A stretch of DNA of 64,000 bases, taken from positions 1 to 64,000 of the forward strand of contig NZ_NFIT01000003.1 in assembly GCF_002159495.1 (NCBI RefSeq). The letters are read 5' to 3'. A program made the translations under genes and the position numbers. Below, piece after piece: positions 1 to 64,000 of the stretch. The stretch's first letter is position 1, and each line of letters starts with the position of its first letter. Source of the DNA: Olsenella sp. An293. GTDB lineage: Bacteria > Actinomycetota > Coriobacteriia > Coriobacteriales > Atopobiaceae. The notes under the pieces are model-generated. The model saw only the letters and a program-made list of their open reading frames with translations, was not told the origin of the DNA and searched no databases.

Positions 1-72
1 CCGCCCCTCTTGCCCCACCACCCCCGAGGTTTCCGAATGCTTTCCGTACGCGCGCCGCGCACGTCCCCGTAG

Positions 73-78
73 TACAAT
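73..78 (+). promoter_or_regulatory. Putative -10 element upstream of aspS
   Basis: TACAAT matches a sigma-70-type -10 hexamer about 100 nt before the aspS start. No convincing -35 hexamer lies at 16-18 bp, so only the -10 is proposed. No T-box specifier or TGGNACCGCG-type antiterminator motif is visible in the leader. Confidence 0.4.
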
Positions 79-178
79 CGCCACGCGCGCGACGCTGCGC
101 TGTCTACGCCACGTCGCCGCCCTCCGTCGGTCGCCGCCCGTACGACACGGGGCGGCAGGGAAGAAAGGCACGTTGCCC

Positions 179-1948
179 ATGGACAACCACACCATGCACA
201 CCCACACCTGCGGCGAGCTGCGCCGCGACCACATCGGCCAGACGGTCACGCTGACCGGCTGGGTCTGGCACCGCCGCGACCACGGCGGCCTCATCTTCGT
301 GGACCTGCGCGACCGCGACGGCGTGACGCAGGTCTCCTTTGACCCCGAGCACTCCGGCGGCGAGGCGTTCCACGCGGCAGAGACCATCCGCTCCGAGTGG
401 CCGATCAAGGTCACCGGCGTGGTGCGCGAGCGCCCCGAGGGCATGGAGAACCCCAAGCTCTCCACCGGCGACGTCGAGGTTCTCATTGACAGCATCGAGG
501 TGCTCAACTCCTCCAAGACGCCGCCCTTCCAGATCGAGGACCACGTGGACACCTCCGAGGACGTGCGCCTGCGCTACCGCTACCTCGACCTGCGCCGCCC
601 GCGCATGATGGCCAACCTGAAGCTCCGCTCCGACTTCACCTTCGCCCTGCGCGAGGCGCTGCACGGCCGCGACTTCATGGAGGTCGAGACCCCCGCGCTC
701 TTCAAGTCCACGCCCGAGGGCGCCCGTGACTTCCTCGTGCCGTCCCGCACCCAGCCCGGCCACTTCTACGCCCTGCCGCAGTCCCCGCAGCTCCTGAAGC
801 AGCTGCTCATGGTTGGCGGCGTGGAGCGCTACTACCAGGTCGCCAAGTGCTTCCGCGACGAGGACCTGCGCGCCGACCGCCAGCCCGAGTTCACGCAGGT
901 GGACATCGAGATGAGCTTTGTCACGCAGGACGACGTCATGGGCGAGCTCGAGGACGTGCTGGCCGACGCCTTCGGTCGCATGGGCGTCGAGATGCCCACG
1001 CCCCTGCGCCGCCTGGACTACTGGGACGCGATGGACACCTACGGCTCCGACAAGCCCGACACCCGCTTTGGCATGGAGCTCCACGACGTGACGTCGATCT
1101 TCTCGGCCTCCAAGTTCAAGCTCTTCGCGAGCGCGGCGGCCACGGAGGGCCAGTACGTCAAGGCCATCAACGCCAAGGGCGCCGGCGCCTGGCCGCGCGC
1201 GCAGATCGACAAGCTGGCCAACGTCGCCGCCGAGTTTGGCGCCAAGGGCCTCGCCTGGATCGCCTTCCGCGAGGACGGCTCCGTGAACAGCCCGATCGTC
1301 AAGTTCTTCTCTGACGAGGAGATGGCGGCGCTGCGCGAGGAGATGGGCGTGGAGCTCGGCGACCTCGTGATGTTTGCCGTGGCCGACCGCAAGGGCGCCG
1401 ACGAGATCCTCGGCGGCATGCGCCTGCACATGGCCAACGCGCTCGGCGTGAAGCGCGAGGGCCACGACTTCCTCTGGGTGGTCAACTTCCCGCTCTTCCA
1501 CTGGGACGACGAGGCCAAGCGCTACGAGGCCGAGCACCAGCCCTTCACCCTGCCCACCGAGCCCGACGTGGAGAAGATCAAGGCGGACCCGCTGTCCATC
1601 GGCTCGGCCACCTACGACTTCGTCATGGACGGCTGCGAGGCGGGCGGCGGCGGCATGCGCATCCACAACTCGCAGATGCAGCTTGACATGCTCGAGCTCA
1701 TGGGCTTCTCGATCGAGAGCGCCCGTGCGCAGTTTGGCTTCCTCATGGACGCCCTCGAGTACGGCGCGCCCCCCATGGGCGGCTTTGCGCTCGGCCTCGA
1801 CCGCGTGTGCATGCTGCTGGCCGGCGAGGACTCCATCCGCGACGTCATGGCCTTCCCCAAGACGTCCTCGGGCTCCGACCTCATGTCCGACGCCCCGAGC
1901 GAGGTCTCCGGCAAGCAGCTCAAGGAGGTCTCCCTGCGTCTTCTGTAA
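179..1948 (+). CDS. aspS: Aspartyl-tRNA synthetase, bacterial type
   Basis: Charges tRNA-Asp with aspartate in the cytoplasm (class II synthetase). The 589-residue length is normal for the bacterial form, which has a GAD insertion in the catalytic domain. An N-terminal OB-fold anticodon-binding domain covers about residues 1-105. Motif 2 (FRDEDLRADRQPEFTQVD, about 224-241) and motif 3 (GLDRVCMLL, about 538-546) are intact. I chose the ATG at 179 because AGAAAGG (162-168) lies 10 nt upstream. A TTG at 173 is in frame but only 4 nt from that site. The gene appears monocistronic, since a terminator hairpin follows. The sequence does not show whether the enzyme is discriminating or also charges tRNA-Asn. 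Confidence 0.97.
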   Translation: MDNHTMHTHTCGELRRDHIGQTVTLTGWVWHRRDHGGLIFVDLRDRDGVTQVSFDPEHSGGEAFHAAETIRSEWPIKVTGVVRERPEGMENPKLSTGDVEVLIDSIEVLNSSKTPPFQIEDHVDTSEDVRLRYRYLDLRRPRMMANLKLRSDFTFALREALHGRDFMEVETPALFKSTPEGARDFLVPSRTQPGHFYALPQSPQLLKQLLMVGGVERYYQVAKCFRDEDLRADRQPEFTQVDIEMSFVTQDDVMGELEDVLADAFGRMGVEMPTPLRRLDYWDAMDTYGSDKPDTRFGMELHDVTSIFSASKFKLFASAAATEGQYVKAINAKGAGAWPRAQIDKLANVAAEFGAKGLAWIAFREDGSVNSPIVKFFSDEEMAALREEMGVELGDLVMFAVADRKGADEILGGMRLHMANALGVKREGHDFLWVVNFPLFHWDDEAKRYEAEHQPFTLPTEPDVEKIKADPLSIGSATYDFVMDGCEAGGGGMRIHNSQMQLDMLELMGFSIESARAQFGFLMDALEYGAPPMGGFALGLDRVCMLLAGEDSIRDVMAFPKTSSGSDLMSDAPSEVSGKQLKEVSLRLL

Positions 1949-1968
1949 ATTGGGGACAGTCCCCAATT
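1948..1968. repeat. GGGGACAGTCCCC palindrome, copy 1
   Basis: A 21-bp near-perfect palindrome centred on GGGGACAGTCCCC starts on the last base of the aspS stop codon. The same core occurs twice more as a pair at 16028-16093. It is probably a dispersed palindromic repeat rather than a gene-specific site. Confidence 0.8.
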
Positions 1969-1980
1969 AACAGAGTGCCG

Positions 1981-2016
1981 GGCCCGTCCTCGCCGCGTGC
2001 GGGGGCGGGCCGTTTT
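1981..2016 (+). terminator. Rho-independent terminator after aspS
   Basis: A 13-bp GC stem (1981-1993 with 1999-2011, two G-U pairs) has a 5-nt loop and is followed by GTTTTCG. It ends the aspS transcript. Confidence 0.75.
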
Positions 2017-2026
2017 CGTGGCCCCC

Positions 2027-2124
2027 GAGGGTATGTACACGGTTGCGGCTGTGCCGTTCTTCTCGGCAAGCCGGTGACCTGCGGAAACGTTGACCGTCCG
2101 AAATCGGATGGTGTACACACCCTC
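2027..2124. repeat. 98-bp inverted-terminal-repeat element, copy 1
   Basis: The element is bounded by GAGGGTATGTACAC and its near-complement GTGTACACACCCTC. The core contains CGTTCTTCTCGGCAAGCC followed by TGACCTGCGGAAA. An element of the same length, ends and core lies at 6338-6435, and a longer relative at 42203-42320. It contains no reading frame and looks like a MITE- or REP-like non-autonomous element. Confidence 0.8.
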
Positions 2125-2170
2125 GAAAGGGGGCGCGCGGGGCCCCGCGGAGCCACAAGCGAGAAGAACC

Positions 2171-2224
2171 TTGACTTGTCAACCAATCGGCGTATCCTTG
2201 TGACGGCAACAGTTGACACGTCAA
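2171..2224 (+). promoter_or_regulatory. marR promoter with two MarR-type operators
   Basis: TTGACT (2171-2176) and TATCCT (2193-2198) form a promoter with a 16-bp spacer. Two copies of the palindrome TTGACnnGTCAA lie at 2171-2182, overlapping the -35, and at 2213-2224, just before the ribosome-binding site. This arrangement suggests autorepression by the MarR protein encoded next. Confidence 0.7.
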
Positions 2225-2233
2225 GGAGTCGTG

Positions 2234-2698
2234 ATGGCAGATCCCGTGAGTCCGGGGGCCTCGCTCGAGGACTTCCACATGCGCCTCATGCGCGCCTTCC
2301 ACGCGCAGCGCACCTACCTGCGCCCCAAGGTCGACGAGCTGGGCCTCGGCCCCGGCCAGCCCAAGCTGCTCGTCTACCTGGCTGTCCACGGGCCCTCGAG
2401 CCAGCGCGAGCTCGCGGCGTTCTTCGAGTGCGACCCCGGCGCGGTCTCCCGCATGCTCGACGCGCTCGAGCGCGCGGGCTTCGTGACCTCTGCGCCCGGG
2501 CGCGACCGTCGCACCAAGGTGGCCGAGCTCACGGAGGCCGGCCGCGCCGCGGCGGCCGCCTGGGACGAGGTTTGCGCCGCCGAGCAGGAGGTCATGCTCG
2601 CGGGCTTTGCGCCGGAGGAGCGTGCCGCCTTCGCCGACCTGCTCGCCCGCGCCCGGGCCAACCTCTGGTGTGCGGTCGACGGACGGGAGGTGCGCTGA
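2234..2698 (+). CDS. MarR family transcriptional regulator
   Basis: A 154-residue winged-helix repressor. The recognition region (about residues 55-90) includes SQRELAAFFECDPGAVSRMLDALERAGFV, and the wing includes RDRRTKVAELTEAGR. The ATG at 2234 is preceded by AAGGAG (2223-2228). The TGA stop overlaps the ATG of the following exporter gene, so the two are translationally coupled. Paired TTGACnnGTCAA sites in the promoter imply control of its own operon, probably in response to a compound exported by the ABC transporter. The ligand is unknown. Regulator-exporter operons of this kind are common in multidrug efflux, but a drug role here is inference. Confidence 0.9.
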   Translation: MADPVSPGASLEDFHMRLMRAFHAQRTYLRPKVDELGLGPGQPKLLVYLAVHGPSSQRELAAFFECDPGAVSRMLDALERAGFVTSAPGRDRRTKVAELTEAGRAAAAAWDEVCAAEQEVMLAGFAPEERAAFADLLARARANLWCAVDGREVR

Positions 2699-4437
2699 TG
2701 GACGGGGTGCGCCTCATCGCCCGCTACCTGGGTCCGTACCGGAAGGACTTCCTCGTGGCCGTGCTCTGCGTGGCCGTGGAGACCTCGCTCGAGCTCGTCA
2801 TCCCCATGCTCATGGCAAACGTGGTCGATGACGGCATCCTCACGGGCGACCTCGACGCCGTCGTCGTCAACGGCGGCCTCATGCTGGTCCTCGCGTTCTT
2901 CTCGCTCGCGCTGGGCTTTCTCTACGCGCGCTTCTCGGCCCGTGCCGCCATGGGGCTGGGGGCGCGGCTGCGCGAGGCTGAGTACGCCCACGTGCAGGAG
3001 TTCTCCTTTGCCAACCTGGACGACTTCGAGAGCTCCTCGCTCGTGACGCGCCTCACCACGGACGTCACCGTGATCCAGAACGCCCTGGTCTCGGGCACCC
3101 GGCCGCTCGTGCGCGGTCCCGTGATCCTGGTGATGGGCCTCCTCTTTGCGGCGGTCATGTCCGCCGAGCTCGCGGTGGTCTTCTTCGTGGTCATGCCGGT
3201 GCTCGCCGTGGCGATGTTTCTCGTGGTGCGGCGCGTGGGGCCGCTCTACCGGGTGCTCCAGGGCACGATGGACCAGTTGAACGACGCCCTCCAGGAGGAC
3301 CTGGCCGCCATCCGCGTGATCAAGGCGTACGTGCGCGAGGGCCACGTGGCCGAGCGCTTCGAGGCCGTCAACGGCAAGCTCGCCTCCACCGCCACGCACA
3401 CCTTCCGCACCGCCGTGCTCAACACGCCCATCTTCCAGGGCACGATGTACACCACCTGCGTGGGCATCCTCTGGTTTGGCGGACAGATGATCCTGGCCGG
3501 GACGCTGCAGGTGGGCACCTTCACCGGCTTCATGAGCTACGTCCTGCAGATCGTCAACTCGCTCATGATGATCTCCAACGTGTTTTTGCTGCTCGCGCGC
3601 GCCGTGACGAGCATCGAGCGCGTGGGCGAGGTCCTGGACGAGCGACCCACCATCGCCTCCCTGCAGGGCGCGCTCGCGGAGGTGCCGGACGGCTCGGTCC
3701 GGTTTGACCACGTGAGCTTCAAGTACGCGAGCGATGCCGAGAAGGACGTGCTCGAGGACATCTGCCTCGACCTGCCGGCCGGCTCGACCGTGGGGGTCCT
3801 CGGCGGGACGGGCTCGGGCAAGACCACGCTCGTGCAGCTCATCGCGCGTCTCTACGACGCGACCTCAGGCTCCGTGAGCGTGGGCGGCCATGACGTGCGC
3901 GCCTACGACCTCGCCGCCCTGCGCGACGCGGTGGGCGTTGTGCTGCAGAAGAACGTGCTCTTCTCGGGCACGGTGCGCGAGAACCTCGCCTGGGGCGATC
4001 CGGCGGCCACCGACGGGCAGATGCTCGAGGCGTGCCGGCTCGCCTGCGCCGACGAGTTCCTGGACCGGATCGGCGGGCTCGACGGCGACCTCGGTCAGGG
4101 CGGGGCGGGCGTCTCGGGCGGGCAGCGCCAGCGCCTGTGCATCGCACGCGCCCTGCTCAAGCACCCGCGGGTGCTCATCTTTGACGACTCGACGAGCGCG
4201 GTGGACATGGCCACGGACGCCCAGATCCGCGCCAATCTCGCGCGGCTCACGGGCGTGACCAAGATCGTGATCGCGCAGCGCGTGGCCTCGGTCATGGACT
4301 CCGACCTCATCGTGGTGCTCGACGACGGGCGCGTCCACGCGGTGGGCACGCACGACGAGCTTCTCGCCCGCGACAACATCTACCAGGAGATCTACGAGTC
4401 CCAGATAGGCTCTGGGATCAGCGGGGAGGTGGCCTAA
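2698..4437 (+). CDS. ABC exporter half-transporter A with degenerate ATP site
   Basis: A 579-residue fusion of a six-helix type IV exporter membrane domain (about 1-320) and a nucleotide-binding domain. Walker A is GGTGSGKTT (about 368) and the signature is a canonical SGGQRQR (about 473). Walker B reads LIFDDSTSAVD, with Asp in place of the catalytic Glu, and the H-loop reads IAQRVAS, with Gln in place of His. These changes are typical of the inactive-site subunit of heterodimeric exporters such as TM287/288 and LmrCD. The gene overlaps marR by one base and ends one base before the partner gene. Its substrate cannot be read from the sequence; a drug or lipid is likely. Confidence 0.92.
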   Translation: MDGVRLIARYLGPYRKDFLVAVLCVAVETSLELVIPMLMANVVDDGILTGDLDAVVVNGGLMLVLAFFSLALGFLYARFSARAAMGLGARLREAEYAHVQEFSFANLDDFESSSLVTRLTTDVTVIQNALVSGTRPLVRGPVILVMGLLFAAVMSAELAVVFFVVMPVLAVAMFLVVRRVGPLYRVLQGTMDQLNDALQEDLAAIRVIKAYVREGHVAERFEAVNGKLASTATHTFRTAVLNTPIFQGTMYTTCVGILWFGGQMILAGTLQVGTFTGFMSYVLQIVNSLMMISNVFLLLARAVTSIERVGEVLDERPTIASLQGALAEVPDGSVRFDHVSFKYASDAEKDVLEDICLDLPAGSTVGVLGGTGSGKTTLVQLIARLYDATSGSVSVGGHDVRAYDLAALRDAVGVVLQKNVLFSGTVRENLAWGDPAATDGQMLEACRLACADEFLDRIGGLDGDLGQGGAGVSGGQRQRLCIARALLKHPRVLIFDDSTSAVDMATDAQIRANLARLTGVTKIVIAQRVASVMDSDLIVVLDDGRVHAVGTHDELLARDNIYQEIYESQIGSGISGEVA

Positions 4438-4438
4438 G

Positions 4439-6277
4439 ATGCCCGCGCGCCAGACCGCCGCGCCCGCGCGGCCCAAGAACCTGCTCTCCACCCTGCGTCG
4501 CCTGCTCGGCTACATGCGCCATGCCAGCTGGCGCCTGCTCGTGGTGGCGGTGCTTGTCTGCGTGGCGGGCCTCGCCAACCTCGTGGGGACGTTCATGATC
4601 AAGCCCGTGGTCAACGCCGTGGGCGCCGGGGACGTGGAGGGCTTCACGCGCCTGGTGGCCCTCACGGCGGTCATCTACGTGGCCGGTGTGGCCTCGGCGG
4701 CGGGATACACCCAGACGATGGTGCGCGCCGCGCAGAAGGTGGTCTTTGACATCCGGCGTGACCTCTTCGCCCACATCGAGCGGCTCCCGCTCTCCTTCTT
4801 CGACCGCACGCGCCACGGCGACGTGATGAGCTACTTCACCAACGACGTGGACACCGTCTCCGAGGCGCTCAACAACAGCTTTGCCAACCTCGTGCAGGCC
4901 GCGGTGCAGATCGTGGGCACGCTCACGCTGCTCTTCGTGCTGGACTGGCGCCTCACGCTCATCACCGTGGCGTGCGACCTCGCGATTGCGCTCTACGTGC
5001 GGTTCTCGGGCGGGCGCAGCAGCAGGTTCTTCTCGCGCCAGCAGGCGGAGCTCGGCGGGCTCGACGGCTACGTGGAGGAGATGATCTCGGGCCAGAAGGT
5101 CGTCAAGGTCTTCAACCACGAGGCGGCGAACCTCGCGCGATTCCGCGAGCTCAACGAGCGGCTGCGCGAGGCGGGCACCTCCGCGCAGGCCTACGCCTCC
5201 ACGATGGTGCCCGTGACGGTGTGCGTGGGCTACGTCAACTACGCCATTGTGACCATCGTGGGCGCGCTGCTGGCGCTTGCGGGGACGATGGACGTGGGCT
5301 CGCTCGCGAGCTACCTCGTCTTCGTGCGGCAGGCGGTGGCGCCGATCAACCAGTTCACCCAGCAGGGCAACTTCCTGCTCACCGCCCTTGCTGGCGCGGA
5401 GCGCATCTTCGCCGTGATGGAGCTCGAGCCCGAGGTGGACGAGGGCGAGGTGGTCCTCGAGCACGCGGACGACGTCGAGGCCGCGCGCATGGCGGCGGGC
5501 GCGGCCGGCTGGGCCTGGAAGATCTGCGGCGAGCACGTGCCGCTCCAGGGCGACGTGCGCTTCTACGACGTGGACTTTGGCTACGAGGAGGGGCAGACCG
5601 TGCTGGCGGGGCTCACGCTCTACGCCAAGCCGGGGCAGAAGATCGCCTTCGTGGGGTCCACGGGCGCGGGCAAGACCACCATCACCAACCTCATCAACCG
5701 CTTCTACGAGACGCGCTCCGGCGTGATCACCTACGACGGCATCGACGTGCGGGACATCGAGAAGGCTTCCCTGCGGCGCTCTCTGGGCATCGTGCTGCAG
5801 GACACCCACCTCTTTGCGGGGACCATCGCGGACAACATCCGCTTCGGCAAGCTCGACGCCACCGACGAGGAGGTCCGCGCGGCGGCGCGCGTGGCCAACG
5901 CCGACGGCTTCATCAGCCGCCTGCCGCGCGGCTACGACACGCCGGTGGTGGCCGACGGCGCCAACCTCTCCCAGGGGCAGCGGCAGCTGCTCGCCATCGC
6001 GCGCGCCGCGGTGGCGGACCCGCCGGTGCTCATCCTCGACGAGGCCACCTCGAGCATCGACACGCGCACCGAGGCGCTCATCCAGCGCGGCATGGACTCG
6101 CTCATGGCGGGGCGCACGGTCTTTGTGATCGCGCACCGGCTCTCGACGGTGCGCAACGCCGATGCCATCATGGTGCTCGAGCGCGGGCGGATCGTAGAGC
6201 GCGGCACGCACGAGGAGCTGCTCGCGCAGCGCGGCGAGTACTGGCAGCTCTGGACCGGCGCGAAGGAGCTGGACTAG
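4439..6277 (+). CDS. ABC exporter half-transporter B with active ATP site
   Basis: A 612-residue partner of the preceding gene with six predicted membrane helices and a C-terminal nucleotide-binding domain. It has Walker A GSTGAGKTT, Walker B LILDEATSSID with catalytic Glu, and H-loop IAHRLST. Its signature is LSQGQRQ rather than SGGQ. The defects therefore complement those of subunit A: one composite site combines this Walker A/B/H-loop with the other chain's SGGQ and should hydrolyse ATP, while the second site is degenerate. About 25 extra residues (near 345-370) lie between the membrane and ATPase domains. A terminator-like hairpin follows. Confidence 0.93.
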   Translation: MPARQTAAPARPKNLLSTLRRLLGYMRHASWRLLVVAVLVCVAGLANLVGTFMIKPVVNAVGAGDVEGFTRLVALTAVIYVAGVASAAGYTQTMVRAAQKVVFDIRRDLFAHIERLPLSFFDRTRHGDVMSYFTNDVDTVSEALNNSFANLVQAAVQIVGTLTLLFVLDWRLTLITVACDLAIALYVRFSGGRSSRFFSRQQAELGGLDGYVEEMISGQKVVKVFNHEAANLARFRELNERLREAGTSAQAYASTMVPVTVCVGYVNYAIVTIVGALLALAGTMDVGSLASYLVFVRQAVAPINQFTQQGNFLLTALAGAERIFAVMELEPEVDEGEVVLEHADDVEAARMAAGAAGWAWKICGEHVPLQGDVRFYDVDFGYEEGQTVLAGLTLYAKPGQKIAFVGSTGAGKTTITNLINRFYETRSGVITYDGIDVRDIEKASLRRSLGIVLQDTHLFAGTIADNIRFGKLDATDEEVRAAARVANADGFISRLPRGYDTPVVADGANLSQGQRQLLAIARAAVADPPVLILDEATSSIDTRTEALIQRGMDSLMAGRTVFVIAHRLSTVRNADAIMVLERGRIVERGTHEELLAQRGEYWQLWTGAKELD

Positions 6278-6286
6278 GGTGGGGTG

Positions 6287-6320
6287 GGGCCGGGGCTTCG
6301 GCTTCGGTTGGCCCGGCCCC
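6287..6320 (+). terminator. GC hairpin ending the exporter operon
   Basis: Complementary GGGGCCGGGGC and GCCCGGCCCC arms surround a loop rich in TTCGG. No T-tract follows, so it is a weak or Rho-assisted terminator at best. Confidence 0.5.
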
Positions 6321-6337
6321 GCCTCCGGCTCACCCCG

Positions 6338-6435
6338 GAGGGTATGTACGCTTCTCCGACCCGCCCGTTCTTCTCGCCAAGCCTTTGACCTGCGGAAATG
6401 CAAATGCCCTGGAGCGGTGGGGTGTACATACCCTC
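6338..6435. repeat. 98-bp inverted-terminal-repeat element, copy 2
   Basis: It has the same length as copy 1. The ends are GAGGGTATGTAC and GTGTACATACCCTC, and the core is CGTTCTTCTCGCCAAGCC followed by TGACCTGCGGAAA. The right end lies about 30 bp before the crcB start, so it forms part of that gene's leader or promoter region. Confidence 0.8.
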
Positions 6436-6467
6436 ACTGCCGGGGCCACCAAGGGAGGAAACCTTCC

Positions 6468-6848
6468 ATGCTTGAGCTGATTGCCGTCGCAACGGGAGGC
6501 GCCGTCGGCAGCGTCGCACGCTGGGGCCTGGGCCGCATGCTCTCGGCGTGGCTGCCGGGGCTCCCGGCGGGGACCTTCGTGGCCAACGTGGCCGCGGGCC
6601 TGGTCATTGGCCTGATCAGCGGGGCGCACGCGGTCTCGCCGCTGCCCGAGCCCGCGCGGCTCGCCCTCACGGTGGGGCTCTGCGGCGGCCTCTCCACGTT
6701 CTCGACCTTCTCCAACGAGACGCTGCAGATGGCCGAGGCGGGAAACCTCCCCGGCGCGGCGGCAAACGTTCTGCTCAACGTTAGCACGTGCCTCGCCGCG
6801 GTCTGGCTGGGGACACGTCTGGGCGGGCAGCTGGCTTCGCTGTCGTGA
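6468..6848 (+). CDS. crcB: Fluoride ion channel CrcB/Fluc
   Basis: A 126-residue membrane protein that exports toxic fluoride as a dual-topology dimer. Family marks are GGAVGSVARWGLGR at the N-terminus, GTFVANVAAG in helix 2 (the conserved Asn) and GLCGGLSTFSTFSNE (the phenylalanine-box and break in helix 3). Four hydrophobic helices are evident. The ATG at 6468 follows AAGGGAGG (6451-6458). No crcB-motif fluoride riboswitch is recognisable upstream; the leader is occupied by a 98-bp repeat. Only one crcB copy is present here, so a homodimer is expected. Confidence 0.92.
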   Translation: MLELIAVATGGAVGSVARWGLGRMLSAWLPGLPAGTFVANVAAGLVIGLISGAHAVSPLPEPARLALTVGLCGGLSTFSTFSNETLQMAEAGNLPGAAANVLLNVSTCLAAVWLGTRLGGQLASLS

Positions 6849-6857
6849 GGTACTTTG

Positions 6858-6925
6858 GCCGACCCCACACGTCGCGCATTCCAGTGGGGAATTCCCCATC
6901 AGATTGCGCGACGTGCGGGGTCGGC
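6858..6925. repeat. Long inverted repeat between crcB and flavin reductase gene
   Basis: Arms at 6858-6878 and 6905-6925 are 21 bp with a single C/T difference that would still pair in RNA. The central loop contains the perfect palindrome GGGGAATTCCCC. There is no T-tract, so it is not a standard terminator. It could be a dispersed palindrome or an mRNA-stabilising stem. Confidence 0.7.
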
Positions 6926-6965
6926 TCAGATACACTTTGCCATGACGGCCCCGATTGGAGGACAC

Positions 6966-7553
6966 ATGGCAAAGCAGACCTGGGCGGGCGGCAACATGCT
7001 CTACCCGCTGCCCGCGGTGATGGTGAGCTGCGCAAACGCGGCGGGCGAGAAGGACATCGTCACGGTGGCGTGGGCGGGGACCGTCTGCACCAACCCGCCG
7101 ATGCTCTCCATCTCGCTGCGGCCGGAGCGCCACAGCTACCACATCGTGCGCGAGTCCGGTGAGTTCGTGGTGAACCTCGTGACCGCGCGGCTGCAGCGCG
7201 CCTGCGACTGGTGCGGCGTGCGCTCCGGGCGCGACTTTGACAAGTGGGCGGAGTGCTGCCTCACGCCCGCTCCGGCAACGACGCTCGAGCTGGCGCCCGC
7301 CATCGAGGAGTCGCCGGTGAGCATCGAGTGCCGCGTGCGTGACGTGCTGGAGCTGGGGAGCCACCACCTGTTCCTGGCCGACGTCACGGCCGTGCAGGTC
7401 GAGGACGCGCTGCTCGACGACCGCGGCCGACTCGACCTGGCCCGCGCCGGTCTCACCGCGTACAGCCACGGCGAGTACTTCGAGCTGGGGCGGCGCATCG
7501 GGACGTTTGGCTACTCCGTGCGCAAGCGCCCCGCGAAGGGCGCGCGGCGCTAG
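6966..7553 (+). CDS. Flavin reductase-like FMN-binding split-barrel protein
   Basis: A 195-residue cytosolic protein of the flavin reductase-like family (FMN-binding split barrel, HpaC/DIM6-NTAB type). The N-terminal section PLPAVMVSCANAAGEKDIVTVAWAGTVCTNPPMLSISLRPERHSY matches the family's flavin-site strand, and GEFVVNLVT follows. Members reduce FMN with NAD(P)H or simply bind flavin. The ATG at 6966 follows GGAGG (6957-6961); an in-frame ATG at 6942 lacks a good ribosome-binding site. The stop overlaps the end of the convergent flippase gene. The partner enzyme is not evident. Confidence 0.85.
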   Translation: MAKQTWAGGNMLYPLPAVMVSCANAAGEKDIVTVAWAGTVCTNPPMLSISLRPERHSYHIVRESGEFVVNLVTARLQRACDWCGVRSGRDFDKWAECCLTPAPATTLELAPAIEESPVSIECRVRDVLELGSHHLFLADVTAVQVEDALLDDRGRLDLARAGLTAYSHGEYFELGRRIGTFGYSVRKRPAKGARR

Positions 7554-9016
7554 TAGCCCCGGCTCATGCGCCGGCGAATGGCGCAGTACTCCATGACCAG
7601 CAGCACGAGCAGGATCGCCATCGAGACGAGCGAGCCCACCACGGCGCCCGCCAGCCCCGCGAAGTTCACGAGCAGCATCGACACCGGCACCGCAAAGGCA
7701 AACGCGATCAGGTAGAGCCTCGACACCTCGCCCTGCGCGCGCAGCACGGTGACGATCTGGTAGAGAAAGTCGATGCACGCGCAGACGCCGCCCGTGCCCA
7801 CCATCACGAGCGCGAGCCCGCGGAACTGCTCGAAGTCCAGCCCGTACATGAGGCTCATCAGGGGTATGCCGAGCCAGGCCATGAACAGCGCCATCGCCCC
7901 GGTGATCAGCGCGATCACACCCACCATCGCGAGTACCACGAGGTCGAAGCGACGGTGCTTCTCGGGGTCGTCCCAGATGCGCGCCAGGCGCACGAGCTGA
8001 GGCTTGTAGATGAAGCCCGCCACCATGAGGATCGAGTGCGCGGGGAAGTAGAGCGCGTTGTAGTAGAGCTGGTTGTCATAGGAGAGGGCGCCCTCCATCG
8101 CGAACTTGGGCACCGAGTCGATGAGGTTGTAGAGGAACAGCGCCAAAAACAGCGGGAAGCACTCCACGAAGAGGTCACGGATGCCGCGGGCCGTGGCCGG
8201 GAGGCTCTTCTCGGTCTCAAAGAAGGCGAGCGGCACCGTGAGCAGCAGAAGCGACGCCACGCCGCCCACCGCCATGGCAAAGCTCGCCACGGGCAGGCTC
8301 CGCGTGAGGAACAAGATCACCGAGAACGCCACGAGGCCGAGCACGCAGCGCGCGGCCTGCGAGAGTCCCGCCAGATAGAGCTTGTCCTTCTGCTGCAGGC
8401 GCCCCTCGTAGACGTCGGCCAGGCCGTCCACCGCGCGAAAGGCGAGCACGCCCATGCAGACGGCAAACATCTGCGCGTCATAGCCGCGGAAGCGGCACCA
8501 CAGCCACCCCACGAGCAGCATGGCGGCGCAGGTGAGAAAGCGCTGGATCTGGTAGTCCAGGAAGGAGCGCATCTCGTCGAGGTCGGAGACCTGGTAGGTG
8601 CGCACGCCGTAGTTGGCCAGGAACAAAAGGAGCGTTCCCACGGTGAAGGCCATGGAGAAAAGGCCGGCCTGCTCGGCGCCCACGAGCCAGGTGGCGACCA
8701 TCGTGAGCACCGGGAAGAGCATGCCCCAGGCGGCCTGGCCGGCGGTGTTGCACACGTAGTCGCGCGTGGTCTGGTGGGCGAGGTACTGCTCGGTCTGCTC
8801 GGAGAACTTGCCGCCAAAGACGGCGCCGATCAGGCGGTTCCACCAGTCGTTCACCACGCGCGCGAGCGGGCCGGGCTGTCGGTCTGCCCGCGGCTTTCGC
8901 TCGCGGCGCCTGCGGGTCTCCACGCCGTAGCGCGGCGTCTTGGCGGAGCGGCTTGCAGGCCGGACAGCGGCGACCACGCGACGGTTCATGAGGCGCTTGA
9001 GCGGGTTCTCGGGCAT
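7550..9016 (-). CDS. Polysaccharide flippase-like membrane protein (MOP superfamily)
   Basis: A 488-residue protein with a basic cytoplasmic N-terminus of about 90 residues rich in Arg, followed by about 12 hydrophobic helices. The pattern and length fit Wzx/MurJ-like flippases (polysaccharide biosynthesis proteins), which flip lipid-linked saccharides across the membrane. The ATG at 9016 has GGAGGGA about 10 nt upstream; a GTG at 9043 would add nine residues. The gene overlaps the convergent flavin reductase gene at their stops. No glycosyltransferase genes are adjacent, so the substrate is unknown. The extended basic N-terminus is unusual for the family. Confidence 0.75.
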   Translation of the reverse strand: MPENPLKRLMNRRVVAAVRPASRSAKTPRYGVETRRRRERKPRADRQPGPLARVVNDWWNRLIGAVFGGKFSEQTEQYLAHQTTRDYVCNTAGQAAWGMLFPVLTMVATWLVGAEQAGLFSMAFTVGTLLLFLANYGVRTYQVSDLDEMRSFLDYQIQRFLTCAAMLLVGWLWCRFRGYDAQMFAVCMGVLAFRAVDGLADVYEGRLQQKDKLYLAGLSQAARCVLGLVAFSVILFLTRSLPVASFAMAVGGVASLLLLTVPLAFFETEKSLPATARGIRDLFVECFPLFLALFLYNLIDSVPKFAMEGALSYDNQLYYNALYFPAHSILMVAGFIYKPQLVRLARIWDDPEKHRRFDLVVLAMVGVIALITGAMALFMAWLGIPLMSLMYGLDFEQFRGLALVMVGTGGVCACIDFLYQIVTVLRAQGEVSRLYLIAFAFAVPVSMLLVNFAGLAGAVVGSLVSMAILLVLLVMEYCAIRRRMSRGY

Positions 9017-9188
9017 AGGGGCAGTCTCCCTCCAAAGGTGCACCCAAGCATTGTAGTCCAGCCGTCTCGCCGGACGCGTCCCGCCGACGTACGTGAACTA
9101 TGCGTTTCTTGTCCGTGGGGTCTTGGTCGAAGGCAGGCTCGCGGGGTATCTTCTAGAAGTCGACCGCACACCCGTACAAGGAGCAACG

Positions 9189-11891
9189 TTGGCCGAGAAG
9201 AACCTGACCGCCGATCGTGAATCGGCTATTATCCCCGCCCTCAACGTCCCCGAGAGCATCGCCGACAACATGGCGCTGTTCTTGCGCCTCGTGCGCAAGG
9301 TACTCGAGGAGTTCGACCCGTCGCTGCGCGCCACCTTCGACGTCCTTCTCGCCGACGCCGTTCGCGCGAGCGCCGACGAGGCCTCCGAGACCGACGACGA
9401 GCGCGCGGCCTTCTCCGAGCTCGAGCGCATCATCGACGGGCTCGACGAGCGCTCGACCACGCTGCTGATGCGCGCCTTCGTGGCCTACTTCCACCTCGCC
9501 AACATCTGCGAGGAGAACTATCGCGTCGGGTCGCTGCGGGCCCGCGAGGCGGCGGTGGACACCGCCGAGCCCGCCGACCCCATCAACGACATCACCGTAG
9601 CGTATCGCCAGCTCGTGGACGAGTGCGGGCGCGGCCGGGCCATCGCCCTGCTGCAGCGCCTGGAGTTCCGCCCGGTCTTCACCGCGCACCCCACCGAGGC
9701 GCGCCGCCGCGCGGTCGAGGGCAAGATCCGCCGCATCGCCGAGCTGCTCGCCGCGCGCGACGGCCTCTCGGGCGTGGCCCTGGCCGAGAACGAGCGCAGG
9801 CTTCTGCAGGAGATCGATGCGCTCTTCCGCACCTCGCCGATCGCTCACAAGAAGCCCACTCCCGTCGAGGAGGCCGACACCATCGTCGACATCTTCGACA
9901 GCACCCTCTTTGACATGGTGCCGGACGTCTACCGGCGCTTCGATGACTGGGAGCTCGGCGAGAAGGCGGGCACCGTTCCGCCCGTGTGCCCGGCCTTCTT
10001 CCACCCGGGCAGCTGGATCGGCTCGGACCGCGACGGCAACCCCAACGTCACCGCCAAGGTGAGCCGCCAGGTGGCCGAGAAGTTCCGCCGCCACGTGCTC
10101 GAGCGGCTCGCCGAGGCAACGGAGACCTGCGGCCGCAACCTCACGCTCGACGCGATCTCCACGCCGCCCTCGGACGCGCTCGTGAACCTCTGGAGCCACC
10201 AGGTCGAGATGAGCGAGGCGCTCACGGCCCGCGCGCTGGGCATCTCCGCGAGCGAGCTGCACCGCGCGGCCATGCTCGTCATCGCCGAGCGCCTGCGCGC
10301 CACGATCGAGCGCACTGCGGACGTGATGTACGCGTGCGCCGACGACTACATCGCCGACCTGCGCGTCGTCCAGTCCTCCCTCGCGCGCTCCGGGGCGGTC
10401 CGCACTGCCTACGGCCCCGTGCAGCGCCTCATCTGGCAGGCGCAGACCTTCGGCTTCCACCTCGTGGAGATGGAGTTCCGCCAGCACTCGCTCGTGCACC
10501 GCCGTGCACTCGCCGACATCGAGGAGCACGGCCGCTGGGGCGAGCGCGGCGAGCTCGAGCCCATGACCCGCGAGGTGCTCGACACCTTCCGCGCCATCGC
10601 GCAGATCCAGCGCAAGAGCGGCGTGGACGCGGCGCGCCGCTACATCATCTCGTTCACCAAGTCCGCCGAGGACGTGGCCAACGTCTACCGCCTGGCCCAC
10701 CTCGCCTTCGCGCACGAGGTGGACGTCCCGGTGCTCGACGTCATCCCGCTCTTCGAGCAGGTCGAGGACCTTGAGAACGCCGTGTCCACCCTCGATGCGA
10801 TGATCGCCCTGCCCGAGGTCCAGCGCCGCCTCGACCAGACCGGCCGGCGCCTCGAGGTCATGCTCGGCTACTCGGACTCCTCCAAGGACGCCGGCCCCAC
10901 CTCGGCCACGCTCGTGCTGCACGCCACGCAGGAGGCGATCGCGCGCTGGGCGGACGAGAACGGCATCGACCTCGTGCTCATGCACGGCCGCGGCGGCGCG
11001 GTCGGGCGCGGGGGAGGCCCGGCAAACCGCGCGGTGCTCTCCCAGCCAAAGGGGTCGGTCAACTGCTGCTTCAAGCTCACCGAGCAGGGAGAGGTCATCT
11101 TCGCCCGCTACGGCGACCCTACGCTGGCGCGGCGCCACGTGGAGTCGGTCGTGGGCGCCACGCTGCTTCAGTCCGCTCCCTCGATCGAGTGGGTCAACAC
11201 AGAGACCACCGAGAAGTACGCCGCGCTCGCGGCCGAGCTCGACGCCGCCTCGCGCGAGCGCTATCTCGACCTGCTGCACACCGAGGGCTTCGCCGAGTGG
11301 TTCTCCACGGTGACGCCGCTCACCGAGGTGGGCCTCATGCCCATCGGCAGTCGCCCCGCCAAGCGCGGGCTCGGCGCAAAGTCCCTTGACGACCTGCGCA
11401 CCATCCCGTGGATCTTCTCGTGGAGCCAGGCGCGCGTGAACCTGGCCGCATGGTACGGCCTGGGCAGCGCGTGCGAGCGGGTGGGGGATCTCGAGCGCCT
11501 GCGCGCCGCCTACGCGGAGTGGCCGCTGTTCACCACCTTCGTCGACAACGTCGAGATGTCGCTCTCAAAGGTCGACGAGCGCATCGCGCGGCTCTACCTC
11601 GCGCTCGGCGACCGCGACGACCTTGCGACGAAGGTGCTCGAGGAGATGGAGCTCACGCGCCGCTGGGTGCTCGCCATCGTGGGGGACGAGTGGCCGCTGC
11701 AGCACCGTCGCGTGCTCGGCCCGGTGATCCGCATGCGCCTGCCCTTCGTGAACGTCCTCTCCGTGACCCAGGCGCTCGCCCTGCGCCGCCTGCGCTCGGG
11801 CGACCTCACACCGGAGGAGCGCGAGCGGCTCACCTATCTCATCCTCTGCACCGTCTCCGGCGTGGCGGCCGGCCTGCAGAACACGGGGTGA
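9189..11891 (+). CDS. ppc: Phosphoenolpyruvate carboxylase
   Basis: A 900-residue enzyme that carboxylates PEP to oxaloacetate for anaplerosis. Intact signatures are FTAHPTEARRRA (catalytic His near residue 164), GSWIGSDRDGNPNVT (about 273), GYSDSSKDAG, HGRGGAVGRGGGP (about 600), GSRPAKR, IPWIFSWSQARVNLAAWYG and the C-terminal QNTG that closes the active site. I chose the TTG at 9189 because AAGGAG (9178-9183) sits 5 nt before it and the frame upstream has no family resemblance. The motif GAGAAGAAC occurs in codons 3-5. The gene is alone, facing the PPK2 gene. Confidence 0.96.
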   Translation: MAEKNLTADRESAIIPALNVPESIADNMALFLRLVRKVLEEFDPSLRATFDVLLADAVRASADEASETDDERAAFSELERIIDGLDERSTTLLMRAFVAYFHLANICEENYRVGSLRAREAAVDTAEPADPINDITVAYRQLVDECGRGRAIALLQRLEFRPVFTAHPTEARRRAVEGKIRRIAELLAARDGLSGVALAENERRLLQEIDALFRTSPIAHKKPTPVEEADTIVDIFDSTLFDMVPDVYRRFDDWELGEKAGTVPPVCPAFFHPGSWIGSDRDGNPNVTAKVSRQVAEKFRRHVLERLAEATETCGRNLTLDAISTPPSDALVNLWSHQVEMSEALTARALGISASELHRAAMLVIAERLRATIERTADVMYACADDYIADLRVVQSSLARSGAVRTAYGPVQRLIWQAQTFGFHLVEMEFRQHSLVHRRALADIEEHGRWGERGELEPMTREVLDTFRAIAQIQRKSGVDAARRYIISFTKSAEDVANVYRLAHLAFAHEVDVPVLDVIPLFEQVEDLENAVSTLDAMIALPEVQRRLDQTGRRLEVMLGYSDSSKDAGPTSATLVLHATQEAIARWADENGIDLVLMHGRGGAVGRGGGPANRAVLSQPKGSVNCCFKLTEQGEVIFARYGDPTLARRHVESVVGATLLQSAPSIEWVNTETTEKYAALAAELDAASRERYLDLLHTEGFAEWFSTVTPLTEVGLMPIGSRPAKRGLGAKSLDDLRTIPWIFSWSQARVNLAAWYGLGSACERVGDLERLRAAYAEWPLFTTFVDNVEMSLSKVDERIARLYLALGDRDDLATKVLEEMELTRRWVLAIVGDEWPLQHRRVLGPVIRMRLPFVNVLSVTQALALRRLRSGDLTPEERERLTYLILCTVSGVAAGLQNTG

Positions 11892-11905
11892 TCGGGCTCC
11901 GGCGC

Positions 11906-11962
11906 GCGTCTGCGCCCGAGCCCGAGCCTGAGTCTGTGCCCGAGCCTGCGCCTGGGCCCGAG
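11906..11962. repeat. Degenerate hexamer repeat GCCCGAG/GCCTGAG
   Basis: About nine imperfect copies of a GCCYGA-type hexamer fill the short gap between the convergent ppc and PPK2 genes. It is a low-complexity slippage tract and no function can be assigned. Confidence 0.7.
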
Positions 11963-11965
11963 CAG

Positions 11966-12868
11966 CTAGTCGTCGTGGTCCACGTCCGCCGCGGGGCCGT
12001 CCGTGAGCGCGCGTCGGCAGTCGGCGAGTCGCTCGCGCGCCCTGCGGGGGAGCTCGGGATAGCACGGGTCTATCTTCTCGAGCACATCCAGGATCGCCTC
12101 CGAGACCAGGACGCGCGCGACCCACTTCTGATCAGCCGGGATCACGTACCAGGGGGCCTTCCCGGTGGCGGTTCCGGCGATCATGTCCTCGTAGGCGCTC
12201 TGATACTCGTCCCATTCCATGCGCTCCGAGAGGTCGCTCTCGGAGAACTTCCAGTTCTTGGCCTCGTCGTCGATGCGCTCGAGGAAGCGCTCGCGCTGCT
12301 TGTCCGCGCTCACGTTGAGGAAGATCTTCACGATGCGGTTGCCGGTGCGCCACAGATAGCGCTCGAAGCCGCGGATGTCCTCGAAGCGCTCCTCGAAGTA
12401 GCGCCTCTCGCTCATCTCCGTGCAGCGACGGGGCAGCTGATAGTCGCGCCAGAGTCCGTGGACGCGCACGACCAGGCACTCCTCGTAGTAGGAGCGGTTG
12501 AAGACCGCGATCTTGCCGCGTTCCGGCAGCGCTCCAAAGCTCCGCCAGAGAAAGCCGTGCGCGCGGTCCACGCTCGTGGGCTGCTTGAAGCTTCGCACGT
12601 CGATGCCCGTGGGGTTGACGCCACCCAAGACGTGGCGAATGGTCGAGTCCTTGCCCGCAGCGTCCATTGCCTGCAAGATCACGATGACGCTCTCGCGCGC
12701 CTCCGCGTAGAGCCGGTCCTGCAGTTCCTCGATGCGAGCCTTGTTCTCGGCGAGCCGAAGCTCGTATTCGGGCCTCTTCTCCGGGTCCACCCTCAGGGTG
12801 GTCGGGAAGTCTTCCAGCTTGAAGCCCTTCTCTCCGGTCACCGTGAAGTCGTCCAGGTCTTTGCCCAT
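11966..12868 (-). CDS. Polyphosphate kinase 2 family protein
   Basis: A 300-residue PPK2-family phosphotransferase that uses polyphosphate to phosphorylate nucleotides. Visible marks are Walker A QAMDAAGKDST (about 67-76), the KQPTSVDRAHGFLWR segment, FNRSYYEECLVVRVH, and IVKIFLNVSADKQRERFLERIDD in the lid region. The ATG at 12868 follows GGAGGGA; in-frame codons upstream have no family similarity. One PPK2 domain is present. Subclass (NMP-, NDP- or dual-specific) cannot be decided by eye. The gene is convergent with ppc and divergent from the feo locus. Confidence 0.92.
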   Translation of the reverse strand: MGKDLDDFTVTGEKGFKLEDFPTTLRVDPEKRPEYELRLAENKARIEELQDRLYAEARESVIVILQAMDAAGKDSTIRHVLGGVNPTGIDVRSFKQPTSVDRAHGFLWRSFGALPERGKIAVFNRSYYEECLVVRVHGLWRDYQLPRRCTEMSERRYFEERFEDIRGFERYLWRTGNRIVKIFLNVSADKQRERFLERIDDEAKNWKFSESDLSERMEWDEYQSAYEDMIAGTATGKAPWYVIPADQKWVARVLVSEAILDVLEKIDPCYPELPRRARERLADCRRALTDGPAADVDHDD

Positions 12869-13114
12869 GCCGCTCCCTCCTACGTCCTTGGGCAAGATCT
12901 TCCCCTCGGCGTCGGCGGGGGAACGCTCGACTCGGCGGGCGTTACCGGTGACGCCGCAAGCGCCTCTGGTTTTGCATGCGCGGCAAGAGGGTGGCCCCAT
13001 CGGAGTAAAGTTTCCCGCATGTAACTCAATCGGCGAACGGCACTTGCCTTCATAGAAGTAAGTCCTATAGTACTCATGGGCAAGTCAACTAAAGCTAACA
13101 CCGAAGGAGGCCTC

Positions 13115-13348
13115 ATGGCATCATCCGCCCAGTTGCCGTTGGCGATGGTCGGCCCCGACGAGAAGGCTCACGTCGCCGGCATCCGCGGGGACGCGGAGCT
13201 GAGACAGCATCTCGCCGAGCTGGGCTTTGTCGAAGGCTCTGAGGTCAAGGTCATCTCGCGTGCCGCGGGCGACGTCATCGTGAGCGTGAAGGGTGCCCGC
13301 CTCGCACTCAACCGATCCATGGCCAGCCGTATCACCGTGTCGCTCTAG
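13115..13348 (+). CDS. feoA: FeoA family protein, first copy
   Basis: A 77-residue SH3-like FeoA domain protein that assists the FeoB ferrous-iron transporter. The family core is seen in RQHLAELGFVEGSEVKVISRAAGDVIVSVKGARLALNRSMASRI. The ATG at 13115 follows AAGGAGG (13104-13110). It heads the feoA-feoA-feoB cluster, and a hairpin separates it from the second feoA. The immediate upstream sequence (about 13084-13099) bears only weak resemblance to a DtxR-type iron box. Confidence 0.9.
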   Translation: MASSAQLPLAMVGPDEKAHVAGIRGDAELRQHLAELGFVEGSEVKVISRAAGDVIVSVKGARLALNRSMASRITVSL

Positions 13349-13349
13349 C

Positions 13350-13376
13350 GCTCAAAAGTAACCGTCGCTTTTGAGC
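13350..13376 (+). other. Hairpin between the two feoA genes
   Basis: Perfect 9-bp arms GCTCAAAAG and CTTTTGAGC enclose 9 nt just after the first feoA stop. It could pause transcription or protect the upstream mRNA. There is no T-tract. Confidence 0.6.
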
Positions 13377-13395
13377 AGGGAAGAAAGGAAGGCGC

Positions 13396-13626
13396 ATGCC
13401 AACTCTTAAGGACGTGAAGGTGGGGGAGAGTGCCGTTGTGTCCAAGCTTTTGGGGGCCGGTGCCCTCAAGCGTCGCATCATGGACATGGGACTCACCAAG
13501 GGGACTGCCGTCCACGTGCGCAAGGTCGCGCCGCTGGGCGACCCAATCGAGATAACGGTGCGTGGGTACGAGCTCTCGATTCGCAAGGACGAGGCCGCGC
13601 TCGTTGAGGTGACGGATGTGGCGTGA
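13396..13626 (+). CDS. feoA: FeoA family protein, second copy
   Basis: A 76-residue FeoA domain protein with the classic pattern LKRRIMDMGLTKGTAVHVRKVAPLGDPIEITVRGYELSIRKDEAALVEV. The ATG at 13396 follows AAGGAAGG. It differs clearly from the first copy, so this is not a recent duplication. The two may act as different partners or regulators of the FeoB that follows. The gap to feoB holds a repeat unit, a short terminator and an iron box. Confidence 0.92.
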   Translation: MPTLKDVKVGESAVVSKLLGAGALKRRIMDMGLTKGTAVHVRKVAPLGDPIEITVRGYELSIRKDEAALVEVTDVA

Positions 13627-13639
13627 CACGTTGACAAAG

Positions 13640-13668
13640 TTGACAAAGTAACCTGACGACATTGTCAA
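13640..13668. repeat. Single 29-bp unit of the TTGACAAT palindrome family
   Basis: It begins TTGACAAAG, carries the core TAACCTGACGAC and ends ATTGTCAA. It has the same length and core as the paired units at 20.6, 24.1 and 62.2 kb. Only one arm is present here, so it is a half-element or a degenerate pair. Confidence 0.75.
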
Positions 13669-13679
13669 GTTGACAAGCT

Positions 13680-13699
13680 CGGCCGGCGACGGCCGTTTT
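13680..13699 (+). terminator. Short terminator before feoB
   Basis: CGGCCG, loop GCGA, CGGCCG, then TTTT. It would end transcripts from the feoA pair, implying that feoB has its own promoter. Confidence 0.6.
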
Positions 13700-13712
13700 C
13701 TCGCGCGCATAA

Positions 13713-13728
13713 GTTAGTCTAATCTAAC
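13713..13728. promoter_or_regulatory. DtxR/IdeR-type iron box upstream of feoB
   Basis: GTTAGTCTAATCTAAC is an inverted repeat containing TTAGTCTAA, which fits the core TTAGnCTAA of DtxR-family boxes. I count about 16 of 19 matches to the general consensus. It lies 48 nt before the feoB start, as expected for iron-dependent repression. Confidence 0.7.
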
Positions 13729-13775
13729 AATTGGCACCAGACGAGTAGCAATTGGTTAACTTGGAAAGGGAAGGT

Positions 13776-16025
13776 ATGGCTGAAACCACCATCGGTCTCG
13801 CAGGAAACCCAAACTGCGGCAAGACCACGCTGTTCAACGAGCTCACGGGCTCCAACGGGTATGTGGGCAACTGGCCCGGCGTCACCGTCGAGAAGAAGCA
13901 GGCAGCCTGGCGCGCCAATCGTGACGTGACCTTCGTCGACCTGCCCGGCATCTACTCGCTCTCGCCCTACACGCCCGAGGAGGTCGTCTCGCGCGACTAT
14001 CTCGTGGGGGAGCGTCCCGACGCAGTGATCGACCTCGTTGACGTCACCAACCTCGAGCGCAACCTCTACCTCACCACCCAGCTTCTCGAGGCCGGTCGTC
14101 CCGTGGTCGTGGGCCTCAACATGTGCGACCTGCTCAAGGAGAAAGGCGACGTCATCGACACCGCCGCCCTGTCCGATCGCCTCGGCGTGCCCGTGATCGA
14201 GGTCTCCGCGCTGCGCAAGACCAACCTCGACGCGCTGGTCAACAAGGCCGTGGCGGCAGGCCGGGCAGGCGCGGTCCAGCCGGGCGCGCCCTGCTTTTCG
14301 CCCGAGGTGGAGGACGCGCTCGGCAAGATCGCGGCCATCGTCTCCGGAAGCTGCGACGCCAACCTCGTGCGCTGGTACTCGGTCAAGGTCTTCGAGCGTG
14401 ACGCCGAGGCCGTGAAGGCCCTGCATCTCAGCTCCGCGCAGCTCAACCAGGCCGAGAAGATCGTGCAGGCCGTCGAGAAGAGCCGCGGCGACGACGCCGA
14501 GTCCATCATCACCTCAGACCGCTACGACTGGATCGGCGAGGTCATGGCCTCCTGCGTCAAGAAGGCGCCCAAGAAGCTCAGCCTGTCCGAGAGGATCGAC
14601 AAGGTCGTGACCAGCCGCGTGCTGGGCCTGCCCATCTTTGTGGCGGTCATGTTCGTCGTGTACTACATCGCGGTCTCGACGGTGGGCGACTGGGGAACCG
14701 TCTGGGCAAACGACGAGGTCTTCGGCGAGGGCTGGGAGCTCTTTGGCATGGCGATCCCGTCGATTCCCGCGGTGGTCGAGGGCTGGCTCACCGCGGCGGG
14801 CGCCTCTGACATGGTGAGCTCGCTCGTGCTCGACGGCATCGTGGGCGGCGTGGGCTCGGTCCTGGGCTTCATCCCGCAGATGCTCGTGCTGTTCATGATG
14901 CTCGCGTTCCTCGAGGACTGCGGCTACATGAGCCGCGTGGCCTTTGTCATGGACCGGCTGTTCCGCCGCTTTGGCCTCTCGGGCAAGAGCTTCATCCCGT
15001 TTCTCATCTCGTCCGGCTGCGGCGTCCCCGGCGTCATGGCCACCAAGACCATCGAGAACGAGAAGGACCGTCGCATGACGGCCATGCTCACCACCATGAT
15101 CCCGTGCGGCGCCAAGACCCCGATCATCGCCCTCGTGATGGGCGTGCTCGTGGGCGGCGCTGACGCCTGGTGGGTGGCCCCGATGTTCTACTTCCTCGGC
15201 CTTGCCGCCATCGTCGTCTCCGCGCTCATGCTCAAGAAGACCAAGATGTTCGCCGGCGAGCCCGCCCCCTTTGTGATGGAGCTGCCCGACTACCACCTGC
15301 CCGCGCTCAAGAGCTGGTGGCTGCACGTGTGGGAGCGTATCTCCGCGTACCTCAAGAAGGCGGCGACGATCATCTTTGCCGCGTGCGTGGTCGTGTGGTT
15401 CCTCTCCAGCTTTGGCTTTGCCTCGTGGGAGGGCGGCGACGGCTCCTTCGGCTTCCTCGCCTCGCTGCCGGGCGCTCCCGAGTACAGCGCCGACTACTCG
15501 CTGCTCGCCATCGTGGCCGGCGCCATCGCATGGATCTTCGCGCCGCTCGGCGCCGACAGCTGGCAGGCGACCGCCGCTTCCATCAACGCTCTCATCGCCA
15601 AGGAGAACCTGGTCTCCACCTTTGGCACGATCTTCGGCCTGGGCGAGGCCACCGAGGGCGACCCGGTCATGTGGCAGGCTTTCGCTGCCATGTTCACCGA
15701 CGGCGCGGGCGTCATGCACGCGGGTGCGATGTGCGCGTTCGTGGCGTTCAACATGCTCGACGCGCCGTGCTTCGCCGCCATCGGTACCATCCGTCGCCAG
15801 ATGGACAGCCCCAAGTGGTTCTGGTTCGCGATCGGCTACCAGTGCGTCTTTGCCTGGTGCGTGGGCCTGATCATCAACCAGCTCTGGGAGCTCTTCGCGC
15901 TGGGGAACTTCGGCGTGTGGACGGTGGTCGCGTTTGCGCTGCTCGCGGGCATGGTCTTCCAGATCGTCCGTCCGATGCCCAAGACCGAGCGGACAGACGA
16001 GAAGGTCCTCGCGCAGCTCGCATAA
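13776..16025 (+). CDS. feoB: Ferrous iron transporter FeoB, first system
   Basis: A 749-residue inner-membrane Fe(II) transporter with an N-terminal G-protein domain: G1 GNPNCGKTT (10-18), G3 DLPG and G4 NMCD. The first gate region reads SGCGVPGVMATKTI and the second contains MIPCGAKTP. Around ten hydrophobic helices follow the GTPase and helical spacer. The ATG at 13776 follows GGAAAGGGAAGG; an upstream in-frame GTG is less likely. Preceded by two feoA genes and an iron box, it is the first of two FeoB proteins in the window. A hairpin terminator follows. Confidence 0.96.
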   Translation: MAETTIGLAGNPNCGKTTLFNELTGSNGYVGNWPGVTVEKKQAAWRANRDVTFVDLPGIYSLSPYTPEEVVSRDYLVGERPDAVIDLVDVTNLERNLYLTTQLLEAGRPVVVGLNMCDLLKEKGDVIDTAALSDRLGVPVIEVSALRKTNLDALVNKAVAAGRAGAVQPGAPCFSPEVEDALGKIAAIVSGSCDANLVRWYSVKVFERDAEAVKALHLSSAQLNQAEKIVQAVEKSRGDDAESIITSDRYDWIGEVMASCVKKAPKKLSLSERIDKVVTSRVLGLPIFVAVMFVVYYIAVSTVGDWGTVWANDEVFGEGWELFGMAIPSIPAVVEGWLTAAGASDMVSSLVLDGIVGGVGSVLGFIPQMLVLFMMLAFLEDCGYMSRVAFVMDRLFRRFGLSGKSFIPFLISSGCGVPGVMATKTIENEKDRRMTAMLTTMIPCGAKTPIIALVMGVLVGGADAWWVAPMFYFLGLAAIVVSALMLKKTKMFAGEPAPFVMELPDYHLPALKSWWLHVWERISAYLKKAATIIFAACVVVWFLSSFGFASWEGGDGSFGFLASLPGAPEYSADYSLLAIVAGAIAWIFAPLGADSWQATAASINALIAKENLVSTFGTIFGLGEATEGDPVMWQAFAAMFTDGAGVMHAGAMCAFVAFNMLDAPCFAAIGTIRRQMDSPKWFWFAIGYQCVFAWCVGLIINQLWELFALGNFGVWTVVAFALLAGMVFQIVRPMPKTERTDEKVLAQLA

Positions 16026-16027
16026 GT

Positions 16028-16093
16028 GTCTGCAAATTGGGGACAGTCCCCAACTAACATATGCGAATTGGGGACTGTCCCCAATTTGCAGAC
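16028..16093. repeat. Paired GGGGACNGTCCCC palindrome
   Basis: Perfect 26-bp arms (16028-16053 and 16068-16093) each contain a smaller palindrome, GGGGACAGTCCCC or GGGGACTGTCCCC. A related single copy lies at 1948-1968. It is a compound palindromic repeat lying directly after feoB. Confidence 0.85.
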
Positions 16094-16128
16094 GGCGCGC
16101 CGTCGGCCGAATGTGCCGGCGGCGCGCC
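16094..16128 (+). terminator. Hairpin terminator after feoB
   Basis: GC-rich arms (16094-16107 with 16115-16128) around a 7-nt loop, followed by CTTTG. It probably ends the feoB transcript. Confidence 0.6.
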
Positions 16129-16205
16129 CTTTGAACCTTTCGTCCATGTCGGCGCAAAGGAGTACACTTCAGATTTGTGTGAATAATCTGATGGCAGGAG
16201 GACCC

Positions 16206-18158
16206 ATGAGCTTCAAGATGCGTGCGGTGGCTGTCGCCGCCGGGCTGGGGCTGGCGCTTGCGGTTGCGCCCGGCGCGGCTCTGGCGGACGACCTCGCGTC
16301 CCTGACCGTGACGGAGACCCCGGAAGTCTCTGTCATCGCGGCGCAGGACGCGACGGACGGCCCCGAGGCTTCCGTTCCGGCAGGCGAGAAGGACCTGCCG
16401 CCGGCGGTCGTGACCGAGGCACAGACCGACGTGAGTGACGCCCCGGAGGCGCCCGCCACGGAGACCGAGATCGAGATGCCCGTCATCGAGCCTGGCGCCG
16501 ACGAGGGCGTGACGTCCGACGACGCCCTTCCCGAGCAGGGTCTTCCCGACGGCGACGCCCCGGTCGAGATCCCGGTTGCCGACAAGGCCGAGCCCACGAC
16601 CGACGCTCCGGTCACCGGCGAGACCGTCACCGATGACGGGCTCGCCGTTGTCGTCGACGAGGTCGCAGCCGACGAGACCGCCGCCGCCGATGCCGTCACC
16701 GACGCCGACGAGGCCGTCACCGACGACGGAGCCACGGCCGACGACTCCGTCTCGCTGAACGCCCCCGTGCTCCCTGCGGTCGGCTGGACCGGCAACTCCT
16801 ACTGGGACGGCGTGACCAACCCCGACGGCACCCCGCGCCCCTACACCGGCTGGGTCGTCGACGACCACGACGGCCAGGGCCTCCAGCGCTACTGGGTGGT
16901 CAACGGCGAGAAGCTGCAGAGCGGCCTGTTCGACGCCGGCGCCGACGGCTGGGGCTACGTCCGCGACGACTACGGCTGGGTCCTGCGCGGCATCTACTAC
17001 GCCGGCGACCTCATCTACATCGCCAACAACGACGGCCGCCTGCTCGATCCCGGCTGGACCGTCACGGGCGAGTTCACGGGCGGCGAGCTGCAGCGCTACT
17101 ACGTGGAGGCCGACCACGCCATCCACCGCGGCTACTCGGAGAGCGGCGGCTACGGCCACTACGTCACCGACCAGGGCTACGTCGCGCGCGGCAAGGCGCA
17201 GACCGACGGTGACGTGGTGCTCGCCAACAACGACGGCGTCGTCGAGAGCGGCGGCTGGCTCGTGACCGGCGCCTACGACGGCGGCGTCATGCAGCGCTAC
17301 TACGTCGACCCCGAGACCCACACCGCCAAGACCGGCCTGTTCACCGTCGACGGCAACAACTACTACGGCCTCTTCGGCGACGGCTACGTCCTGCGCGGCA
17401 AGGACGTCTGGGACAGCACGCACGTGCTTCTCGGCAACAACGACGGCGTGCTCCTCTCGACCCCCGGCTGGGTCGTGACCGGCGAGTACGACGGCGGCGT
17501 CCTCCAGCGCTACTGGATCGACGAGCTCGACTACTGGGACGGCTTCTTCGCCGCGCTCACGGGCGTCTTCAACGTTGACGGCAACAACTACTACGGCGAG
17601 AGCGAGCAGGGCTACGTCCGCCGCAACGGCCACGCCTGGGTCATCGAGCACGACCACTACACGGGCGAGTGGTGCATGGCCAACAACGACGGCGTCCTTA
17701 CGCCCGACCAGTCCGCGTACGCCGACACGGTCAACAGCTACATCAAGAGCATCATCGCCTACGCCGAGGACGACTCCCACGGCTACGACCAGGTCTGGCG
17801 CTGGGGCGAGAAGGGCGACTACGACTGCTCCTCGCTCGTCATCACTTGCCTGCGCGAGGCGGGCCTCGAGACCGGCTGGGCCACCTACACCGGCGACATG
17901 CGCTACTCGCTCACGACCTACGAGTTTGTGTGGATCTCCGACCCCTCCGAGCTCGTTCGCGGCGACATCCTCCTCAACGAGACCTATCACACGGCGATCT
18001 ATCTCGGCGACGGCATGATGGCGCACGCCTCCGGCAACGAGTTCGGCACCGCCACGGGCGGCCAGCCCGGCGACCAGACCGGTCGAGAGATCTGCGTCCG
18101 CAGCTACTACGACTATCCGTGGGACGGCGTTCTGCGCCTCAAGACCTACGTGGCGTAG
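16206..18158 (+). CDS. Secreted NlpC/P60-type peptidase with cell-wall-binding-like repeats
   Basis: A 650-residue exported protein. A signal peptide (about 1-28, ending ALADD) is followed by an acidic, Thr/Ala/Asp/Glu-rich linker to about residue 205. Four to five repeats of about 60 residues follow, built on GWVVTGEYDGGVLQRYW, GNNYYG, GYVLRG and NNDGVL. The C-terminal domain has the NlpC/P60 or CHAP-like pattern YDCSSLVITCL (catalytic Cys near 541), YHTAIYLGDG (His near 595) and MAHASGNE (about 605-612). It probably cuts peptidoglycan peptides while the repeats hold it to the wall or to glycan. The ATG at 16206 follows AGGAGG. A strong terminator follows. Confidence 0.85.
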   Translation: MSFKMRAVAVAAGLGLALAVAPGAALADDLASLTVTETPEVSVIAAQDATDGPEASVPAGEKDLPPAVVTEAQTDVSDAPEAPATETEIEMPVIEPGADEGVTSDDALPEQGLPDGDAPVEIPVADKAEPTTDAPVTGETVTDDGLAVVVDEVAADETAAADAVTDADEAVTDDGATADDSVSLNAPVLPAVGWTGNSYWDGVTNPDGTPRPYTGWVVDDHDGQGLQRYWVVNGEKLQSGLFDAGADGWGYVRDDYGWVLRGIYYAGDLIYIANNDGRLLDPGWTVTGEFTGGELQRYYVEADHAIHRGYSESGGYGHYVTDQGYVARGKAQTDGDVVLANNDGVVESGGWLVTGAYDGGVMQRYYVDPETHTAKTGLFTVDGNNYYGLFGDGYVLRGKDVWDSTHVLLGNNDGVLLSTPGWVVTGEYDGGVLQRYWIDELDYWDGFFAALTGVFNVDGNNYYGESEQGYVRRNGHAWVIEHDHYTGEWCMANNDGVLTPDQSAYADTVNSYIKSIIAYAEDDSHGYDQVWRWGEKGDYDCSSLVITCLREAGLETGWATYTGDMRYSLTTYEFVWISDPSELVRGDILLNETYHTAIYLGDGMMAHASGNEFGTATGGQPGDQTGREICVRSYYDYPWDGVLRLKTYVA

Positions 18159-18182
18159 CGCCTTCGCAAGCGGTTTTCCTCG

Positions 18183-18213
18183 GGGGGCGGACCGGGAGGT
18201 CCGCCCCCTTTTT
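18183..18213 (+). terminator. Rho-independent terminator
   Basis: A perfect 11-bp stem GGGGGCGGACC/GGTCCGCCCCC with loop GGGA and five T residues follows the NlpC/P60 gene. Confidence 0.9.
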
Positions 18214-18282
18214 CTGCCGCATCAGGGGCGGGCGAGACGTGGGTATACTCCGGGAAGAGCCCAGAGGAGGGAGGGACGCCCC

Positions 18283-19092
18283 ATGTTCGAAAACGTACCC
18301 CAGGCGCTGACGTGGGCCGCGCTCGGCTGCGGCTTCACGTGGCTCATGACCACGGCCGGCTCCGCCGTCGTGTTCTTCTTTCGCTCCGAGCGCAAGCTCA
18401 TGCACCACATCTTTCTTGGCTTCGCCGCGGGCGTCATGGTGGCGGCAAGCGTGTGGTCGCTGCTCAACCCGGCGATCGAGCAGGCCGAGGGCCAGGGCGT
18501 GCCGGGCTGGCTGCCGGCTGCGGGCGGCTTTCTTCTTGGCGTCGCCTTTTTGATGGCCCTCGACACGCTCCTCCCGCACCTGCACGCGGGCTCCGAGGAG
18601 CCGGAGGGCGTGCCCTCGGGCTGGAAGCGCACGACGCTGCTCGTCTCGGCCGTGACGCTGCACAACATCCCCGAGGGCATGTCCGTCGGTCTGCTCTTTG
18701 CGATGGCCGCGCAATCGGCCGGGGCGGCGGGGGAGACCTACCTCGGCATGGCGTTCGCGCTTGCCGCGGGCATCGGGCTTCAGAACTTCCCGGAGGGCGC
18801 GGCGATCTCGCTGCCGCTTGCGCGCGAGGGCATGAGCCGTCGCCGCGCGTTTCTCGCGGGCAGCCTCTCCGGCATCGTCGAGCCGATCTTCGGGGTCGCC
18901 GTGGTGCTTGCGAGCGGCTGGATCTCCCCGTACATGCCGTGGCTCCTGGCGTTCGCCGCCGGCGCGATGATCTACGTGGTGGTGGAGGAGCTCATCCCCG
19001 AGGCTCACCTCGGCGAGCACTCCAACGTCGGCACGCTCGGCTTCATCGTCGGCTTCGTCGTGATGATGGTTCTCGACGTCGCGCTGGGGTGA
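18283..19092 (+). CDS. ZIP family metal transporter
   Basis: A 269-residue, eight-helix transporter that moves zinc or other divalent metals into the cytoplasm. The two metal-site helices carry HNIPEG (about 127-132) and QNFPEG (about 167-172), and EPIFG lies in the next helix. Replacement of the second His by Gln in QNFPEG is seen in some ZupT/GufA relatives and may alter metal choice. The ATG at 18283 follows an AGGAGGGAGG-rich site. It may belong functionally with the nearby feo genes, but no shared operator is clear. Confidence 0.92.
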   Translation: MFENVPQALTWAALGCGFTWLMTTAGSAVVFFFRSERKLMHHIFLGFAAGVMVAASVWSLLNPAIEQAEGQGVPGWLPAAGGFLLGVAFLMALDTLLPHLHAGSEEPEGVPSGWKRTTLLVSAVTLHNIPEGMSVGLLFAMAAQSAGAAGETYLGMAFALAAGIGLQNFPEGAAISLPLAREGMSRRRAFLAGSLSGIVEPIFGVAVVLASGWISPYMPWLLAFAAGAMIYVVVEELIPEAHLGEHSNVGTLGFIVGFVVMMVLDVALG

Positions 19093-19271
19093 CAATAGTA
19101 AGACCTGGCTAACTTATGGAGAACCTGTGACGATGCTCAACCTCGTGCGGAATTAACCAAAGTTAACTTATTCTAACAACGTGCCGAGAAGAACGCGACT
19201 CGATTCCGGCACCGCATCGTTTAACCCTGCCCGAGCGACGGCCCCTCTCCCCGTCGCGCACGGCGACCCCA

Positions 19272-19305
19272 GCGCCACCTGCCACCCCCTCACGGCAGGT
19301 GGCGC
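19272..19305. repeat. GC hairpin GCGCCACCTGCC
   Basis: Perfect 12-bp arms GCGCCACCTGCC and GGCAGGTGGCGC around 10 nt, then AACTCTTATACTTTG. It may terminate read-through from the ZIP gene. Confidence 0.6.
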
Positions 19306-19357
19306 AACTCTTATACTTTGGTTTTCCTGGTTGTTGGCGATTTGCGGCTTGAGACGC

Positions 19358-19425
19358 GGAAGGCCCCGGGTTTCCGGAGAGAAGTTCCGCGCAGCGCACT
19401 TCTTGTAGGAAACCCGGGGCCTTCC
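19358..19425. repeat. Large hairpin downstream of gpmA
   Basis: Perfect 18-bp arms (19358-19375 and 19408-19425) surround a loop containing a second pair, AGAAGT/ACTTCT. It lies between convergent genes and could act as a bidirectional terminator, although neither side has a T-tract. Confidence 0.7.
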
Positions 19426-19451
19426 CCTTCGCGTTCAGAGACGAACGCTTC

Positions 19452-20216
19452 TTACTTCTTTGCCTTGCCCTGGTTGGCGACGGCGTTGATCTTGGCCTCG
19501 ATGGTGGCGGGGTCGCCGATGTAGTGCTTGTCGACGACGTTCCAGTCCTTGTCGAAGGTGTAGGCGCACGGCACGCCGGTCGGGATGTTGACCTCGAGGA
19601 TCTGCTCGGGGGTCAGCTTCTCGAACTGCATGACGAGGGCGCGCAGGGAGTTGCCGTGGGCGGCGATCAGCACGCGCTTGCCGGCCTCCATCTGCGGCTT
19701 GATCTCCTGCTCAAAGTACGGCCAGGCGCGGGCGATGGTGTCCTTGAGGCACTCGGTGTAGGGGAGGTCCTCCTTGGGAACGTCGCGGAACATCTCGAGG
19801 ACGTGCGGGTCGCGCTCGTCGCCGGGCTCGAGGGCGGGCGGGCAGACGTCGAAGGAGCGGCGCCAGATCTTGACCTGGTCCTCGCCGTGCTCGGCGGCGG
19901 CGTCGGCCTTGTTCAGGCCCTGGAGGGCGCCGTAGTGACGCTCGTTGAGCTGCCAGGCCTTGTGGACGGGCAGCCAGTTGCGGTCGAGCTCGTCGAGCAC
20001 GCAGTTGAGCGTGTGGATGGCGCGCTTGAGAAGCGAGGTGTAGCAGACGTCGAAGTCGTATCCGGCCTCCTTGAGGGCCTTGCCGCCCGCGTGGGCCTCT
20101 TCGCGACCGGTGTCGGTGAGGTCAACGTCGGTCCAGCCGGTGAAGAGGTTGAGCTTGTTCCACTCGGACTCGCCGTGGCGGACGATGACAAGCTGCATGG
20201 TCTGATCGTCGTTCAT
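19452..20216 (-). CDS. gpmA: 2,3-bisphosphoglycerate-dependent phosphoglycerate mutase
   Basis: A 254-residue cytosolic glycolytic enzyme interconverting 3- and 2-phosphoglycerate. The phosphohistidine motif is LVIVRHGESEWN (His14). FTGWTDVDLTDTG, RAIHTLNCVLDELDR, WQLNERHYGALQGLNK and AAHGNSLRAL (second catalytic His) are intact. The ATG at 20216 is preceded by AGAAGGGA; in-frame codons farther upstream have no family match. The gene is divergent from the Cys-rich peptide gene, and TACTAT/TTGGTA-like hexamers upstream give a plausible promoter. Confidence 0.95.
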   Translation of the reverse strand: MNDDQTMQLVIVRHGESEWNKLNLFTGWTDVDLTDTGREEAHAGGKALKEAGYDFDVCYTSLLKRAIHTLNCVLDELDRNWLPVHKAWQLNERHYGALQGLNKADAAAEHGEDQVKIWRRSFDVCPPALEPGDERDPHVLEMFRDVPKEDLPYTECLKDTIARAWPYFEQEIKPQMEAGKRVLIAAHGNSLRALVMQFEKLTPEQILEVNIPTGVPCAYTFDKDWNVVDKHYIGDPATIEAKINAVANQGKAKK

Positions 20217-20341
20217 TGGAGACACGTCCCTTCTCGATGCGGAGTTTGTGCGGCCGGTGCCGCCCAACATGTATAGTATGACGCAATGGGTATAGTTACC
20301 AACGGTTAACATCGAAGTTTCCCGCCAACCGGAGGAATGCC

Positions 20342-20554
20342 ATGGGCCTGACGGACGTCATAGTCATCGCGGTGGTCGCCGTTCTTCTCGCCCTCGCGGT
20401 GCGCTCCGTCGTCCGCGGCAAGGCCGGCGAGTGCTCCTCCTGCGGCAGCAGGGGGTCGTGCTCGGCGCATGAGACGGGAGCTCCCTGCCCCGCCGCGCGC
20501 GACATGCTCAGAAACGTCGAGAAGAGCCTCGGCCCGCGCCCGCCCGAGGGTTGA
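20342..20554 (+). CDS. FeoB-associated Cys-rich membrane peptide
   Basis: A 70-residue protein with one N-terminal membrane helix (DVIVIAVVAVLLALAVRSVV), then CSSCGSRGSCSAHETGAPCP. This matches the FeoB-associated Cys-rich membrane protein family, small partners found near feoB in many anaerobes, probably handling Fe(II) at the membrane. The ATG at 20342 follows GGAGGAA. It is about 4.3 kb from the first feoB and 13 kb from the second, so its partner is uncertain. A 111-bp palindrome begins inside its final codons. Confidence 0.8.
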   Translation: MGLTDVIVIAVVAVLLALAVRSVVRGKAGECSSCGSRGSCSAHETGAPCPAARDMLRNVEKSLGPRPPEG

Positions 20555-20658
20555 CGATCGCGCCGGGTTGACAATCGCGTCAGGTTATATTGTCAACCCT
20601 CCCAGAGGGTTGACAATATAACCTGACGCGATTGTCAACCCGGCGCGATCGTCAACCC
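20548..20658. repeat. Perfect 111-bp palindrome (TTGACAAT family)
   Basis: Two 53-bp arms (20548-20600 and 20606-20658) are exact complements around the loop CCCAG. Each arm contains a 29-bp unit (20568-20596; 20610-20638) bounded by TTGACAAT and ATTGTCAA with core AACCTGACGCG. The left arm overlaps the last codons and stop of the Cys-rich peptide gene. Confidence 0.95.
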
Positions 20659-20751
20659 GCCCCTCGTGAAACAACGGCGAAACACTCATATGAGACGCTG
20701 TCATATGCCGTATGTAACCCCTAGCCGGTTGACCGGGGAGGTACGCCACAG

Positions 20752-22050
20752 ATGAGCAGCGAGAAGGACATCGACTTCGTCCTGAGGACCGTCGAGAAGC
20801 GCGACATCCGCTTCGTGAGGCTCTGGTTCTCGGACGTTCTTGGAAACCTGAAGTCGTTTGCGATTTCGCCCGAGGAGCTCGAGGAGGCGTTCGAGGAGGG
20901 CATCGGCTTCGACGGCTCGGCCGTCGACGGCTTTGCCTCGCTCGAGGAGTCGGACATGCTCGCCTTCCCGGACCCCAGCACCTTTGCGCTGCTGCCGTGG
21001 CGTCCCAGCGAGTCCGGCGTGGCGCGCGTCTTCTGCGACATCTACACGCCCGCCCGCGAGCCCTTCGAGGGCGACCCGCGCCGCTGCCTCAAGAACGTGT
21101 TCACCCGCGCCGAGGAGCAGGGCTTTGTCCCCAACGTGGGTCCCAAGATGGAGTACTTCTACTTCGACAACGACCTCGACCCCGTGCCGCTGGACAACGC
21201 CGGCTACTTTGACCTCACGCCCATGGACACGGCCAACGACCTGCGCCGCCAGACCACGCTCACCCTCGAGAAGATGTCGATTCCGGTGCAGTACTCCTAT
21301 CACGCCGCAGGCCCCTCCCAAAACGGCGTCGAGCTGCGCTTCACCGAGGCCGTGAGCTGCGCCGACAACATCATGACGGCGCGCCTGGTCATCAAGCAGG
21401 AGGCCTCCACCCAGGGCATGTACGCCTCGTTCATGCCCAAGCCCATCACCACGGCGCCGGGTTCCGCGATGTTCCTCTACCAGTCCCTGCTCGACCACGA
21501 CGGCGAGAACCTCTTCTGGGCGCCCAAGGAGGAGCATGAGGCGCATCTCTCCGAGCTCGCGCAGCACTACATCGCCGGCATCCTCAAGTACGCGCCCGAG
21601 TTCACGCTCGTCACCAACCCCACCGTGAACTCCTACAAGCGCTTCATCTCCACCGGCGAGGTCCCCACGCACGCCACCTGGGGCCGCAAGAACCGCTCCG
21701 CGCTCGTGCGCATCCCCGCGCACAAGCCCGGCAAGCACATCGCCACCCGCATCGAGCTGCGCAGCCCCGACCCCACGGCCAACCCCTACCTCGCCCTCGC
21801 CGCGACGATCGCCGCCGGCCTCAAGGGCATCGAAGAGGGCCTGCCCCTGCCGGAGGAGGCCGCGGGCGGCGAGCGCCTGCCGCACACCCTCGGCGAGGCC
21901 GTCGACCGCTTCGAGTCCTCCGAGCTCATGCGCGAGGTCCTCGGCGACCACATCTTCGACTACCTCGTGCGTGAGAAGCGCGCGGAGTGGTACGAGTACT
22001 GCACCGCCGTCACCGACTGGGAGCGCGAGCACTACTACGGCGGCTTCTAG
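20752..22050 (+). CDS. glnA: Glutamine synthetase type I homologue with altered metal site
   Basis: A 432-residue protein of short GSI type, without an adenylylation loop. FDGSAVDGF, DMLAFPDPSTF, NPTVNSYKRF, NRSALVRIP and RIELRSPDPTANPYL are conserved. By alignment to Bacillus GlnA from memory, four of six metal ligands are replaced: Glu132 by Lys132, Glu189 by Ala185, Glu196 by Gly192 and the MHCxxS His by Phe241. Glu134 and Glu335 remain. It may be a divergent gamma-glutamyl ligase or a non-catalytic homologue, not necessarily the main glutamine synthetase. The ATG at 20752 follows GGGGAGG. A terminator follows; no GlnR-type operator was identified. Confidence 0.8.
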   Translation: MSSEKDIDFVLRTVEKRDIRFVRLWFSDVLGNLKSFAISPEELEEAFEEGIGFDGSAVDGFASLEESDMLAFPDPSTFALLPWRPSESGVARVFCDIYTPAREPFEGDPRRCLKNVFTRAEEQGFVPNVGPKMEYFYFDNDLDPVPLDNAGYFDLTPMDTANDLRRQTTLTLEKMSIPVQYSYHAAGPSQNGVELRFTEAVSCADNIMTARLVIKQEASTQGMYASFMPKPITTAPGSAMFLYQSLLDHDGENLFWAPKEEHEAHLSELAQHYIAGILKYAPEFTLVTNPTVNSYKRFISTGEVPTHATWGRKNRSALVRIPAHKPGKHIATRIELRSPDPTANPYLALAATIAAGLKGIEEGLPLPEEAAGGERLPHTLGEAVDRFESSELMREVLGDHIFDYLVREKRAEWYEYCTAVTDWEREHYYGGF

Positions 22051-22076
22051 CCGATCAGGCCAGACGAGAAGGACGC

Positions 22077-22114
22077 GCCGCCCGGGGCCTCACGGCCTCG
22101 GGCGGCTTGCTCTT
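22077..22114 (+). terminator. Terminator after glnA
   Basis: GCCGCCCGGGGCC (22077-22089) pairs with GGCCTCGGGCGGC (22094-22106) with one G-U pair, followed by TTGCTCTT. Confidence 0.7.
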
Positions 22115-22327
22115 CTCGGCAAGCCGGCGTCCTGGCCCCACCGTTCTTCTCGGCAGATACGTGTCAATCCTGTTAAGAAACGTCCTGTGCCTGAAAAACG
22201 CCCCCGCCAAGGGCGAAACTGAACACTCGGCGACGGACGGGGCATGCGCCCTGACACGGGAAGACCCGTGCCACCGTCGGGAAAGGGCGTGACCACGCGC
22301 CGAAGCTATGGGGGAAGGAACCCTGAC

Positions 22328-23155
22328 ATGAAGCTCTCCTGCCGTTTTGCGGGCGGCCTCGCGGTCGCCTGCGCGCTGGCCCTGTCGATTTCGGGATGCA
22401 GCGGGGGAGGGCAGACGGACGCCCCCACCACCGGTGACGCCTCCGAGGCCGCCTACACCCTCGTCGAGGACGGCACGATCACCGTTGCCTCCGACCTGGC
22501 CAACGCCCCGCTCGACTTCGTGGACGAGAAGACCGGCGAGGCCCAGGGCTTTGAGATCGACCTCATCAACGCCATCGCCGACAAGCTGGGCCTGGAGTGC
22601 GAGGTCCTGCCTGCGATGAAGTTCGACACCATCGTCCCGCTCATCGAGCAGGGCGGCAAGGCCGACGTGGGCGTCTCCAACATCACAATCACCGACGCCC
22701 GCATGGAGCAGGTGGACTTCACCGACTCCTACATGGACTCCAACCAGGGCCTCGTGACGCTCGCGGCGAACGCCGACGTGACCGAGGACGACCTCAACGT
22801 CGAGGGCACCAAGATCGCCGTCCAGGCGGGCACGACCGGCGCGTCCTGGGCCGAGGAGAACCTGGCAGATGCCGAGATCGTGGCGCTCGACGACCCCGTC
22901 GTGGCGGTGACCGGCGTGCAGACCGGCCTCTACGCTGCCGCGGTGGCGGACCTGCCCGTGATGACCTACCTCTGCTCCAACTCGTTCACCGACTGCGCGG
23001 TGGCCATCGAGATCCCCACGGGCGAGCAGTACGGCATCGCCGTCAACAAGGACAACCCCGGCCTCACCGAGGCCATCAACGGCGCCCTGGCCGAGCTCGA
23101 GGAGGAGGGCTACATCTCCGAGCTCGAGGTCAAGTGGCTCGGCGCCGAGCTCTAG
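22328..23155 (+). CDS. Polar amino acid ABC transporter substrate-binding lipoprotein, first
   Basis: A 275-residue periplasmic-binding-protein-like lipoprotein (family 3, polar amino acids). The signal peptide ends LSISGC, a lipobox whose Cys is lipidated. DGTITVASDLANAPLDFVDEKTGEAQGFEIDLINAIADKLGL begins the mature lobe, and FDTIVPLIEQGGKADVGVSNITITDARMEQVDFTDSY is the family hinge signature. The ATG at 22328 lies after AAGGA. It starts an operon with a second binding protein, a permease and an ATPase. Its ligand (Glu, Gln, Asp, Arg or other) cannot be read by eye. Confidence 0.9.
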   Translation: MKLSCRFAGGLAVACALALSISGCSGGGQTDAPTTGDASEAAYTLVEDGTITVASDLANAPLDFVDEKTGEAQGFEIDLINAIADKLGLECEVLPAMKFDTIVPLIEQGGKADVGVSNITITDARMEQVDFTDSYMDSNQGLVTLAANADVTEDDLNVEGTKIAVQAGTTGASWAEENLADAEIVALDDPVVAVTGVQTGLYAAAVADLPVMTYLCSNSFTDCAVAIEIPTGEQYGIAVNKDNPGLTEAINGALAELEEEGYISELEVKWLGAEL

Positions 23156-23218
23156 GCGATACGAGGGGGCAGCCCCTTTGTCTCATTGCACCTTTGACAC
23201 CAATCGGGAGGAACTGAA

Positions 23219-24052
23219 ATGACCAACATGAACAGGCGCAACTTCGTCGCCACCCTCGGCCTCGCCGGCACCGTGCTGCTCGCCGGCTGCAACGGCTCCG
23301 AGCAGCCCGCCGACGACGCCCAGACGACCGACGAGACCACCGAGGAGGCCTCCTACACCCTCGTGAAGGAGGGCGTGCTCACCAACGTGGCCGAGCTCGG
23401 CTTCGCCCCGTTCGAGTACATCGACGAGGACGGCGTGACCGTGGGCTTTGACGTGGACCTCTCCAACGCCATCGCCGAGAAGCTCGGCCTCACCTGCGAG
23501 TGGCTGCCCAACCAGGCCTTCGACACCCTGGTTCCCACCATCGCCCAGGGCGGCAAGGCAGACATCTCCATCGCCGGCATGACCATCGACGACACCCGCC
23601 TCGAGGAGGTCGACTTCTCAGACCCCTACCTCAACTCCAACCAGGGCATCGTCGCGCTCGCCGGCTCCGGCGAGACCTCCGAGACCCTCGACGTCGAGGG
23701 TGTGCAGGTCGCCTGCCAGACCGGCACCACCGGCAACTCCTGGATCGAGGAGAACCTGCCCAACGCCACCTGCGTGCCGCTGGCCGACGTCACGGCCGGC
23801 ATGATGGGCGTCTCCACGGGCCTCTACAAGGCCATGGTCATCGACCTGCCCGTCGCCCAGAACATGATCGCCGAGTCCTTCTCCGACCTCGAGGTCGTCG
23901 AGGAGATTCCCACCGGCGAGCAGTACGGCATCGCCGTCTCCTACGACAACCCGGGCCTCAAGGACGCCATCAACGACGCCCTCGCCCAGATCGAGGAGGA
24001 CGGCACGATGGACGAGCTCAAGCAGAAGTGGTTCGGCACCACCGAGGTCTAG
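23219..24052 (+). CDS. Polar amino acid ABC transporter substrate-binding lipoprotein, second
   Basis: A 277-residue paralogue of the preceding protein. Its signal peptide is MNMNRR-like: NRRNFVATLGLAGTVLLAGC combines a twin-arginine-like RRNF with a lipobox, so Tat export is possible. The lobe motif FDTLVPTIAQGGKADISIAGMTIDDTRLEEVDFSDPYL is conserved, as is PTGEQYGIAVSYDNPGL. The ATG at 23219 follows GGGAGGA; ATG 23228 is an alternative. Two binding proteins feeding one permease suggest broadened substrate range. A perfect palindrome separates this gene from the permease gene. Confidence 0.9.
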   Translation: MTNMNRRNFVATLGLAGTVLLAGCNGSEQPADDAQTTDETTEEASYTLVKEGVLTNVAELGFAPFEYIDEDGVTVGFDVDLSNAIAEKLGLTCEWLPNQAFDTLVPTIAQGGKADISIAGMTIDDTRLEEVDFSDPYLNSNQGIVALAGSGETSETLDVEGVQVACQTGTTGNSWIEENLPNATCVPLADVTAGMMGVSTGLYKAMVIDLPVAQNMIAESFSDLEVVEEIPTGEQYGIAVSYDNPGLKDAINDALAQIEEDGTMDELKQKWFGTTEV

Positions 24053-24072
24053 GCGAGAAGAACGAGCGGGGT

Positions 24073-24167
24073 GCGGCGTGGCAATTTGACAATCTCGTCA
24101 GGTTAAATTGTCACATCGCATGGATGTGACAATTTAACCTGACGAGATTGTCAAATTGCCACGCCGC
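24073..24167. repeat. Perfect 95-bp palindrome (TTGACAAT family)
   Basis: Perfect 45-bp arms (24073-24117 and 24123-24167) around a 5-nt loop. Each arm contains the 29-bp unit with core TTTAACCTGACGAG. It lies inside the amino acid ABC operon between binding protein and permease, so in RNA it would form a very stable hairpin there. Confidence 0.95.
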
Positions 24168-24187
24168 CCGCACGAAACGGAGGAAGC

Positions 24188-25507
24188 ATGCAGCACAGAC
24201 GGGGGGCGCTCCTCGTTGCCCTCGCCCTGGCGCTGACGGGCGTCTTTGCGACGACGCTCGCGACGCCGCTGACCGCCCAGGCGCTCACCACCGAGAAGGC
24301 CACCGCTCGCCCCAACGAGGACGGCGGCGACGGCGTCATCGGCGGCATGGACACGCGCCTCACTTGGGAGGGAACGGTCGAGCCCGGCGAGGAGGTCACC
24401 TCGGTCACGCTGAGCCTGCCCGAGGGGTCCACCTTTGACGGCTCCACCACGCGCATCACCGCCCTCGAGGGCCTCAAGCGCATGGACGTCACTGGCGAGG
24501 CGACGCCCGCCGGCAGCTCCATCACGGTGAGCTTTGACCAGGCAATTCCCGAGGGGTCGCTGCTGCGCCTCGAGATCACCAACATGCAGTTCCCCTCCGA
24601 GGGCGGGGAGTGCGTCGTCTCCGGCACCTACGTGAGCGGCGGCGCCGAGCAGAAGCTCGCGGACTCCAAGCCCATCGAGACCATCGCCAACACGCCGCTG
24701 CAGTCGGTCGTCAACTGGCTCGACGAGCAGCCGTGGGTGGAGGTCTGGAACTCCAACCAGTTCCTCGGCATGTTCCTCAAGCCCCAGCTGCTCGTGACGT
24801 CCTTCTCGTCGCTTGCGCCGGGCTGGGTCCTATGCCTGGGCATCGTGGTGGCGGCCTACCCGTTTGCCATCGCGCTGGGCCTGCTCTTCGCGATGCTCAA
24901 GATCTCCAAGTGGCGCATCCTGCGCGCCATCGCGGTGGTCTACATCAACGTGCTGCGCGGGACGCCGCTCTTCCTGCAGATCTACATCATGTTCTTCGGC
25001 CTGCCGATGCTCAACATCAACATCGACAACAACCTCCTGGGCATCATCGTCATGGCCATCAACTCCTCGGCCTACCTCGCCGAGATCTTCCGCGCGGGCA
25101 TCCAGTCGATCCCGCAGGGCCAGTACGAGGCCGCGAGCTCGCTCGGCATGAACTACGTGCAGACGATGTTCACCATCATCCTGCCGCAGACCGTGCGCCG
25201 CGTGATCCCCACGGTGACGAGCGACTTCATCACCGCCTTCAAGGACACGTCGCTGCTCTCCTCGGTGGGCGTCATGGAGCTCATGATGTTCTCCAAGAAC
25301 CTCACTACCGTCACGGGCAACATCACGCCCTACGTGGCCGCCGGCATCTTCTATCTCATCGTCACGCTGCCGCTGATCAAGGTCGTGGGTATCGTCGAGG
25401 AGAACATCGCCCGCTCCGAGCGCGGAGGCGGCCCGCGCCCCAAGCGTCGCGCCGACGTGGCCGACAATGCCGCCGCTCAGATGAAGGAGGCCGCCGATGT
25501 CTGCTAA
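24188..25507 (+). CDS. Amino acid ABC transporter permease with extracytoplasmic N-terminal domain
   Basis: A 439-residue protein. A signal-like helix (about 8-32) is followed by about 120 residues resembling an extracytoplasmic beta domain ([23 protein letters not shown]). The polar amino acid permease domain starts near residue 200: [23 protein letters not shown], then the EAA motif [28 protein letters not shown] and FKDTSLLS. The extra N-terminal domain is not part of a typical 220-residue HisM/GlnP permease. The ATG at 24188 follows CGGAGGA. It overlaps the ATPase gene by 11 nt. A single permease implies a homodimer. Confidence 0.88.
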
Positions 25508-26360
25508 GCTGCGTCACCGCGCCCCGGCCATCGAGGTCCCGCCCGCACTTCCCGCCGACGAGGCCGCGGCCATCGCCTACGAGGCTGACCAGGGCCTCAC
25601 GAAGCACCACTTCACGCCCGGCGAGCACCCGATCGTGCGCATCGAGCACCTCAACAAGAGCTTCGACGACACGCTCGTGCTCAAGGACGTGAACCTCAAC
25701 GTCTGGCCCGGCGAGGTCGTCGTGGTTCTCGGCCCCTCGGGCTCGGGCAAGTCCACGATGCTGCGCTGCATCAACCTGCTCGAGACGCCGAGCGCCGGCC
25801 ACATCCTCATCGAGGACGACGAGATCACCAACAAGAGCGCGGCCGAGGTCAACAAGCTCCGCCGCGACGTGGGCATGGTCTTCCAGCAGTTCAACCTCTT
25901 CCCGCACCTCACGGCCAAGGAAAACGTCATGATCGGCCAGACAAAGGTGCTCAAGAAGGACCGCGCCGAGGCCGAGGCCGAGGCCCTCAAGCAGCTCGCC
26001 GCCGTGGGCCTTGCCGACCGCGCCGACTTCAAGCCCGCCCAGCTCTCCGGCGGCCAGCAGCAGCGCGTCGCCATCGCGCGCGCCGTGGCCATGCACCCGG
26101 GCGTGCTGCTCTTCGACGAGCCCACCTCCGCCCTCGACCCCGAGCTGGTGCGCGGCGTCCTCGACGTCATGCGCGACCTCGCGGAGAACTCCGGCATGAC
26201 CATGATCGTGGTCACCCACGAGATGGGCTTCGCCCGCGACGTCGCGGACCGCGTGGTCTTCATGGAGGACGGCGTGGTCGTGGAGCAGGGCCTGCCCGAG
26301 CGCGTCTTCGACCATCCCGAGAACCCGCGCACCGCGGAGTTCCTCGGCAGCATCGACTAG
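25497..26360 (+). CDS. Amino acid ABC transporter ATP-binding protein (GlnQ type)
   Basis: A 287-residue cytoplasmic ATPase powering the preceding permease. Walker A is [10 protein letters not shown]-loop [11 protein letters not shown], signature LSGGQQQR, Walker [14 protein letters not shown] and H-loop VTHEM. A 45-residue N-terminal extension precedes the usual family start near [10 protein letters not shown]; a shorter internal start is possible but lacks an obvious ribosome-binding site. AAGGAGG lies before the ATG at 25497. It is the last gene of the four-gene operon; a terminator is found about 115 nt downstream. Confidence 0.94.
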
Positions 26361-26476
26361 CGGCGCGCTCCCGGCGGTGCCTCTCACCTGCGGTTGGTTT
26401 GAAACATATCGTTTCCGACGTGTTAACCGCCGTCTCGGGACCGTTTCCGAGCTGCGGCTCGTTTACGGAGTTCTGA

Positions 26477-26516
26477 CAACGCCCCCGTTTCGTGCGGGGG
26501 CGTTGTGCTAATCTTT
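26477..26516 (+). terminator. Terminator before response regulator gene
   Basis: CAACGCCCCCG pairs with CGGGGGCGTTG around a 7-nt loop, followed by a TGCTAATCTTTTT run. It ends the ABC operon; the following GCTAAT may also serve as a -10 for the next gene. Confidence 0.75.
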
Positions 26517-26552
26517 TTCAATACATGTGCGCATCATCCGGGAGGACATAGG

Positions 26553-27227
26553 ATGCACCACAAGAACATCCTGCTCGTTTCTGCCACCACGCGGCTGCAC
26601 GATCGCATGCGGGAGCTCTCGCACGCGATCGACGTCTCCATCGCCCTCGCGAGCGAGGAGACCTTCTCGCAGGCCGTCTCCTCCGGTCACGAGTTCGACC
26701 TCGTGATTCTGGACGGCGAGGGCATGAGCCAGGACATCCTGAACGCCGTCGACTCCTTCGTCCAGGAGAACGGCTTCATCCCGATGCTGCTCGTCCAGGA
26801 CCCGGACAAGCTCGCCACCCTGCACATGCCCACCCAGGGCAAGAACGACTTCATCCTCTCCAACGCCGGCTCCGCCGAGTTTGAGCTGCGCTGCACGCTG
26901 CTTCTGTGGCCGGGCGAGGAGAGCGCGCCGGCCGACCTCGTGACCGTGGACAACATGACGATCAACCTGGCCACCTACCAGGTCTACATCGATGACAAGC
27001 CCGTGGACCTCACGCTCATGGAGTACTCGCTGCTGTCCTTCCTGGCCACGCACCCCTCGCGCGCCTACTCGCGCGAGACGCTGCTGCACCGCGTCTGGGG
27101 CTTCGAGTACTGCGGCGGCACGCGCACCGTGGACGTCCACATCCGCCGCGTCCGCTCCAAGGTCGGCCCGCAGGTGGCGAGCCACATCGTCACCATCCGC
27201 GGCGTGGGGTACCTCTTCCGCGTCTAG
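26553..27227 (+). CDS. OmpR-type response regulator with atypical receiver
   Basis: A 224-residue DNA-binding protein. The receiver-like half (1-120) begins ILLVSATTRLHDRM, lacking the acidic pair that binds Mg in normal receivers, although FDLVILD retains the phospho-acceptor-type Asp. The C-terminal winged helix is a clear Trans_reg_C domain: VDLTLMEYSLLSFLATHPSRAYSRETLLHRVWGFEY and RTVDVHIRRVRSKVG, ending IRGVGYLFRV. The ATG at 26553 follows GGAGG. No histidine kinase is nearby, so it is an orphan that may act without phosphorylation. The HtrA protease gene follows after a terminator. Confidence 0.88.
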   Translation: MHHKNILLVSATTRLHDRMRELSHAIDVSIALASEETFSQAVSSGHEFDLVILDGEGMSQDILNAVDSFVQENGFIPMLLVQDPDKLATLHMPTQGKNDFILSNAGSAEFELRCTLLLWPGEESAPADLVTVDNMTINLATYQVYIDDKPVDLTLMEYSLLSFLATHPSRAYSRETLLHRVWGFEYCGGTRTVDVHIRRVRSKVGPQVASHIVTIRGVGYLFRV

Positions 27228-27282
27228 TGAGAAGGGCCGCGCGCCTGTTCTTCTCGCGTCGTTTTAAGGAAACGGAAAGCAT

Positions 27283-27320
27283 CGTGCCGGGGAGGTGGTC
27301 TTCTCCGGCACGTCCGTTTT
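27283..27320 (+). terminator. Terminator after response regulator gene
   Basis: CGTGCCGGGGAGG pairs with CTTCTCCGGCACG (G-U pairs allowed) around TGGT, followed by TCCGTTTTT. Confidence 0.85.
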
Positions 27321-27406
27321 TGACGTCCTGAAGCGGGTACATTCCTCGTGGCCCCAAGATGAGCCCGTCCCTTGCAGGACGCTTCTGCACGAGAGAGGGA
27401 AAGATC

Positions 27407-28801
27407 ATGAGCGACTATCCGTACGGCGAGAACAACAGCTTCGGTCAGGGTCCGCAGGACGCGGACGAGCAGCGCACCACCCGACGCCCTCCCATCCCCG
27501 GCGCCGACCTCGCCGATGACGCGCCACGCGCCGCGCACGCCGAGAAGGACGACGAGCCCGGGGTCGCCCCGCAGGACCCGCAGCCCGAGACCCCCAAGAA
27601 GCCCCGCCCGCTGCTGCGGGCCGTCGTGGCCGGCCTGCTCGGCGGCGTGATCGGCGCGGGCGCGCTCACCGGGGCGCTCTATGCAGGCGGCGTGGTCGGC
27701 AACACGACCGTCGTCACCGGCGGCAGCTCCGGACAGCAGGTCACCATCGACCCGGCCGACGAGGACCTCACCGTCGCCAACGCCGTGGCCGCCAAGGCGC
27801 TGCCCTCCGTGGTCACCGTCTACAGCACCACGGCGCAGGGCGAGGGCATGGGGTCGGGCGTCATCTACGACACCAACGGCAACATCATCACCAACAACCA
27901 CGTCATCGAGGGCGCGGAGTCGATCTCGGTCACCCTCGACGGCAAGAGCTACGAGGCCACGCTCGTGGGCACCGATGCCTCGAGCGACGTCGCGGTGATC
28001 CACGCCGACTTCGGCGACGCCGAGGTCACCCCTATCGAGGTGGGCAGCTCCGCAGATCTTCAGGTGGGTGACTGGGTCATGAGCGTGGGCAGCCCCTTCG
28101 GCCTCGAGAACTCGGTCTCCCAGGGCATCGTCTCGGCGCTCTCGCGCAACACGCTGCTCGAGGGCTCGTCGGGCAACACCCTCTACACCAACCTCATCCA
28201 GACCGATGCCACGATCAACCCGGGCAACTCCGGCGGCGCGCTCGTGAACGACGAGGGCCAGCTCGTGGGCATCTGCACGCTCTACTCCTCTGACACCGAG
28301 AGCTTCGCGGGTATCGGCTACGCCATCCCGAGCGACTACGCCACCGAGATCGCCGACAAGATTATCGCCGGCGAGGACGTCACCCACGCCTACATCGGCC
28401 TCACGATGCAGACCGTGAACGCGCAGAACGCCTTCCGCAACAACCTCGCCGTCGATCAGGGCGCCTACGTCGTCGAGGTCGCCGAGGGCGGCCCTGCCGC
28501 CGCGGCGGGCATCGAGGCGGGCGACGTCATCACCAAGATCGGCGACACTGACGTCACCTCCGCGGACACCGCGATCCTGGCCGTGCGCTCCCACAGCGAG
28601 GGCGAGACCGTGTCGGTGACCGTCATGCGCGGCAGCGAGGAGATGACCTTCGACGTGACGCTGGGCTCCGACGAGGCGCTCCAGGAGCAGCAGGAGCAGC
28701 AGAACCAGACCGTCAACGTCAACGGGCAGGACGTCTCGCTCGAGGACCTCATCAACCTCTATGAGCAGTATCAGCAGATGAACCCCTTCGGCGGCCGCTA
28801 G
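27407..28801 (+). CDS. Membrane-anchored HtrA/DegP-like serine protease
   Basis: A 464-residue protein with a disordered acidic cytoplasmic N-terminus, one transmembrane helix (about 70-92), a trypsin-like domain and a PDZ domain (about 330-425). The catalytic triad is read as NNHVIEG (His near 165), SSDVAVIH (Asp near 194) and NPGNSGGAL (Ser near 276). A Gln-rich tail EALQEQQEQQNQ closes the protein. HtrA proteases degrade misfolded exported proteins. The ATG at 27407 follows GAGGGA. The preceding regulator could control it, but a terminator separates them. Confidence 0.94.
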   Translation: MSDYPYGENNSFGQGPQDADEQRTTRRPPIPGADLADDAPRAAHAEKDDEPGVAPQDPQPETPKKPRPLLRAVVAGLLGGVIGAGALTGALYAGGVVGNTTVVTGGSSGQQVTIDPADEDLTVANAVAAKALPSVVTVYSTTAQGEGMGSGVIYDTNGNIITNNHVIEGAESISVTLDGKSYEATLVGTDASSDVAVIHADFGDAEVTPIEVGSSADLQVGDWVMSVGSPFGLENSVSQGIVSALSRNTLLEGSSGNTLYTNLIQTDATINPGNSGGALVNDEGQLVGICTLYSSDTESFAGIGYAIPSDYATEIADKIIAGEDVTHAYIGLTMQTVNAQNAFRNNLAVDQGAYVVEVAEGGPAAAAGIEAGDVITKIGDTDVTSADTAILAVRSHSEGETVSVTVMRGSEEMTFDVTLGSDEALQEQQEQQNQTVNVNGQDVSLEDLINLYEQYQQMNPFGGR

Positions 28802-28839
28802 CTCGGAGCCGACGCCATCCGTTTGCCAGAGGCGACTCG

Positions 28840-28880
28840 GGGCCCGCGACGAAGCGAAAGCTGCGCCGCGGGCCCTTTCT
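28840..28880 (+). terminator. Terminator after HtrA gene
   Basis: GGGCCCGCG (28840-28848) pairs with CGCGGGCCC (28867-28875), then TTTCTT. Confidence 0.75.
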
Positions 28881-28973
28881 TCGCGCGTGACGGGAAGGTG
28901 CGCGGAACTTCTCGGCAATTCTTGTCCGCTCGTACGGGTACCCTAGGGGAGACGAGAAGAACGGGGGGAAGCG

Positions 28974-30365
28974 ATGGCAGAGATCAAGTGCCCGCACTGC
29001 GGCGAGGTCTTCCGGGTCGACGAGACGGAGTACGCGCAGATCGTGCGCCAGGTGCGCGACGCCGAGTTCCAAAAGGAGCTCGAGGCCCGCGAGCAGCTCG
29101 CCGAGCGCGAGCGCGCGAGCGCCGTGGACGCCGCGGTCGCCCGCGAGCGCCAGGATGCCGAGCGCCACATGGCGAAAAAGGACGCCGAGCTCGCCCGGCT
29201 GCGCGCCGAGCTCGATCGCGGCCAGGACGCCCTCGCCCTGGCCCGCGCCACGGCGGAGAAGGACCTCTCCGAGCGCCTCGCCGCCTCCCAGCAGCGCATC
29301 TCGGCGCTCGAGGCGCAGCTCGCGGCCCGCGAGTCCGCGTTCGCGACCGAGAAGGCGCTTGCGGTCAGCGAGGCCACCGGCGAGCAGGACCGCAAGATCG
29401 TCGAGCTCGAGGGGCAGGTGAGCGCGGCGAGGCTCGAGCGCGAGCAGGTCGAGGCGTCGCTGCGCCAGCAGCTCGTCGAGCAGGCCGCCTACAAGGACCA
29501 GACCATCCGCGACCGCGAGGACGAGATCGAGCGCCTGCGCAACCAGCGCTCGCGCCTCACGACCAAGCTCATCGGCGAGACCCTCGAGCAGCACTGCGAG
29601 ATGGAGTTCAACCGCTGGCGCGCCACGGGGTTTCGGGGCGCGGAGTTCCACAAGGACAACGAGGTCGTCGGCGGCTCCAAGGGCGATTACGTCTTCCGGG
29701 AGGCAGATCCTGAGGGCGTGGAGATCGTCTCGATCATGTTCGAGATGAAGAGCGAGGAGGACGCCTCGGCCGCCCGCAGCCGCCACAGAAACGCGGACTT
29801 CTTCAAGAAGCTCGACCAGGACCGTCGCAACAAGGGCTGCGAGTACGCGGTGCTCGTCTCGACGCTCGAGCCCGAGAGCGAGCTCTACAACGCCGGCATC
29901 GTCGACGTCTCCTACGAGTACGAGAAGATGTACGTGATCCGTCCGCAGTTCTTCATCCCCATGATCACGCTGCTGCGCAACGCCGCGGAGAACGCCCATG
30001 ACTATCGGCGAGAGCTCGCGGACATCCGGCAGCAAAACATCGACATCACGCGCTTCGAGGACGCGCTCGAGGACTTCAAGGACAAGTTCGGCAGAAACTA
30101 CGAGGCCGCGAGCCGCAAGTTCCAGTCCGCGATCGACGAGATCGACAAGACCATCCAGCACCTCCAGAAGGTCAAGGACAACCTCACCTCGTCGGAGAAC
30201 CAGCTGCGTCTGGCCAACAAGAAGGCCGACGAGCTTACCATTCGCAAGCTCACGTGGAAAAACCCCACCATGCGGGACAAGTTCGCGGAGGCCCGCGCGG
30301 CTGCGGAGGAGGCCCAGGCGGCCAGCGAGAAGGACGAGGGCGTCGAGCCCGATGCGGTGGAGTAG
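28974..30365 (+). CDS. DUF2130 coiled-coil protein
   Basis: A 463-residue protein of the DUF2130 family. It starts with a small zinc-ribbon-like segment IKCPHCGEVFRVDE, followed by a long Arg/Glu/Ala-rich coiled coil (about 25-200). The conserved domain EFNRWRATGFRGAEFHKDNEVVGGSKGDYVFRE, IVSIMFEMKSE and KGCEYAVLVSTLE (about 220-310) recalls a restriction-endonuclease-like fold. A second coiled coil (330-420) ends the protein. The function is unknown. ATG 28974 follows GGGGGGAA; GAGAAGAAC lies at 28954-28962 in the leader. It is convergent with the DXS-like gene. Confidence 0.88.
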   Translation: MAEIKCPHCGEVFRVDETEYAQIVRQVRDAEFQKELEAREQLAERERASAVDAAVARERQDAERHMAKKDAELARLRAELDRGQDALALARATAEKDLSERLAASQQRISALEAQLAARESAFATEKALAVSEATGEQDRKIVELEGQVSAARLEREQVEASLRQQLVEQAAYKDQTIRDREDEIERLRNQRSRLTTKLIGETLEQHCEMEFNRWRATGFRGAEFHKDNEVVGGSKGDYVFREADPEGVEIVSIMFEMKSEEDASAARSRHRNADFFKKLDQDRRNKGCEYAVLVSTLEPESELYNAGIVDVSYEYEKMYVIRPQFFIPMITLLRNAAENAHDYRRELADIRQQNIDITRFEDALEDFKDKFGRNYEAASRKFQSAIDEIDKTIQHLQKVKDNLTSSENQLRLANKKADELTIRKLTWKNPTMRDKFAEARAAAEEAQAASEKDEGVEPDAVE

Positions 30366-30373
30366 GGGGCGCC

Positions 30374-32137
30374 TCAGGCCTCGAGCAGCGCGAGGACGTC
30401 TGATACGACGCCCTCGACGGTCATGCCGCAGCGGGCGAGGAGCTCGTCGGGCTGATAGCGGTCCACGAAGGCGTGCGGCAGGCCGTAGCAGCGCACACGC
30501 ACGTCATCGCAGGCGAGGGCGCGCGCCACGCGCTCCCCGAAGCCGCCCTCGAGGATGCCGTCCTCGAGCGTGACGATGACTCGGTGCCCCGCGGCAAGCC
30601 GTCCGAGCAGGTCCTCGTCGGCGGTCGTCGCCAGGCGCGGGTTCACGAGCGTCGCCCGCACCCCGCGCGCGGCCAGGGCGTCCGCGATCTTCTCGCCCAG
30701 CGGGAAGAGGTCGCCCAGGGCGAGCAGCGCCACGTCGCAGCCGCGACGCGCGACCTCCCAGCCGCGTGCATAGCCGCCCTCGGGGCGCTCGAAGTCGGGA
30801 CGCGACGTGACGTCCGCCACCGGGACGCGGATGGCGACGGGGCCGTCCTCGTAGGCGAGCGCCCAGGAGAGCATGTCGAGGTACTCCTCGCGACAGGTGG
30901 GGGCGAGGTAGGTCAGGCCCGGCATGGCGCCGAGCATGGGGATGTCAAAGAAGCCGAGGTGCGTGGCGTCGGTCGTGCCGTACGCGGACGCCCCGAAGAC
31001 CAGGATGGTCGCGGGGGCGAGACCGGCGTTGAGGCACAGGTCGTGCCAGAGCTCGTCGTAGGCGCGCTGGAGGAAGGTGGCGTAGACGCCGAGGACGGGA
31101 TGGGCGCCCGCGCGGGCGAGGCCCGTCACGTAGGTGACGGCGTGCTCCTCGGCGATGCCCACGTCGACGAAGCGCCTTCCGGCGCGCTCGCGCATCTCGG
31201 GCGTGAAGCCCATGATGTAGGGGGTCGCCGCGCTCACGGCCACGAGTCGCTGGTCCGCCTCCATGTGCCCCACGAGGAACTCGCCGGTGATGCGCGCGTA
31301 GTCGACGCTCGCGCCGGGGACGGCGGGCAGGCCGGTCTGCACGTCGAAGGGCGCCGCATGGTGCCAGGTCTCGGGGTCGGCCAGCGCGGGGGCGTAGCCG
31401 CGGCCCTTCTCGGTGTGCACGTGCAGGACCACGGGATGGTCGCACCCGCGCAGCTCCGCGAGGGCGGCCTCGAGCGCGGCGACGTCGTGCCCGTTCTCGA
31501 GGTAGCGGTAGTCAAAGCCGAGCGAGCGGAAGACGTTGCGCTCCGCCCGCCCGCCCGTGGCGCGCAGCTCCGCGAGGTTGCGGTAGATGCCGCCGTGGTT
31601 GGGCGCGATGGACCACTCGTTGTCGTTGACCACGACGATGATGCCGCTGCCGAGGGCGGCCGCGTTGTCGAGCCCCTCGAAGGCGAGCCCGCCCGAGAGC
31701 GAGCCGTCGCCGATCACGGCGACCACGTCGTACCTCTCGCTCGCGAGGTCACGCGCGCTGGCCAGACCGCACGCCAGGCTCACCGAGGTCGAGGTGTGGC
31801 CCATGGCAAAGAGGTCGTGCTCGGACTCCCCGGGGTTGGAAAAGCCCGAGACGTCCTCGTAGCGCGCGGGATCGAGAAACGCCTGCGCGCGGCCCGTGAG
31901 CATCTTGTGCGCGTAGGTCTGGTGCGAGACGTCGAAGACGATCTTGTCGCGCGGGGTCGAGAAGACGCGGTGCAGCGCCACCGTGAGCTCGACCACGGCG
32001 AGGTTGGGCCCCATGTGCCCGCCGACGTGCGCGGAGCGCTCGATGATGGCCGTGCGAATCTCGTCGCACAGCGTCTGAAGCGCGGAGGAGGGGAGGGCCT
32101 TGACGTCCTCGGGACCGTTGATGCGCTCGAGATACAC
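30374..32137 (-). CDS. DXS-like thiamine-diphosphate enzyme
   Basis: A 587-residue protein of the 1-deoxy-D-xylulose-5-phosphate synthase family: GGHMGPNLAVVELTVALH, KIVFDVSHQTYAHKMLTGR, the ThDP motif GDGSLSGGLAFEGLDNAA with NDNEWSI, and DVGIAEEHAVTYVTGLA with the catalytic Glu. It is about 30-40 residues shorter than classical Dxs. Wording such as FDVSHQTYAHKM and GIAEEHA resembles a paralogous DXS-like group I recall from mevalonate-pathway Firmicutes, so the true substrate is uncertain. The start is GTG at 32137 with AAGGAGGT immediately upstream. No other isoprenoid gene is in the window. Confidence 0.82.
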   Translation of the reverse strand: MYLERINGPEDVKALPSSALQTLCDEIRTAIIERSAHVGGHMGPNLAVVELTVALHRVFSTPRDKIVFDVSHQTYAHKMLTGRAQAFLDPARYEDVSGFSNPGESEHDLFAMGHTSTSVSLACGLASARDLASERYDVVAVIGDGSLSGGLAFEGLDNAAALGSGIIVVVNDNEWSIAPNHGGIYRNLAELRATGGRAERNVFRSLGFDYRYLENGHDVAALEAALAELRGCDHPVVLHVHTEKGRGYAPALADPETWHHAAPFDVQTGLPAVPGASVDYARITGEFLVGHMEADQRLVAVSAATPYIMGFTPEMRERAGRRFVDVGIAEEHAVTYVTGLARAGAHPVLGVYATFLQRAYDELWHDLCLNAGLAPATILVFGASAYGTTDATHLGFFDIPMLGAMPGLTYLAPTCREEYLDMLSWALAYEDGPVAIRVPVADVTSRPDFERPEGGYARGWEVARRGCDVALLALGDLFPLGEKIADALAARGVRATLVNPRLATTADEDLLGRLAAGHRVIVTLEDGILEGGFGERVARALACDDVRVRCYGLPHAFVDRYQPDELLARCGMTVEGVVSDVLALLEA

Positions 32138-32332
32138 GGGACCTCCTTCCCTCTGATTGTTCCGCTGCGACCATATAGCTTCGCACATTTGGGACGGCAA
32201 GTTGTGTCGTGTCTGCGGAAAGCGGGGCGAGGACGACTGCTCGCCGAAAGGCGCGATCCGCTCGGGCGCGCCCGGGACGGGCGCGGCTACACTTTGCATA
32301 TCTGAGCGCACGATCCGAGAGGAGCCAACGAC

Positions 32333-33187
32333 ATGGCCAACATCGTCATCACCGCCGAGACCGGCTGCGACATCCCCGCCGCCGAGGCGGCCGAGCGGGG
32401 CATCGAGCTCGTGCCGATGCACGTCTCCCTGGGCGAGCGGACCATCGACGACGGCGCCATCTCGCCCGCCGAGATGCTCGAGCAATGCCGTCAGCTCGGC
32501 GTGCTGCCCAAGACGAGCGGGTGCACCCCGCATGACTTCCAGGTCGCCTTTGATCGGATTCACGAGCAGGACCCTGCGGCGCAGATCCTGCATCTCGCGT
32601 ACTCCGCCGCCACCACCTGCTCGCTGGAGTCCGCGCTCGCGGCGTCCGCCGGGCGCGACTACGTGACGGCCATCGACACCCGTCACGTGACCATCGGGCA
32701 GGGCCTCGTGGTGCGTGAGACGAGCCGCTGGGTGGGGAAGCGCCCGGAGGCCTCCGTCGACGAGGCGCGCGCCTTCGCGCAGGGTCTCGCGTCGCGCGTG
32801 CGCATGGCGTTTCTTCCCGGCGACCTCGGCTACCTGCGTGCCGGCGGGCGTCTGTCCAACGCCGCCTTCCTCGGCGCGACGCTGCTCAAGATCAAGCCCG
32901 TCGTGGAGCTCATCGAGGGCAAGCTCGTCGCCACCAAGAAGCTGCGCGGCTCCATGTCCTCGGCCGCCGTGGCGCTGATCGACTATCTCGTCCTGCGCGA
33001 GGACTTCGACCCGGCGCGCATCGTCTTCGTGAAGAGCCCCGGCCTGCCCGACCAGGTGCAGACGCTCGCGACCGACCATGCGCACGACCTGGGCTTTGAG
33101 GAGATCGAGTGGTACGAGACGGGCAACGTCATCACCTCGCACTGCGGGCCGGGCGCGCTCGGCGTCGCGTTTGCGGTCCGGGGGTAG
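32333..33187 (+). CDS. DegV family fatty-acid-binding protein
   Basis: A 284-residue DegV protein. Members bind fatty acids and, as FakB, present them to the FakA kinase. The N-terminal lobe begins IVITAETGCDIP and includes LPKTSGCTPHDF; the second lobe has FLPGDLGYLRAGGRLSNAAFLGATLLKIKPVVELIEGKL and the C-terminal SHCGPGALGVAF. These are the conserved fatty-acid headgroup and phosphate-binding segments. The ATG at 32333 follows GAGAGGAG. It is divergent from the DXS-like gene. No fakA gene is in the window; dhaL at 41.6 kb is a related kinase domain but not a FakA. Confidence 0.92.
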   Translation: MANIVITAETGCDIPAAEAAERGIELVPMHVSLGERTIDDGAISPAEMLEQCRQLGVLPKTSGCTPHDFQVAFDRIHEQDPAAQILHLAYSAATTCSLESALAASAGRDYVTAIDTRHVTIGQGLVVRETSRWVGKRPEASVDEARAFAQGLASRVRMAFLPGDLGYLRAGGRLSNAAFLGATLLKIKPVVELIEGKLVATKKLRGSMSSAAVALIDYLVLREDFDPARIVFVKSPGLPDQVQTLATDHAHDLGFEEIEWYETGNVITSHCGPGALGVAFAVRG

Positions 33188-33532
33188 CTCGAGCCTCGCG
33201 CACGTCTGCAAAATCGACCTTCAGTCCATTTTTTGCTGCCCGCGAAAGCAAAAGTTGTCTTCGATCCATGTGATTTGGGGCGTTTTGAGGCGACGCGGCT
33301 CTGACGCATAAGTCAAGAGCTAACAGAATTAAAGTTCTCTCACCTTGCGCGAAGATAAGGCCGCCTTTTTCCATGGATCGAAGGGCGATTTTGTCCGGCG
33401 CGCCGCCTCGATATGGATTGAAGGCCGTTTTTGCATCAGACGAGCCTCCCAAAGGCGCCGTGGGATTGCGCCTCGCTCGACGCGCCTCGGGTACAATGAC
33501 CTCCGGAAGAATCTTCGGGAGGGGCCTTTCGC
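33188..33532. other. 345-bp AT-richer gap with nested inverted repeats before the feoA-feoB fusion
   Basis: Copies of an ATGGATYGAAGG-type motif occur twice on the minus strand (33203-33229, 33259-33270) and twice on the plus strand (33372-33383, 33413-33442). They form two nested inverted pairs around a roughly 100-bp core containing AAGAGCTAACAGAATTAAAG. TACAAT (33492-33497) is a likely -10. A hairpin CTCCGGAAGA/TCTTCGGGAG (33501-33521) abuts the ribosome-binding site. Confidence 0.6.
33203..33442. repeat. Nested inverted repeat of about 240 bp
   Basis: The outer arms (33203-33229 and 33413-33442) match over about 27 bp with a few mismatches and a 3-base indel. The inner arms CTTCGATCCATG (33259-33270) and CATGGATCGAAG (33372-33383) are perfect. 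It resembles a MITE or a large regulatory stem upstream of the FeoA-FeoB gene. Confidence 0.65.
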
Positions 33533-35887
33533 ATGAACCTTGACGAGCTGGAGATTGGCAAGGACGCGATCGTCGCGTCGGTGGACTGCGACGAGGCGTC
33601 GCTTCGTCAGCACATCCTGGACATGGGCCTCACGCCGGGCGTGGAGGTCACGCTGATGAAGCGGGCCCCCATGGGCGACCCGCTCGAGATTCGCCTGCGC
33701 GGCTACGAGCTCACGCTTCGTCGCGACGACGCGGCGCACATCGCGCTCGTGGGCGTGCACGACATGCACGACGCCCCGCGAACCCGCGAGCGCCTGGAGG
33801 CCTCCCCGCACCCCGCCATCGGCGAGAGGTACGCGCCGCGCGCGGCGGGCAAGGCCATCCCCGAGGGACGCCCGCTGAGCCTTGCCCTCGCGGGCAACCA
33901 GAACTGCGGCAAGACCACCCTCTTCAACGCGCTCACGGGAGCGAACCAGCACGTGGGCAACTTCCCGGGCGTCACTGTCGACCGTAAGGACGGCCAGGTC
34001 AAGGGACATCCCGAGGTCACGGTCACGGACCTGCCCGGCATCTACTCGCTCTCGCCGTACACGAGCGAGGAGGTGGTCTCGCGCCGCTTCATCCTCGAGG
34101 AGGGGCCGGACGCGATCATCGACATCGTGGATGCCACCAACATCGAGCGCAACCTCTACCTGACGCTGCAGCTCATGGAGCTCGACCGTCCGATGGTGCT
34201 CGCCCTCAACATGATGGACGAGCTCACGGCCAACGGCGGCACGGTGAGCGTGAACCGCCTCGAGGCGGCGCTCGGCATCCCCGTGGTGCCCATCTCCGCC
34301 GCGCGCGAGGAGGGCATCTCCGAGCTCGTGGAGCACGTGCTGCACGTGGCGCGCTTCCGCGAGCACCCGGGGCGCGTCGACTTCTGCGCGGCGGACGGGC
34401 CAGACCATGGCGCCCTGCACCGCTGCATCCACGGCATCTGCCACATCATCGAGGACCACGCCGCCGCGGCCGGCCTCCCGGTGCGCTTTGCCGCGACCAA
34501 GCTCATCGAGGGCGACTCCCTCGTCATGGGCGCGCTCGGGCTGGACCAAAACGAGCTCGACGCCGTGGAGCACATCATCAGCCAGATGGAGGGGGAGAGC
34601 GGCCGCGACCGCATGGCGGCGCTGGCGGACATGCGCTTTTCGTTCATCGAGGGCGTCTGCGCCGAGTGCGTGGTCAAGCCGCACGAGAGCCGCGAGCACG
34701 CGCGCTCGGTCGCGGCGGACCGCGTGCTCACGGGCAAGTACACCGCCATCCCGGTGTTCGTCGGCATCATGGCGCTCGTCTTCTGGCTCACGTTTGACGT
34801 CATCGGCCAGCGGCTCTCCGACCTCCTCGCCCTGGGCATCGAATGGGTGACGGCACAGGTCGACGCCGCGCTCACGGCCTTTGGGCTCAACCCCGTGGTG
34901 CACTCCCTCGTGATTGATGGCGTCTTTGCCGGCGTGGGCTCGGTGCTCTCCTTCCTGCCGATCATCGTGGTGCTCTTCATCTTGCTCTCGATTCTCGAGG
35001 ACTCCGGCTACATGGCGCGCGTGGCCTTTGTGATGGACAAGTTGCTGCGGCGCCTGGGTCTCTCCGGCCGAAGCTTCGTGCCCATGCTCATCGGCTTTGG
35101 CTGCTCGGTGCCGGCCATCATGGCCACGCGCACCCTGCCCTCCGAGCACGACCGCAAGATGACGGTCATGCTCACGCCGTTCATGAGCTGCTCGGCCAAG
35201 GTGCCGGTCTACGCGCTCTTCTCGGCGGCGTTCTTCCCGGAGGCGGCCCCGCTCGTGATGATCGGGCTCTACGTCATGGGCATCGTGGTGGGCATCCTCG
35301 TGGCGCTCGTGCTCAAGGGCACGGCCTTCAAGGGCGATCCGGTGCCGTTTGTGATGGAGCTCCCCAACTACCGCATGCCCGCGCCCCGCACCGTGGCGCG
35401 CCTCGCCTGGGACAAGGCCAAGGGCTTTGCCACCAAGGCGTTCACGATCATCTTCGTGGCGAGCGTGGTGATCTGGTTCCTCCAGACCTTTGACGTGCGG
35501 CTCAACGTGGTCGCCGACCAGTCCCAGAGCATGCTCGCCGCGCTGGGGACGCTGCTGGCGCCGCTGTTTGCCCCGCTCGGCTTTGGCAACTGGATGGCTG
35601 CCGCCGCGCTCGTCGCGGGCTTTGGCGCCAAGGAGAACGTCGTGGCCACGCTCACGGTGCTCATGGGCGGCTCCACGGCGGGGCTGGCGACGCTCTTCTC
35701 GCCGCTCACGGCCTTTGCGTTCCTGACGTTCACGCTGCTGTACACCCCGTGCGTGGCGGCGGTCTCCGCCGTGAAGGGCGAGCTGGGCACGCGCATGATG
35801 TGGGCGGTCGTCGCCATGCAGTGCGGCGTGGCGTGGGTGGTGGCGCTTGTCGTGCGTCTCGTGGGGATGGCGCTCGGCCTGGGGTAG
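33533..35887 (+). CDS. feoB: FeoA-FeoB fusion ferrous iron transporter, second system
   Basis: A 784-residue protein. Residues 1-75 form a FeoA domain (RQHILDMGLTPGVEVTLMKRAPMGDPLEIRLRGYELTLRRDDAAHI). A linker of about 45 residues joins a complete FeoB: G1 GNQNCGKTT (about 121-129), DLPG, NMMD, then membrane gates FGCSVPAIMATRTL and MSCSAKVPVYALF. Fusion places the accessory domain on the transporter in a fixed ratio. It is the second Fe(II) importer in the window and differs substantially from the first. The ATG at 33533 follows GGGAGGGG, partly within a leader hairpin. No clear DtxR box is seen. Confidence 0.95.
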   Translation: MNLDELEIGKDAIVASVDCDEASLRQHILDMGLTPGVEVTLMKRAPMGDPLEIRLRGYELTLRRDDAAHIALVGVHDMHDAPRTRERLEASPHPAIGERYAPRAAGKAIPEGRPLSLALAGNQNCGKTTLFNALTGANQHVGNFPGVTVDRKDGQVKGHPEVTVTDLPGIYSLSPYTSEEVVSRRFILEEGPDAIIDIVDATNIERNLYLTLQLMELDRPMVLALNMMDELTANGGTVSVNRLEAALGIPVVPISAAREEGISELVEHVLHVARFREHPGRVDFCAADGPDHGALHRCIHGICHIIEDHAAAAGLPVRFAATKLIEGDSLVMGALGLDQNELDAVEHIISQMEGESGRDRMAALADMRFSFIEGVCAECVVKPHESREHARSVAADRVLTGKYTAIPVFVGIMALVFWLTFDVIGQRLSDLLALGIEWVTAQVDAALTAFGLNPVVHSLVIDGVFAGVGSVLSFLPIIVVLFILLSILEDSGYMARVAFVMDKLLRRLGLSGRSFVPMLIGFGCSVPAIMATRTLPSEHDRKMTVMLTPFMSCSAKVPVYALFSAAFFPEAAPLVMIGLYVMGIVVGILVALVLKGTAFKGDPVPFVMELPNYRMPAPRTVARLAWDKAKGFATKAFTIIFVASVVIWFLQTFDVRLNVVADQSQSMLAALGTLLAPLFAPLGFGNWMAAAALVAGFGAKENVVATLTVLMGGSTAGLATLFSPLTAFAFLTFTLLYTPCVAAVSAVKGELGTRMMWAVVAMQCGVAWVVALVVRLVGMALGLG

Positions 35888-36037
35888 GCGCTTGCGAGAG
35901 GCGGACTCCCGCGGGCGGCTCCGCCGGGCCCTCGCACGACAGGCGCGTGCGCAAATGGGTACACAATGGCTATGGCGCGGCTTACCCGCAGCTGACGTCG
36001 GGCGCGTAACGTAGGGCGCCCGACAGAAGGAGACACC

Positions 36038-36823
36038 ATGGCAGACGAGAAGCGTCCCGAGAAGCGCCCCGACCCCACCGCCCCGCACGACGAGCCCCTC
36101 GGCACGACCTACCACCGCGGTCCCGTCATCCTGCGCGGGCCGATGATCCCGGACAACACCACGACCGGCAACCTCCTCGCCCCGGAGGACTCCACCGACT
36201 GGCTGCACATGGACCCGTGGCGCGTCCTGCGTATTCAGGCGGAGTTCGTCGACGGCTTTGGCGCGCTCGCGGAGCTGGGGCCGGCCGTGACCGTCTTTGG
36301 GTCGGCCCGCACGTCGCGCACCGACCCGATGTATCGCGCCGCGCGTCACGTGGGCCGCAAGCTCGCCGAGGCGGGCGTCGCCGTGATCACCGGCGGCGGC
36401 CCCGGCATCATGGAGGCGGCCAACAGCGGCGCGGCCAAGGCGGGCGGCAAGTCCGTGGGCCTGGGGATCGAGCTGCCGCACGAGCAGGGCATCAACAAGT
36501 GGGTCAACCTGGGCATGACCTTCCGGTACTTCTTCGTGCGCAAGACGATGTTCGTCAAGTACTCGAGCGGCGCCATCATCTTCCCGGGCGGCTTCGGCAC
36601 GCTCGACGAGGCCTTCGAGCTGCTGACGCTCGTGCAGACCCACAAGGTCACGCGCGTGCCCGTGGTGCTCTTCGGCTCCGAGTACTGGCACGGCCTCATG
36701 GAGTGGCTCGAGGGCACCGTGACGGCGGCGGGCAACATCTCGCCGCTCGACCCCGACCTCGTTATGGTCACCGACGACGAGGACGAGGCCGTCCGCGCCG
36801 CGCTCTCCGTCATCCGCGGCTAG
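36038..36823 (+). CDS. LOG family protein (TIGR00730-type)
   Basis: A 261-residue Rossmann-fold protein of the LOG/lysine decarboxylase-like family. GGGPGIMEAANSGAAKAGG (about 120-138) and PGGFGTLDE (about 184-192) are the two diagnostic motifs; many members are cytokinin-activating or nucleoside-5-monophosphate phosphoribohydrolases. An N-terminal extension of about 75 residues (DEKRPEKRPDPTAPHDE) precedes the fold and is typical of the longer bacterial subgroup. The ATG at 36038 follows AGAAGGAG, with TACACAAT about 70 nt upstream as a possible -10. The physiological substrate is uncertain. Confidence 0.9.
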   Translation: MADEKRPEKRPDPTAPHDEPLGTTYHRGPVILRGPMIPDNTTTGNLLAPEDSTDWLHMDPWRVLRIQAEFVDGFGALAELGPAVTVFGSARTSRTDPMYRAARHVGRKLAEAGVAVITGGGPGIMEAANSGAAKAGGKSVGLGIELPHEQGINKWVNLGMTFRYFFVRKTMFVKYSSGAIIFPGGFGTLDEAFELLTLVQTHKVTRVPVVLFGSEYWHGLMEWLEGTVTAAGNISPLDPDLVMVTDDEDEAVRAALSVIRG

Positions 36824-37000
36824 CTCCTGTCCCGCGCCCGCTCGCCGCGGCCAGCCACCTTACCAAACCGTCACCTGGCAGTAAGCGCAATCGATGGCCC
36901 CGCCCGGCCGCCCCTGGGACAATGTCACCATCCCGGGGCGGCCGCGCTCATGACTCGGCAGCGCGGCGCCACCGGACGGACGGGGCGACGGGAGGCGGGC

Positions 37001-37108
37001 ATGTCAAAGACGGTATCCGAGCGGACGATCCTTCTGTGCTGCCTTGCGTTCTCGCTTGTGCTGGGCGGCCTCGAGCTGGCGCTGCTGGCGCACGTCGCCA
37101 GGATGTAA
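37001..37108 (+). CDS. Small hydrophobic membrane peptide, 35 residues
   Basis: A short frame encodes MSKTVSERTILLCCLAFSLV and a further 15 residues ending ALLAHVARM. It has a charged N-terminus followed by one continuous hydrophobic helix. A good ribosome-binding site (GGGAGG, ending about 4-5 nt before the ATG) supports translation. It stands between the LOG gene and the TVP38 gene on the same strand. No family is recognised. Small one-helix peptides often modulate membrane complexes, but no function can be inferred. A frame this short could still be fortuitous. Confidence 0.55.
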   Translation: MSKTVSERTILLCCLAFSLVLGGLELALLAHVARM

Positions 37109-37185
37109 GCATCCGGCAAGCGCGCGCGGCCGCGTGGGTTTTTGTCCGGGGGCCATGGCACAATGGCTGTGACGAAGGGAGGCAC

Positions 37186-37887
37186 ATGGGCGAGAAGAAC
37201 CACGACGAGACAAGCCTCGCGCGCCGTCGCGCCCGCGTGATCGCGGCGCTCGTGGCGGTGGCCGCGGTGCTCGCCGTGTGCTGTGCGCGGTGGATGCCCG
37301 AGGTCTACGCATGGGCGTCCGACCCGGCCGCCGTGCGCGCCTTCGTGGCGGACCACGCCGTGCTGTCGCGTCTTGCGGTCGGCGGCGTCAACGCCCTGCA
37401 GATCGCCCTCGCGTTTCTCCCGGGGGAGCCCGTGGAGCTCGCCGCCGGCTATGCCTTTGGCTTTGTCGAGGGGACGCTCGTGTGCATGGCGGCGAGCGCC
37501 GCGGCATCGAGCGTCATCTACTGGGCGGTGCGGCGCTGGGGCTGGTCGCTCGTGGGACTCTTCTTCGACCGCAGCCACCTCGACCGCTTTGCCTGGCTGC
37601 ACGACACGCGCAAGCTCGAGCTCGTGATGCTCGTCGTGTTTCTCATCCCCGGCACGCCCAAGGACTTCCTCACGTACTTCGCCGGCCTCACGAGCATGCG
37701 CTTCCCGGCCGTGCTCGCCATCACCACGCTCGGGCGCATCCCCTCGATCGTGACCTCGACGGTCGCGGCCTCCGCCTTCGGGAGCGGCGACTACGGGGTG
37801 GCGGCGGCGTCGGTCGTCGTGGCGGTGGCCCTCGCGGCTGCGGGCGGGGCGATCTACAAGCGCTTCGAGGCCCGGGTCAGGGGCTAG
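37186..37887 (+). CDS. TVP38/TMEM64 family membrane protein
   Basis: A 233-residue integral membrane protein of the TVP38/TMEM64 (SNARE-associated, DedA-related) family. Signatures are ALAFLPGEPVELAAGYAFGFVEGTLVCMAASAAASSVIYWAVRR and LVVFLIPGTPKDFLTYFAGLTSMRF, with re-entrant-loop glycines and prolines. Relatives are linked to phospholipid scrambling or flipping. The ATG at 37186 follows AGGGAGG; GAGAAGAAC begins at 37192 and encodes the EKN of MGEKN. It may be co-transcribed with the 35-residue peptide 77 nt upstream. Confidence 0.9.
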   Translation: MGEKNHDETSLARRRARVIAALVAVAAVLAVCCARWMPEVYAWASDPAAVRAFVADHAVLSRLAVGGVNALQIALAFLPGEPVELAAGYAFGFVEGTLVCMAASAAASSVIYWAVRRWGWSLVGLFFDRSHLDRFAWLHDTRKLELVMLVVFLIPGTPKDFLTYFAGLTSMRFPAVLAITTLGRIPSIVTSTVAASAFGSGDYGVAAASVVVAVALAAAGGAIYKRFEARVRG

Positions 37888-37932
37888 GGCGCGGCTCTTC
37901 GGCGGGTGGGCCCGCGGCGTTCGCGGGATGCC

Positions 37933-38187
37933 CTAGAACGTCTTGAGGATGTCGCCGATCGCGCGCGAGGCGGTGGACTCGTCGGCGCCGTCCACGCGCA
38001 CGACGACGTGCTCGCCCGGGCGCACGCCGAGCATCATGAGCTCGAGCACCTGCTTGGCATCCACGGTGCGTCCCGCGTGCTCCAGCGTCACGCGGCTGCG
38101 CCACCGTCCCGCCTCGCTGGCAAGCAGCACTGCGAGCTGCACGTGCAGCCCCAAGGGGTCCGTGATGTCGCAAGGTAGCTCGTGCAT
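37933..38187 (-). CDS. HPr-like phosphocarrier domain protein, atypical
   Basis: An 84-residue protein with the HPr fold pattern. DPLGLHVQLAVLL keeps the phosphorylatable His15, but the usual Arg17 is Gln17. The regulatory serine position reads K45-Q46, so it cannot be phosphorylated there by HPr kinase. VDAKQVLELMMLGVRPGEHVVVRVDGADE matches the family's AKSIMGVMSLGA-type segment. No PTS enzyme I or EII gene is nearby. It may be a divergent regulatory HPr rather than the general phosphocarrier. The ATG at 38187 follows AGAGGAA. It is convergent with the TVP38 gene. Confidence 0.8.
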   Translation of the reverse strand: MHELPCDITDPLGLHVQLAVLLASEAGRWRSRVTLEHAGRTVDAKQVLELMMLGVRPGEHVVVRVDGADESTASRAIGDILKTF

Positions 38188-38334
38188 GGGGGTTCCTCTC
38201 GGGGGCGAGGCGAGTTCCCGACACGATAAACCTTAGGCGCGCGGACGGGCGTGCGGCAGGGAAAACTCGCCGAGCGCGCAGGGACGTCTCGGCGGATGGT
38301 AGCAAACCGGTGCCGAGCGCGCTACCATGGCCCC

Positions 38335-38859
38335 ATGGCAGACTACCAGCGCATATCCCACGGGTTCGACCCGGTCTTCGACGAGCGCAGCCGCGTGCTC
38401 GTGCTGGGCTCGTTTCCCTCGGTGCTCTCGCGCGAGAACAGCTTCTACTACGGCAACCCGCGCAACCGTTTCTGGCAGGTCATGGCGGCGGTGCTGGGGG
38501 AGGGCGCGCCGGCGGACGGTGACATTGCGGCCAAGCGCGCGCTGCTGCTGCGCCACGGCGTCGCGCTCTGGGACGTGATCGAGTCCTGCGACGTGCGCGG
38601 CTCGAGCGACGCCTCCATCCGCAACGTGGTGCCCGCCGACGTCGCGCGCATCACGGGCGCGGCGCCGATCGGGGCGGTCCTGTGCAACGGCGCCACCGCG
38701 GGGCGCCTCTACCGCCGCTGGCTCGAGCCGGTCACGGGCATGCCGGCCGAGGTCCTGCCCTCGACGAGCCCGGCCAACGCGGCGTGGTCGCTGCCGCGCC
38801 TCACGGAGCGCTGGCGCGCGGTCCTTCTCGCCGCGCTGGGAAGTGGGGACGCGCGTTAA
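38335..38859 (+). CDS. DNA-deoxyinosine glycosylase (uracil-DNA glycosylase superfamily)
   Basis: A 174-residue DNA-repair enzyme resembling the hypoxanthine-DNA glycosylase branch of the UDG superfamily. VLVLGSFPSVLSRENSFYYGNPRNRFWQVMAAVLGE is the substrate-pocket signature and LPSTSPANAAWS is the second motif. It would remove hypoxanthine formed by deamination of adenine. The ATG at 38335 lies only 7 nt after TACCAT (38322-38327) and has no Shine-Dalgarno sequence, so the message may be leaderless. The stop codon sits within the left arm of an inverted repeat. Confidence 0.88.
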   Translation: MADYQRISHGFDPVFDERSRVLVLGSFPSVLSRENSFYYGNPRNRFWQVMAAVLGEGAPADGDIAAKRALLLRHGVALWDVIESCDVRGSSDASIRNVVPADVARITGAAPIGAVLCNGATAGRLYRRWLEPVTGMPAEVLPSTSPANAAWSLPRLTERWRAVLLAALGSGDAR

Positions 38860-38929
38860 CATGCACAGTTCCGGAAATGCCAATTTCCGATCTGCGGATA
38901 TATAAAAGCTAACGGAACTATGCATGTTA
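38857..38929. repeat. 73-bp inverted-repeat element at the glycosylase stop
   Basis: TAACATGCACAGTTCCG and CGGAACTATGCATGTTA form 17-bp arms with one mismatch. The interior has GGAAAT/ATTTCC and an AT-rich GGATATATAAAAGC. It starts exactly on the TAA stop codon and resembles a small insertion or an operator cluster. Confidence 0.7.
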
Positions 38930-38978
38930 CGCAGCCAGGGGAGGATGGCCGAGAAGGGCGCGGGCCCGTTGCCCGCCG

Positions 38979-39962
38979 CTAGCGCGTGGAGTTTCTCGTC
39001 ACGACCTCAAAGCCCATCTTGAGCTCGCGGCCGATGGAGTCGTCGCCGGTCATGATGCCCACGAGCATCCGGGCGGTCTCGACGCCGGAGGTCTTGTAGT
39101 GGAGGTGGGCCGTGGTCAGCGTGGGCGTGACGATCTGGGAGATCTCGGCGTCATCGATGCCCGTCACGATGACGTCGCCCGGGACGGCGCGGCCGTGCTC
39201 GCGCAGGCAGGCGAGCGTGCCGTAGGCGATGGCGTCGGTGGCGCAGACGATGGCGTCGAGCTCGGGATACGCCTCGAGCAGCGCCTCGGCCTGCTCGTAG
39301 CCGGAGTCCACCGTGAACTCCGCCACGCGCATCGCGCGCTCGGGGACCTCGATCCCGGCCTCGGTGCACGCGTCGAGAAAGCCGCGCCGACGCTCGTGGC
39401 CGACGGCGACGTCCTCCTCGAAGACGCCGATGTAGGCGGGCCGCGCCGCGCCGCGCAGCGCGACGGCGGCAACCCCGCGCATGGCCTCGTAGTCGTCCTG
39501 GTAGACGCAGGAGCAGAGGTCGACGTTCTGGCCGAGCACCACGATCGGCACGGGCAGGGCGGCGATGGCCTCGCGGTGCTCGTCGGTGATGACGGTGGCG
39601 ATGAGGATGACGCCGTCCACCTGGTTCTTCTCGGAAAAGAGGCGCAAGAACTCGACCTCGCGCGCCTCGTCGTTGTCCGTGTTGGCGAGAAGGACCTGGT
39701 ACCCGGCCTCGTTGAGCACGAGCGTGATGCCCGCGACCATGCGGCTCACCGAGGCGGAGTTGATCTTGGGGATGATGACGCCCACGACGTTGGTCTTGCC
39801 GGTGCGCAGGGTCTTGGCCTGGCGCGACGGCACGTAGCCGGTCTTCTCGATGACGCGGCGGATGGCGGCGCGCTTCTCCTGGCTGACGTAGCCGTCGTTG
39901 AGGTAGCGCGACACCGTGGCGCGCGAGACCCCTGCCATCTGTGCGATCTGGTTGATGTCCAT
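38979..39962 (-). CDS. LacI family transcriptional regulator
   Basis: A 327-residue sugar-responsive repressor. The helix-turn-helix is IAQMAGVSRATVSRYLNDGYVSQEKRAAI (about 5-33), followed by the hinge and the family opening GKTNVVGVIIPKINSASVSRMVAGI. The periplasmic-binding-protein-like effector domain includes GVILIATVI and VIVTGIDDAEISQIVTPTLTT. The ATG at 39962 follows GGAGGACAAG. No sugar transport or catabolic gene adjoins it, so its targets and inducer are unknown. The interior carries one GTTCTTCTC motif (39624-39632). Confidence 0.93.
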   Translation of the reverse strand: MDINQIAQMAGVSRATVSRYLNDGYVSQEKRAAIRRVIEKTGYVPSRQAKTLRTGKTNVVGVIIPKINSASVSRMVAGITLVLNEAGYQVLLANTDNDEAREVEFLRLFSEKNQVDGVILIATVITDEHREAIAALPVPIVVLGQNVDLCSCVYQDDYEAMRGVAAVALRGAARPAYIGVFEEDVAVGHERRRGFLDACTEAGIEVPERAMRVAEFTVDSGYEQAEALLEAYPELDAIVCATDAIAYGTLACLREHGRAVPGDVIVTGIDDAEISQIVTPTLTTAHLHYKTSGVETARMLVGIMTGDDSIGRELKMGFEVVTRNSTR

Positions 39963-40190
39963 GTTCTTGTCCTCCCCCTTGCCTAGAGAGTGTAGCGCAC
40001 GACCGTGCGGCTGCTGTCGGGGGGAGGGGTATGGTTATGCCCTTCTCTGCGGCCGCGCCCCGTGCCCGGCGTCGAAACACATCCTTAACTACCTCTTGAG
40101 GATGGGGCCACCGGGGTGTGACCGCGGGACGCGTGTGAGAAACTTACAACCGTCCGTGTGTCGTCGCGCCGAAAAAAAGGAGAATCGTCC

Positions 40191-41084
40191 GTGAACATCA
40201 AGCAGCTCAGGTATGTCACGGCCATACTCTCCACCGGCAGCTTCTCATCCGCGGCGGCATGCGAGGGGGTGTCGGTCCAGGCGGTCTCCAAGGCGATGTC
40301 CGAGCTCGAGGGCGAGGTCGGCGCGCCGCTCTTCATCCGCACGAGCTCCGGGGTGAACCCCACCCCGCTGGGGGAGGCCTTCGGTGCGCGGGCGGACAAG
40401 GTGCTCGCCGAGTTCGACGCGCTCGAGCGCTTCGTGCACGTTCGAGCCCGCAGCGCGGGCGAGCCCGCGGGCCACTTCGTCATTGGCTTCTGCGTCCCGG
40501 CGTTCACGGGGGTCGAGCGGTTCTGCTCGCTGATCAAGACCGTGACCGCGCGGGCGCTGGGCTGCGCCACGGACGTCCTGCTCACCTCCGCCGAGTCGTG
40601 CGTGGACGAGCTGCGCTCCGGGCGCTTCTGGGCCCTCATTACCCTCGGACCGCAGCAGGGCGAGGGCATCGTGTGCGGGAGCCTGGGCGTCATGAGCCCC
40701 ATGGTCGTCATGTCCGCGGAGAACCCGCTCGCCGCAAAGTCCGAGCTCACGCTCGATGACATCAATACCTGCCCGGTGCTGCTCTACCCGGGCTTTGACC
40801 ACTACAACGACGCGGTGTGCCGCGCCTACGCCGCGCGCGGAATGACCTCGGAGCTCGTGGAGATCGTCGACGGGGAGTCCTATGGCGAGTTCCTGCACGA
40901 GCGCGGCGGGCTGAGCCTTGTCGTGGGCGGGGAGTTTCTGGCGCCGTTTGAGGGCTGCGTGCTGCGGCCTATCGCCGCGCGCGACCGGATGCCGGTGCCG
41001 ATCTGCCTGTCGTCGCTTGCCGGCGCGGGCGTGAGCTACCTCGAGCTCAGCCGCGCGCTCGCCAAGATGAGGATCCTCTCGTAA
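40191..41084 (+). CDS. LysR family transcriptional regulator
   Basis: A 297-residue regulator. The N-terminal winged helix is NIKQLRYVTAILSTGSFSSAAACEGVSVQAVSKAMSELEGEVGAPLFIRTSSGVNPTPLGEAF. The remainder fits the co-inducer-binding domain but is divergent and Cys-containing. The GTG at 40191 has AAGGAG (40178-40183) at correct spacing; upstream in-frame residues have no family similarity. It reads away from the divergent lacI gene. Targets are unknown; the 107-residue gene follows by 23 nt and may be co-transcribed. Confidence 0.92.
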   Translation: MNIKQLRYVTAILSTGSFSSAAACEGVSVQAVSKAMSELEGEVGAPLFIRTSSGVNPTPLGEAFGARADKVLAEFDALERFVHVRARSAGEPAGHFVIGFCVPAFTGVERFCSLIKTVTARALGCATDVLLTSAESCVDELRSGRFWALITLGPQQGEGIVCGSLGVMSPMVVMSAENPLAAKSELTLDDINTCPVLLYPGFDHYNDAVCRAYAARGMTSELVEIVDGESYGEFLHERGGLSLVVGGEFLAPFEGCVLRPIAARDRMPVPICLSSLAGAGVSYLELSRALAKMRILS

Positions 41085-41107
41085 AGAGACGGGGAAGGGG
41101 GCTCCCT

Positions 41108-41431
41108 ATGGCCGGAAAAGTCGGGCGCATCGTCGCGGGCGTCGTGATCGCGGGCGTGCTCGTCGCGGGCGGGGCGCTGGGTCTGAACTCGTGCGACGGC
41201 AACCATCCCGAGGGCGTGGAGGCCGACGCTCGCGAGGTGCGCAGCGTCTCTCTAAACGGTGGCAACTACGAGGTCGTGGACTACGAGAACAACCTCTTCG
41301 AGCTGCCGGTCGACAGCACCGAGGTCCACGTGCTCGAGGACAGCGGGCGCGAGTTCGTCTCGCGCGACGTGGACACCCTCTGGATCAAGGGGGAGACCGC
41401 CGAGCGCCTGGGCGTCGACGACGCCGCGTAG
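41108..41431 (+). CDS. Small exported or membrane-anchored protein, unknown
   Basis: A 107-residue protein with a hydrophobic N-terminal segment VGRIVAGVVIAGVLVAGGALGLNSC and a soluble acidic domain (VSLNGGNYEVVDYENNLFELPVDSTEVHVLEDSGREFVSRDVDTLWIKGE). The LNSC end is only a poor lipobox, so it is either a lipoprotein or a signal-anchored protein. No family is recognised. The ATG at 41108 is preceded by AAGGGGG. Short spacing to the LysR gene suggests co-transcription. Confidence 0.7.
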   Translation: MAGKVGRIVAGVVIAGVLVAGGALGLNSCDGNHPEGVEADAREVRSVSLNGGNYEVVDYENNLFELPVDSTEVHVLEDSGREFVSRDVDTLWIKGETAERLGVDDAA

Positions 41432-41557
41432 GGCGCACTTCCCCGGCAGGGGCGCCGCTGGCCGAGGGGCCGCGCCGCCCGCGCGCCCGCACCCCTCCCG
41501 CGCGCCCGCTCCCTCCTACAATCGGTGCAGGTAGTTCCTGCTCGAGGGGGAGGGACC

Positions 41558-42160
41558 ATGAGGCGAGAAGAGCTTGCGCTGCGGATGATCCATGCCTGCA
41601 CGGACGTGATCATGGCGGAGGAGGAGCTCGCCGCCCTGGACGCGCGCCTCGGCGACGGCGACCTCGGCGAGACGATGGTCACGGTGGCCTCCGTGGTGAG
41701 CCAGGCCGTGGTGTCCTCCGAGGGCGGCGTGCAGGAGCTCTTTGACGACGTCGCCATGGCGGTCATGCGGCTGGATGGAGCCGCCGCGCCGCTCTGGCAC
41801 GCCTGGCTCGACGGCCTTCAGGAGGCCGCCCCGGTGGGCGACGAGGCCTCCGTCGACGAGCTCAAGGAAATGTTCTCCTGCGCCACGAGCCGACTCATGG
41901 CGGCCACCGAGGCCCGTGCGGGCGACAAGACGCTGGTGGACGCCTTCGCCGCCGCCGGGGACGCCGCGGCGGCCTGCGGGGGCGACGAGCTCGACCTGCT
42001 CGATGACGTGGCGGACGCCGCGGAGGCGGGCGCCGAGGCGACCAAGGGCCAGGTTGCGAAGTTCGGCCCCGCCCGGGAGCTCGGCGAGGCGAGCCGGGGG
42101 ACCGCCGATCCCGGGGCCGTCGCGGTCGCGCACTTCTTGCGCGGGCTCTCTCGGGCGTAG
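41558..42160 (+). CDS. Stand-alone DhaL-type kinase domain protein
   Basis: A 200-residue protein of the dihydroxyacetone kinase L-domain (ATP-binding, eight-helix barrel). Conserved parts are LDARLGDGDLGETM (Mg-ADP aspartates; the usual DGDHG reads DGDLG), LDGLQEAAPVG, AGDKTLVDAF and PARELGEASRGTADPGA. The canonical partner DhaK and phosphodonor DhaM are not nearby, so the substrate is unclear. The ATG at 41558 follows GGGGGAGGGA, and TACAAT about 40 nt upstream is a possible -10. A 118-bp repeat element follows. Confidence 0.82.
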   Translation: MRREELALRMIHACTDVIMAEEELAALDARLGDGDLGETMVTVASVVSQAVVSSEGGVQELFDDVAMAVMRLDGAAAPLWHAWLDGLQEAAPVGDEASVDELKEMFSCATSRLMAATEARAGDKTLVDAFAAAGDAAAACGGDELDLLDDVADAAEAGAEATKGQVAKFGPARELGEASRGTADPGAVAVAHFLRGLSRA

Positions 42161-42202
42161 CTGCGCTTCGCGTCCCGTGAGGGGCAGGTGCGCCCCCCTG
42201 CT

Positions 42203-42320
42203 AGGGTGTGTACACTTCCCGGTCTTCACGTTCTTCTCGGCAAGCCTCTGACCTGCTAAAACATGATTAGTCCGAACTCGGATGGTGTACACAACCACTA
42301 TGCGCAGTGTACATACCCTC
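42203..42320. repeat. Inverted-terminal-repeat element, copy 3, with duplicated right end
   Basis: The left end AGGGTGTGTACAC and core CGTTCTTCTCGGCAAGCC followed by TGACCTGC match the 98-bp family. A degenerate right end (GTGTACACAACCA, 42285) is followed by a second, exact one (GTGTACATACCCTC, 42307-42320). It lies between dhaL and the argC promoter. Confidence 0.75.
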
Positions 42321-42372
42321 CCGGGGGCTCTCGTTGCGGCCTCGCTAAGTGTGTCCGGCACATGTCACCTCG

Positions 42373-42401
42373 TTGACAGCCGCGGGGGCGCTCCGTAGAG
42401 T
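42373..42401 (+). promoter_or_regulatory. Sigma-70-type promoter of the arg operon
   Basis: TTGACA (42373-42378), a 17-bp spacer and TAGAGT (42396-42401), 36 nt before the argC start. It is the best-matching promoter noticed in the window. No clear ArgR box was identified. Confidence 0.8.
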
Positions 42402-42436
42402 GCGTGAAAAAAGGCCGTCGAGAAGGACGTGGGAGC

Positions 42437-43513
42437 ATGGGAAGCATCAGGGCGTGCGTCGTGGGGGCAACGGGCTACGCGGGCATCGAGGCCTGTCGCC
42501 TCATCCTGGGTCACCCCGACCTCGAGCTGACCATGGCCACGGACCGCAAGGAGGCTGGCACGCACCTCGACGCGGTCTATCCGGCCTTTGCGGGCGCCTG
42601 CGACCTCGTGCTGTCGCTGCCGGAGCCCGACGCCATCGCTGCGGCGGCCGACGTCGCGTTTCTCGCCGTCCCCCACACCGCGAGCCTCGCGCTCACGCCC
42701 GAGCTGCTCGCGCGCGGCGTGACCGTGCTCGACCTCTCGGCCGACTACCGCCTGCGCGACGCCGCGGTCTACCAGGACTGGTACGCCACCCCGCACACGA
42801 GCCCCGAGCTGCTCGGACGTACCGTCTACGGCCTGCCGGAGCTCTTCCGCGACGGGCTCGCCGGCCTCGCCGCGCGCCGCGCCGCGGGCCAGGCCGTGCT
42901 CGTGGCCGTTCCGGGCTGCTATCCCACGGCCACAGCCCTCGCCGCCGCGCCCGCGCTCGCCGCGGGGCTCGCGACCGGCGACCTCGTGATCGCAGACGCC
43001 ATCTCCGGCGTCTCCGGCGCGGGCCGCGGATGCACCCCGCGCACCCATTACTGCCACGCCAACGAGTCCGTGGAGGCCTACGGCGTGGCCAGACACCGTC
43101 ACACGCCCGAGATCGAGCAGACCCTCACCGACGTTGCCGGCCGTGAGATGTCCGTGGTCTTCACGCCGCACCTCGCGCCGCTCACGCGGGGGCTGCTCTC
43201 CACGGTCTACCTCGAGGCGGCCGACGGCGTGACCGCAGGGGACGTCCAGGCTGCCTACGAGCGCGCCTATGCAAACGAGCCACTGGTCACGACCTTGCCG
43301 GCCGGCTCCATGCCCGCGACCTCCTCGGTCTTTGGCACCGCGCGAGCCCAGGTGGGCGTTGCCCTCGACGCGCGACGACGACGCACGATCGTCGCCTCGT
43401 GCGCGATCGACAACCTCGGGAAGGGGGCGGCCGCCCAGGCCGTCCAGTGCGCCAACGTGGTGCTGGGCCTTCCCGAGACCGCCGGGCTCCTCGCCCCGGC
43501 GCCCCTCGTCTAG
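42437..43513 (+). CDS. argC: N-acetyl-gamma-glutamyl-phosphate reductase
   Basis: A 358-residue NADPH-dependent enzyme, third step of arginine synthesis, reducing N-acetylglutamyl phosphate to the semialdehyde. VVGATGYAGIEACRLI is the nucleotide-binding start; VPGCYPTATALA contains the catalytic Cys (near 160); HRHTPEIEQ and FTPHLAPLTRGLLSTVY are conserved. The ATG at 42437 is preceded by AAGGA at 9 nt and GGGAG nearer. It is the first gene of argCJBD, with argJ following 45 nt downstream. Confidence 0.95.
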   Translation: MGSIRACVVGATGYAGIEACRLILGHPDLELTMATDRKEAGTHLDAVYPAFAGACDLVLSLPEPDAIAAAADVAFLAVPHTASLALTPELLARGVTVLDLSADYRLRDAAVYQDWYATPHTSPELLGRTVYGLPELFRDGLAGLAARRAAGQAVLVAVPGCYPTATALAAAPALAAGLATGDLVIADAISGVSGAGRGCTPRTHYCHANESVEAYGVARHRHTPEIEQTLTDVAGREMSVVFTPHLAPLTRGLLSTVYLEAADGVTAGDVQAAYERAYANEPLVTTLPAGSMPATSSVFGTARAQVGVALDARRRRTIVASCAIDNLGKGAAAQAVQCANVVLGLPETAGLLAPAPLV

Positions 43514-43558
43514 CCTCGGAGCCCGCCTGCGGGCGGGCCTGAAACGGAGAAGAGCCCC

Positions 43559-44845
43559 ATGTCTGACTTTGCGCCGCTCGCGGTCCCGGTCGTGCCCGAC
43601 ACGCCCGAGGCCTGCGGGCTCGTTCCCTGCGAGGGCGGCGTCTGCGCCGCCGCCGGCATCCGCGCCGCGGGCGTCTCGGCGGGATTTCGCCGCAACCCCG
43701 CGCGCCTCGACCTCGCGCTCGTCGTCGCCGACGAGCCCTGCGTGGCCGCCGCGACCTTCACCACCAACCGCTTCTGCGCGGCTCCCGTCACGGTGAGCCG
43801 CGCGCACGTCGCGGACGGTCGCGCCCGCGCGATCGTCCTCAACTCCGGCAACGCCAACGCCGCGACGGGCGAGCCCGGCCTCGCCTGCGCCGAGCGCGCC
43901 TGCGCCTACGTGGCGGGCGAGCTCGCCTGCGCGCCCGAGGACGTGCTCGTGGCCTCCACGGGCGTCATCGGCGTGCCGCTGCCCTTTGCTCCCTACGAGG
44001 CCGGTGTCCCGGCTGCCGTGGCCTCGCTCGCCTCGATGCCGGCCGCCGCGCACGACGCCGCCTGCGCGGTCATGACCACCGACACCGTGTCCAAGGAGGT
44101 CTCGGTGGCGGGCGAGCTCCCGCAGCGCGCGGGCGCGCCGCGCCCCTTCCACGTGGGCGGCTTCGTCAAGGGCTCGGGCATGATCCAGCCCAACATGGCC
44201 ACGATGCTCGCGGTGCTCACCACCGACGCCCCGCTCACGGCCGAGGCGGCGCGCGAGGCCCTTCTCGGCGCCGTGCGCGTCTCGTTCAACAAGGTGACCG
44301 TGGACTCCGACACCTCGACCAACGACTCCGCCTTCCTGCTCGCCACCGGAGGTGCGGGCGGCGAGCAAATCGATTGCGACCATCCGGCGTTTGCGCAGGT
44401 CGCAGCTGCCGTGCGAGTGGCAGCCGTGGACCTGGCCCGCAAGATCGCGGCCGACGGCGAGGGCGCGAGCAAGCTCGTCACCGTCTACGTTACGGGCGCC
44501 GCCGACGACGCGGAAGCGGACGTCGTGGCGCGCTCGATCGCCAACTCGCCGCTGGTCAAGACCGCCATCTTTGGCCACGACGCCAACTGGGGCCGCGTGG
44601 CTGCCGCCGCCGGCAAGTGCGGCGTGCCCTTCGACCAGGAGCGCGTCGACATCGACTTCATGGGCGTCCCCGTGTGTCGCGCGGGCCTCACCGTGCCGAT
44701 GGACGAGGACGACATGCTGCGCCGCTTCGAGGCTCCCGAGATCGACATCACGATTGACCTGGGAATGGGCGAGGCCGCGACGCGCGTCTGGACCTGCGAC
44801 CTCACCCACGACTACGTCACGATCAACGGCGACTACCGCACCTAG
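43559..44845 (+). CDS. argJ: Bifunctional ornithine acetyltransferase / N-acetylglutamate synthase
   Basis: A 428-residue proenzyme that transfers acetyl groups from N-acetylornithine to glutamate, recycling acetate in the cyclic arginine pathway. It self-cleaves before Thr215 in NMATMLAVLTTDA, producing alpha and beta chains with Thr as nucleophile. NSGNANAATG, STGVIG and FGHDANWGRVAAAAGKCG are conserved, as is the C-terminal NGDYRT. The ATG at 43559 follows GGAGAAGAG. A hairpin GCCCGCC/GGCGGGC occupies the short gap after argC. A highly structured 264-bp gap separates it from argB. Confidence 0.95.
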   Translation: MSDFAPLAVPVVPDTPEACGLVPCEGGVCAAAGIRAAGVSAGFRRNPARLDLALVVADEPCVAAATFTTNRFCAAPVTVSRAHVADGRARAIVLNSGNANAATGEPGLACAERACAYVAGELACAPEDVLVASTGVIGVPLPFAPYEAGVPAAVASLASMPAAAHDAACAVMTTDTVSKEVSVAGELPQRAGAPRPFHVGGFVKGSGMIQPNMATMLAVLTTDAPLTAEAAREALLGAVRVSFNKVTVDSDTSTNDSAFLLATGGAGGEQIDCDHPAFAQVAAAVRVAAVDLARKIAADGEGASKLVTVYVTGAADDAEADVVARSIANSPLVKTAIFGHDANWGRVAAAAGKCGVPFDQERVDIDFMGVPVCRAGLTVPMDEDDMLRRFEAPEIDITIDLGMGEAATRVWTCDLTHDYVTINGDYRT

Positions 44846-44858
44846 TTTGACCCGACCG

Positions 44859-45071
44859 GGCGGGATGGGGAGGCCCCGGCGCTCAAACAGCTTGCCGAGA
44901 AGGACGCTCGGCAAGAACTCGCGGCGGGACCTCCCCATCCCGCCCTCCTGAGGACCGATTCGCGTGCGGAGGGCCCGGGCGAGAAGGTCCGCCGCGAGTT
45001 CCGCAGGCGCGCCCTTTGCGCCGAGGACTGTTTGAGCGCCGGATCTTCTCGCCCGGGCCCCATCCCGCCTC
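44859..45071 (+). other. argJ-argB intergenic structure with mutually exclusive pairings
   Basis: Local hairpin 1 is 44859-44874 with 44930-44945, 16 bp perfect, enclosing CTTGCCGAG/CTCGGCAAG. Local hairpin 2 is 44971-44986 with 45045-45060, 16 bp perfect. Alternatively three nested long-range pairs form: 44860-44871 with 45058-45069, CCGGCGCTCAAACAG (44876) with its complement at 45028-45042, and 44916-44930 with 44986-45000 with one bulge. The first arm cannot pair in both ways. This is the layout of an RNA switch or a compound palindromic element. Confidence 0.75.
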
Positions 45072-45109
45072 GGACAGGTTCGTGTTCTTCTCGCCAGATT
45101 GGAGTTGAC

Positions 45110-45991
45110 ATGCTACAGCGCGACAAGCAGCAGCGCGACGCAGCGGCCTCGAAGGTCGACGTGCTGAACGAGGCGCTGCCCTGGATTCACCGGATGACCG
45201 GCAAGACCTTCGTCATCAAGTACGGCGGCTCGGCCATGGAGGACCCCGAGCTCTGTCGTCAGGTGGTGGCCGACATCGAGATGCTCAAGCTCCTGGGCAT
45301 CCGCATCGTGCTCGTGCACGGCGGCGGCAAGGCCATCAACGCGCACGTCAAGGCGCTCGGCCTGCCCGTGCAGTTCAAGGACGGTCTGCGCGTGACCGAC
45401 GACGCCACGATGGAGGCCGTGCGCGAGGTGCTCGTGGGCAAGGTCAACCAGGACCTCGTCTGGGCGCTCAACGAGTACGGCCACAACGCCGTGGGCATCT
45501 CGGGCGCGGACGGCAAGACCCTCAAGGCCGAGGTCATCGACCCGGAGCTCGGGCGCGTGGGCCGCATCCGCGAGGTGGACACGAGCCTCATCGAGACCAT
45601 CCTCGAGGACGGCTACATCCCCGTGGTCGCCACCGTGGGCTGCGCCCCGGACGGGTTCTACAACATCAACGCCGACGTCGCCGCCGGCAAGATCGCCGAG
45701 GCGATGGGTGCCGACAAGCTCATCTACCTCACCGACGTCGACGGCCTGCTCGCCGACGTCTCCGACGAGGACTCCCTCATCCAGAGCCTCTCGCGCACCG
45801 AGACCCACGAGCTTCTCGCCTCCGGGCGGCTCGACGGAGGCATGCTGCCCAAGATCCGCTCCATCTCCGAGGCGCTCGACGCCGGCGTCTCCGAGGTGGT
45901 CATTCTCAACGGAACCTTCCCGCACTCCCTGCTTCTTGAGATCTTCACCGACGCAGGCTGCGGTACCATGTTCACACAGGACGAGTCCTAG
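45110..45991 (+). CDS. argB: Acetylglutamate kinase
   Basis: A 293-residue amino acid kinase phosphorylating N-acetylglutamate, the second arginine step. FVIKYGGSAM, VLVHGGGKAINAHVKALGL, FKDGLRVTD, the ATP-site VATVGCAPDGFYNINADVAAGKIAEAMGADKLIYLTDVDGL and GGMLPKIRS are all present. The presence of an N-terminal helix (MLQRDKQQRDAAASKVDVLNEALPWIHRM) is typical of arginine-inhibited hexameric forms. The ATG at 45110 follows GGAG with 5-nt spacing. The preceding structured region may regulate it. argD follows after 13 nt. Confidence 0.95.
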   Translation: MLQRDKQQRDAAASKVDVLNEALPWIHRMTGKTFVIKYGGSAMEDPELCRQVVADIEMLKLLGIRIVLVHGGGKAINAHVKALGLPVQFKDGLRVTDDATMEAVREVLVGKVNQDLVWALNEYGHNAVGISGADGKTLKAEVIDPELGRVGRIREVDTSLIETILEDGYIPVVATVGCAPDGFYNINADVAAGKIAEAMGADKLIYLTDVDGLLADVSDEDSLIQSLSRTETHELLASGRLDGGMLPKIRSISEALDAGVSEVVILNGTFPHSLLLEIFTDAGCGTMFTQDES

Positions 45992-46004
45992 GAGAGGATG
46001 CCTC

Positions 46005-47273
<1,269 letters not shown>

Positions 47274-47316
47274 GTCGCGGGGCTGCCGTTCTTCTCGGCT
47301 GGTCCTTTGTTCTTGC

Positions 47317-47486
47317 GTGCGGCGTCCGGACGTTCTGGGAACCAAAACCGTCCGGACGCCGCACCCACTCAAACAACGTGCGGGTTCCGGACGGTCTGGA
47401 CACGAGAACCGTCCGGACGCCGCACCCACTCAAACAACGTGCGGGTTTCGGACGTTCTGGGAACCAAAACCGTCCGGACGCCGCAC
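47317..47486. repeat. Hairpin array C1: three 48-nt units, 61-nt period
   Basis: Units lie at 47317-47364, 47378-47425 and 47439-47486. Each starts GTGCGG and ends CCGCAC, with an inner stem CCGGACG/CGTCCGG and a 16-nt loop such as GTCTGGACACGAGAAC. Both 13-nt spacers are CCACTCAAACAAC. Unit 1 has a perfect 16-bp stem; units 2 and 3 have two or three mismatches just inside the outer stem. Confidence 0.95.
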
Positions 47487-47740
47487 CTTTCCGCGGGGGC
47501 CGCGGCTCCCACAGGTTCTTCTCGCCCGCCTGCCGCTCACCGGGTCAAACTACCGTTTGCGAAGGTTACGCAGGACATACCGTTCGCTGACGGCAAGCCC
47601 CATGGGGCGGCAAGCTTGGGAAATTAACTCTCTCCGCAATAATATTCATCACTTATAAAACAGTTATATATGTGATACAACATCGCCACTGGCTTTCCGC
47701 GACAATGCGTTCCCACAAACGTTACGTCGAAGGGAATCTC
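47487..47740. other. Gap between array C1 and the nuclease-like gene, partly AT-rich
   Basis: The first part holds GC sequence and one GTTCTTCTC (47515-47523). From about 47625 the DNA turns abruptly AT-rich (TTATAAAACAGTTATATATG near 47655), unlike the rest of the window. It probably contains the promoter for the nuclease-like gene, and suggests imported DNA. Confidence 0.6.
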
Positions 47741-48790
47741 ATGAGTCGTGCCGTGGACGCGAGGATTACCGACCTGCTGGAGGGGGCGGCGGATAAGGGC
47801 GTCTGCTACGTGCCGCGGGGCGATGACGTCGACGCCGTCCGACGGGCCCTCTCGCGTAGGGTGTCCTCCGGTGCGGCGGTGTCTCCCGTCCGCGGGCTCT
47901 TTGCCGATGCGCGGGAATGGTCGAGCCTCGCGTCTTCCGAGCGGGCTCTGTGGATTGCACGGGGGCTGCAGGTCGCGCACCCAACGTGGACCTTTTGCGG
48001 GCCGCCCGCCGCGCTCGCCTATGGCGTGGACGTCTCCGACACGCTGGTGGGGCGCACCCATGTGGCGACACTTCCAAAGCAGTGCGGGTCGGACGGCGGG
48101 GCGGTGGCGCGCCATCCGGTGCTCGATCCGCGCGAGGGCGTCGAGGAGGTGGGCGGGCTGAGGGTGACCTCTCCGCAACAGACGGTCCTCGACTGTCTGA
48201 GGTGGACCGACTTTCCTCGTGGCCTGGGCATCATCGATTCCGCGCTTAGGACGGGATTGGTCGGTAAGGACGCGTTCGAGGACTATGCGCAGTCGATGAT
48301 GGCTCGTCGGCGCAACGTGGAGCGCGCTCTCTCGGACCTCGCCTGGGCGGACCCGCGCAGCGAGAACGGGGGAGAGTCCATTGCGCGCGGGCGGATGCTC
48401 CTGCTCGGATACGTGCGCCCGGAGCTGCAGGTCGAGGTTCCGCGCGTCGTCGAGGCGGGGGAGCCCTATCGCGCCGATTTCTGCTGGGTGCGTGCTGACG
48501 GCCGCGTCATCCTTGGCGAGCTCGACGGAAGGGGGAAATACGTTGAGGAGGAGCTCATGGGCGGCCGGGACATCGACGAGGTCCTCTCCGACGAAAACAT
48601 CCGCGGCTCTCGCTTTACGCTCTACGACGTTTCCCTGGTGAGGTTTAGCTTTGGTTTGACGGGGCGCCCGATGGAGTTTGCCGCCTTGCTCGACGAGTAT
48701 GGAGTCCCCAAGAGGGGGTCGGCGATTGCGCTGCCTGAGGGAACGAGAATGATTCCCGACTGGGACGCGCTGCACAGGAGCAACGTCTAG
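47741..48790 (+). CDS. AbiEi-like / DUF559-type predicted nuclease-fold protein
   Basis: A 349-residue protein. The N-terminal half resembles actinobacterial proteins annotated with an AbiEi-type antitoxin helical domain (RALSRRVSSGAAVSPVRGLFADAREWSSL). The C-terminal half has a PD-(D/E)XK-like layout: GES near 210, RADFCW near 245 and GELDGRGKY near 258-266. These proteins are common as orphans in Actinobacteria and their function is unknown; defence or DNA processing is speculation. The ATG at 47741 follows AAGGGA. Codon use looks less GC-biased than neighbours, the promoter is AT-rich, and hairpin arrays flank both sides, all consistent with acquisition. Confidence 0.65.
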   Translation: MSRAVDARITDLLEGAADKGVCYVPRGDDVDAVRRALSRRVSSGAAVSPVRGLFADAREWSSLASSERALWIARGLQVAHPTWTFCGPPAALAYGVDVSDTLVGRTHVATLPKQCGSDGGAVARHPVLDPREGVEEVGGLRVTSPQQTVLDCLRWTDFPRGLGIIDSALRTGLVGKDAFEDYAQSMMARRRNVERALSDLAWADPRSENGGESIARGRMLLLGYVRPELQVEVPRVVEAGEPYRADFCWVRADGRVILGELDGRGKYVEEELMGGRDIDEVLSDENIRGSRFTLYDVSLVRFSFGLTGRPMEFAALLDEYGVPKRGSAIALPEGTRMIPDWDALHRSNV

Positions 48791-48806
48791 ATCTGTCGAG
48801 AAGAAC

Positions 48807-49021
48807 GTGCGGGTTCCGGACGGTCTGGACACGAAAAACGTCCGGACGCCACACTTGTTTCAGGAACGTGCGGGTTCCGGACGGTCTGGTGGTGAGAACC
48901 GTCCGGACGCCGCACCCATTCTGGGAACGTGCGGGTTCCGGACGGTCTGGACACGAAAAACGTCCGGACGCCGCACCTGTTTGGACAACGTGCGGGTTCC
49001 GGACGGATTGTCGGACGTGCC
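48807..49021. repeat. Hairpin array C2: three 48-nt units plus a partial, 61-nt period
   Basis: Units lie at 48807-48854, 48868-48915 and 48929-48976, with a fourth beginning at 48990 that loses its right arm at the MFS stop codon (49021). Ends GTGCGG/CCGCAC (CCACAC in the first) and inner stem CCGGACG/CGTCCGG match C1. The 13-nt spacers differ in sequence (TTGTTTCAGGAAC, CCATTCTGGGAAC, CTGTTTGGACAAC) but all end AAC. Confidence 0.95.
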
Positions 49022-50247
49022 TACGCCGCGCGCTCCGGGACCTTGGTCATCACGAGGAAGCCCACGACAAACAGCACCGCGATGGAGAGCACGCCGATGC
49101 TGGAGTTTCCGGTGAGCGCCGTGAACGTGCCCACGAGGAAGGTGCCCAGGATGGCGGCGTACTTGCCAAAGATGTCGAAGAAGCCAAAGTACTCGTTGGC
49201 ACGCTCCTTGGGACAGAGCTTGCCAAACTCGCTGCGCGAGAGCGCCTGGATGCCGCCCTGGAACATGCCCACCAGGATGGCGAGGAACCAGAACTCCACG
49301 GCCGAGCGCAGGAAGAACGCCGCGAACAGGGTGATGCCAAAGTAGGCGGCGATCGCGATCAGAAGCATTCGGCGCGTGCCGTACTTGGAGGAGAGGCGCC
49401 CGTAGATGATCGCGGACGGGAAGGCCACGAACTGCGTCACCAGAAGCGCCAACACGAGCTGCGTGGAGTCGATGCCGAGGTCGGTGCCGTAGCTCGTCGA
49501 GAGCTTGATGATGGTGTGCACGCCGTCGATGTAGAAGAAGTACGCGATCATGTAGTAGCGGATGGCCTTGTTGGCCCAAATCTCGCGCAGGGTACCGGCC
49601 AGGCCGGACACGGCGCGGGAGACGGCGTGCGGCTCGCGCGGCTTGAAGTGGAGCTGCTGCACGTTCTTGAGCAGCGGCACGGTGAAGACCGCCCACCACG
49701 CCGCGGTGATGACAAACGCGATCTGCATGGCCGTCTGCAGCGTGATGCCCAGGCTCTCATAGCCCAAGACTACGCCCAGGCACGCGATGAACGGCACGCA
49801 GCTGCCGATGTAGCCCCAGGCGTAGCCCGCCGATGAGATCTCGTCCATGCGCTCGTCGGTGGTGGTGTCCACGAGCAGCGCGTCGTAGAAGACCATCGAG
49901 GAGTTGAGCGCCACCGACGAGATCACGTAGACCACGAGAAACGCCATCGCCGCGGTGACAAAGCCCATGGCCACGGTGGCCACCACGCCCGTGCCCACGC
50001 AGCCCACGATGAACTTCTTCTTCATGCCCTGCATGTCGGCGATCGAGCCCAGGATGGGCATGAGCAGCGCGATGATCAGCGAGGCGACGGTCTCGGCGTA
50101 GCTCCAGGCCACGACCACCCCGCCCTCGGGCGCAAGCGACGAGAAGTAGATGGGAATGACGCTCGTGGCGAGAAGGACGAGCGCGGAGTTGCCCACGTCA
50201 TAGACGATCCAGCTCTTCTCGGCCTTTGTCATCTTCTGATGTGCCAT
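49021..50247 (-). CDS. MFS transporter, UMF1/Atg22-like
   Basis: A 408-residue, about 12-helix transporter. WIVYDVGNSALVLLATSVIPIYFSSLA and NSSMVFYDALLVDTTTDERMDEISSAGYAWGYIGS match the UMF1 (vacuole effluxer Atg22-like) family of the major facilitator superfamily. Some relatives are thought to export amino acids; the substrate here is unknown. The ATG at 50247 follows AAAGGAA. It is convergent with the nuclease-like gene, and its stop codon cuts into the last unit of hairpin array C2. Confidence 0.9.
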   Translation of the reverse strand: MAHQKMTKAEKSWIVYDVGNSALVLLATSVIPIYFSSLAPEGGVVVAWSYAETVASLIIALLMPILGSIADMQGMKKKFIVGCVGTGVVATVAMGFVTAAMAFLVVYVISSVALNSSMVFYDALLVDTTTDERMDEISSAGYAWGYIGSCVPFIACLGVVLGYESLGITLQTAMQIAFVITAAWWAVFTVPLLKNVQQLHFKPREPHAVSRAVSGLAGTLREIWANKAIRYYMIAYFFYIDGVHTIIKLSTSYGTDLGIDSTQLVLALLVTQFVAFPSAIIYGRLSSKYGTRRMLLIAIAAYFGITLFAAFFLRSAVEFWFLAILVGMFQGGIQALSRSEFGKLCPKERANEYFGFFDIFGKYAAILGTFLVGTFTALTGNSSIGVLSIAVLFVVGFLVMTKVPERAA

Positions 50248-50435
50248 GTGGTTCCTTTCCGCGGTGACGCAACGTGTCTATGGTAGGCGAGCGCGGGGTC
50301 GCTCAGCGGTAAGAAGTGGGTAAACGTGCAACGGGAGGCGAGAAGGGCGCCTCGTCGGGGGCCGCGGCCAATCAACCGGCTCCCACCGGCACGCTCAGTG
50401 GCATAATCGGGGAAGCCAACGACGAAGGGAACGCC

Positions 50436-51401
50436 ATGCCTGCGATTCTCACGCACGACCTCTTTGGACGAGGCGTCCTCGAGGACGTCACCGACCTGCT
50501 CGGCCTGCGCTCCGTGGGCGAGCGCGACGCGTTCCTGCTGGGAAACCAGGGCCCTGACCCGCTCTTCTATCTGAGAGTCGACCCGCTGATGCGCAAGTGG
50601 TCGCCTTTGGGCGGCGCCCTGCACGAGTGCAGCTCGGCGGCGCTTCTCGTTGCCATGCGCGAGGCGGCGCTGCGCCTGGAGGGCCACGAGCGCCAGCTCG
50701 CACGCGCCTACGTGGCGGGATTTGCCTGCCACTGGCTGCTCGACTCCACGATGCACCCCTTCGTCTACTACTGGCAAAACGGCCTCACCTCGGCCGGCGT
50801 GCCCGGCCTCGACGAGGATGCCGCGTCGAGCGTCCACATGGAGATCGAGCGCGACTTCGACGAGATGGCGCTGCACGCGCTCACGGACAAGACCGTCGAG
50901 CGCTGGCGTCCCCACGAGCGCGTGCTCCAGGCGTCGCGCGACGTGCTCGCCGCCGTCGACAAGGTCTACTTCTACGTGGCGCTGTGGGTCTTCGGGCGGG
51001 CGATCGACCCTCGCACCTTCTCCACGGGCGTCGTCGAGTTCCGCCTCGCCCAGCGCGTCTTTGACTCTCCCTCGGGTCGCAAGCGCTCCGTCCTGGCGAC
51101 CCTCGAGCGCGCGGTGACGAGAAGCCCCTACTCGCTGGTGAGCTGCATGTCGCACCGCGCCCGCCCGGAGGACGTCTCGGACTTCGACAACCGGGGGCAC
51201 GCGCCCTGGGCCAACCCCTTCACGGGCCAGGTCTCCACGGCGGGCTTCTGGGACCTCTTCGACGCCGCCCGCGCCCGCGTCCTGCCGACCATCGACGAGC
51301 TCTTCTCGGACGGCTTTGACCTGGCCGCCTCCCGCGAGCTCACGCGCGACCTCAACTTCGAGGGCGCGCCGACCGAGCCGGACGAGGCCCCCGCGTGGTA
51401 G
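50436..51401 (+). CDS. Zinc-dependent phospholipase C family protein
   Basis: A 321-residue protein of the zinc-dependent phospholipase C / S1-P1-nuclease-like fold: AILTHDLFGRGV at the start, LLGNQGPDPLFYLRV, YVAGFACHWLLDSTMHPFVYYW (HxxxDxxxH metal ligands) and HMEIERDFDEM. Despite the name it has no signal peptide, so it probably acts inside the cell on an unknown phosphoester. The ATG at 50436 follows GAAGGGA; GCATAAT about 30 nt upstream is a possible -10. The vsr frame overlaps its end. Confidence 0.82.
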   Translation: MPAILTHDLFGRGVLEDVTDLLGLRSVGERDAFLLGNQGPDPLFYLRVDPLMRKWSPLGGALHECSSAALLVAMREAALRLEGHERQLARAYVAGFACHWLLDSTMHPFVYYWQNGLTSAGVPGLDEDAASSVHMEIERDFDEMALHALTDKTVERWRPHERVLQASRDVLAAVDKVYFYVALWVFGRAIDPRTFSTGVVEFRLAQRVFDSPSGRKRSVLATLERAVTRSPYSLVSCMSHRARPEDVSDFDNRGHAPWANPFTGQVSTAGFWDLFDAARARVLPTIDELFSDGFDLAASRELTRDLNFEGAPTEPDEAPAW

Positions 51402-51928
51402 CGTCCCCGCGCCCGGGGACCCCCGCCGCCTCGTCGGAGGCGACGCGCCACGTCATGCAGGCCAACAGGAGCAAGAACACGGGACCCGAGCTCAAGGTCC
51501 GCGCCGCGCTGCGCGAGGCGGGGCTGACGGGCTACCGGCTCCACTGGAAGATCCCCGGCCGCCCGGACGTGTGCTTTCCCGGCCGGCGCGTGGCCATCCT
51601 GATCAACGGGTGCTTCTGGCACCGCTGCCCCTTCTGCTCCCCCTCGAGGCCCAAGACGCACGCGGAGTTCTGGGAGGCAAAGTTCGAGCGCAACCGCGCG
51701 CGGGACGCCCGCGTGCGCGCCGAGCTCGTCGCCGAGGGCTGGACCGTCGTCGTGGTGTGGGAGTGTCGGCTCAAGAAGGCGCGCCTCGAGAAGACCATGG
51801 ACCAGATCGTGGACGTGGTGCGCCGGGCGGGGGAGGAGCGCCTCCCGGGGCACGTGGTCGAGATCGGCTCGCAGGGCGCCTGGCGGCTGCGCCGGCTGCG
51901 CGCGGGCCGGCGCGCGCGGCGCGGATAG
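51395..51928 (+). CDS. vsr: Vsr-family very short patch repair endonuclease
   Basis: A 177-residue endonuclease of the Vsr family that nicks DNA at T:G mismatches formed by 5-methylcytosine deamination. MQANRSKNTGPELKVRAALREAGLTGYRLHWKIPGRPDVCFPGRRVAILINGCFWHRCPFC holds the catalytic Asp, the metal-site residues and the zinc Cys/His set; EFWEAKFERNRARD follows. The GTG at 51395 overlaps the upstream stop by 7 nt; ATG 51455 would remove 20 residues. The expected cytosine-C5 methyltransferase is not in the window. A basic Arg-rich tail (RRLRRLRAGRRARRG-like) is unusual. Confidence 0.9.
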   Translation: MVASPRPGTPAASSEATRHVMQANRSKNTGPELKVRAALREAGLTGYRLHWKIPGRPDVCFPGRRVAILINGCFWHRCPFCSPSRPKTHAEFWEAKFERNRARDARVRAELVAEGWTVVVVWECRLKKARLEKTMDQIVDVVRRAGEERLPGHVVEIGSQGAWRLRRLRAGRRARRG

Positions 51929-52055
51929 ACCGTCTCGTGGCCCGCAGGCGCCGCTCGCCCGTGCCGGGGCGGCGTGCCTCGCGGCGAGGTGCTAGGCTGA
52001 GAAGGACGGTGCGCCCGCAAGGGGGCGCGACGCGAGGAGCGAGGGAGGGTCGCAG

Positions 52056-52829
52056 ATGTCCACATACGTCTTCTCGGACGTGCACGGCCACCGCGCGACG
52101 CTCGAGCGCGCGCTCATGCGCGTCTCGCCCTCGAGTGAGGACCGCTTCTTCTGCCTGGGGGATATGATCGATCGAGGCCCGGACCCGGTGGGCGTCCTGC
52201 GCGTGTGCCGGGAGCTCCCCAACGTGTGCGCGCTCATGGGCAACCACGAGGACCTCATGATTTCGTGCCTGGACAGTCCCGGCGACCCGCTCGCGACCAT
52301 GAACTGGGGGATCAACGGGGGCGCCAAGACCTCGTCGGGGCTCGCGGAGCTGACCGACGACGAGGCGGACGAGCTCGTGGCATGGGTGCGCTCCCTGTCG
52401 CGCTGGGCCCAGACGGTCGTGAGGGACCGTCGCTACCTGCTCGTCCACGCGGGGGTGCGGCTCTCCGCGCCCGTGCCGGAGCTCTGGGACGAGCGAAGCG
52501 CGGCGGAGTATCTCTCCGCCCAGGACCCCGAGGACCTCACCTGGATTCGCGAGGAGTTCTGGGGGGCGCCCACCGGCCTCGCCGGCGAGCGCGGCGACGG
52601 ACCGGTGATCGTGGCGGGCCACACGCCGACGCCCTATCTCGAGCGCATGGCGCACGACCTCGACCGCGACCCGATCGGCGAGGACGGCCTGGCGCGCATG
52701 GTGCGCGTGGGGGGCGACCGCTGGGACATCGACTGCTGCGCCGCGGGCGGGGCCGGGCTCGGGCAGGTGCTCGTGCTGCGCCTCGACGACGCCAAGGCGT
52801 TCTACGAGCCCGTGCGCGAGGGGGAGTGA
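52056..52829 (+). CDS. Calcineurin-like serine/threonine protein phosphatase
   Basis: A 257-residue metallophosphoesterase. The dimetal motifs are YVFSDVHGH (5-13), CLGDMIDRGPDP, MGNHEDL, LLVHAGV and VAGHTPTPY. The pattern resembles PrpA/ApaH-like bacterial phosphatases that act on phosphoproteins or nucleotide polyphosphates. The ATG at 52056 lies after GGAGGG. It stands between vsr and the SGNH fusion gene, with no clear operon partner. Substrate choice cannot be judged. Confidence 0.88.
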   Translation: MSTYVFSDVHGHRATLERALMRVSPSSEDRFFCLGDMIDRGPDPVGVLRVCRELPNVCALMGNHEDLMISCLDSPGDPLATMNWGINGGAKTSSGLAELTDDEADELVAWVRSLSRWAQTVVRDRRYLLVHAGVRLSAPVPELWDERSAAEYLSAQDPEDLTWIREEFWGAPTGLAGERGDGPVIVAGHTPTPYLERMAHDLDRDPIGEDGLARMVRVGGDRWDIDCCAAGGAGLGQVLVLRLDDAKAFYEPVREGE

Positions 52830-52906
52830 GCGCCGAGCTCACCCGTTGCGGCCGGCATGTGTACAATGTTCTGGCCAGAAACGCACTCTAGACGCAGAGG
52901 GACCAT

Positions 52907-54718
52907 ATGAACCTCGCCATCAGCGCGCGTGCCGCGGACCTGCTGCACGGCGCCATCGACACCGCCGCCGAGAAGGGCGGCTGGGTCCGTCCGATCAGAT
53001 TCACCGTCGACCAGCTCAGGGCACTCGGGAGCGTCCGCGCGTGGCATCCCGGGCTCTATCGGAGCATGGCGGCCTGCACCTCGGGCGTCTGCCTCGAGTT
53101 CTCGACCGACGCCACGCGCGTGGCCGTCGAGGTGCGCGTGGATGCGGTCCCCAAGGGCGCGCAGGCTGTGCTCGACGACGCGGCGCGCCACGAGGGCGGC
53201 CCCACGCCGCCCTTCGACGGCGTCTCGGCAGACGTCGACGGCCGTCACCTCCCGCTCATGACACCGGACGAGAACGACCTCGTCGAGTTTGCCCTCGACG
53301 ACCCGGACGCCGCCCCGGAGCCGGGGCTCGTGCGCATCCCGCTTCCCGGCATGGGGGAGCCCCATCGCGTGCGCGTCTGGCTGCCCTGCCTCTCCTCCTG
53401 CGCCGTGCGCGAGGTCCGCGCCGACGGCACCTACCTCGAGCCCGTACCGGAGCGCGGGCAGCTGCTCGTGCTCGGCGACTCGATCGCGCAGGGCTTCGTC
53501 TCGTGCGACCCCGGGCGCTCCTGGACCGCCCGGCTCGCCGCCCATCTCGACCTCGACCTCCTCAACCAGGGCGTGGGCGGACAGGTCTTCCAGCCCGGCT
53601 CGCTCGCGGGCCTCTCCGAGGTCGCGCGTCCCGAGGCGATCGTCGTGGAGCTTGGCGAGAACTACCGCTACGAGCCCTGTCAGGCCTCGCGCGTGGGGCG
53701 TGAGATCCTCGCCTACCTCTACGAGGTCTCCGAAGCCTGGCCCGAGGTCCCGACGTGGGTGCTCACGCCGCTGCCGCACGCCGAGGAGCTCTATCCCACG
53801 CACCCGCGCAGCTGCGCCGGCGAGGTGGACGCTCTCATCGAGACGGCCGTGCGCCGCCACCCGCAGATGCGGCTCGTCGACGGCGCGGCGCTGCTCGACG
53901 CCGAGGCGCTGCCGGAGCTGCTCGCGGACGGCTCCGACCATCCGGGCCCCGAGGGGCAGCGGATGCTCGCGGAGCGGCTCTCGTTTGTCGTGGACGCCAC
54001 CGCCGTGCGCCCCGAGCAGCGCCGGACGCTCGCCCTGGCCATCGCCCGGCGGGCCGGCGAGGGCGCCCTGCCCGTCGTCGAGGCGCTGCGCCGCGGCCTG
54101 GGCGAGGTCCTTCTCGCCGACAAGGGCGCCGTCGTGCTCGGGCTTCCGGGGGGCGAGACCCTCGCGTGGGCGACGGGTCGGGCCACCCTGCGCCGGGCGC
54201 TCACCTGCCTGGGCTCGCGCGGCGTGGTGTGCCTGTGCGGCGATCGCCGGACGGCCCGCGACGCCGCCCGCGCCGTCGGCGGCTCCCCGCGCCCCTGCCA
54301 CCTGGTGACGTGGCGCGGCGAGGCGCCCAAGATCGACGCGACGCGTGACGTGCGCCCGCTCACGACGGCCTATGCCGGCGTCATCCTCGAGCACTACGCC
54401 CATCCCGAGTACCTCGCCCCCGGCGAGCTCGAGGAGCTGCTCGAGGCGGGGGCGTTTCTCGGCGGCTTCGAGGACGGCCGCATCGTGGGCTTTGTCGGGG
54501 AACACCCGGACGGCTCGATGGGCATGCTCGAGGTCTTCGAGGGGTCGCGACGCAAGGGGTGGGGGAGCACGCTCGCTGCCGCCAAGCTCGCCCAGACGAT
54601 CGCCCGCGGCGACACGCCCTGGGCCGCCGTCTGGCCGGACAACGAGGCGTCGCTTTCGCTCGAGCGCTCGATGGGGTTCGAGGTGGCGCCCGCCGAGGGC
54701 CTCTGGTACATCTCGTAG
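52907..54718 (+). CDS. SGNH-hydrolase and GNAT acetyltransferase fusion
   Basis: A 603-residue two-enzyme protein. Residues 1-180 form a beta-rich domain like the N-terminal part of CE2-type esterases. The SGNH hydrolase follows, with VLGDSIAQGF (nucleophile Ser near 192), GQVFQPG, GENYRY (near 249) and DGSDHPGPEGQ (Asp/His near 343-346). After a linker with a second Rossmann-like segment, a GNAT domain (about 480-603) has RRKGWGSTLAAAKLAQTI and DNEASLSLERSMGFEV. It may deacylate and acetylate related glycan or small-molecule substrates. The ATG at 52907 follows AGAGGGA; TACAAT at 52862 is a likely -10. Confidence 0.82.
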   Translation: MNLAISARAADLLHGAIDTAAEKGGWVRPIRFTVDQLRALGSVRAWHPGLYRSMAACTSGVCLEFSTDATRVAVEVRVDAVPKGAQAVLDDAARHEGGPTPPFDGVSADVDGRHLPLMTPDENDLVEFALDDPDAAPEPGLVRIPLPGMGEPHRVRVWLPCLSSCAVREVRADGTYLEPVPERGQLLVLGDSIAQGFVSCDPGRSWTARLAAHLDLDLLNQGVGGQVFQPGSLAGLSEVARPEAIVVELGENYRYEPCQASRVGREILAYLYEVSEAWPEVPTWVLTPLPHAEELYPTHPRSCAGEVDALIETAVRRHPQMRLVDGAALLDAEALPELLADGSDHPGPEGQRMLAERLSFVVDATAVRPEQRRTLALAIARRAGEGALPVVEALRRGLGEVLLADKGAVVLGLPGGETLAWATGRATLRRALTCLGSRGVVCLCGDRRTARDAARAVGGSPRPCHLVTWRGEAPKIDATRDVRPLTTAYAGVILEHYAHPEYLAPGELEELLEAGAFLGGFEDGRIVGFVGEHPDGSMGMLEVFEGSRRKGWGSTLAAAKLAQTIARGDTPWAAVWPDNEASLSLERSMGFEVAPAEGLWYIS

Positions 54719-54868
54719 CCTCTGAGCAGCGCGTCTACACCAAGCGTCCACATATCTATATATTTTGTCGGCTTTTCGCGCGCATGGGCGCCAACACCTA
54801 CAATGCACGCCGCGCAACGGTAAAACCCCAGCGCAAACACGCCAAAGCTGACCCCAAGGGAGTCACCC

Positions 54869-56236
54869 ATGAGCAATCTTCAGAGCCGCGCGCTCGAGTC
54901 CGAGTTCTGCGCCATCGTGAACGAGCTGGGGGGTGACGCCGAGGGCAAGGCCGCCGGCGACGCCTTCCTCGCCGCGTCCCACCCCGTGCGGGGCGGCCGC
55001 GGGGTGCCCGACTGGGCCGTCACGCCCAAGATCCTTGGTCCCGCCGAGCTGGGCATCCTGCGCGACGGCGCAGAGACCTTCGGCCGCATCCTCGAGAAGG
55101 TCACGGCCCACTACCTCGACGACGCCGACTACCGGGCGCTCTTCCGCCTTCCGGAGGAGTTCGAGCAGCAGACCCTCATCCCCACCGGCTATGACCAGCT
55201 GATCCCCTTCATGCGCCTCGACACCCTCTTCGACCAAGAGACGGGTGCCTTCCGCTTCTGCGGCGTGGCGACCACGAGCGCGGGCATGACCTCGGCCATC
55301 GACGTCACGCGCGCCGTGTGCCTCACCGAGGCCTACCGTCGCTTCTCCGAGCGCCACGAGGGCATCCACGCCCTCGACCCGGTGGGCGGCGTGATCGAGG
55401 CCCTGCGCGAGACCTACACCTCCTGGGCCAACGCCGACGCCGGCACCCATCACCCCGAGCGCCCGGTCGTGGGCATCGTGGACTACCCGGAGAGCGCCTC
55501 GGCCGTGGAGTTTGCCGACCTCATCGAGCGCCTCGCCGAGGAGGGCGTCTTCGCGCGCTTCGTGGACATTCGCGACCTGCGCATCGAGGAGGCCGCCGGC
55601 CAGCGTCGCCTCGTTGACTCCGAGGGCCCCGTCGTCTGCGTCTACCGCCGCGCCCCCCTGGGCGAGATGCTCGAGAAGCCCTGCGCGGGCGCCGAGGCGC
55701 TCGTCGAGGCCGCCCGCCGCGGCTTGGCCTGCCTGATCGGCGGCTTCTGCGCCGCGCCGGTGGCCACCAACGCCATCTTCGCCGTGCTCCACGCACCCGA
55801 GACCGAGGCTGTCCTCACCTCCGACGAGCTCGCCTTCGTGCGCGCCCACGTCCCCGAGGCCCACTTCCTCGAGCGTGGGTGCGACCTCACGCCCTACCTC
55901 GCCGAGCAGGACGGCTGGATCGTCCGCCCGGCCGGCGGCTACCGTGCCTCCGAGGCCGTGGCGGGCGTCGACCGCATGGACCGCGACGAGTGGTGGCGCG
56001 TCCTGCTCGCCGGCTGCGAGGAGGGCGCCGTGATCGAGCGCTGCGACCCCGCCTACCGCTCCCAGATCGTCGTGGGCGGCGAGGGCGGCTCCGAGCCCAT
56101 CGAGGTCGGCAACATGCTCGGCCTGTTCCTGTGCCGCGGAGCCTTCCGCGGCGTCTACGCGCGCTGCGGGCACGAGTCCGTCATGGGCGCCTGGGGCGAG
56201 CACTTCGACCTGGGCTGCCTGGTCGTGAACGAGTAG
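54869..56236 (+). CDS. Predicted circularly permuted ATP-grasp-like protein
   Basis: A 455-residue protein not clearly assigned. The segment FMRLDTLFDQETGAFRFCGVATTSAGMTSA resembles the RxDxxxD...ExNxxxP region of circularly permuted ATP-grasp or glutathionylspermidine-synthase-like enzymes, but the Glu/Asn pair is replaced. VYRRAPLGEML, GWIVRPAGGYRASEAVAGVD and GNMLGLFLCRGAFRGVYARCG look like conserved blocks of an unknown family. It would be a peptide-bond-forming ligase if active. The ATG at 54869 follows AAGGGA, with TACAAT about 70 nt upstream. dgt begins only 7 nt after it, so the two are likely co-transcribed. Confidence 0.5.
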   Translation: MSNLQSRALESEFCAIVNELGGDAEGKAAGDAFLAASHPVRGGRGVPDWAVTPKILGPAELGILRDGAETFGRILEKVTAHYLDDADYRALFRLPEEFEQQTLIPTGYDQLIPFMRLDTLFDQETGAFRFCGVATTSAGMTSAIDVTRAVCLTEAYRRFSERHEGIHALDPVGGVIEALRETYTSWANADAGTHHPERPVVGIVDYPESASAVEFADLIERLAEEGVFARFVDIRDLRIEEAAGQRRLVDSEGPVVCVYRRAPLGEMLEKPCAGAEALVEAARRGLACLIGGFCAAPVATNAIFAVLHAPETEAVLTSDELAFVRAHVPEAHFLERGCDLTPYLAEQDGWIVRPAGGYRASEAVAGVDRMDRDEWWRVLLAGCEEGAVIERCDPAYRSQIVVGGEGGSEPIEVGNMLGLFLCRGAFRGVYARCGHESVMGAWGEHFDLGCLVVNE

Positions 56237-56243
56237 CGCCCCG

Positions 56244-57491
56244 ATGTCGGCGGTCGTGAACAGGCTGGCGCCCGGGCTCACCGGGCGCCTCTCCGAGGGG
56301 GCCTCGGAGGCCGTGGCCGAGCGCCTCGCCTCCGGGACGCTCTCTCCGTTTGCCTGCCGCGCGGCCTCGGCCATCCGCCGCGACCCCTGCGAGCGCGACC
56401 GCGACACCGCCATGCGGCCCGCCTTCGTGCGCGATGCCGAGAAGATCATGCACCTGCCGGCCTACAACCGCCTGGCGGGCAAGACCCAGGTCTTCTCGTT
56501 CCGCGCCAACGACGACCTGTGCCGCCGCGGCCTGCACGTGCAGCTCGTGGCGCGCGTCGCCCGCGACATCGGCCGCGCTCTGGGGCTCAACCTCGACCTC
56601 ATCGAGGCCATCGCGCTGGCGCACGACCTGGGCCACACGCCCTTCGGCCACGCCGGCGAGCGCTTCCTGAACGACGTCTTCCACGCCCGCACCGGCCGCT
56701 GGTTTTTCCACAACGTGCAGAGCGTGCGCGTGGTCGATGTGCTCGCCGGGCGCAACGTGAGCCTGCAGACGCTCGACGGGGCGCTGTGCCACAACGGCGA
56801 GTTCGAGCAGCAGGTCTTCGAGACGAGCGGCCTTGCGGAGTTCGACACCTTCGACCGCGTGGTCGAGTCGTCCTGGGAGCACGGCGACGAGACCATCTCG
56901 CACCTGCGTCCCATGACCCTCGAGGGCTGCGTGGTGCGCGTCTCCGACATCATCGCCTACGTGGGCAAGGACCGCCAGGACGCCATCAGCGCCGGCCTCT
57001 GCTCCGAGGACACCTTCGACGACGGCCTGGGCGGCGGCTACAACGCCTGGGCGCTCGCGGCCTTTGTCGCGGACGTCGTGGAGCACAGCCTGGGCCGCGA
57101 CCGCATCGAGATGAGCGAGGAGGCCTTTGCCGAGATGCGCCGCGCCAAGCGCGAGAACTACGAGAAGATTTACGGCGCCGGCGAGGTCAACGGCGACTTC
57201 TCCGCCGAGGTGGCCGAGCTCTTCGGACGGCTCTACGACTACGAGCTGGAGGCGCTCGCGGCCGGCGACGAGTCCGCCGCGATCTTCGCGCACCACGTGC
57301 TGCCCACGCAGCGGCGCCTCGCGTTCTACGGGCGCGGCTACGACTGGGAGCGCGACCCGGACCAGACCGTGGTGGACTTCATCTCCTCGATGACCGACGA
57401 CTACTTCATGGCCACCTGCGAGGCTCTGTTCCCCGACGCCGCCGGGCTCTTCCCGAACCGCGGGTACTTCTCGGAGGGCGTGCGCGCGTAG
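56244..57491 (+). CDS. dgt: dGTPase-like HD-domain triphosphohydrolase
   Basis: A 415-residue HD-superfamily enzyme of the deoxyguanosinetriphosphate triphosphohydrolase type, removing triphosphate from dNTPs. RDAEKIMHLPAYNRLAGKTQVF is the family opening, AIALAHDLGHTPFGHAGERFLND holds the HD metal pair (about 125-128), and VRVSDIIAYVGKDRQDA has the distal Asp. The ATG at 56244 has no strong ribosome-binding site and starts 7 nt after the upstream stop, suggesting translational coupling. Substrate specificity may be broader than dGTP. Confidence 0.88.
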   Translation: MSAVVNRLAPGLTGRLSEGASEAVAERLASGTLSPFACRAASAIRRDPCERDRDTAMRPAFVRDAEKIMHLPAYNRLAGKTQVFSFRANDDLCRRGLHVQLVARVARDIGRALGLNLDLIEAIALAHDLGHTPFGHAGERFLNDVFHARTGRWFFHNVQSVRVVDVLAGRNVSLQTLDGALCHNGEFEQQVFETSGLAEFDTFDRVVESSWEHGDETISHLRPMTLEGCVVRVSDIIAYVGKDRQDAISAGLCSEDTFDDGLGGGYNAWALAAFVADVVEHSLGRDRIEMSEEAFAEMRRAKRENYEKIYGAGEVNGDFSAEVAELFGRLYDYELEALAAGDESAAIFAHHVLPTQRRLAFYGRGYDWERDPDQTVVDFISSMTDDYFMATCEALFPDAAGLFPNRGYFSEGVRA

Positions 57492-57673
57492 GGCGCCGGG
57501 CGGCGACGCGGCTGACGAGAGGGGCGCGTGCAGACCCGTAGCCGCTGCACGGAGCGTGGCGTCTCAAGGCGCACGCTCGCGATGGAGTTCCCGGCACCTC
57601 CTTTAACCCATAATTGACCCCTCGGCCTACACGTGTAGAATGGCGCCCCGATATACGCAAGGAGGGGGTAGGT

Positions 57674-58678
57674 ATGGCGTTGGCGAGAAGAACCAGGCGG
57701 GTCGTGGCGATCGTGGTCGCCGCGCTTCTCGCCCTCGTGGTCGTGGGGCTGGGCCTCGCCGGGAACTTCCTCGTGGACTTTGCGCTGAACCCGAACGCCG
57801 AGGTCTCGATGGCGCGCTCGATGCGCGAAGGCGGCGTGGGCGGGCTCGACTACGCCGAGGCGCCCAAGTTCGACGAGGCGTATGCCGCCGAGGCTGCCTC
57901 CTGGTTCGAGGCGGAGAAGCGCAGCGTCTCCCACCAGGCGTCGGACGGCACGGTCCTTCTGGGCTGGGAGCTCGACGGCGCGAACGGCGACGCCTACTCC
58001 GACGGGCACACCTGGGCGGTGGTCTGCCACGGCTACATCGGCGAGCCCGCGGACATGGCCAAGTACGCCTACCACTTCTCCCAGCTGGGCATGAGCGTGC
58101 TCATGCCTGCCGCGCGCGGCCACGAGCGCAACGTCGACACGGGCCTCATCCAGATGGGCTGGGGAGACGCGCGCGACCTTCTGGGCTGGGTCGACGACAT
58201 CGTGGCGCGCGACCCCGAGGCGCGCATCATCCTGTTTGGCGTCTCCATGGGCGGCGCCGAGGTCATGATGGCCTCCGGCATGAGCGGCCTCTCGGAAAAC
58301 GTCAGCCTGATCGTGGAGGACTGCGGCTACACGAGCGTCTGGGACGAGTTCGTGTTGCAGCTGGACAACGTCTTCGGCCTGCCGAGCTTTCCGATCCTCA
58401 ACGTCGCCGACGCGGCGTGCCTGCTGCGCGCCGGCTACACCTTCGAGGCGGCCTCTGCGGTGGAGAGCCTGCGCTCCGCGAGCGTGCCGATGCTCTTCAT
58501 CCACGGCGACGAGGACGCCTTCGTGCCCTTCTCGATGCTCGACGAGTGCTACGACGCCTGCGCGAGCGAGCAGAAGGAGAAGCTCGTCGTCTCCGGGGCC
58601 GGCCACGGCCTGGCCGCGAGCACCGACCCCGACCTCTACTGGTCCACCGTGGACGCCTTCGTGGCCGAGCACCTGTAG
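57674..58678 (+). CDS. Membrane-anchored alpha/beta hydrolase
   Basis: A 334-residue protein with an Arg-rich start and one N-terminal helix (VVAIVVAALLALVVVGLGLAG), followed by an extracytoplasmic alpha/beta hydrolase. VVCHGYIGEP is the oxyanion strand, GVSMGGAEV contains the nucleophile Ser (about 191), LFIHGDEDAFVP has the acid and SGAGHGLA the His. It resembles BEM46/DUF-type lipases and peptidases. The ATG at 57674 follows AAGGAGGGGG. GAGAAGAAC lies in codons 4-7. A hairpin array starts 24 nt after the stop. Confidence 0.88.
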   Translation: MALARRTRRVVAIVVAALLALVVVGLGLAGNFLVDFALNPNAEVSMARSMREGGVGGLDYAEAPKFDEAYAAEAASWFEAEKRSVSHQASDGTVLLGWELDGANGDAYSDGHTWAVVCHGYIGEPADMAKYAYHFSQLGMSVLMPAARGHERNVDTGLIQMGWGDARDLLGWVDDIVARDPEARIILFGVSMGGAEVMMASGMSGLSENVSLIVEDCGYTSVWDEFVLQLDNVFGLPSFPILNVADAACLLRAGYTFEAASAVESLRSASVPMLFIHGDEDAFVPFSMLDECYDACASEQKEKLVVSGAGHGLAASTDPDLYWSTVDAFVAEHL

Positions 58679-58701
58679 GGTTTTCCGCGCGTTTTACTGA
58701 G

Positions 58702-58810
58702 GTGCGGCGGCGCGACGTTCTTGTCGACAGAAGTGTCGCAATCCCGCACGCCAGCCGCCGAGGTGCGGAAACGCGACGGTTTGGCCGACAAGAACGTCGC
58801 GATCCCGCAC
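58702..58810. repeat. Hairpin array C3: two divergent 48-nt units, 61-nt period
   Basis: Units lie at 58702-58749 and 58763-58810 with a 13-nt spacer. Outer ends GTGCGG and CCGCAC are as in C1/C2. The inner stem is CGCGACG/CGTCGCG instead of CCGGACG/CGTCCGG. The loop of the second unit, GTTTGGCCGACAAGAA, resembles GTCTGGACACGAAAAA of C2. Geometry is identical to the other arrays. Confidence 0.9.
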
Positions 58811-58942
58811 CTTCGCCCCAGAGTGCCGACAGGGGCGCGCCGCCGCCCGCGGGCGCCGGGAGTTGCGGAGGGACGTTTCTCGCAGAGCACGTCCTGAAAC
58901 AACCCCCTGCGCCCGCGGCCGGCGGCATCCCGCGCGATGGCG

Positions 58943-58948
58943 TACAAT
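58943..58948 (+). promoter_or_regulatory. -10 element of a probably leaderless rarA message
   Basis: TACAAT ends 7 nt before the rarA ATG and there is no Shine-Dalgarno sequence. Transcription would then start at or next to the A of the ATG. Confidence 0.55.
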
Positions 58949-58955
58949 CGTTCCC

Positions 58956-60323
58956 ATGGATACGTTGTTCACGCGCGTCGAGACCGCGCGAAAAAACCAA
59001 AACGCGCCGCTCGCGGCCCGCATGAGGCCCACGACGCTCGACGGCTACGTCGGCCAGGCCAAGGCCGTGGGGCCGGGCAGCTGGCTGCGCCGCGCCATCG
59101 AGCACGACACGCTCTCCTCGGTCATTCTCTACGGGCCGGCCGGCACGGGCAAGACCACGCTCGCGCGCATCATCGCCAACACCACGCACGCCGAGTTCGT
59201 CGAGGTCAGCGCCATCACCGGCACGGTCAAGGACCTTCGGCGCGAGATCGAGTCTGCCGAAAGCCGCCTGCTCACCTCCGGGCGTCGCACCATCCTGTTC
59301 GTGGACGAGATCCACCGCTTCAACCGCAGCCAGCAAGACGCCCTCCTGCACGCCGTGGAGGACCGGATCGTCGTTCTCATTGGCGCCACGACGGAAAACC
59401 CCTACTTTGAGGTCAACTCCGCCCTCATCAGCCGCAGCCGCGTCGTGGAGCTCACCGCCCTCGACGACGCCTCCGTCCGCGAGCTGGTCCGCCGCGCCGT
59501 GGCCGCCCCGGAGGGGCTCGCGGGCGCCTTCGAGCTCGCGCCCGAGGCGGAAGACGAGATCGTGACGCTTGCCGGTGGCGACGGGCGCGCCGCGCTCACC
59601 TCGCTCGAGCTGGCCTCCCAGATGGTGGACCGCCCGGCCGAGGGGGAGGGCAGCGGTCCCGCGACCATCACCCGCGAGCACGTCCTGGAGGCCAACCCGC
59701 GCCGGGGGCTTCCCTATGACAAGGCCGGGGACATGCACTACGACGTCATCTCGGCCTTCATCAAGTCGATGCGCGGCAGCGACCCCGACGCCGTGCTCTA
59801 CTGGCTCGCCCGCATGCTCGACGCGGGGGAGGACCCCAAGTTCATCGCGCGGCGCATCATGATCTGCGCCTCGGAGGACGTGGGCAACGCCGACCCGCAG
59901 GCGCTGCTCGTCGCCCACGCGGCCTTCAAGGCCACCGAGGTCATCGGCATGCCGGAGTGCCGCATCAACCTGGCGCAGGCGGCGACCTACGTGGCCCTGG
60001 CGCCCAAGTCAAACGCCGCGGAGGCCGGGATCGACGCCGCGCTCGCCGAGGTGCGCTCGGGACCTCGCCGCGAGGTGCCCAGCCACCTGCGCGACCGCCA
60101 TCGCCCCGGCTCCGACGAGTACGGCCCCTACCTCTACCCGCACAACTACCCGGGCGGCTGGGTGCCGCAGCGCTACCTGCCCGAGGGCCTTGAGCGCGGC
60201 TGCTTCTACCAGGCGAGCCCGCGCGGCTGGGAGGCGTGGCGCCAGGAGGCCATCGGGCGCGACATCGCCGACGGAGAGGACGGCGCCGAGAAGCGCGGCA
60301 AAGACGGCCGCCCAGTTGGGTAA
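58956..60323 (+). CDS. rarA: Replication-associated recombination protein A (RarA/MgsA)
   Basis: A 455-residue AAA+ ATPase acting at stalled replication forks. LAARMRPTTLDGYVGQ, Walker A YGPAGTGKTT (about 59-68), Walker B LFVDEIHRFNRSQQDALL, sensor GATTENPYFEVNSALISRS and the C-terminal RGSDPDAVLYWLARMLDAGEDPKFIARR are all conserved, with YKYPHN-type PYLYPHNYPGGW near the end. The ATG at 58956 has no ribosome-binding site but lies just after a -10, so the mRNA is probably leaderless. It is longer than many homologues by a charged tail (EDGAEKRGKDGRPVG). Confidence 0.95.
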   Translation: MDTLFTRVETARKNQNAPLAARMRPTTLDGYVGQAKAVGPGSWLRRAIEHDTLSSVILYGPAGTGKTTLARIIANTTHAEFVEVSAITGTVKDLRREIESAESRLLTSGRRTILFVDEIHRFNRSQQDALLHAVEDRIVVLIGATTENPYFEVNSALISRSRVVELTALDDASVRELVRRAVAAPEGLAGAFELAPEAEDEIVTLAGGDGRAALTSLELASQMVDRPAEGEGSGPATITREHVLEANPRRGLPYDKAGDMHYDVISAFIKSMRGSDPDAVLYWLARMLDAGEDPKFIARRIMICASEDVGNADPQALLVAHAAFKATEVIGMPECRINLAQAATYVALAPKSNAAEAGIDAALAEVRSGPRREVPSHLRDRHRPGSDEYGPYLYPHNYPGGWVPQRYLPEGLERGCFYQASPRGWEAWRQEAIGRDIADGEDGAEKRGKDGRPVG

Positions 60324-60378
60324 AATGAGACGTTAGGGAATCATCTGAGGCACAAGACGCTCCTTAAGGAGGGCGCAC

Positions 60379-60972
60379 ATGGACTTCCTCTACATCGCTC
60401 TGCTCGTCCTCGCCGTCGTCGGCATCTGGGCCGTGGTGGAGCTCGCGCTCACGGCTCGCACGGCGAGGAAAAGCGTCGACAAGATCAGCGCCTCCGCCAA
60501 CGAGGTGATCGAGCAGGCCCAGCCCATCGTCGCCAAGCTCGACGGCATCGTCGACGAGCTCGAGCCCGTGGCCAAGGAGGCGCTGCCGCTGCTGAAGAAG
60601 GCCGAGGTCTCGCTCGACACCGCCAACGTCTCGCTCGAGCGCGTGAACGGCATCCTCGAGGATGTCTCGTCCGTCTCCGGGACCGCCTCCAGCGTGACCG
60701 ACGTGGTCAACCGCGCCGCCGAGTCCGCCGTCTCCGGCGTGGCGAGCGTCGTCTCGCGCCTCAAGGGCACCGCCTCCTCCGAGCGCGCCGCGCGCCTCGG
60801 CGAGGGGGATGCCGAGAAGGACCAGGTCGAGCTCGCGCCGAGCGTCGAGCAGGCGCCGCCCCGCTACGTCGAGTACGGCGCCGTGGGCGCGGCCCCGGCC
60901 CCGGCCACGGCCGCCGCGCAGGAGGCCGATCCCGCGGGCGACGCCCCTTCCAAGGACGCGGAGGACAAGTGA
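60379..60972 (+). CDS. DUF948-like membrane-anchored coiled-coil protein
   Basis: A 197-residue protein with one N-terminal membrane helix (FLYIALLVLAVVGIWAVVELAL), then a Ser/Glu/Val-rich amphipathic helical region (KISASANEVIEQAQPIVAKLDGIVDELEPVAKEALPLLKKAEV) typical of DUF948/YtxG-like general-stress proteins, and an Ala/Pro-rich tail. The ATG at 60379 follows TAAGGAGG. Its TGA overlaps the ATG of the anti-sigma-like gene, and the sigma factor gene comes next, so it probably belongs to the same stress regulon. Function is unknown. Confidence 0.75.
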   Translation: MDFLYIALLVLAVVGIWAVVELALTARTARKSVDKISASANEVIEQAQPIVAKLDGIVDELEPVAKEALPLLKKAEVSLDTANVSLERVNGILEDVSSVSGTASSVTDVVNRAAESAVSGVASVVSRLKGTASSERAARLGEGDAEKDQVELAPSVEQAPPRYVEYGAVGAAPAPATAAAQEADPAGDAPSKDAEDK

Positions 60973-61340
60973 TGGACGAGAAGAACGTGACGCTCAGCGT
61001 CCCCTCTGAGGCGGGGTTTGCCCGCTCGGTGCGCATGATGGCCTCTACGCTCGCGGTCTGCTGCGACATGAGTGTCGAGGACGTCGAGGACGTCCGCATG
61101 GTCGCGGAGGAGGGCTTCGTCTACTCCTGCGCCACGGCGCCGGAGCGCGTGGACGTGTCCTTCTCGCTTTCCGAGGACGCCATGACGATGGACTTTACCC
61201 TCGGCGAGCAGGAGCCCTCCGACGACTCCATCGACCTCGTCGAGGTCCTGCTCTCCGCCGTGTGCGACGTCTTCTCCGTCTCCGAGGACGGGCGGTCGCT
61301 GCACCTCGTCAAGCGGGCGGGGGACGCCCATGACCAGTAA
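60972..61340 (+). CDS. RsbW-like anti-sigma factor, degenerate ATPase
   Basis: A 122-residue protein shaped like RsbW/SpoIIAB kinases: VTLSVPSEAGFARSVRMMASTLAVCCDMSVEDVEDVRMVAEEGFVYSC matches the first strand, helix and N-box helix. The N-box Asn is missing (EEGFVYS instead of EAVTNAV-like), and no clear G-box is visible. It may bind the sigma factor without kinase activity. The ATG overlaps the upstream TGA (TGATG), and the gene overlaps the sigma gene by 11 nt, supporting a functional pair. GAGAAGAAC at 60978 encodes EKN in MDEKN. Confidence 0.72.
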   Translation: MDEKNVTLSVPSEAGFARSVRMMASTLAVCCDMSVEDVEDVRMVAEEGFVYSCATAPERVDVSFSLSEDAMTMDFTLGEQEPSDDSIDLVEVLLSAVCDVFSVSEDGRSLHLVKRAGDAHDQ

Positions 61341-62157
61341 GGGGTCCGCCGAGCGAGCCGCCGTCCGCGCCACGCGCCGCGCCTCCTCCGGAAAGGCCGC
61401 CTGGGACAAGGACCGCACCAGGGAGCTCTTCCGTCGCCTCAAGGACAACGGGGACGCCGACGCGCGCGACCAGCTGATCGTCAACCACATCAACCTCGTG
61501 CGCTTTCTCGCCTCAAAGTTCAAGAACCGCGGGGAGTCCCTCGAGGACCTCGTGCAGGTGGGAACGATCGGCCTGATCAAGGCCATCGACCGCTTTGACC
61601 CGGACCGCGGGCTCGAGTTCACCACCTACGCCACGCCCACCATCATGGGCGAGATTAAGCGCCACTTCCGCGACAAGGGTTGGTCGGTGCGCGTGCCGCG
61701 CCGGCTGCAGGAGCTCTCGGCGAAGGTCAACCAGGCCACCGACGAGCTGACCAACCAGCTGCAGCGCAGCCCCTCCGTGGCGGAGATCGCCGACTACCTC
61801 GGGTCGACCGTCGACGAGGTGCTCGAGGCCATGGAGTCGTCGAGCGCCTACAGCTCCGTCCCGCTCGAGGGCGGCGGCGGGGGAGAGGACGACGAGACCC
61901 CCTCGGTCATCGACCACTACGCCACCGAGGACCCCGACCTCGCCGCGTCGGACGACCGCATCGTCCTCGAGCAGGCCATCGCCGACTTCTCGCCGCGCGA
62001 GCGCGAGGTCGTGCAGATGCGCTTCGAGGAGGGGCTCACGCAGGTCGAGATCGCCGAGCGTCTGGGCATCTCCCAGGTGCAGGTCTCGCGCCTGCTGCGC
62101 CGCACCCTGCGCCGCATCCAGGACAAGATCGACCCCGAGGGCCTCATGAGCTCATGA
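61330..62157 (+). CDS. SigB/SigF/SigG-type RNA polymerase sigma factor
   Basis: A 275-residue sigma-70 factor of group 3. Region 2 is NHINLVRFLASKFKNRGESLEDLVQVGTIGLIKAIDRFDPDRGLEFTTYATPTIMGEIKRHFRDKGWSVRVPRRLQEL; region 3 is about 125-160; region 4 is LEQAIADFSPREREVVQMRFEEGLTQVEIAERLGISQVQVSRLLRRTLRRI. This family directs general-stress or sporulation-like genes; no sporulation gene is here, so stress is likelier. It overlaps the RsbW-like gene by 11 nt. A GGGGGAG-containing acidic loop (about 180-190) is species-specific. Confidence 0.93.
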   Translation: MTSKGSAERAAVRATRRASSGKAAWDKDRTRELFRRLKDNGDADARDQLIVNHINLVRFLASKFKNRGESLEDLVQVGTIGLIKAIDRFDPDRGLEFTTYATPTIMGEIKRHFRDKGWSVRVPRRLQELSAKVNQATDELTNQLQRSPSVAEIADYLGSTVDEVLEAMESSSAYSSVPLEGGGGGEDDETPSVIDHYATEDPDLAASDDRIVLEQAIADFSPREREVVQMRFEEGLTQVEIAERLGISQVQVSRLLRRTLRRIQDKIDPEGLMSS

Positions 62158-62184
62158 GACGGCGGGGGTCGTCGTCCCCGCGAA

Positions 62185-62248
62185 GGTTGACAATCTCGTC
62201 AGGTTATAGTGTCAACCTTGACGCTATAACCTGACGAGATTGTCAACC
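62185..62248. repeat. 64-bp palindrome (TTGACAAT family)
   Basis: Two 31-bp arms (62185-62215 and 62218-62248) differ by one base and enclose CC. Each has the 29-bp unit TTGACAAT...ATTGTCAA with core TATAACCTGACGAG. It lies between the sigma factor gene and the exporter gene, 15 nt before the latter's start. Confidence 0.92.
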
Positions 62249-62262
62249 CACGAAGGAGGAGC

Positions 62263-63546
62263 ATGACCAGATACGAGAAGTGGCGCCTGAGGGCCACCAT
62301 AGCCTGGGCCATCGTCGGCGGCGTCGCGCTCTTCCTGCTGGCGGTGCGCGGCCTCGCCATCGTGGGACAGGCCGTCGAGCTGCTGCTCATCGGCGTCATC
62401 GTGGGCTTTGTCTGCAGCCCCATCACCAACTGGCTCGAGGACCGGCGCGTCCCGCGCGGCTTCGCCGCCCTTCTCGCCCTGCTCATCGTGCTGGCCGCCA
62501 TCGTCGCGGTGGTGGCGCTGTTCGTGGGGCCCTTCGCCCGCGAGCTCATGGTGCTCCTGCGAAACGTCCCCACCTACTTCACGCAGCTCCAGGACGGCCT
62601 CGCCACCTTCTGGGACTACTTCGGCACGACGGGCAACACCAACGTCCAGAACACCGTGAACGCCCTGGTCCAGGTGCTCACCGAGGCGGGCTCCGGCATA
62701 GCCTCCGACCTTGCGCGCAACCTCTCCTCGGGCCTCGTCGCCAACCTTACCGACCTCGCGGGCCACTTCGTGACCTTCTTCCTGGGCCTGATCTTGGCGT
62801 ACTGGTTTGCGCTCGACTACCCCAAGATCATGCGCGAGCTCGCCGTGATCGCGGGCCCGGAGTACGACGAGGAGATGGTGCTCACCTTCGCCGTCCTCTC
62901 CCGCTCCATGGGCGGCTACATGCGCGGGACCCTCATCACCTCGCTCGCCAACGGTCTCATGGTGGCCGCCGGGCTTGCGCTCATCGGCCACCCTTATGCG
63001 GGCCTCATCGGCATCGCCACGTTCGTGCTGCACTTCGTGCCCGTGATCGGCCCGTTCCTCTCGTCGATCTCCGCCGTGCTCCTGGGCTTCTTCGTGAGCC
63101 CGGTCTGCGCGTTCTGGACGCTCGTCATCACCGTGGTGGCCCAAAACGTCACCGACAACGTGCTCTCGCCGCTCGTGATGCAGTCCTCCATCAAGATCCA
63201 CCCCGCGCTCTCGCTCGTGGGCATCATCATCGGCGGGGCCCTGGGCGGCGCGGTGGGCATGCTCCTGGCGGTGCCGCTCACGGCCGCGATCAAGGGCTTC
63301 TTCGTCTACTACTTCGAGTCCCACACCGGCCGCCAGCTCGTCTCGCGCGAGGGCGCGCTCTTTGGGAGCACGCCGTTCAACTACGCCGACGGCCGACCCC
63401 AGCCCACCTTCGACGCCCTCGACGACGACACCTTCATCGCGCGCTCGCGCCTGCTCGACGGCCTCACCCGCCTGCACGAGCAGAAGGCCGAGCCCAAGGC
63501 CCCCGCCGCCGCGGGCCAGGACGCGCCGGGCGAGAAGGACGCGTAG
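62263..63546 (+). CDS. AI-2E family transporter
   Basis: A 427-residue membrane protein of the AI-2E (YdiK/PerM/TqsA-like) family with seven or eight helices. LLLIGVIVGFVCSPITNWLEDRRVPRGFAALLALLIVL, FFLGLILAYWFALDYPKI, VLHFVPVIGPFLSSISAVLLGFF and NVTDNVLSPLVMQSSIKIHPALSLVGIIIGGALGGAVGMLLAVPLTAAIK are typical. Members have been linked to signal export or Na+/H+ exchange; the substrate is unknown. The ATG at 62263 follows CGAAGGAGG. The C-terminal GEKDA and stop are the first copy of an 18-bp tandem repeat. Confidence 0.9.
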   Translation: MTRYEKWRLRATIAWAIVGGVALFLLAVRGLAIVGQAVELLLIGVIVGFVCSPITNWLEDRRVPRGFAALLALLIVLAAIVAVVALFVGPFARELMVLLRNVPTYFTQLQDGLATFWDYFGTTGNTNVQNTVNALVQVLTEAGSGIASDLARNLSSGLVANLTDLAGHFVTFFLGLILAYWFALDYPKIMRELAVIAGPEYDEEMVLTFAVLSRSMGGYMRGTLITSLANGLMVAAGLALIGHPYAGLIGIATFVLHFVPVIGPFLSSISAVLLGFFVSPVCAFWTLVITVVAQNVTDNVLSPLVMQSSIKIHPALSLVGIIIGGALGGAVGMLLAVPLTAAIKGFFVYYFESHTGRQLVSREGALFGSTPFNYADGRPQPTFDALDDDTFIARSRLLDGLTRLHEQKAEPKAPAAAGQDAPGEKDA

Positions 63547-63582
63547 GGCGAGAAGGACGCGTAGGGCGAGAAGGGCGCGTAG
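63529..63582 (+). repeat. 18-bp tandem repeat, three copies, each with an in-frame stop
   Basis: GGCGAGAAGGACGCGTAG at 63529-63546, 63547-63564 and (one change) 63565-63582. Each copy encodes GEKDA or GEKGA plus TAG in the frame of the AI-2E gene, so the gene's end has been triplicated. Confidence 0.95.
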
Positions 63583-63940
63583 GACATCCGCCGCCCTCAC
63601 CCGCGGCGCCGCCGATCGTCACCCGGGCCCGTCCCGCGTGCGACGCCGATACTCGGCGCAATCGCGAAGAGTCGCGCGTGCGACGTTTGCCCCGGAGACG
63701 CCGCCGGACGCGCGTGAAGGCCGCCTAAGACGGGAGCCCGCGCGCCCTTGCCGCGGTCGAGACCGCCCGTTCCGGGCGGGGGCTCGGGCGCAGCCGCCGT
63801 GCCGAGGAACCACTGGTATCACCCGATTTGCCGCTCGAACGGGCGATGGAGGATCTTCCGAAGTGTGAAACCATGATGGAGGGCCCGTCTCGCCGCGCGC
63901 GAGGCTTCGGCCGCCTGTCAGACGACGAAGGGAGATGCTC
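63583..63940. other. 358-bp gap without a recognised gene
   Basis: GC-rich sequence with a hairpin CCGCCCG TTC CGGGCGG near 63763-63780 and scattered short inverted repeats, upstream of a secreted-protein gene. It is long and structured enough for a riboswitch leader, but it lacks the conserved boxes of cobalamin, TPP, SAM, FMN or glycine riboswitches that I could check. Confidence 0.4.
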
Positions 63941-64000
63941 ATGAGAAAACGTTTCCTCGGTCTGCTCGGCGCCCTGTGCGCCCTGGCGTTGGCGGTGGGA
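63941..64000 (+). CDS. Start of a secreted protein, truncated by the window
   Basis: MRKRFLGLLGALCALALAVG is a classical signal-peptide start (basic n-region, hydrophobic h-region). AAGGGAG lies about 6 nt before the ATG at 63941. It could be a lipoprotein if a lipobox follows. The remaining sequence lies outside the window, so no function can be given. Confidence 0.7.
   Translation, partial: MRKRFLGLLGALCALALAVG

Follow-up and report, generated by a model that had tools for sequence, protein, structure and literature searches.

REP-type repeats are widespread, and the RAYT transposases are the partner enzymes named for them in the literature consulted. REPINs, as defined in PMC3116915, are intergenic inverted doublets. 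The CGTC-tagged REPs are stated to have no dedicated transposase in PMC3733652, where their monomer is described as a palindrome of 8-9 bp that starts with AT and carries a short CCA-like tail. Inverted repeats are also bound by AbiEi-type antitoxins (AbiEi and Rv2827c), which recognise them in their own promoters (PMC7319586). The locus described here lies in a stretch of 64,000 nucleotides from Olsenella sp. An293 (the window), whose source genome (G000) encompasses 2.31 Mb in 35 contigs. It belongs to an arrangement in which the members of a gene family stand between palindromic repeats that are particular to each gene and occur dispersed in the genome as well. This looks like a so far undescribed partnership between an enzyme and its repeat, in bacteria of the gut and in some related ones. 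In the literature searched, no paper ties AbiEi-, Vsr- or DUF559-like genes to such repeats.

We tentatively propose, with a confidence somewhat short of even, that these genes and hairpins constitute a new class of repeat-maintaining system, selfish or domesticated, in which each AbiEi-like/nuclease allele, with a fast-evolving recognition part, spreads its own palindrome and the gene homes into it. The arms of a single cognate hairpin would be read by the AbiEi-like part, and nicking or cutting would fall to the nuclease part, probably acting on the hairpin in an extruded or single-stranded state. As the cut is repaired, hairpins would be copied into intergenic positions elsewhere, arrays would change in length by whole 61-nt units, and the gene itself would spread into arrays and so end up between two copies of its own repeat. 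Binding, cutting, copying, homing and mobility are steps that we infer, and the hairpins would be the substrates of the nuclease. It speaks against the model that a nuclease attacking dozens of places in the genome that encodes it should do harm, unless it needs a special DNA structure. If the model is true, the family may contain a missing enzyme for some REP-like repeats without a transposase, and may give a role to orphan AbiEi/DUF559-like genes in Actinomycetota. A second, unrelated type of enzyme with repeats specific to each gene would establish more than one origin for such partnerships, and the natural series of protein-hairpin pairs means that recognition rules could be read.

The features of the locus are collected in Table 1. 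As the first-pass annotation had it, seven units, counting a half unit, are arranged in two clusters with one gene between them, and the start-to-start period is 61 nt in both. All five internal spacers are 13 nt long and end in AAC; the wider claim that spacers always end in this way is borne out in both arrays here and has exceptions at other sites of the genome. The outer stem GTGCGG/CCGCAC is found in five of the six full units, the remaining one reading CCACAC at 48849-48854, and the inner stem CCGGACG likewise in five of six, the third unit having TCGGACG. The end of the downstream cluster, at first placed at 49021, has to be moved to 49005, where the half unit stops. The two flanking arrays score highest among the tandem arrays that TRF detects in the window (288 and 296, the next one 111). 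When three units were folded as single-stranded DNA they gave z-scores of -7.2, -4.7 and -5.1, with no equally stable sequence among 200 shuffles of each, and the stem pairing co-varies among 37 units of the same genome (score 0.130 against 0.067, sd 0.010, for shuffled data; 0 of 500 shuffles as high). A CRISPR array was considered and rejected, as the hairpin and not the spacer is the repeated part and the spacers are 13 nt long and partly repeated. A true CRISPR array with a period of 61 nt is present in G011 (locus L070, 2176-3342), where the agreement in period with the hairpin arrays is a coincidence.

Table 1. Positions within the window of the nuclease gene, the hairpin arrays and the two decamers nearest to them.
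Feature	Position	Strand	Description
Decamer GTTCTTCTCG	47288-47297	+	between the aminotransferase gene and the upstream array
Upstream array	47317-47486		three 48-nt hairpins with 13-nt spacers; units 47317-47364, 47378-47425, 47439-47486
Nuclease-like gene	47741-48790	+	349-aa protein; predicted AbiEi-like part, residues ~1-204, and putative Vsr/homing-endonuclease-like PD-(D/E)XK part, residues ~205-331
Decamer GTTCTTCTCG	48797-48806	-	abuts the first downstream hairpin
Downstream array	48807-48976		three 48-nt hairpins with 13-nt spacers; units 48807-48854, 48868-48915, 48929-48976
Lone left arm	48990-49005		remnant of a fourth downstream unit
Further array of the same family	58702-58810		two units, inner stem of GCGACG type, away from the nuclease gene

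The decamer GTTCTTCTCG is itself abundant. It occurs 22 times in the window (for example at 2056, 6367, 42230, 47288 and 48797) against 0.1 expected in shuffles, 531 times in G000 against 14 for a reversed control, and 100-698 times in each of the 31 genomes of the genus. Fifteen of the 22 window copies are intergenic, and copies often abut hairpins or sit inside them. The decamer is reminiscent of motifs of the DNA-uptake type or else of a common insertion mark. Leader-like stretches that resemble one another, with the form GTTCTTCTCGGCAAGCC..TGACCTGC, follow gene ends at three places in the window, 2056-2100, 6367-6410 and 42230-42275.

Searches of Pfam and NCBIfam gave nothing significant for 25 homologues of the protein, Pfam AbiEi_4 reaching an E-value of only 0.013 in one of the 25, and neither PDB sequences nor PHROGs matched the protein. 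A match to the AbiEi models of PADLOC covers residues 96-194 (E 1.5e-7). In a structure model made with 25 sequences (pLDDT 88.7), residues 4-204 superimpose on the AbiEi of S. agalactiae (Z 11.3, rmsd 6.7, 181 residues), and residues ~208-331 on I-Bth0305I (Z 9.4, rmsd 3.0, 97 residues), Vsr (Z 8.1, rmsd 2.8, 105 residues) and NGO0050 of N. gonorrhoeae (Z 8.0, rmsd 2.4). Foldseek alone gave no match at E 0.001 or better, which is counted against the model, and its best rows are largely nucleases that we class as PD-(D/E)XK-type. Residues E208, E212, E260, D262 and K266 are conserved in all 25 homologues and D246 in 24. The initial reading of the product as a PD-(D/E)XK-like nuclease is thereby backed both by the predicted fold and by conserved acidic and lysine residues. 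As modelled, the protein is an AbiEi-like part fused to a Vsr/homing-endonuclease-like, putative nuclease part. A separate Vsr gene (51395-51928, plus strand; Vsr domain PF03852, E 4.9e-18) lies 2.6 kb from the nuclease gene.

The nuclease gene is single-copy in G000, where its neighbours are genes for an aminotransferase and an MFS transporter, and homologues are present in 29 of the 31 genomes of the genus. In loci retrieved by gene, not by hairpin, tandem periods of 61 nt (42 runs) and 62 nt (14 runs) are conspicuous and each other period from 59 to 65 nt has fewer than two runs; these counts include one CRISPR array, and some loci are doubled because MFS and nuclease loci overlap. Many of the 61/62-nt arrays enclose a nuclease homologue from its two sides, and their stems are specific to each gene. 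Arrays of 60-62 nt on both sides were found for nine of 15 close homologues, for two of 58 others, one of which (L127) is at the 56% identity border, and in none of 400 control windows. The link was also measured independently of the stems, by counting the 10-mers common to the two 620-nt flanks of 73 homologues, 16 of them close (about 56% identity or above) and 57 distant. At a cut-off of at least 12 common 10-mers, 15 of 16 close homologues (median 40) and 38 of 57 distant ones (median 20) passed, compared to six of 158 controls (median 4). With the decamer masked the numbers were 14 of 16, 37 of 57 and eight of 135, the masked controls being genes whose gaps on either side measure 150 nt or more (Mann-Whitney p 1.6e-9 for close and 3e-14 for distant homologues). 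Re-pairing the flanks among the 16 close homologues reached the observed total in none of 20,000 permutations, and the flank matching is therefore gene-specific. All 14 arms noted, picked by hand one per gene from 14 of the 16 close homologues, recur upstream and downstream of the gene they belong to. Each flank of a distant homologue often carries a single long hairpin of ~65-75 nt, again gene-specific and in direct or inverted copies. Counted against the model are the failures in the flank test (20 of the 57 distant homologues, the close homologue L158 and the Tsukamurella homologue L283) as well as the eight control genes that pass its masked form. The supposed connection between arrays and gene is thus upheld in a wider form, homologues throughout the genus being bracketed by copies of one hairpin each, with a sequence that varies from gene to gene. 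The view that the arrays are unrelated to the gene, taken from a single-copy gene among many arrays, was dropped on the two-sided arrays and the flank tests. The top outlier among the controls, L229 13940-14686 in G016, has 86 shared 10-mers and is flanked by a 102-nt inverted repeat of 96% identity; part of its product appears nuclease-like by eye, with no family match and a structure model of pLDDT 36.

Bracketing is also found beyond the genus. A homologue in Collinsella aerofaciens, 34% identical, has an unrelated 57-nt hairpin, with four units upstream and two downstream at 80-81-nt spacing, and five more units of it lie at two other sites within the 200 kb sampled of 900 kb. The flanks of this homologue have 31 ten-mers in common, compared to at most 10 for 18 control genes there. 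Of three homologues in Tsukamurella, two show flanks that match (33 and 48 common 10-mers, against five for the third), and the first of these repeats folds only modestly (z -2.4). A motif scan for similar nucleases, made for CGTC REPs of other phyla in two unannotated stretches, returned one doubtful match.

A comparison of genomes with and without the gene at one site is possible, as the nuclease gene stands beside the same transporter gene in eight genomes and the aminotransferase gene lies directly there in eight others. Repeats matching on both sides are present at all eight loci with the gene, while an array is present at two of the eight loci without it, the latter scored by eye (Fisher p 0.007). 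The two are those of G016 and G018, and no array is visible at the other six. G016 carries one copy of a two-hairpin array and no gene, and G006 carries two copies with the gene between them, a pair that lends weight to the early suggestion of an acquired module; the array in G016 would be either the site before arrival of the gene or the scar of its loss. No genome turned up in which the gene adjoins this transporter but lacks repeats that match across its flanks, although such a case was looked for. Arrays at sites away from the gene were also looked for and do occur.

The stem types differ between lineages. That of the G021 gene counts seven exact units in its own genome, confined to a single contig, and is absent from the 30 other genomes, while that of the G011 and G017 genes has 37 and 24 units in these two genomes, 11 in G022, one in G025 and none in the other 27; reversed-pattern controls gave zero for both. 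The best homologue in G022 is only ~40% identical despite the 11 CGGGG-type units there, which counts against the model, and a related unit of TAGGAGC type is present in G008. Since G022 has such units without a close homologue and G008 the TAGGAGC-type unit, one genome can hold several stem types. Likewise counted against the model are G018 and G013, which are rich in hairpins and in which no homologue was detected. Among the eight alleles at the shared transporter site, mean identity is 58% for the AbiEi-like part, 84% for the nuclease part and 94% for the neighbouring transporter, and the identities of nuclease and transporter are uncorrelated (r -0.24). Arm similarity in these eight follows the AbiEi-like part (r 0.67, a value reached in 175 of 5040 permutations), with a non-significant correlation to the nuclease part (r 0.29; 1154 of 5040) and none of this kind to the transporter (r -0.15). 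Because the stems diverge with the protein and not with the neighbouring transporter, alleles and their hairpins seem to have been exchanged as one, and the likely reader of the stem is the AbiEi-like part, a suggestion which rests on eight alleles. When 14 alleles are compared, arm similarity correlates with the AbiEi-like part at r 0.57 and with the nuclease part at r 0.82 (0 of 5000 permutations for each), the higher value for the nuclease being counted against the model.

One explanation for these patterns that dispenses with enzymatic maintenance is that the hairpins are passive and gain or lose units by replication slippage and template switching, processes that would also maintain the pairing of the stems, that the gene enters or leaves arrays by ordinary homologous recombination, and that co-inheritance mimics the matching of stem and allele. 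We regard this as unlikely, and it is the alternative that survives best. The number of units at the 58702-58810 site does shift by whole units (one in G006, two in G000, three in G009 and none in G008), and the pair formed by G016 and G006 is also expected from deletion between direct repeats. However, it gives no account of why this family and not the control genes is bracketed, and it leaves unexplained both the bracketing in three genera with unrelated repeats and the dispersed copies of each stem type. In G019 the equivalent of the 58702-58810 site holds two units with that genome's own stem type. G008 carries GTGCAAAGGGGACAGTCACTTTTGCAC-type elements at 58.7 kb and at other sites where G000 has hairpins, and such an element is found again elsewhere in G008.

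The first description of a discrete locus has to be abandoned with regard to the hairpins, as the same hairpins occur at 26 further sites in G000, including 58702-58810 of the window, and the gene remains single-copy. A covariance model identified at least 58 units at 28 sites in G000, a lower bound as 150 of 2395 candidates were scored, and 27 of the sites are intergenic, the sole intragenic one being the weakest match. Under stricter filters, and with at most 61 candidates per genome scored, matches were obtained in 23 of the 31 genomes of the genus and in one of 69 genomes outside it (G069, weak). An exact degenerate hairpin pattern searched across 84,980 species was found in 20 stretches, all from Atopobiaceae-type organisms by title. 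A phage origin was considered and rejected, with no hit of the hairpin pattern in viral contigs and none of the protein in phages or, on confirmation, in 65 viral stretches. The majority of array sites compared in six genomes are not common to these genomes, and some are, for example that at 82979 in G000 with G008 among the alignments listed. Judged from such alignments, array sites common to several species would be old, and the fact that the dispersed sites are partly common to species is counted against the model. By orientation the 28 sites in G000 comprise 13 convergent, 13 tandem (including the intragenic exception) and two divergent ones, compared to 18 convergent, 67 tandem and 22 divergent background gaps of more than 60 nt in the same loci, a background that includes the hairpin sites themselves and relies on a simple purpose-made gene caller. 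Of 25 intergenic convergent or tandem sites, 21 lie within 60 nt of the 3' end of a gene.

This distribution bears on the possibility that the arrays are operators, the AbiEi-like part binding the arms and repressing its own gene while copies elsewhere serve to titrate the protein or to control further genes. The precedent is AbiEi and Rv2827c, which bind inverted repeats in their own promoters (PMC7319586), and one array does lie upstream of the gene with a fixed 61-nt unit that fits a protein ruler. Nevertheless, a matching array is also found downstream of the gene, 13 of the 28 sites in G000 are convergent and just two divergent, with 21 of 25 near 3' ends, and the nuclease domain is left without a reason; the operator explanation is thus also improbable, and stands next after that of passive hairpins. 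Sites near 3' ends and between convergent genes, with stable and co-varying stems, would suit hairpins acting as transcribed RNA elements, that is stabilisers or bidirectional terminators at the ends of genes, and as insulators for the gene family. We consider this very doubtful, as gene-specific stem sequences are not predicted by it, a consensus scan of 47200-49100 gave no terminator-like site, and the arrays have no Rfam match at gathering score. The sole Rfam match in the window is an aspS RNA motif at 89-169 on the plus strand (RF02930, 59.4 bits). Hardly credible is a mobilisation of ordinary REPINs by RAYT (Y1) transposases elsewhere in the genome: 28 of 31 genomes in the genus do have a Y1 transposase, and the hairpins share with REPINs the form of inverted doublets between genes (PMC3116915), but no Y1 match was obtained in G019, despite at least 30 units there (61 scored matches on both strands), nor in G005, which also has hairpins, and the two Y1 genes of G000 are without such a hairpin within ~1-1.5 kb. 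These two RAYT-like genes are located in L019 (G000:C5, ~16.1-17.1 kb) and L020, and a GGGACTGTCCCCAAC-type repeat beside the first differs from the hairpins.

Compared to known systems, the proposed repeat-maintaining nuclease combines elements of several. The C-terminal part is alike in fold to Vsr and to the homing endonuclease I-Bth0305I (Z 8.1 and 9.4); unlike these, the gene is bracketed by repeats, has no intron or single-copy target, and is not recognised by Pfam or NCBIfam. The N-terminal two-thirds share their fold, and the match to PADLOC models, with the AbiEi antitoxins of type IV toxin-antitoxin systems (Rv2827c, S. agalactiae AbiEi), which differ in lacking the extra C-terminal nuclease part; no AbiEii (DUF1814) toxin gene adjoins the locus, the adjoining genes being those for the aminotransferase and the MFS transporter. 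With the CGTC-tagged REPs, as described in PMC3733652, the hairpins share head-to-head dimers, inner ends of the form GACG...CGTC (or TGTC) and a location near 3' ends. In the close clade 13 of 14 arms end in GACG or GACA (GACA in L107, L109 and L110), L103 being the exception. The stems here are without the near-invariant starting AT given in that paper, and single arms are not always palindromic, those of G021, G008 and G009 type not being self-complementary by eye. Actinomycetota are absent from the phyla given there for the CGTC-tagged group, the Collinsella and Tsukamurella repeats are without a CGTC core, and in Collinsella the inner ends are neither CGTC nor TGTC. As in REPIN/RAYT systems, palindromic doublets are dispersed and mostly intergenic in many copies (at least 58 units at 28 sites), with clustered copies, a repeat-flanked enzyme gene and lineage-specific types. 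The differences are that no Y1 (HUH) transposase, the enzyme by which that family is defined, is linked to the hairpins, G019 being hairpin-rich with no Y1 match and the Y1 genes of G000 unflanked, that the enzyme is AbiEi-like and PD-(D/E)XK-like rather than Y1/HUH, and that each side carries either a strict 61-nt tandem array (in the close clade) or one long hairpin (in many distant homologues). Weighing these likenesses and differences, we put it at an even chance that the locus represents a repeat-and-nuclease system organised like REPIN/RAYT and built around an unrelated protein.
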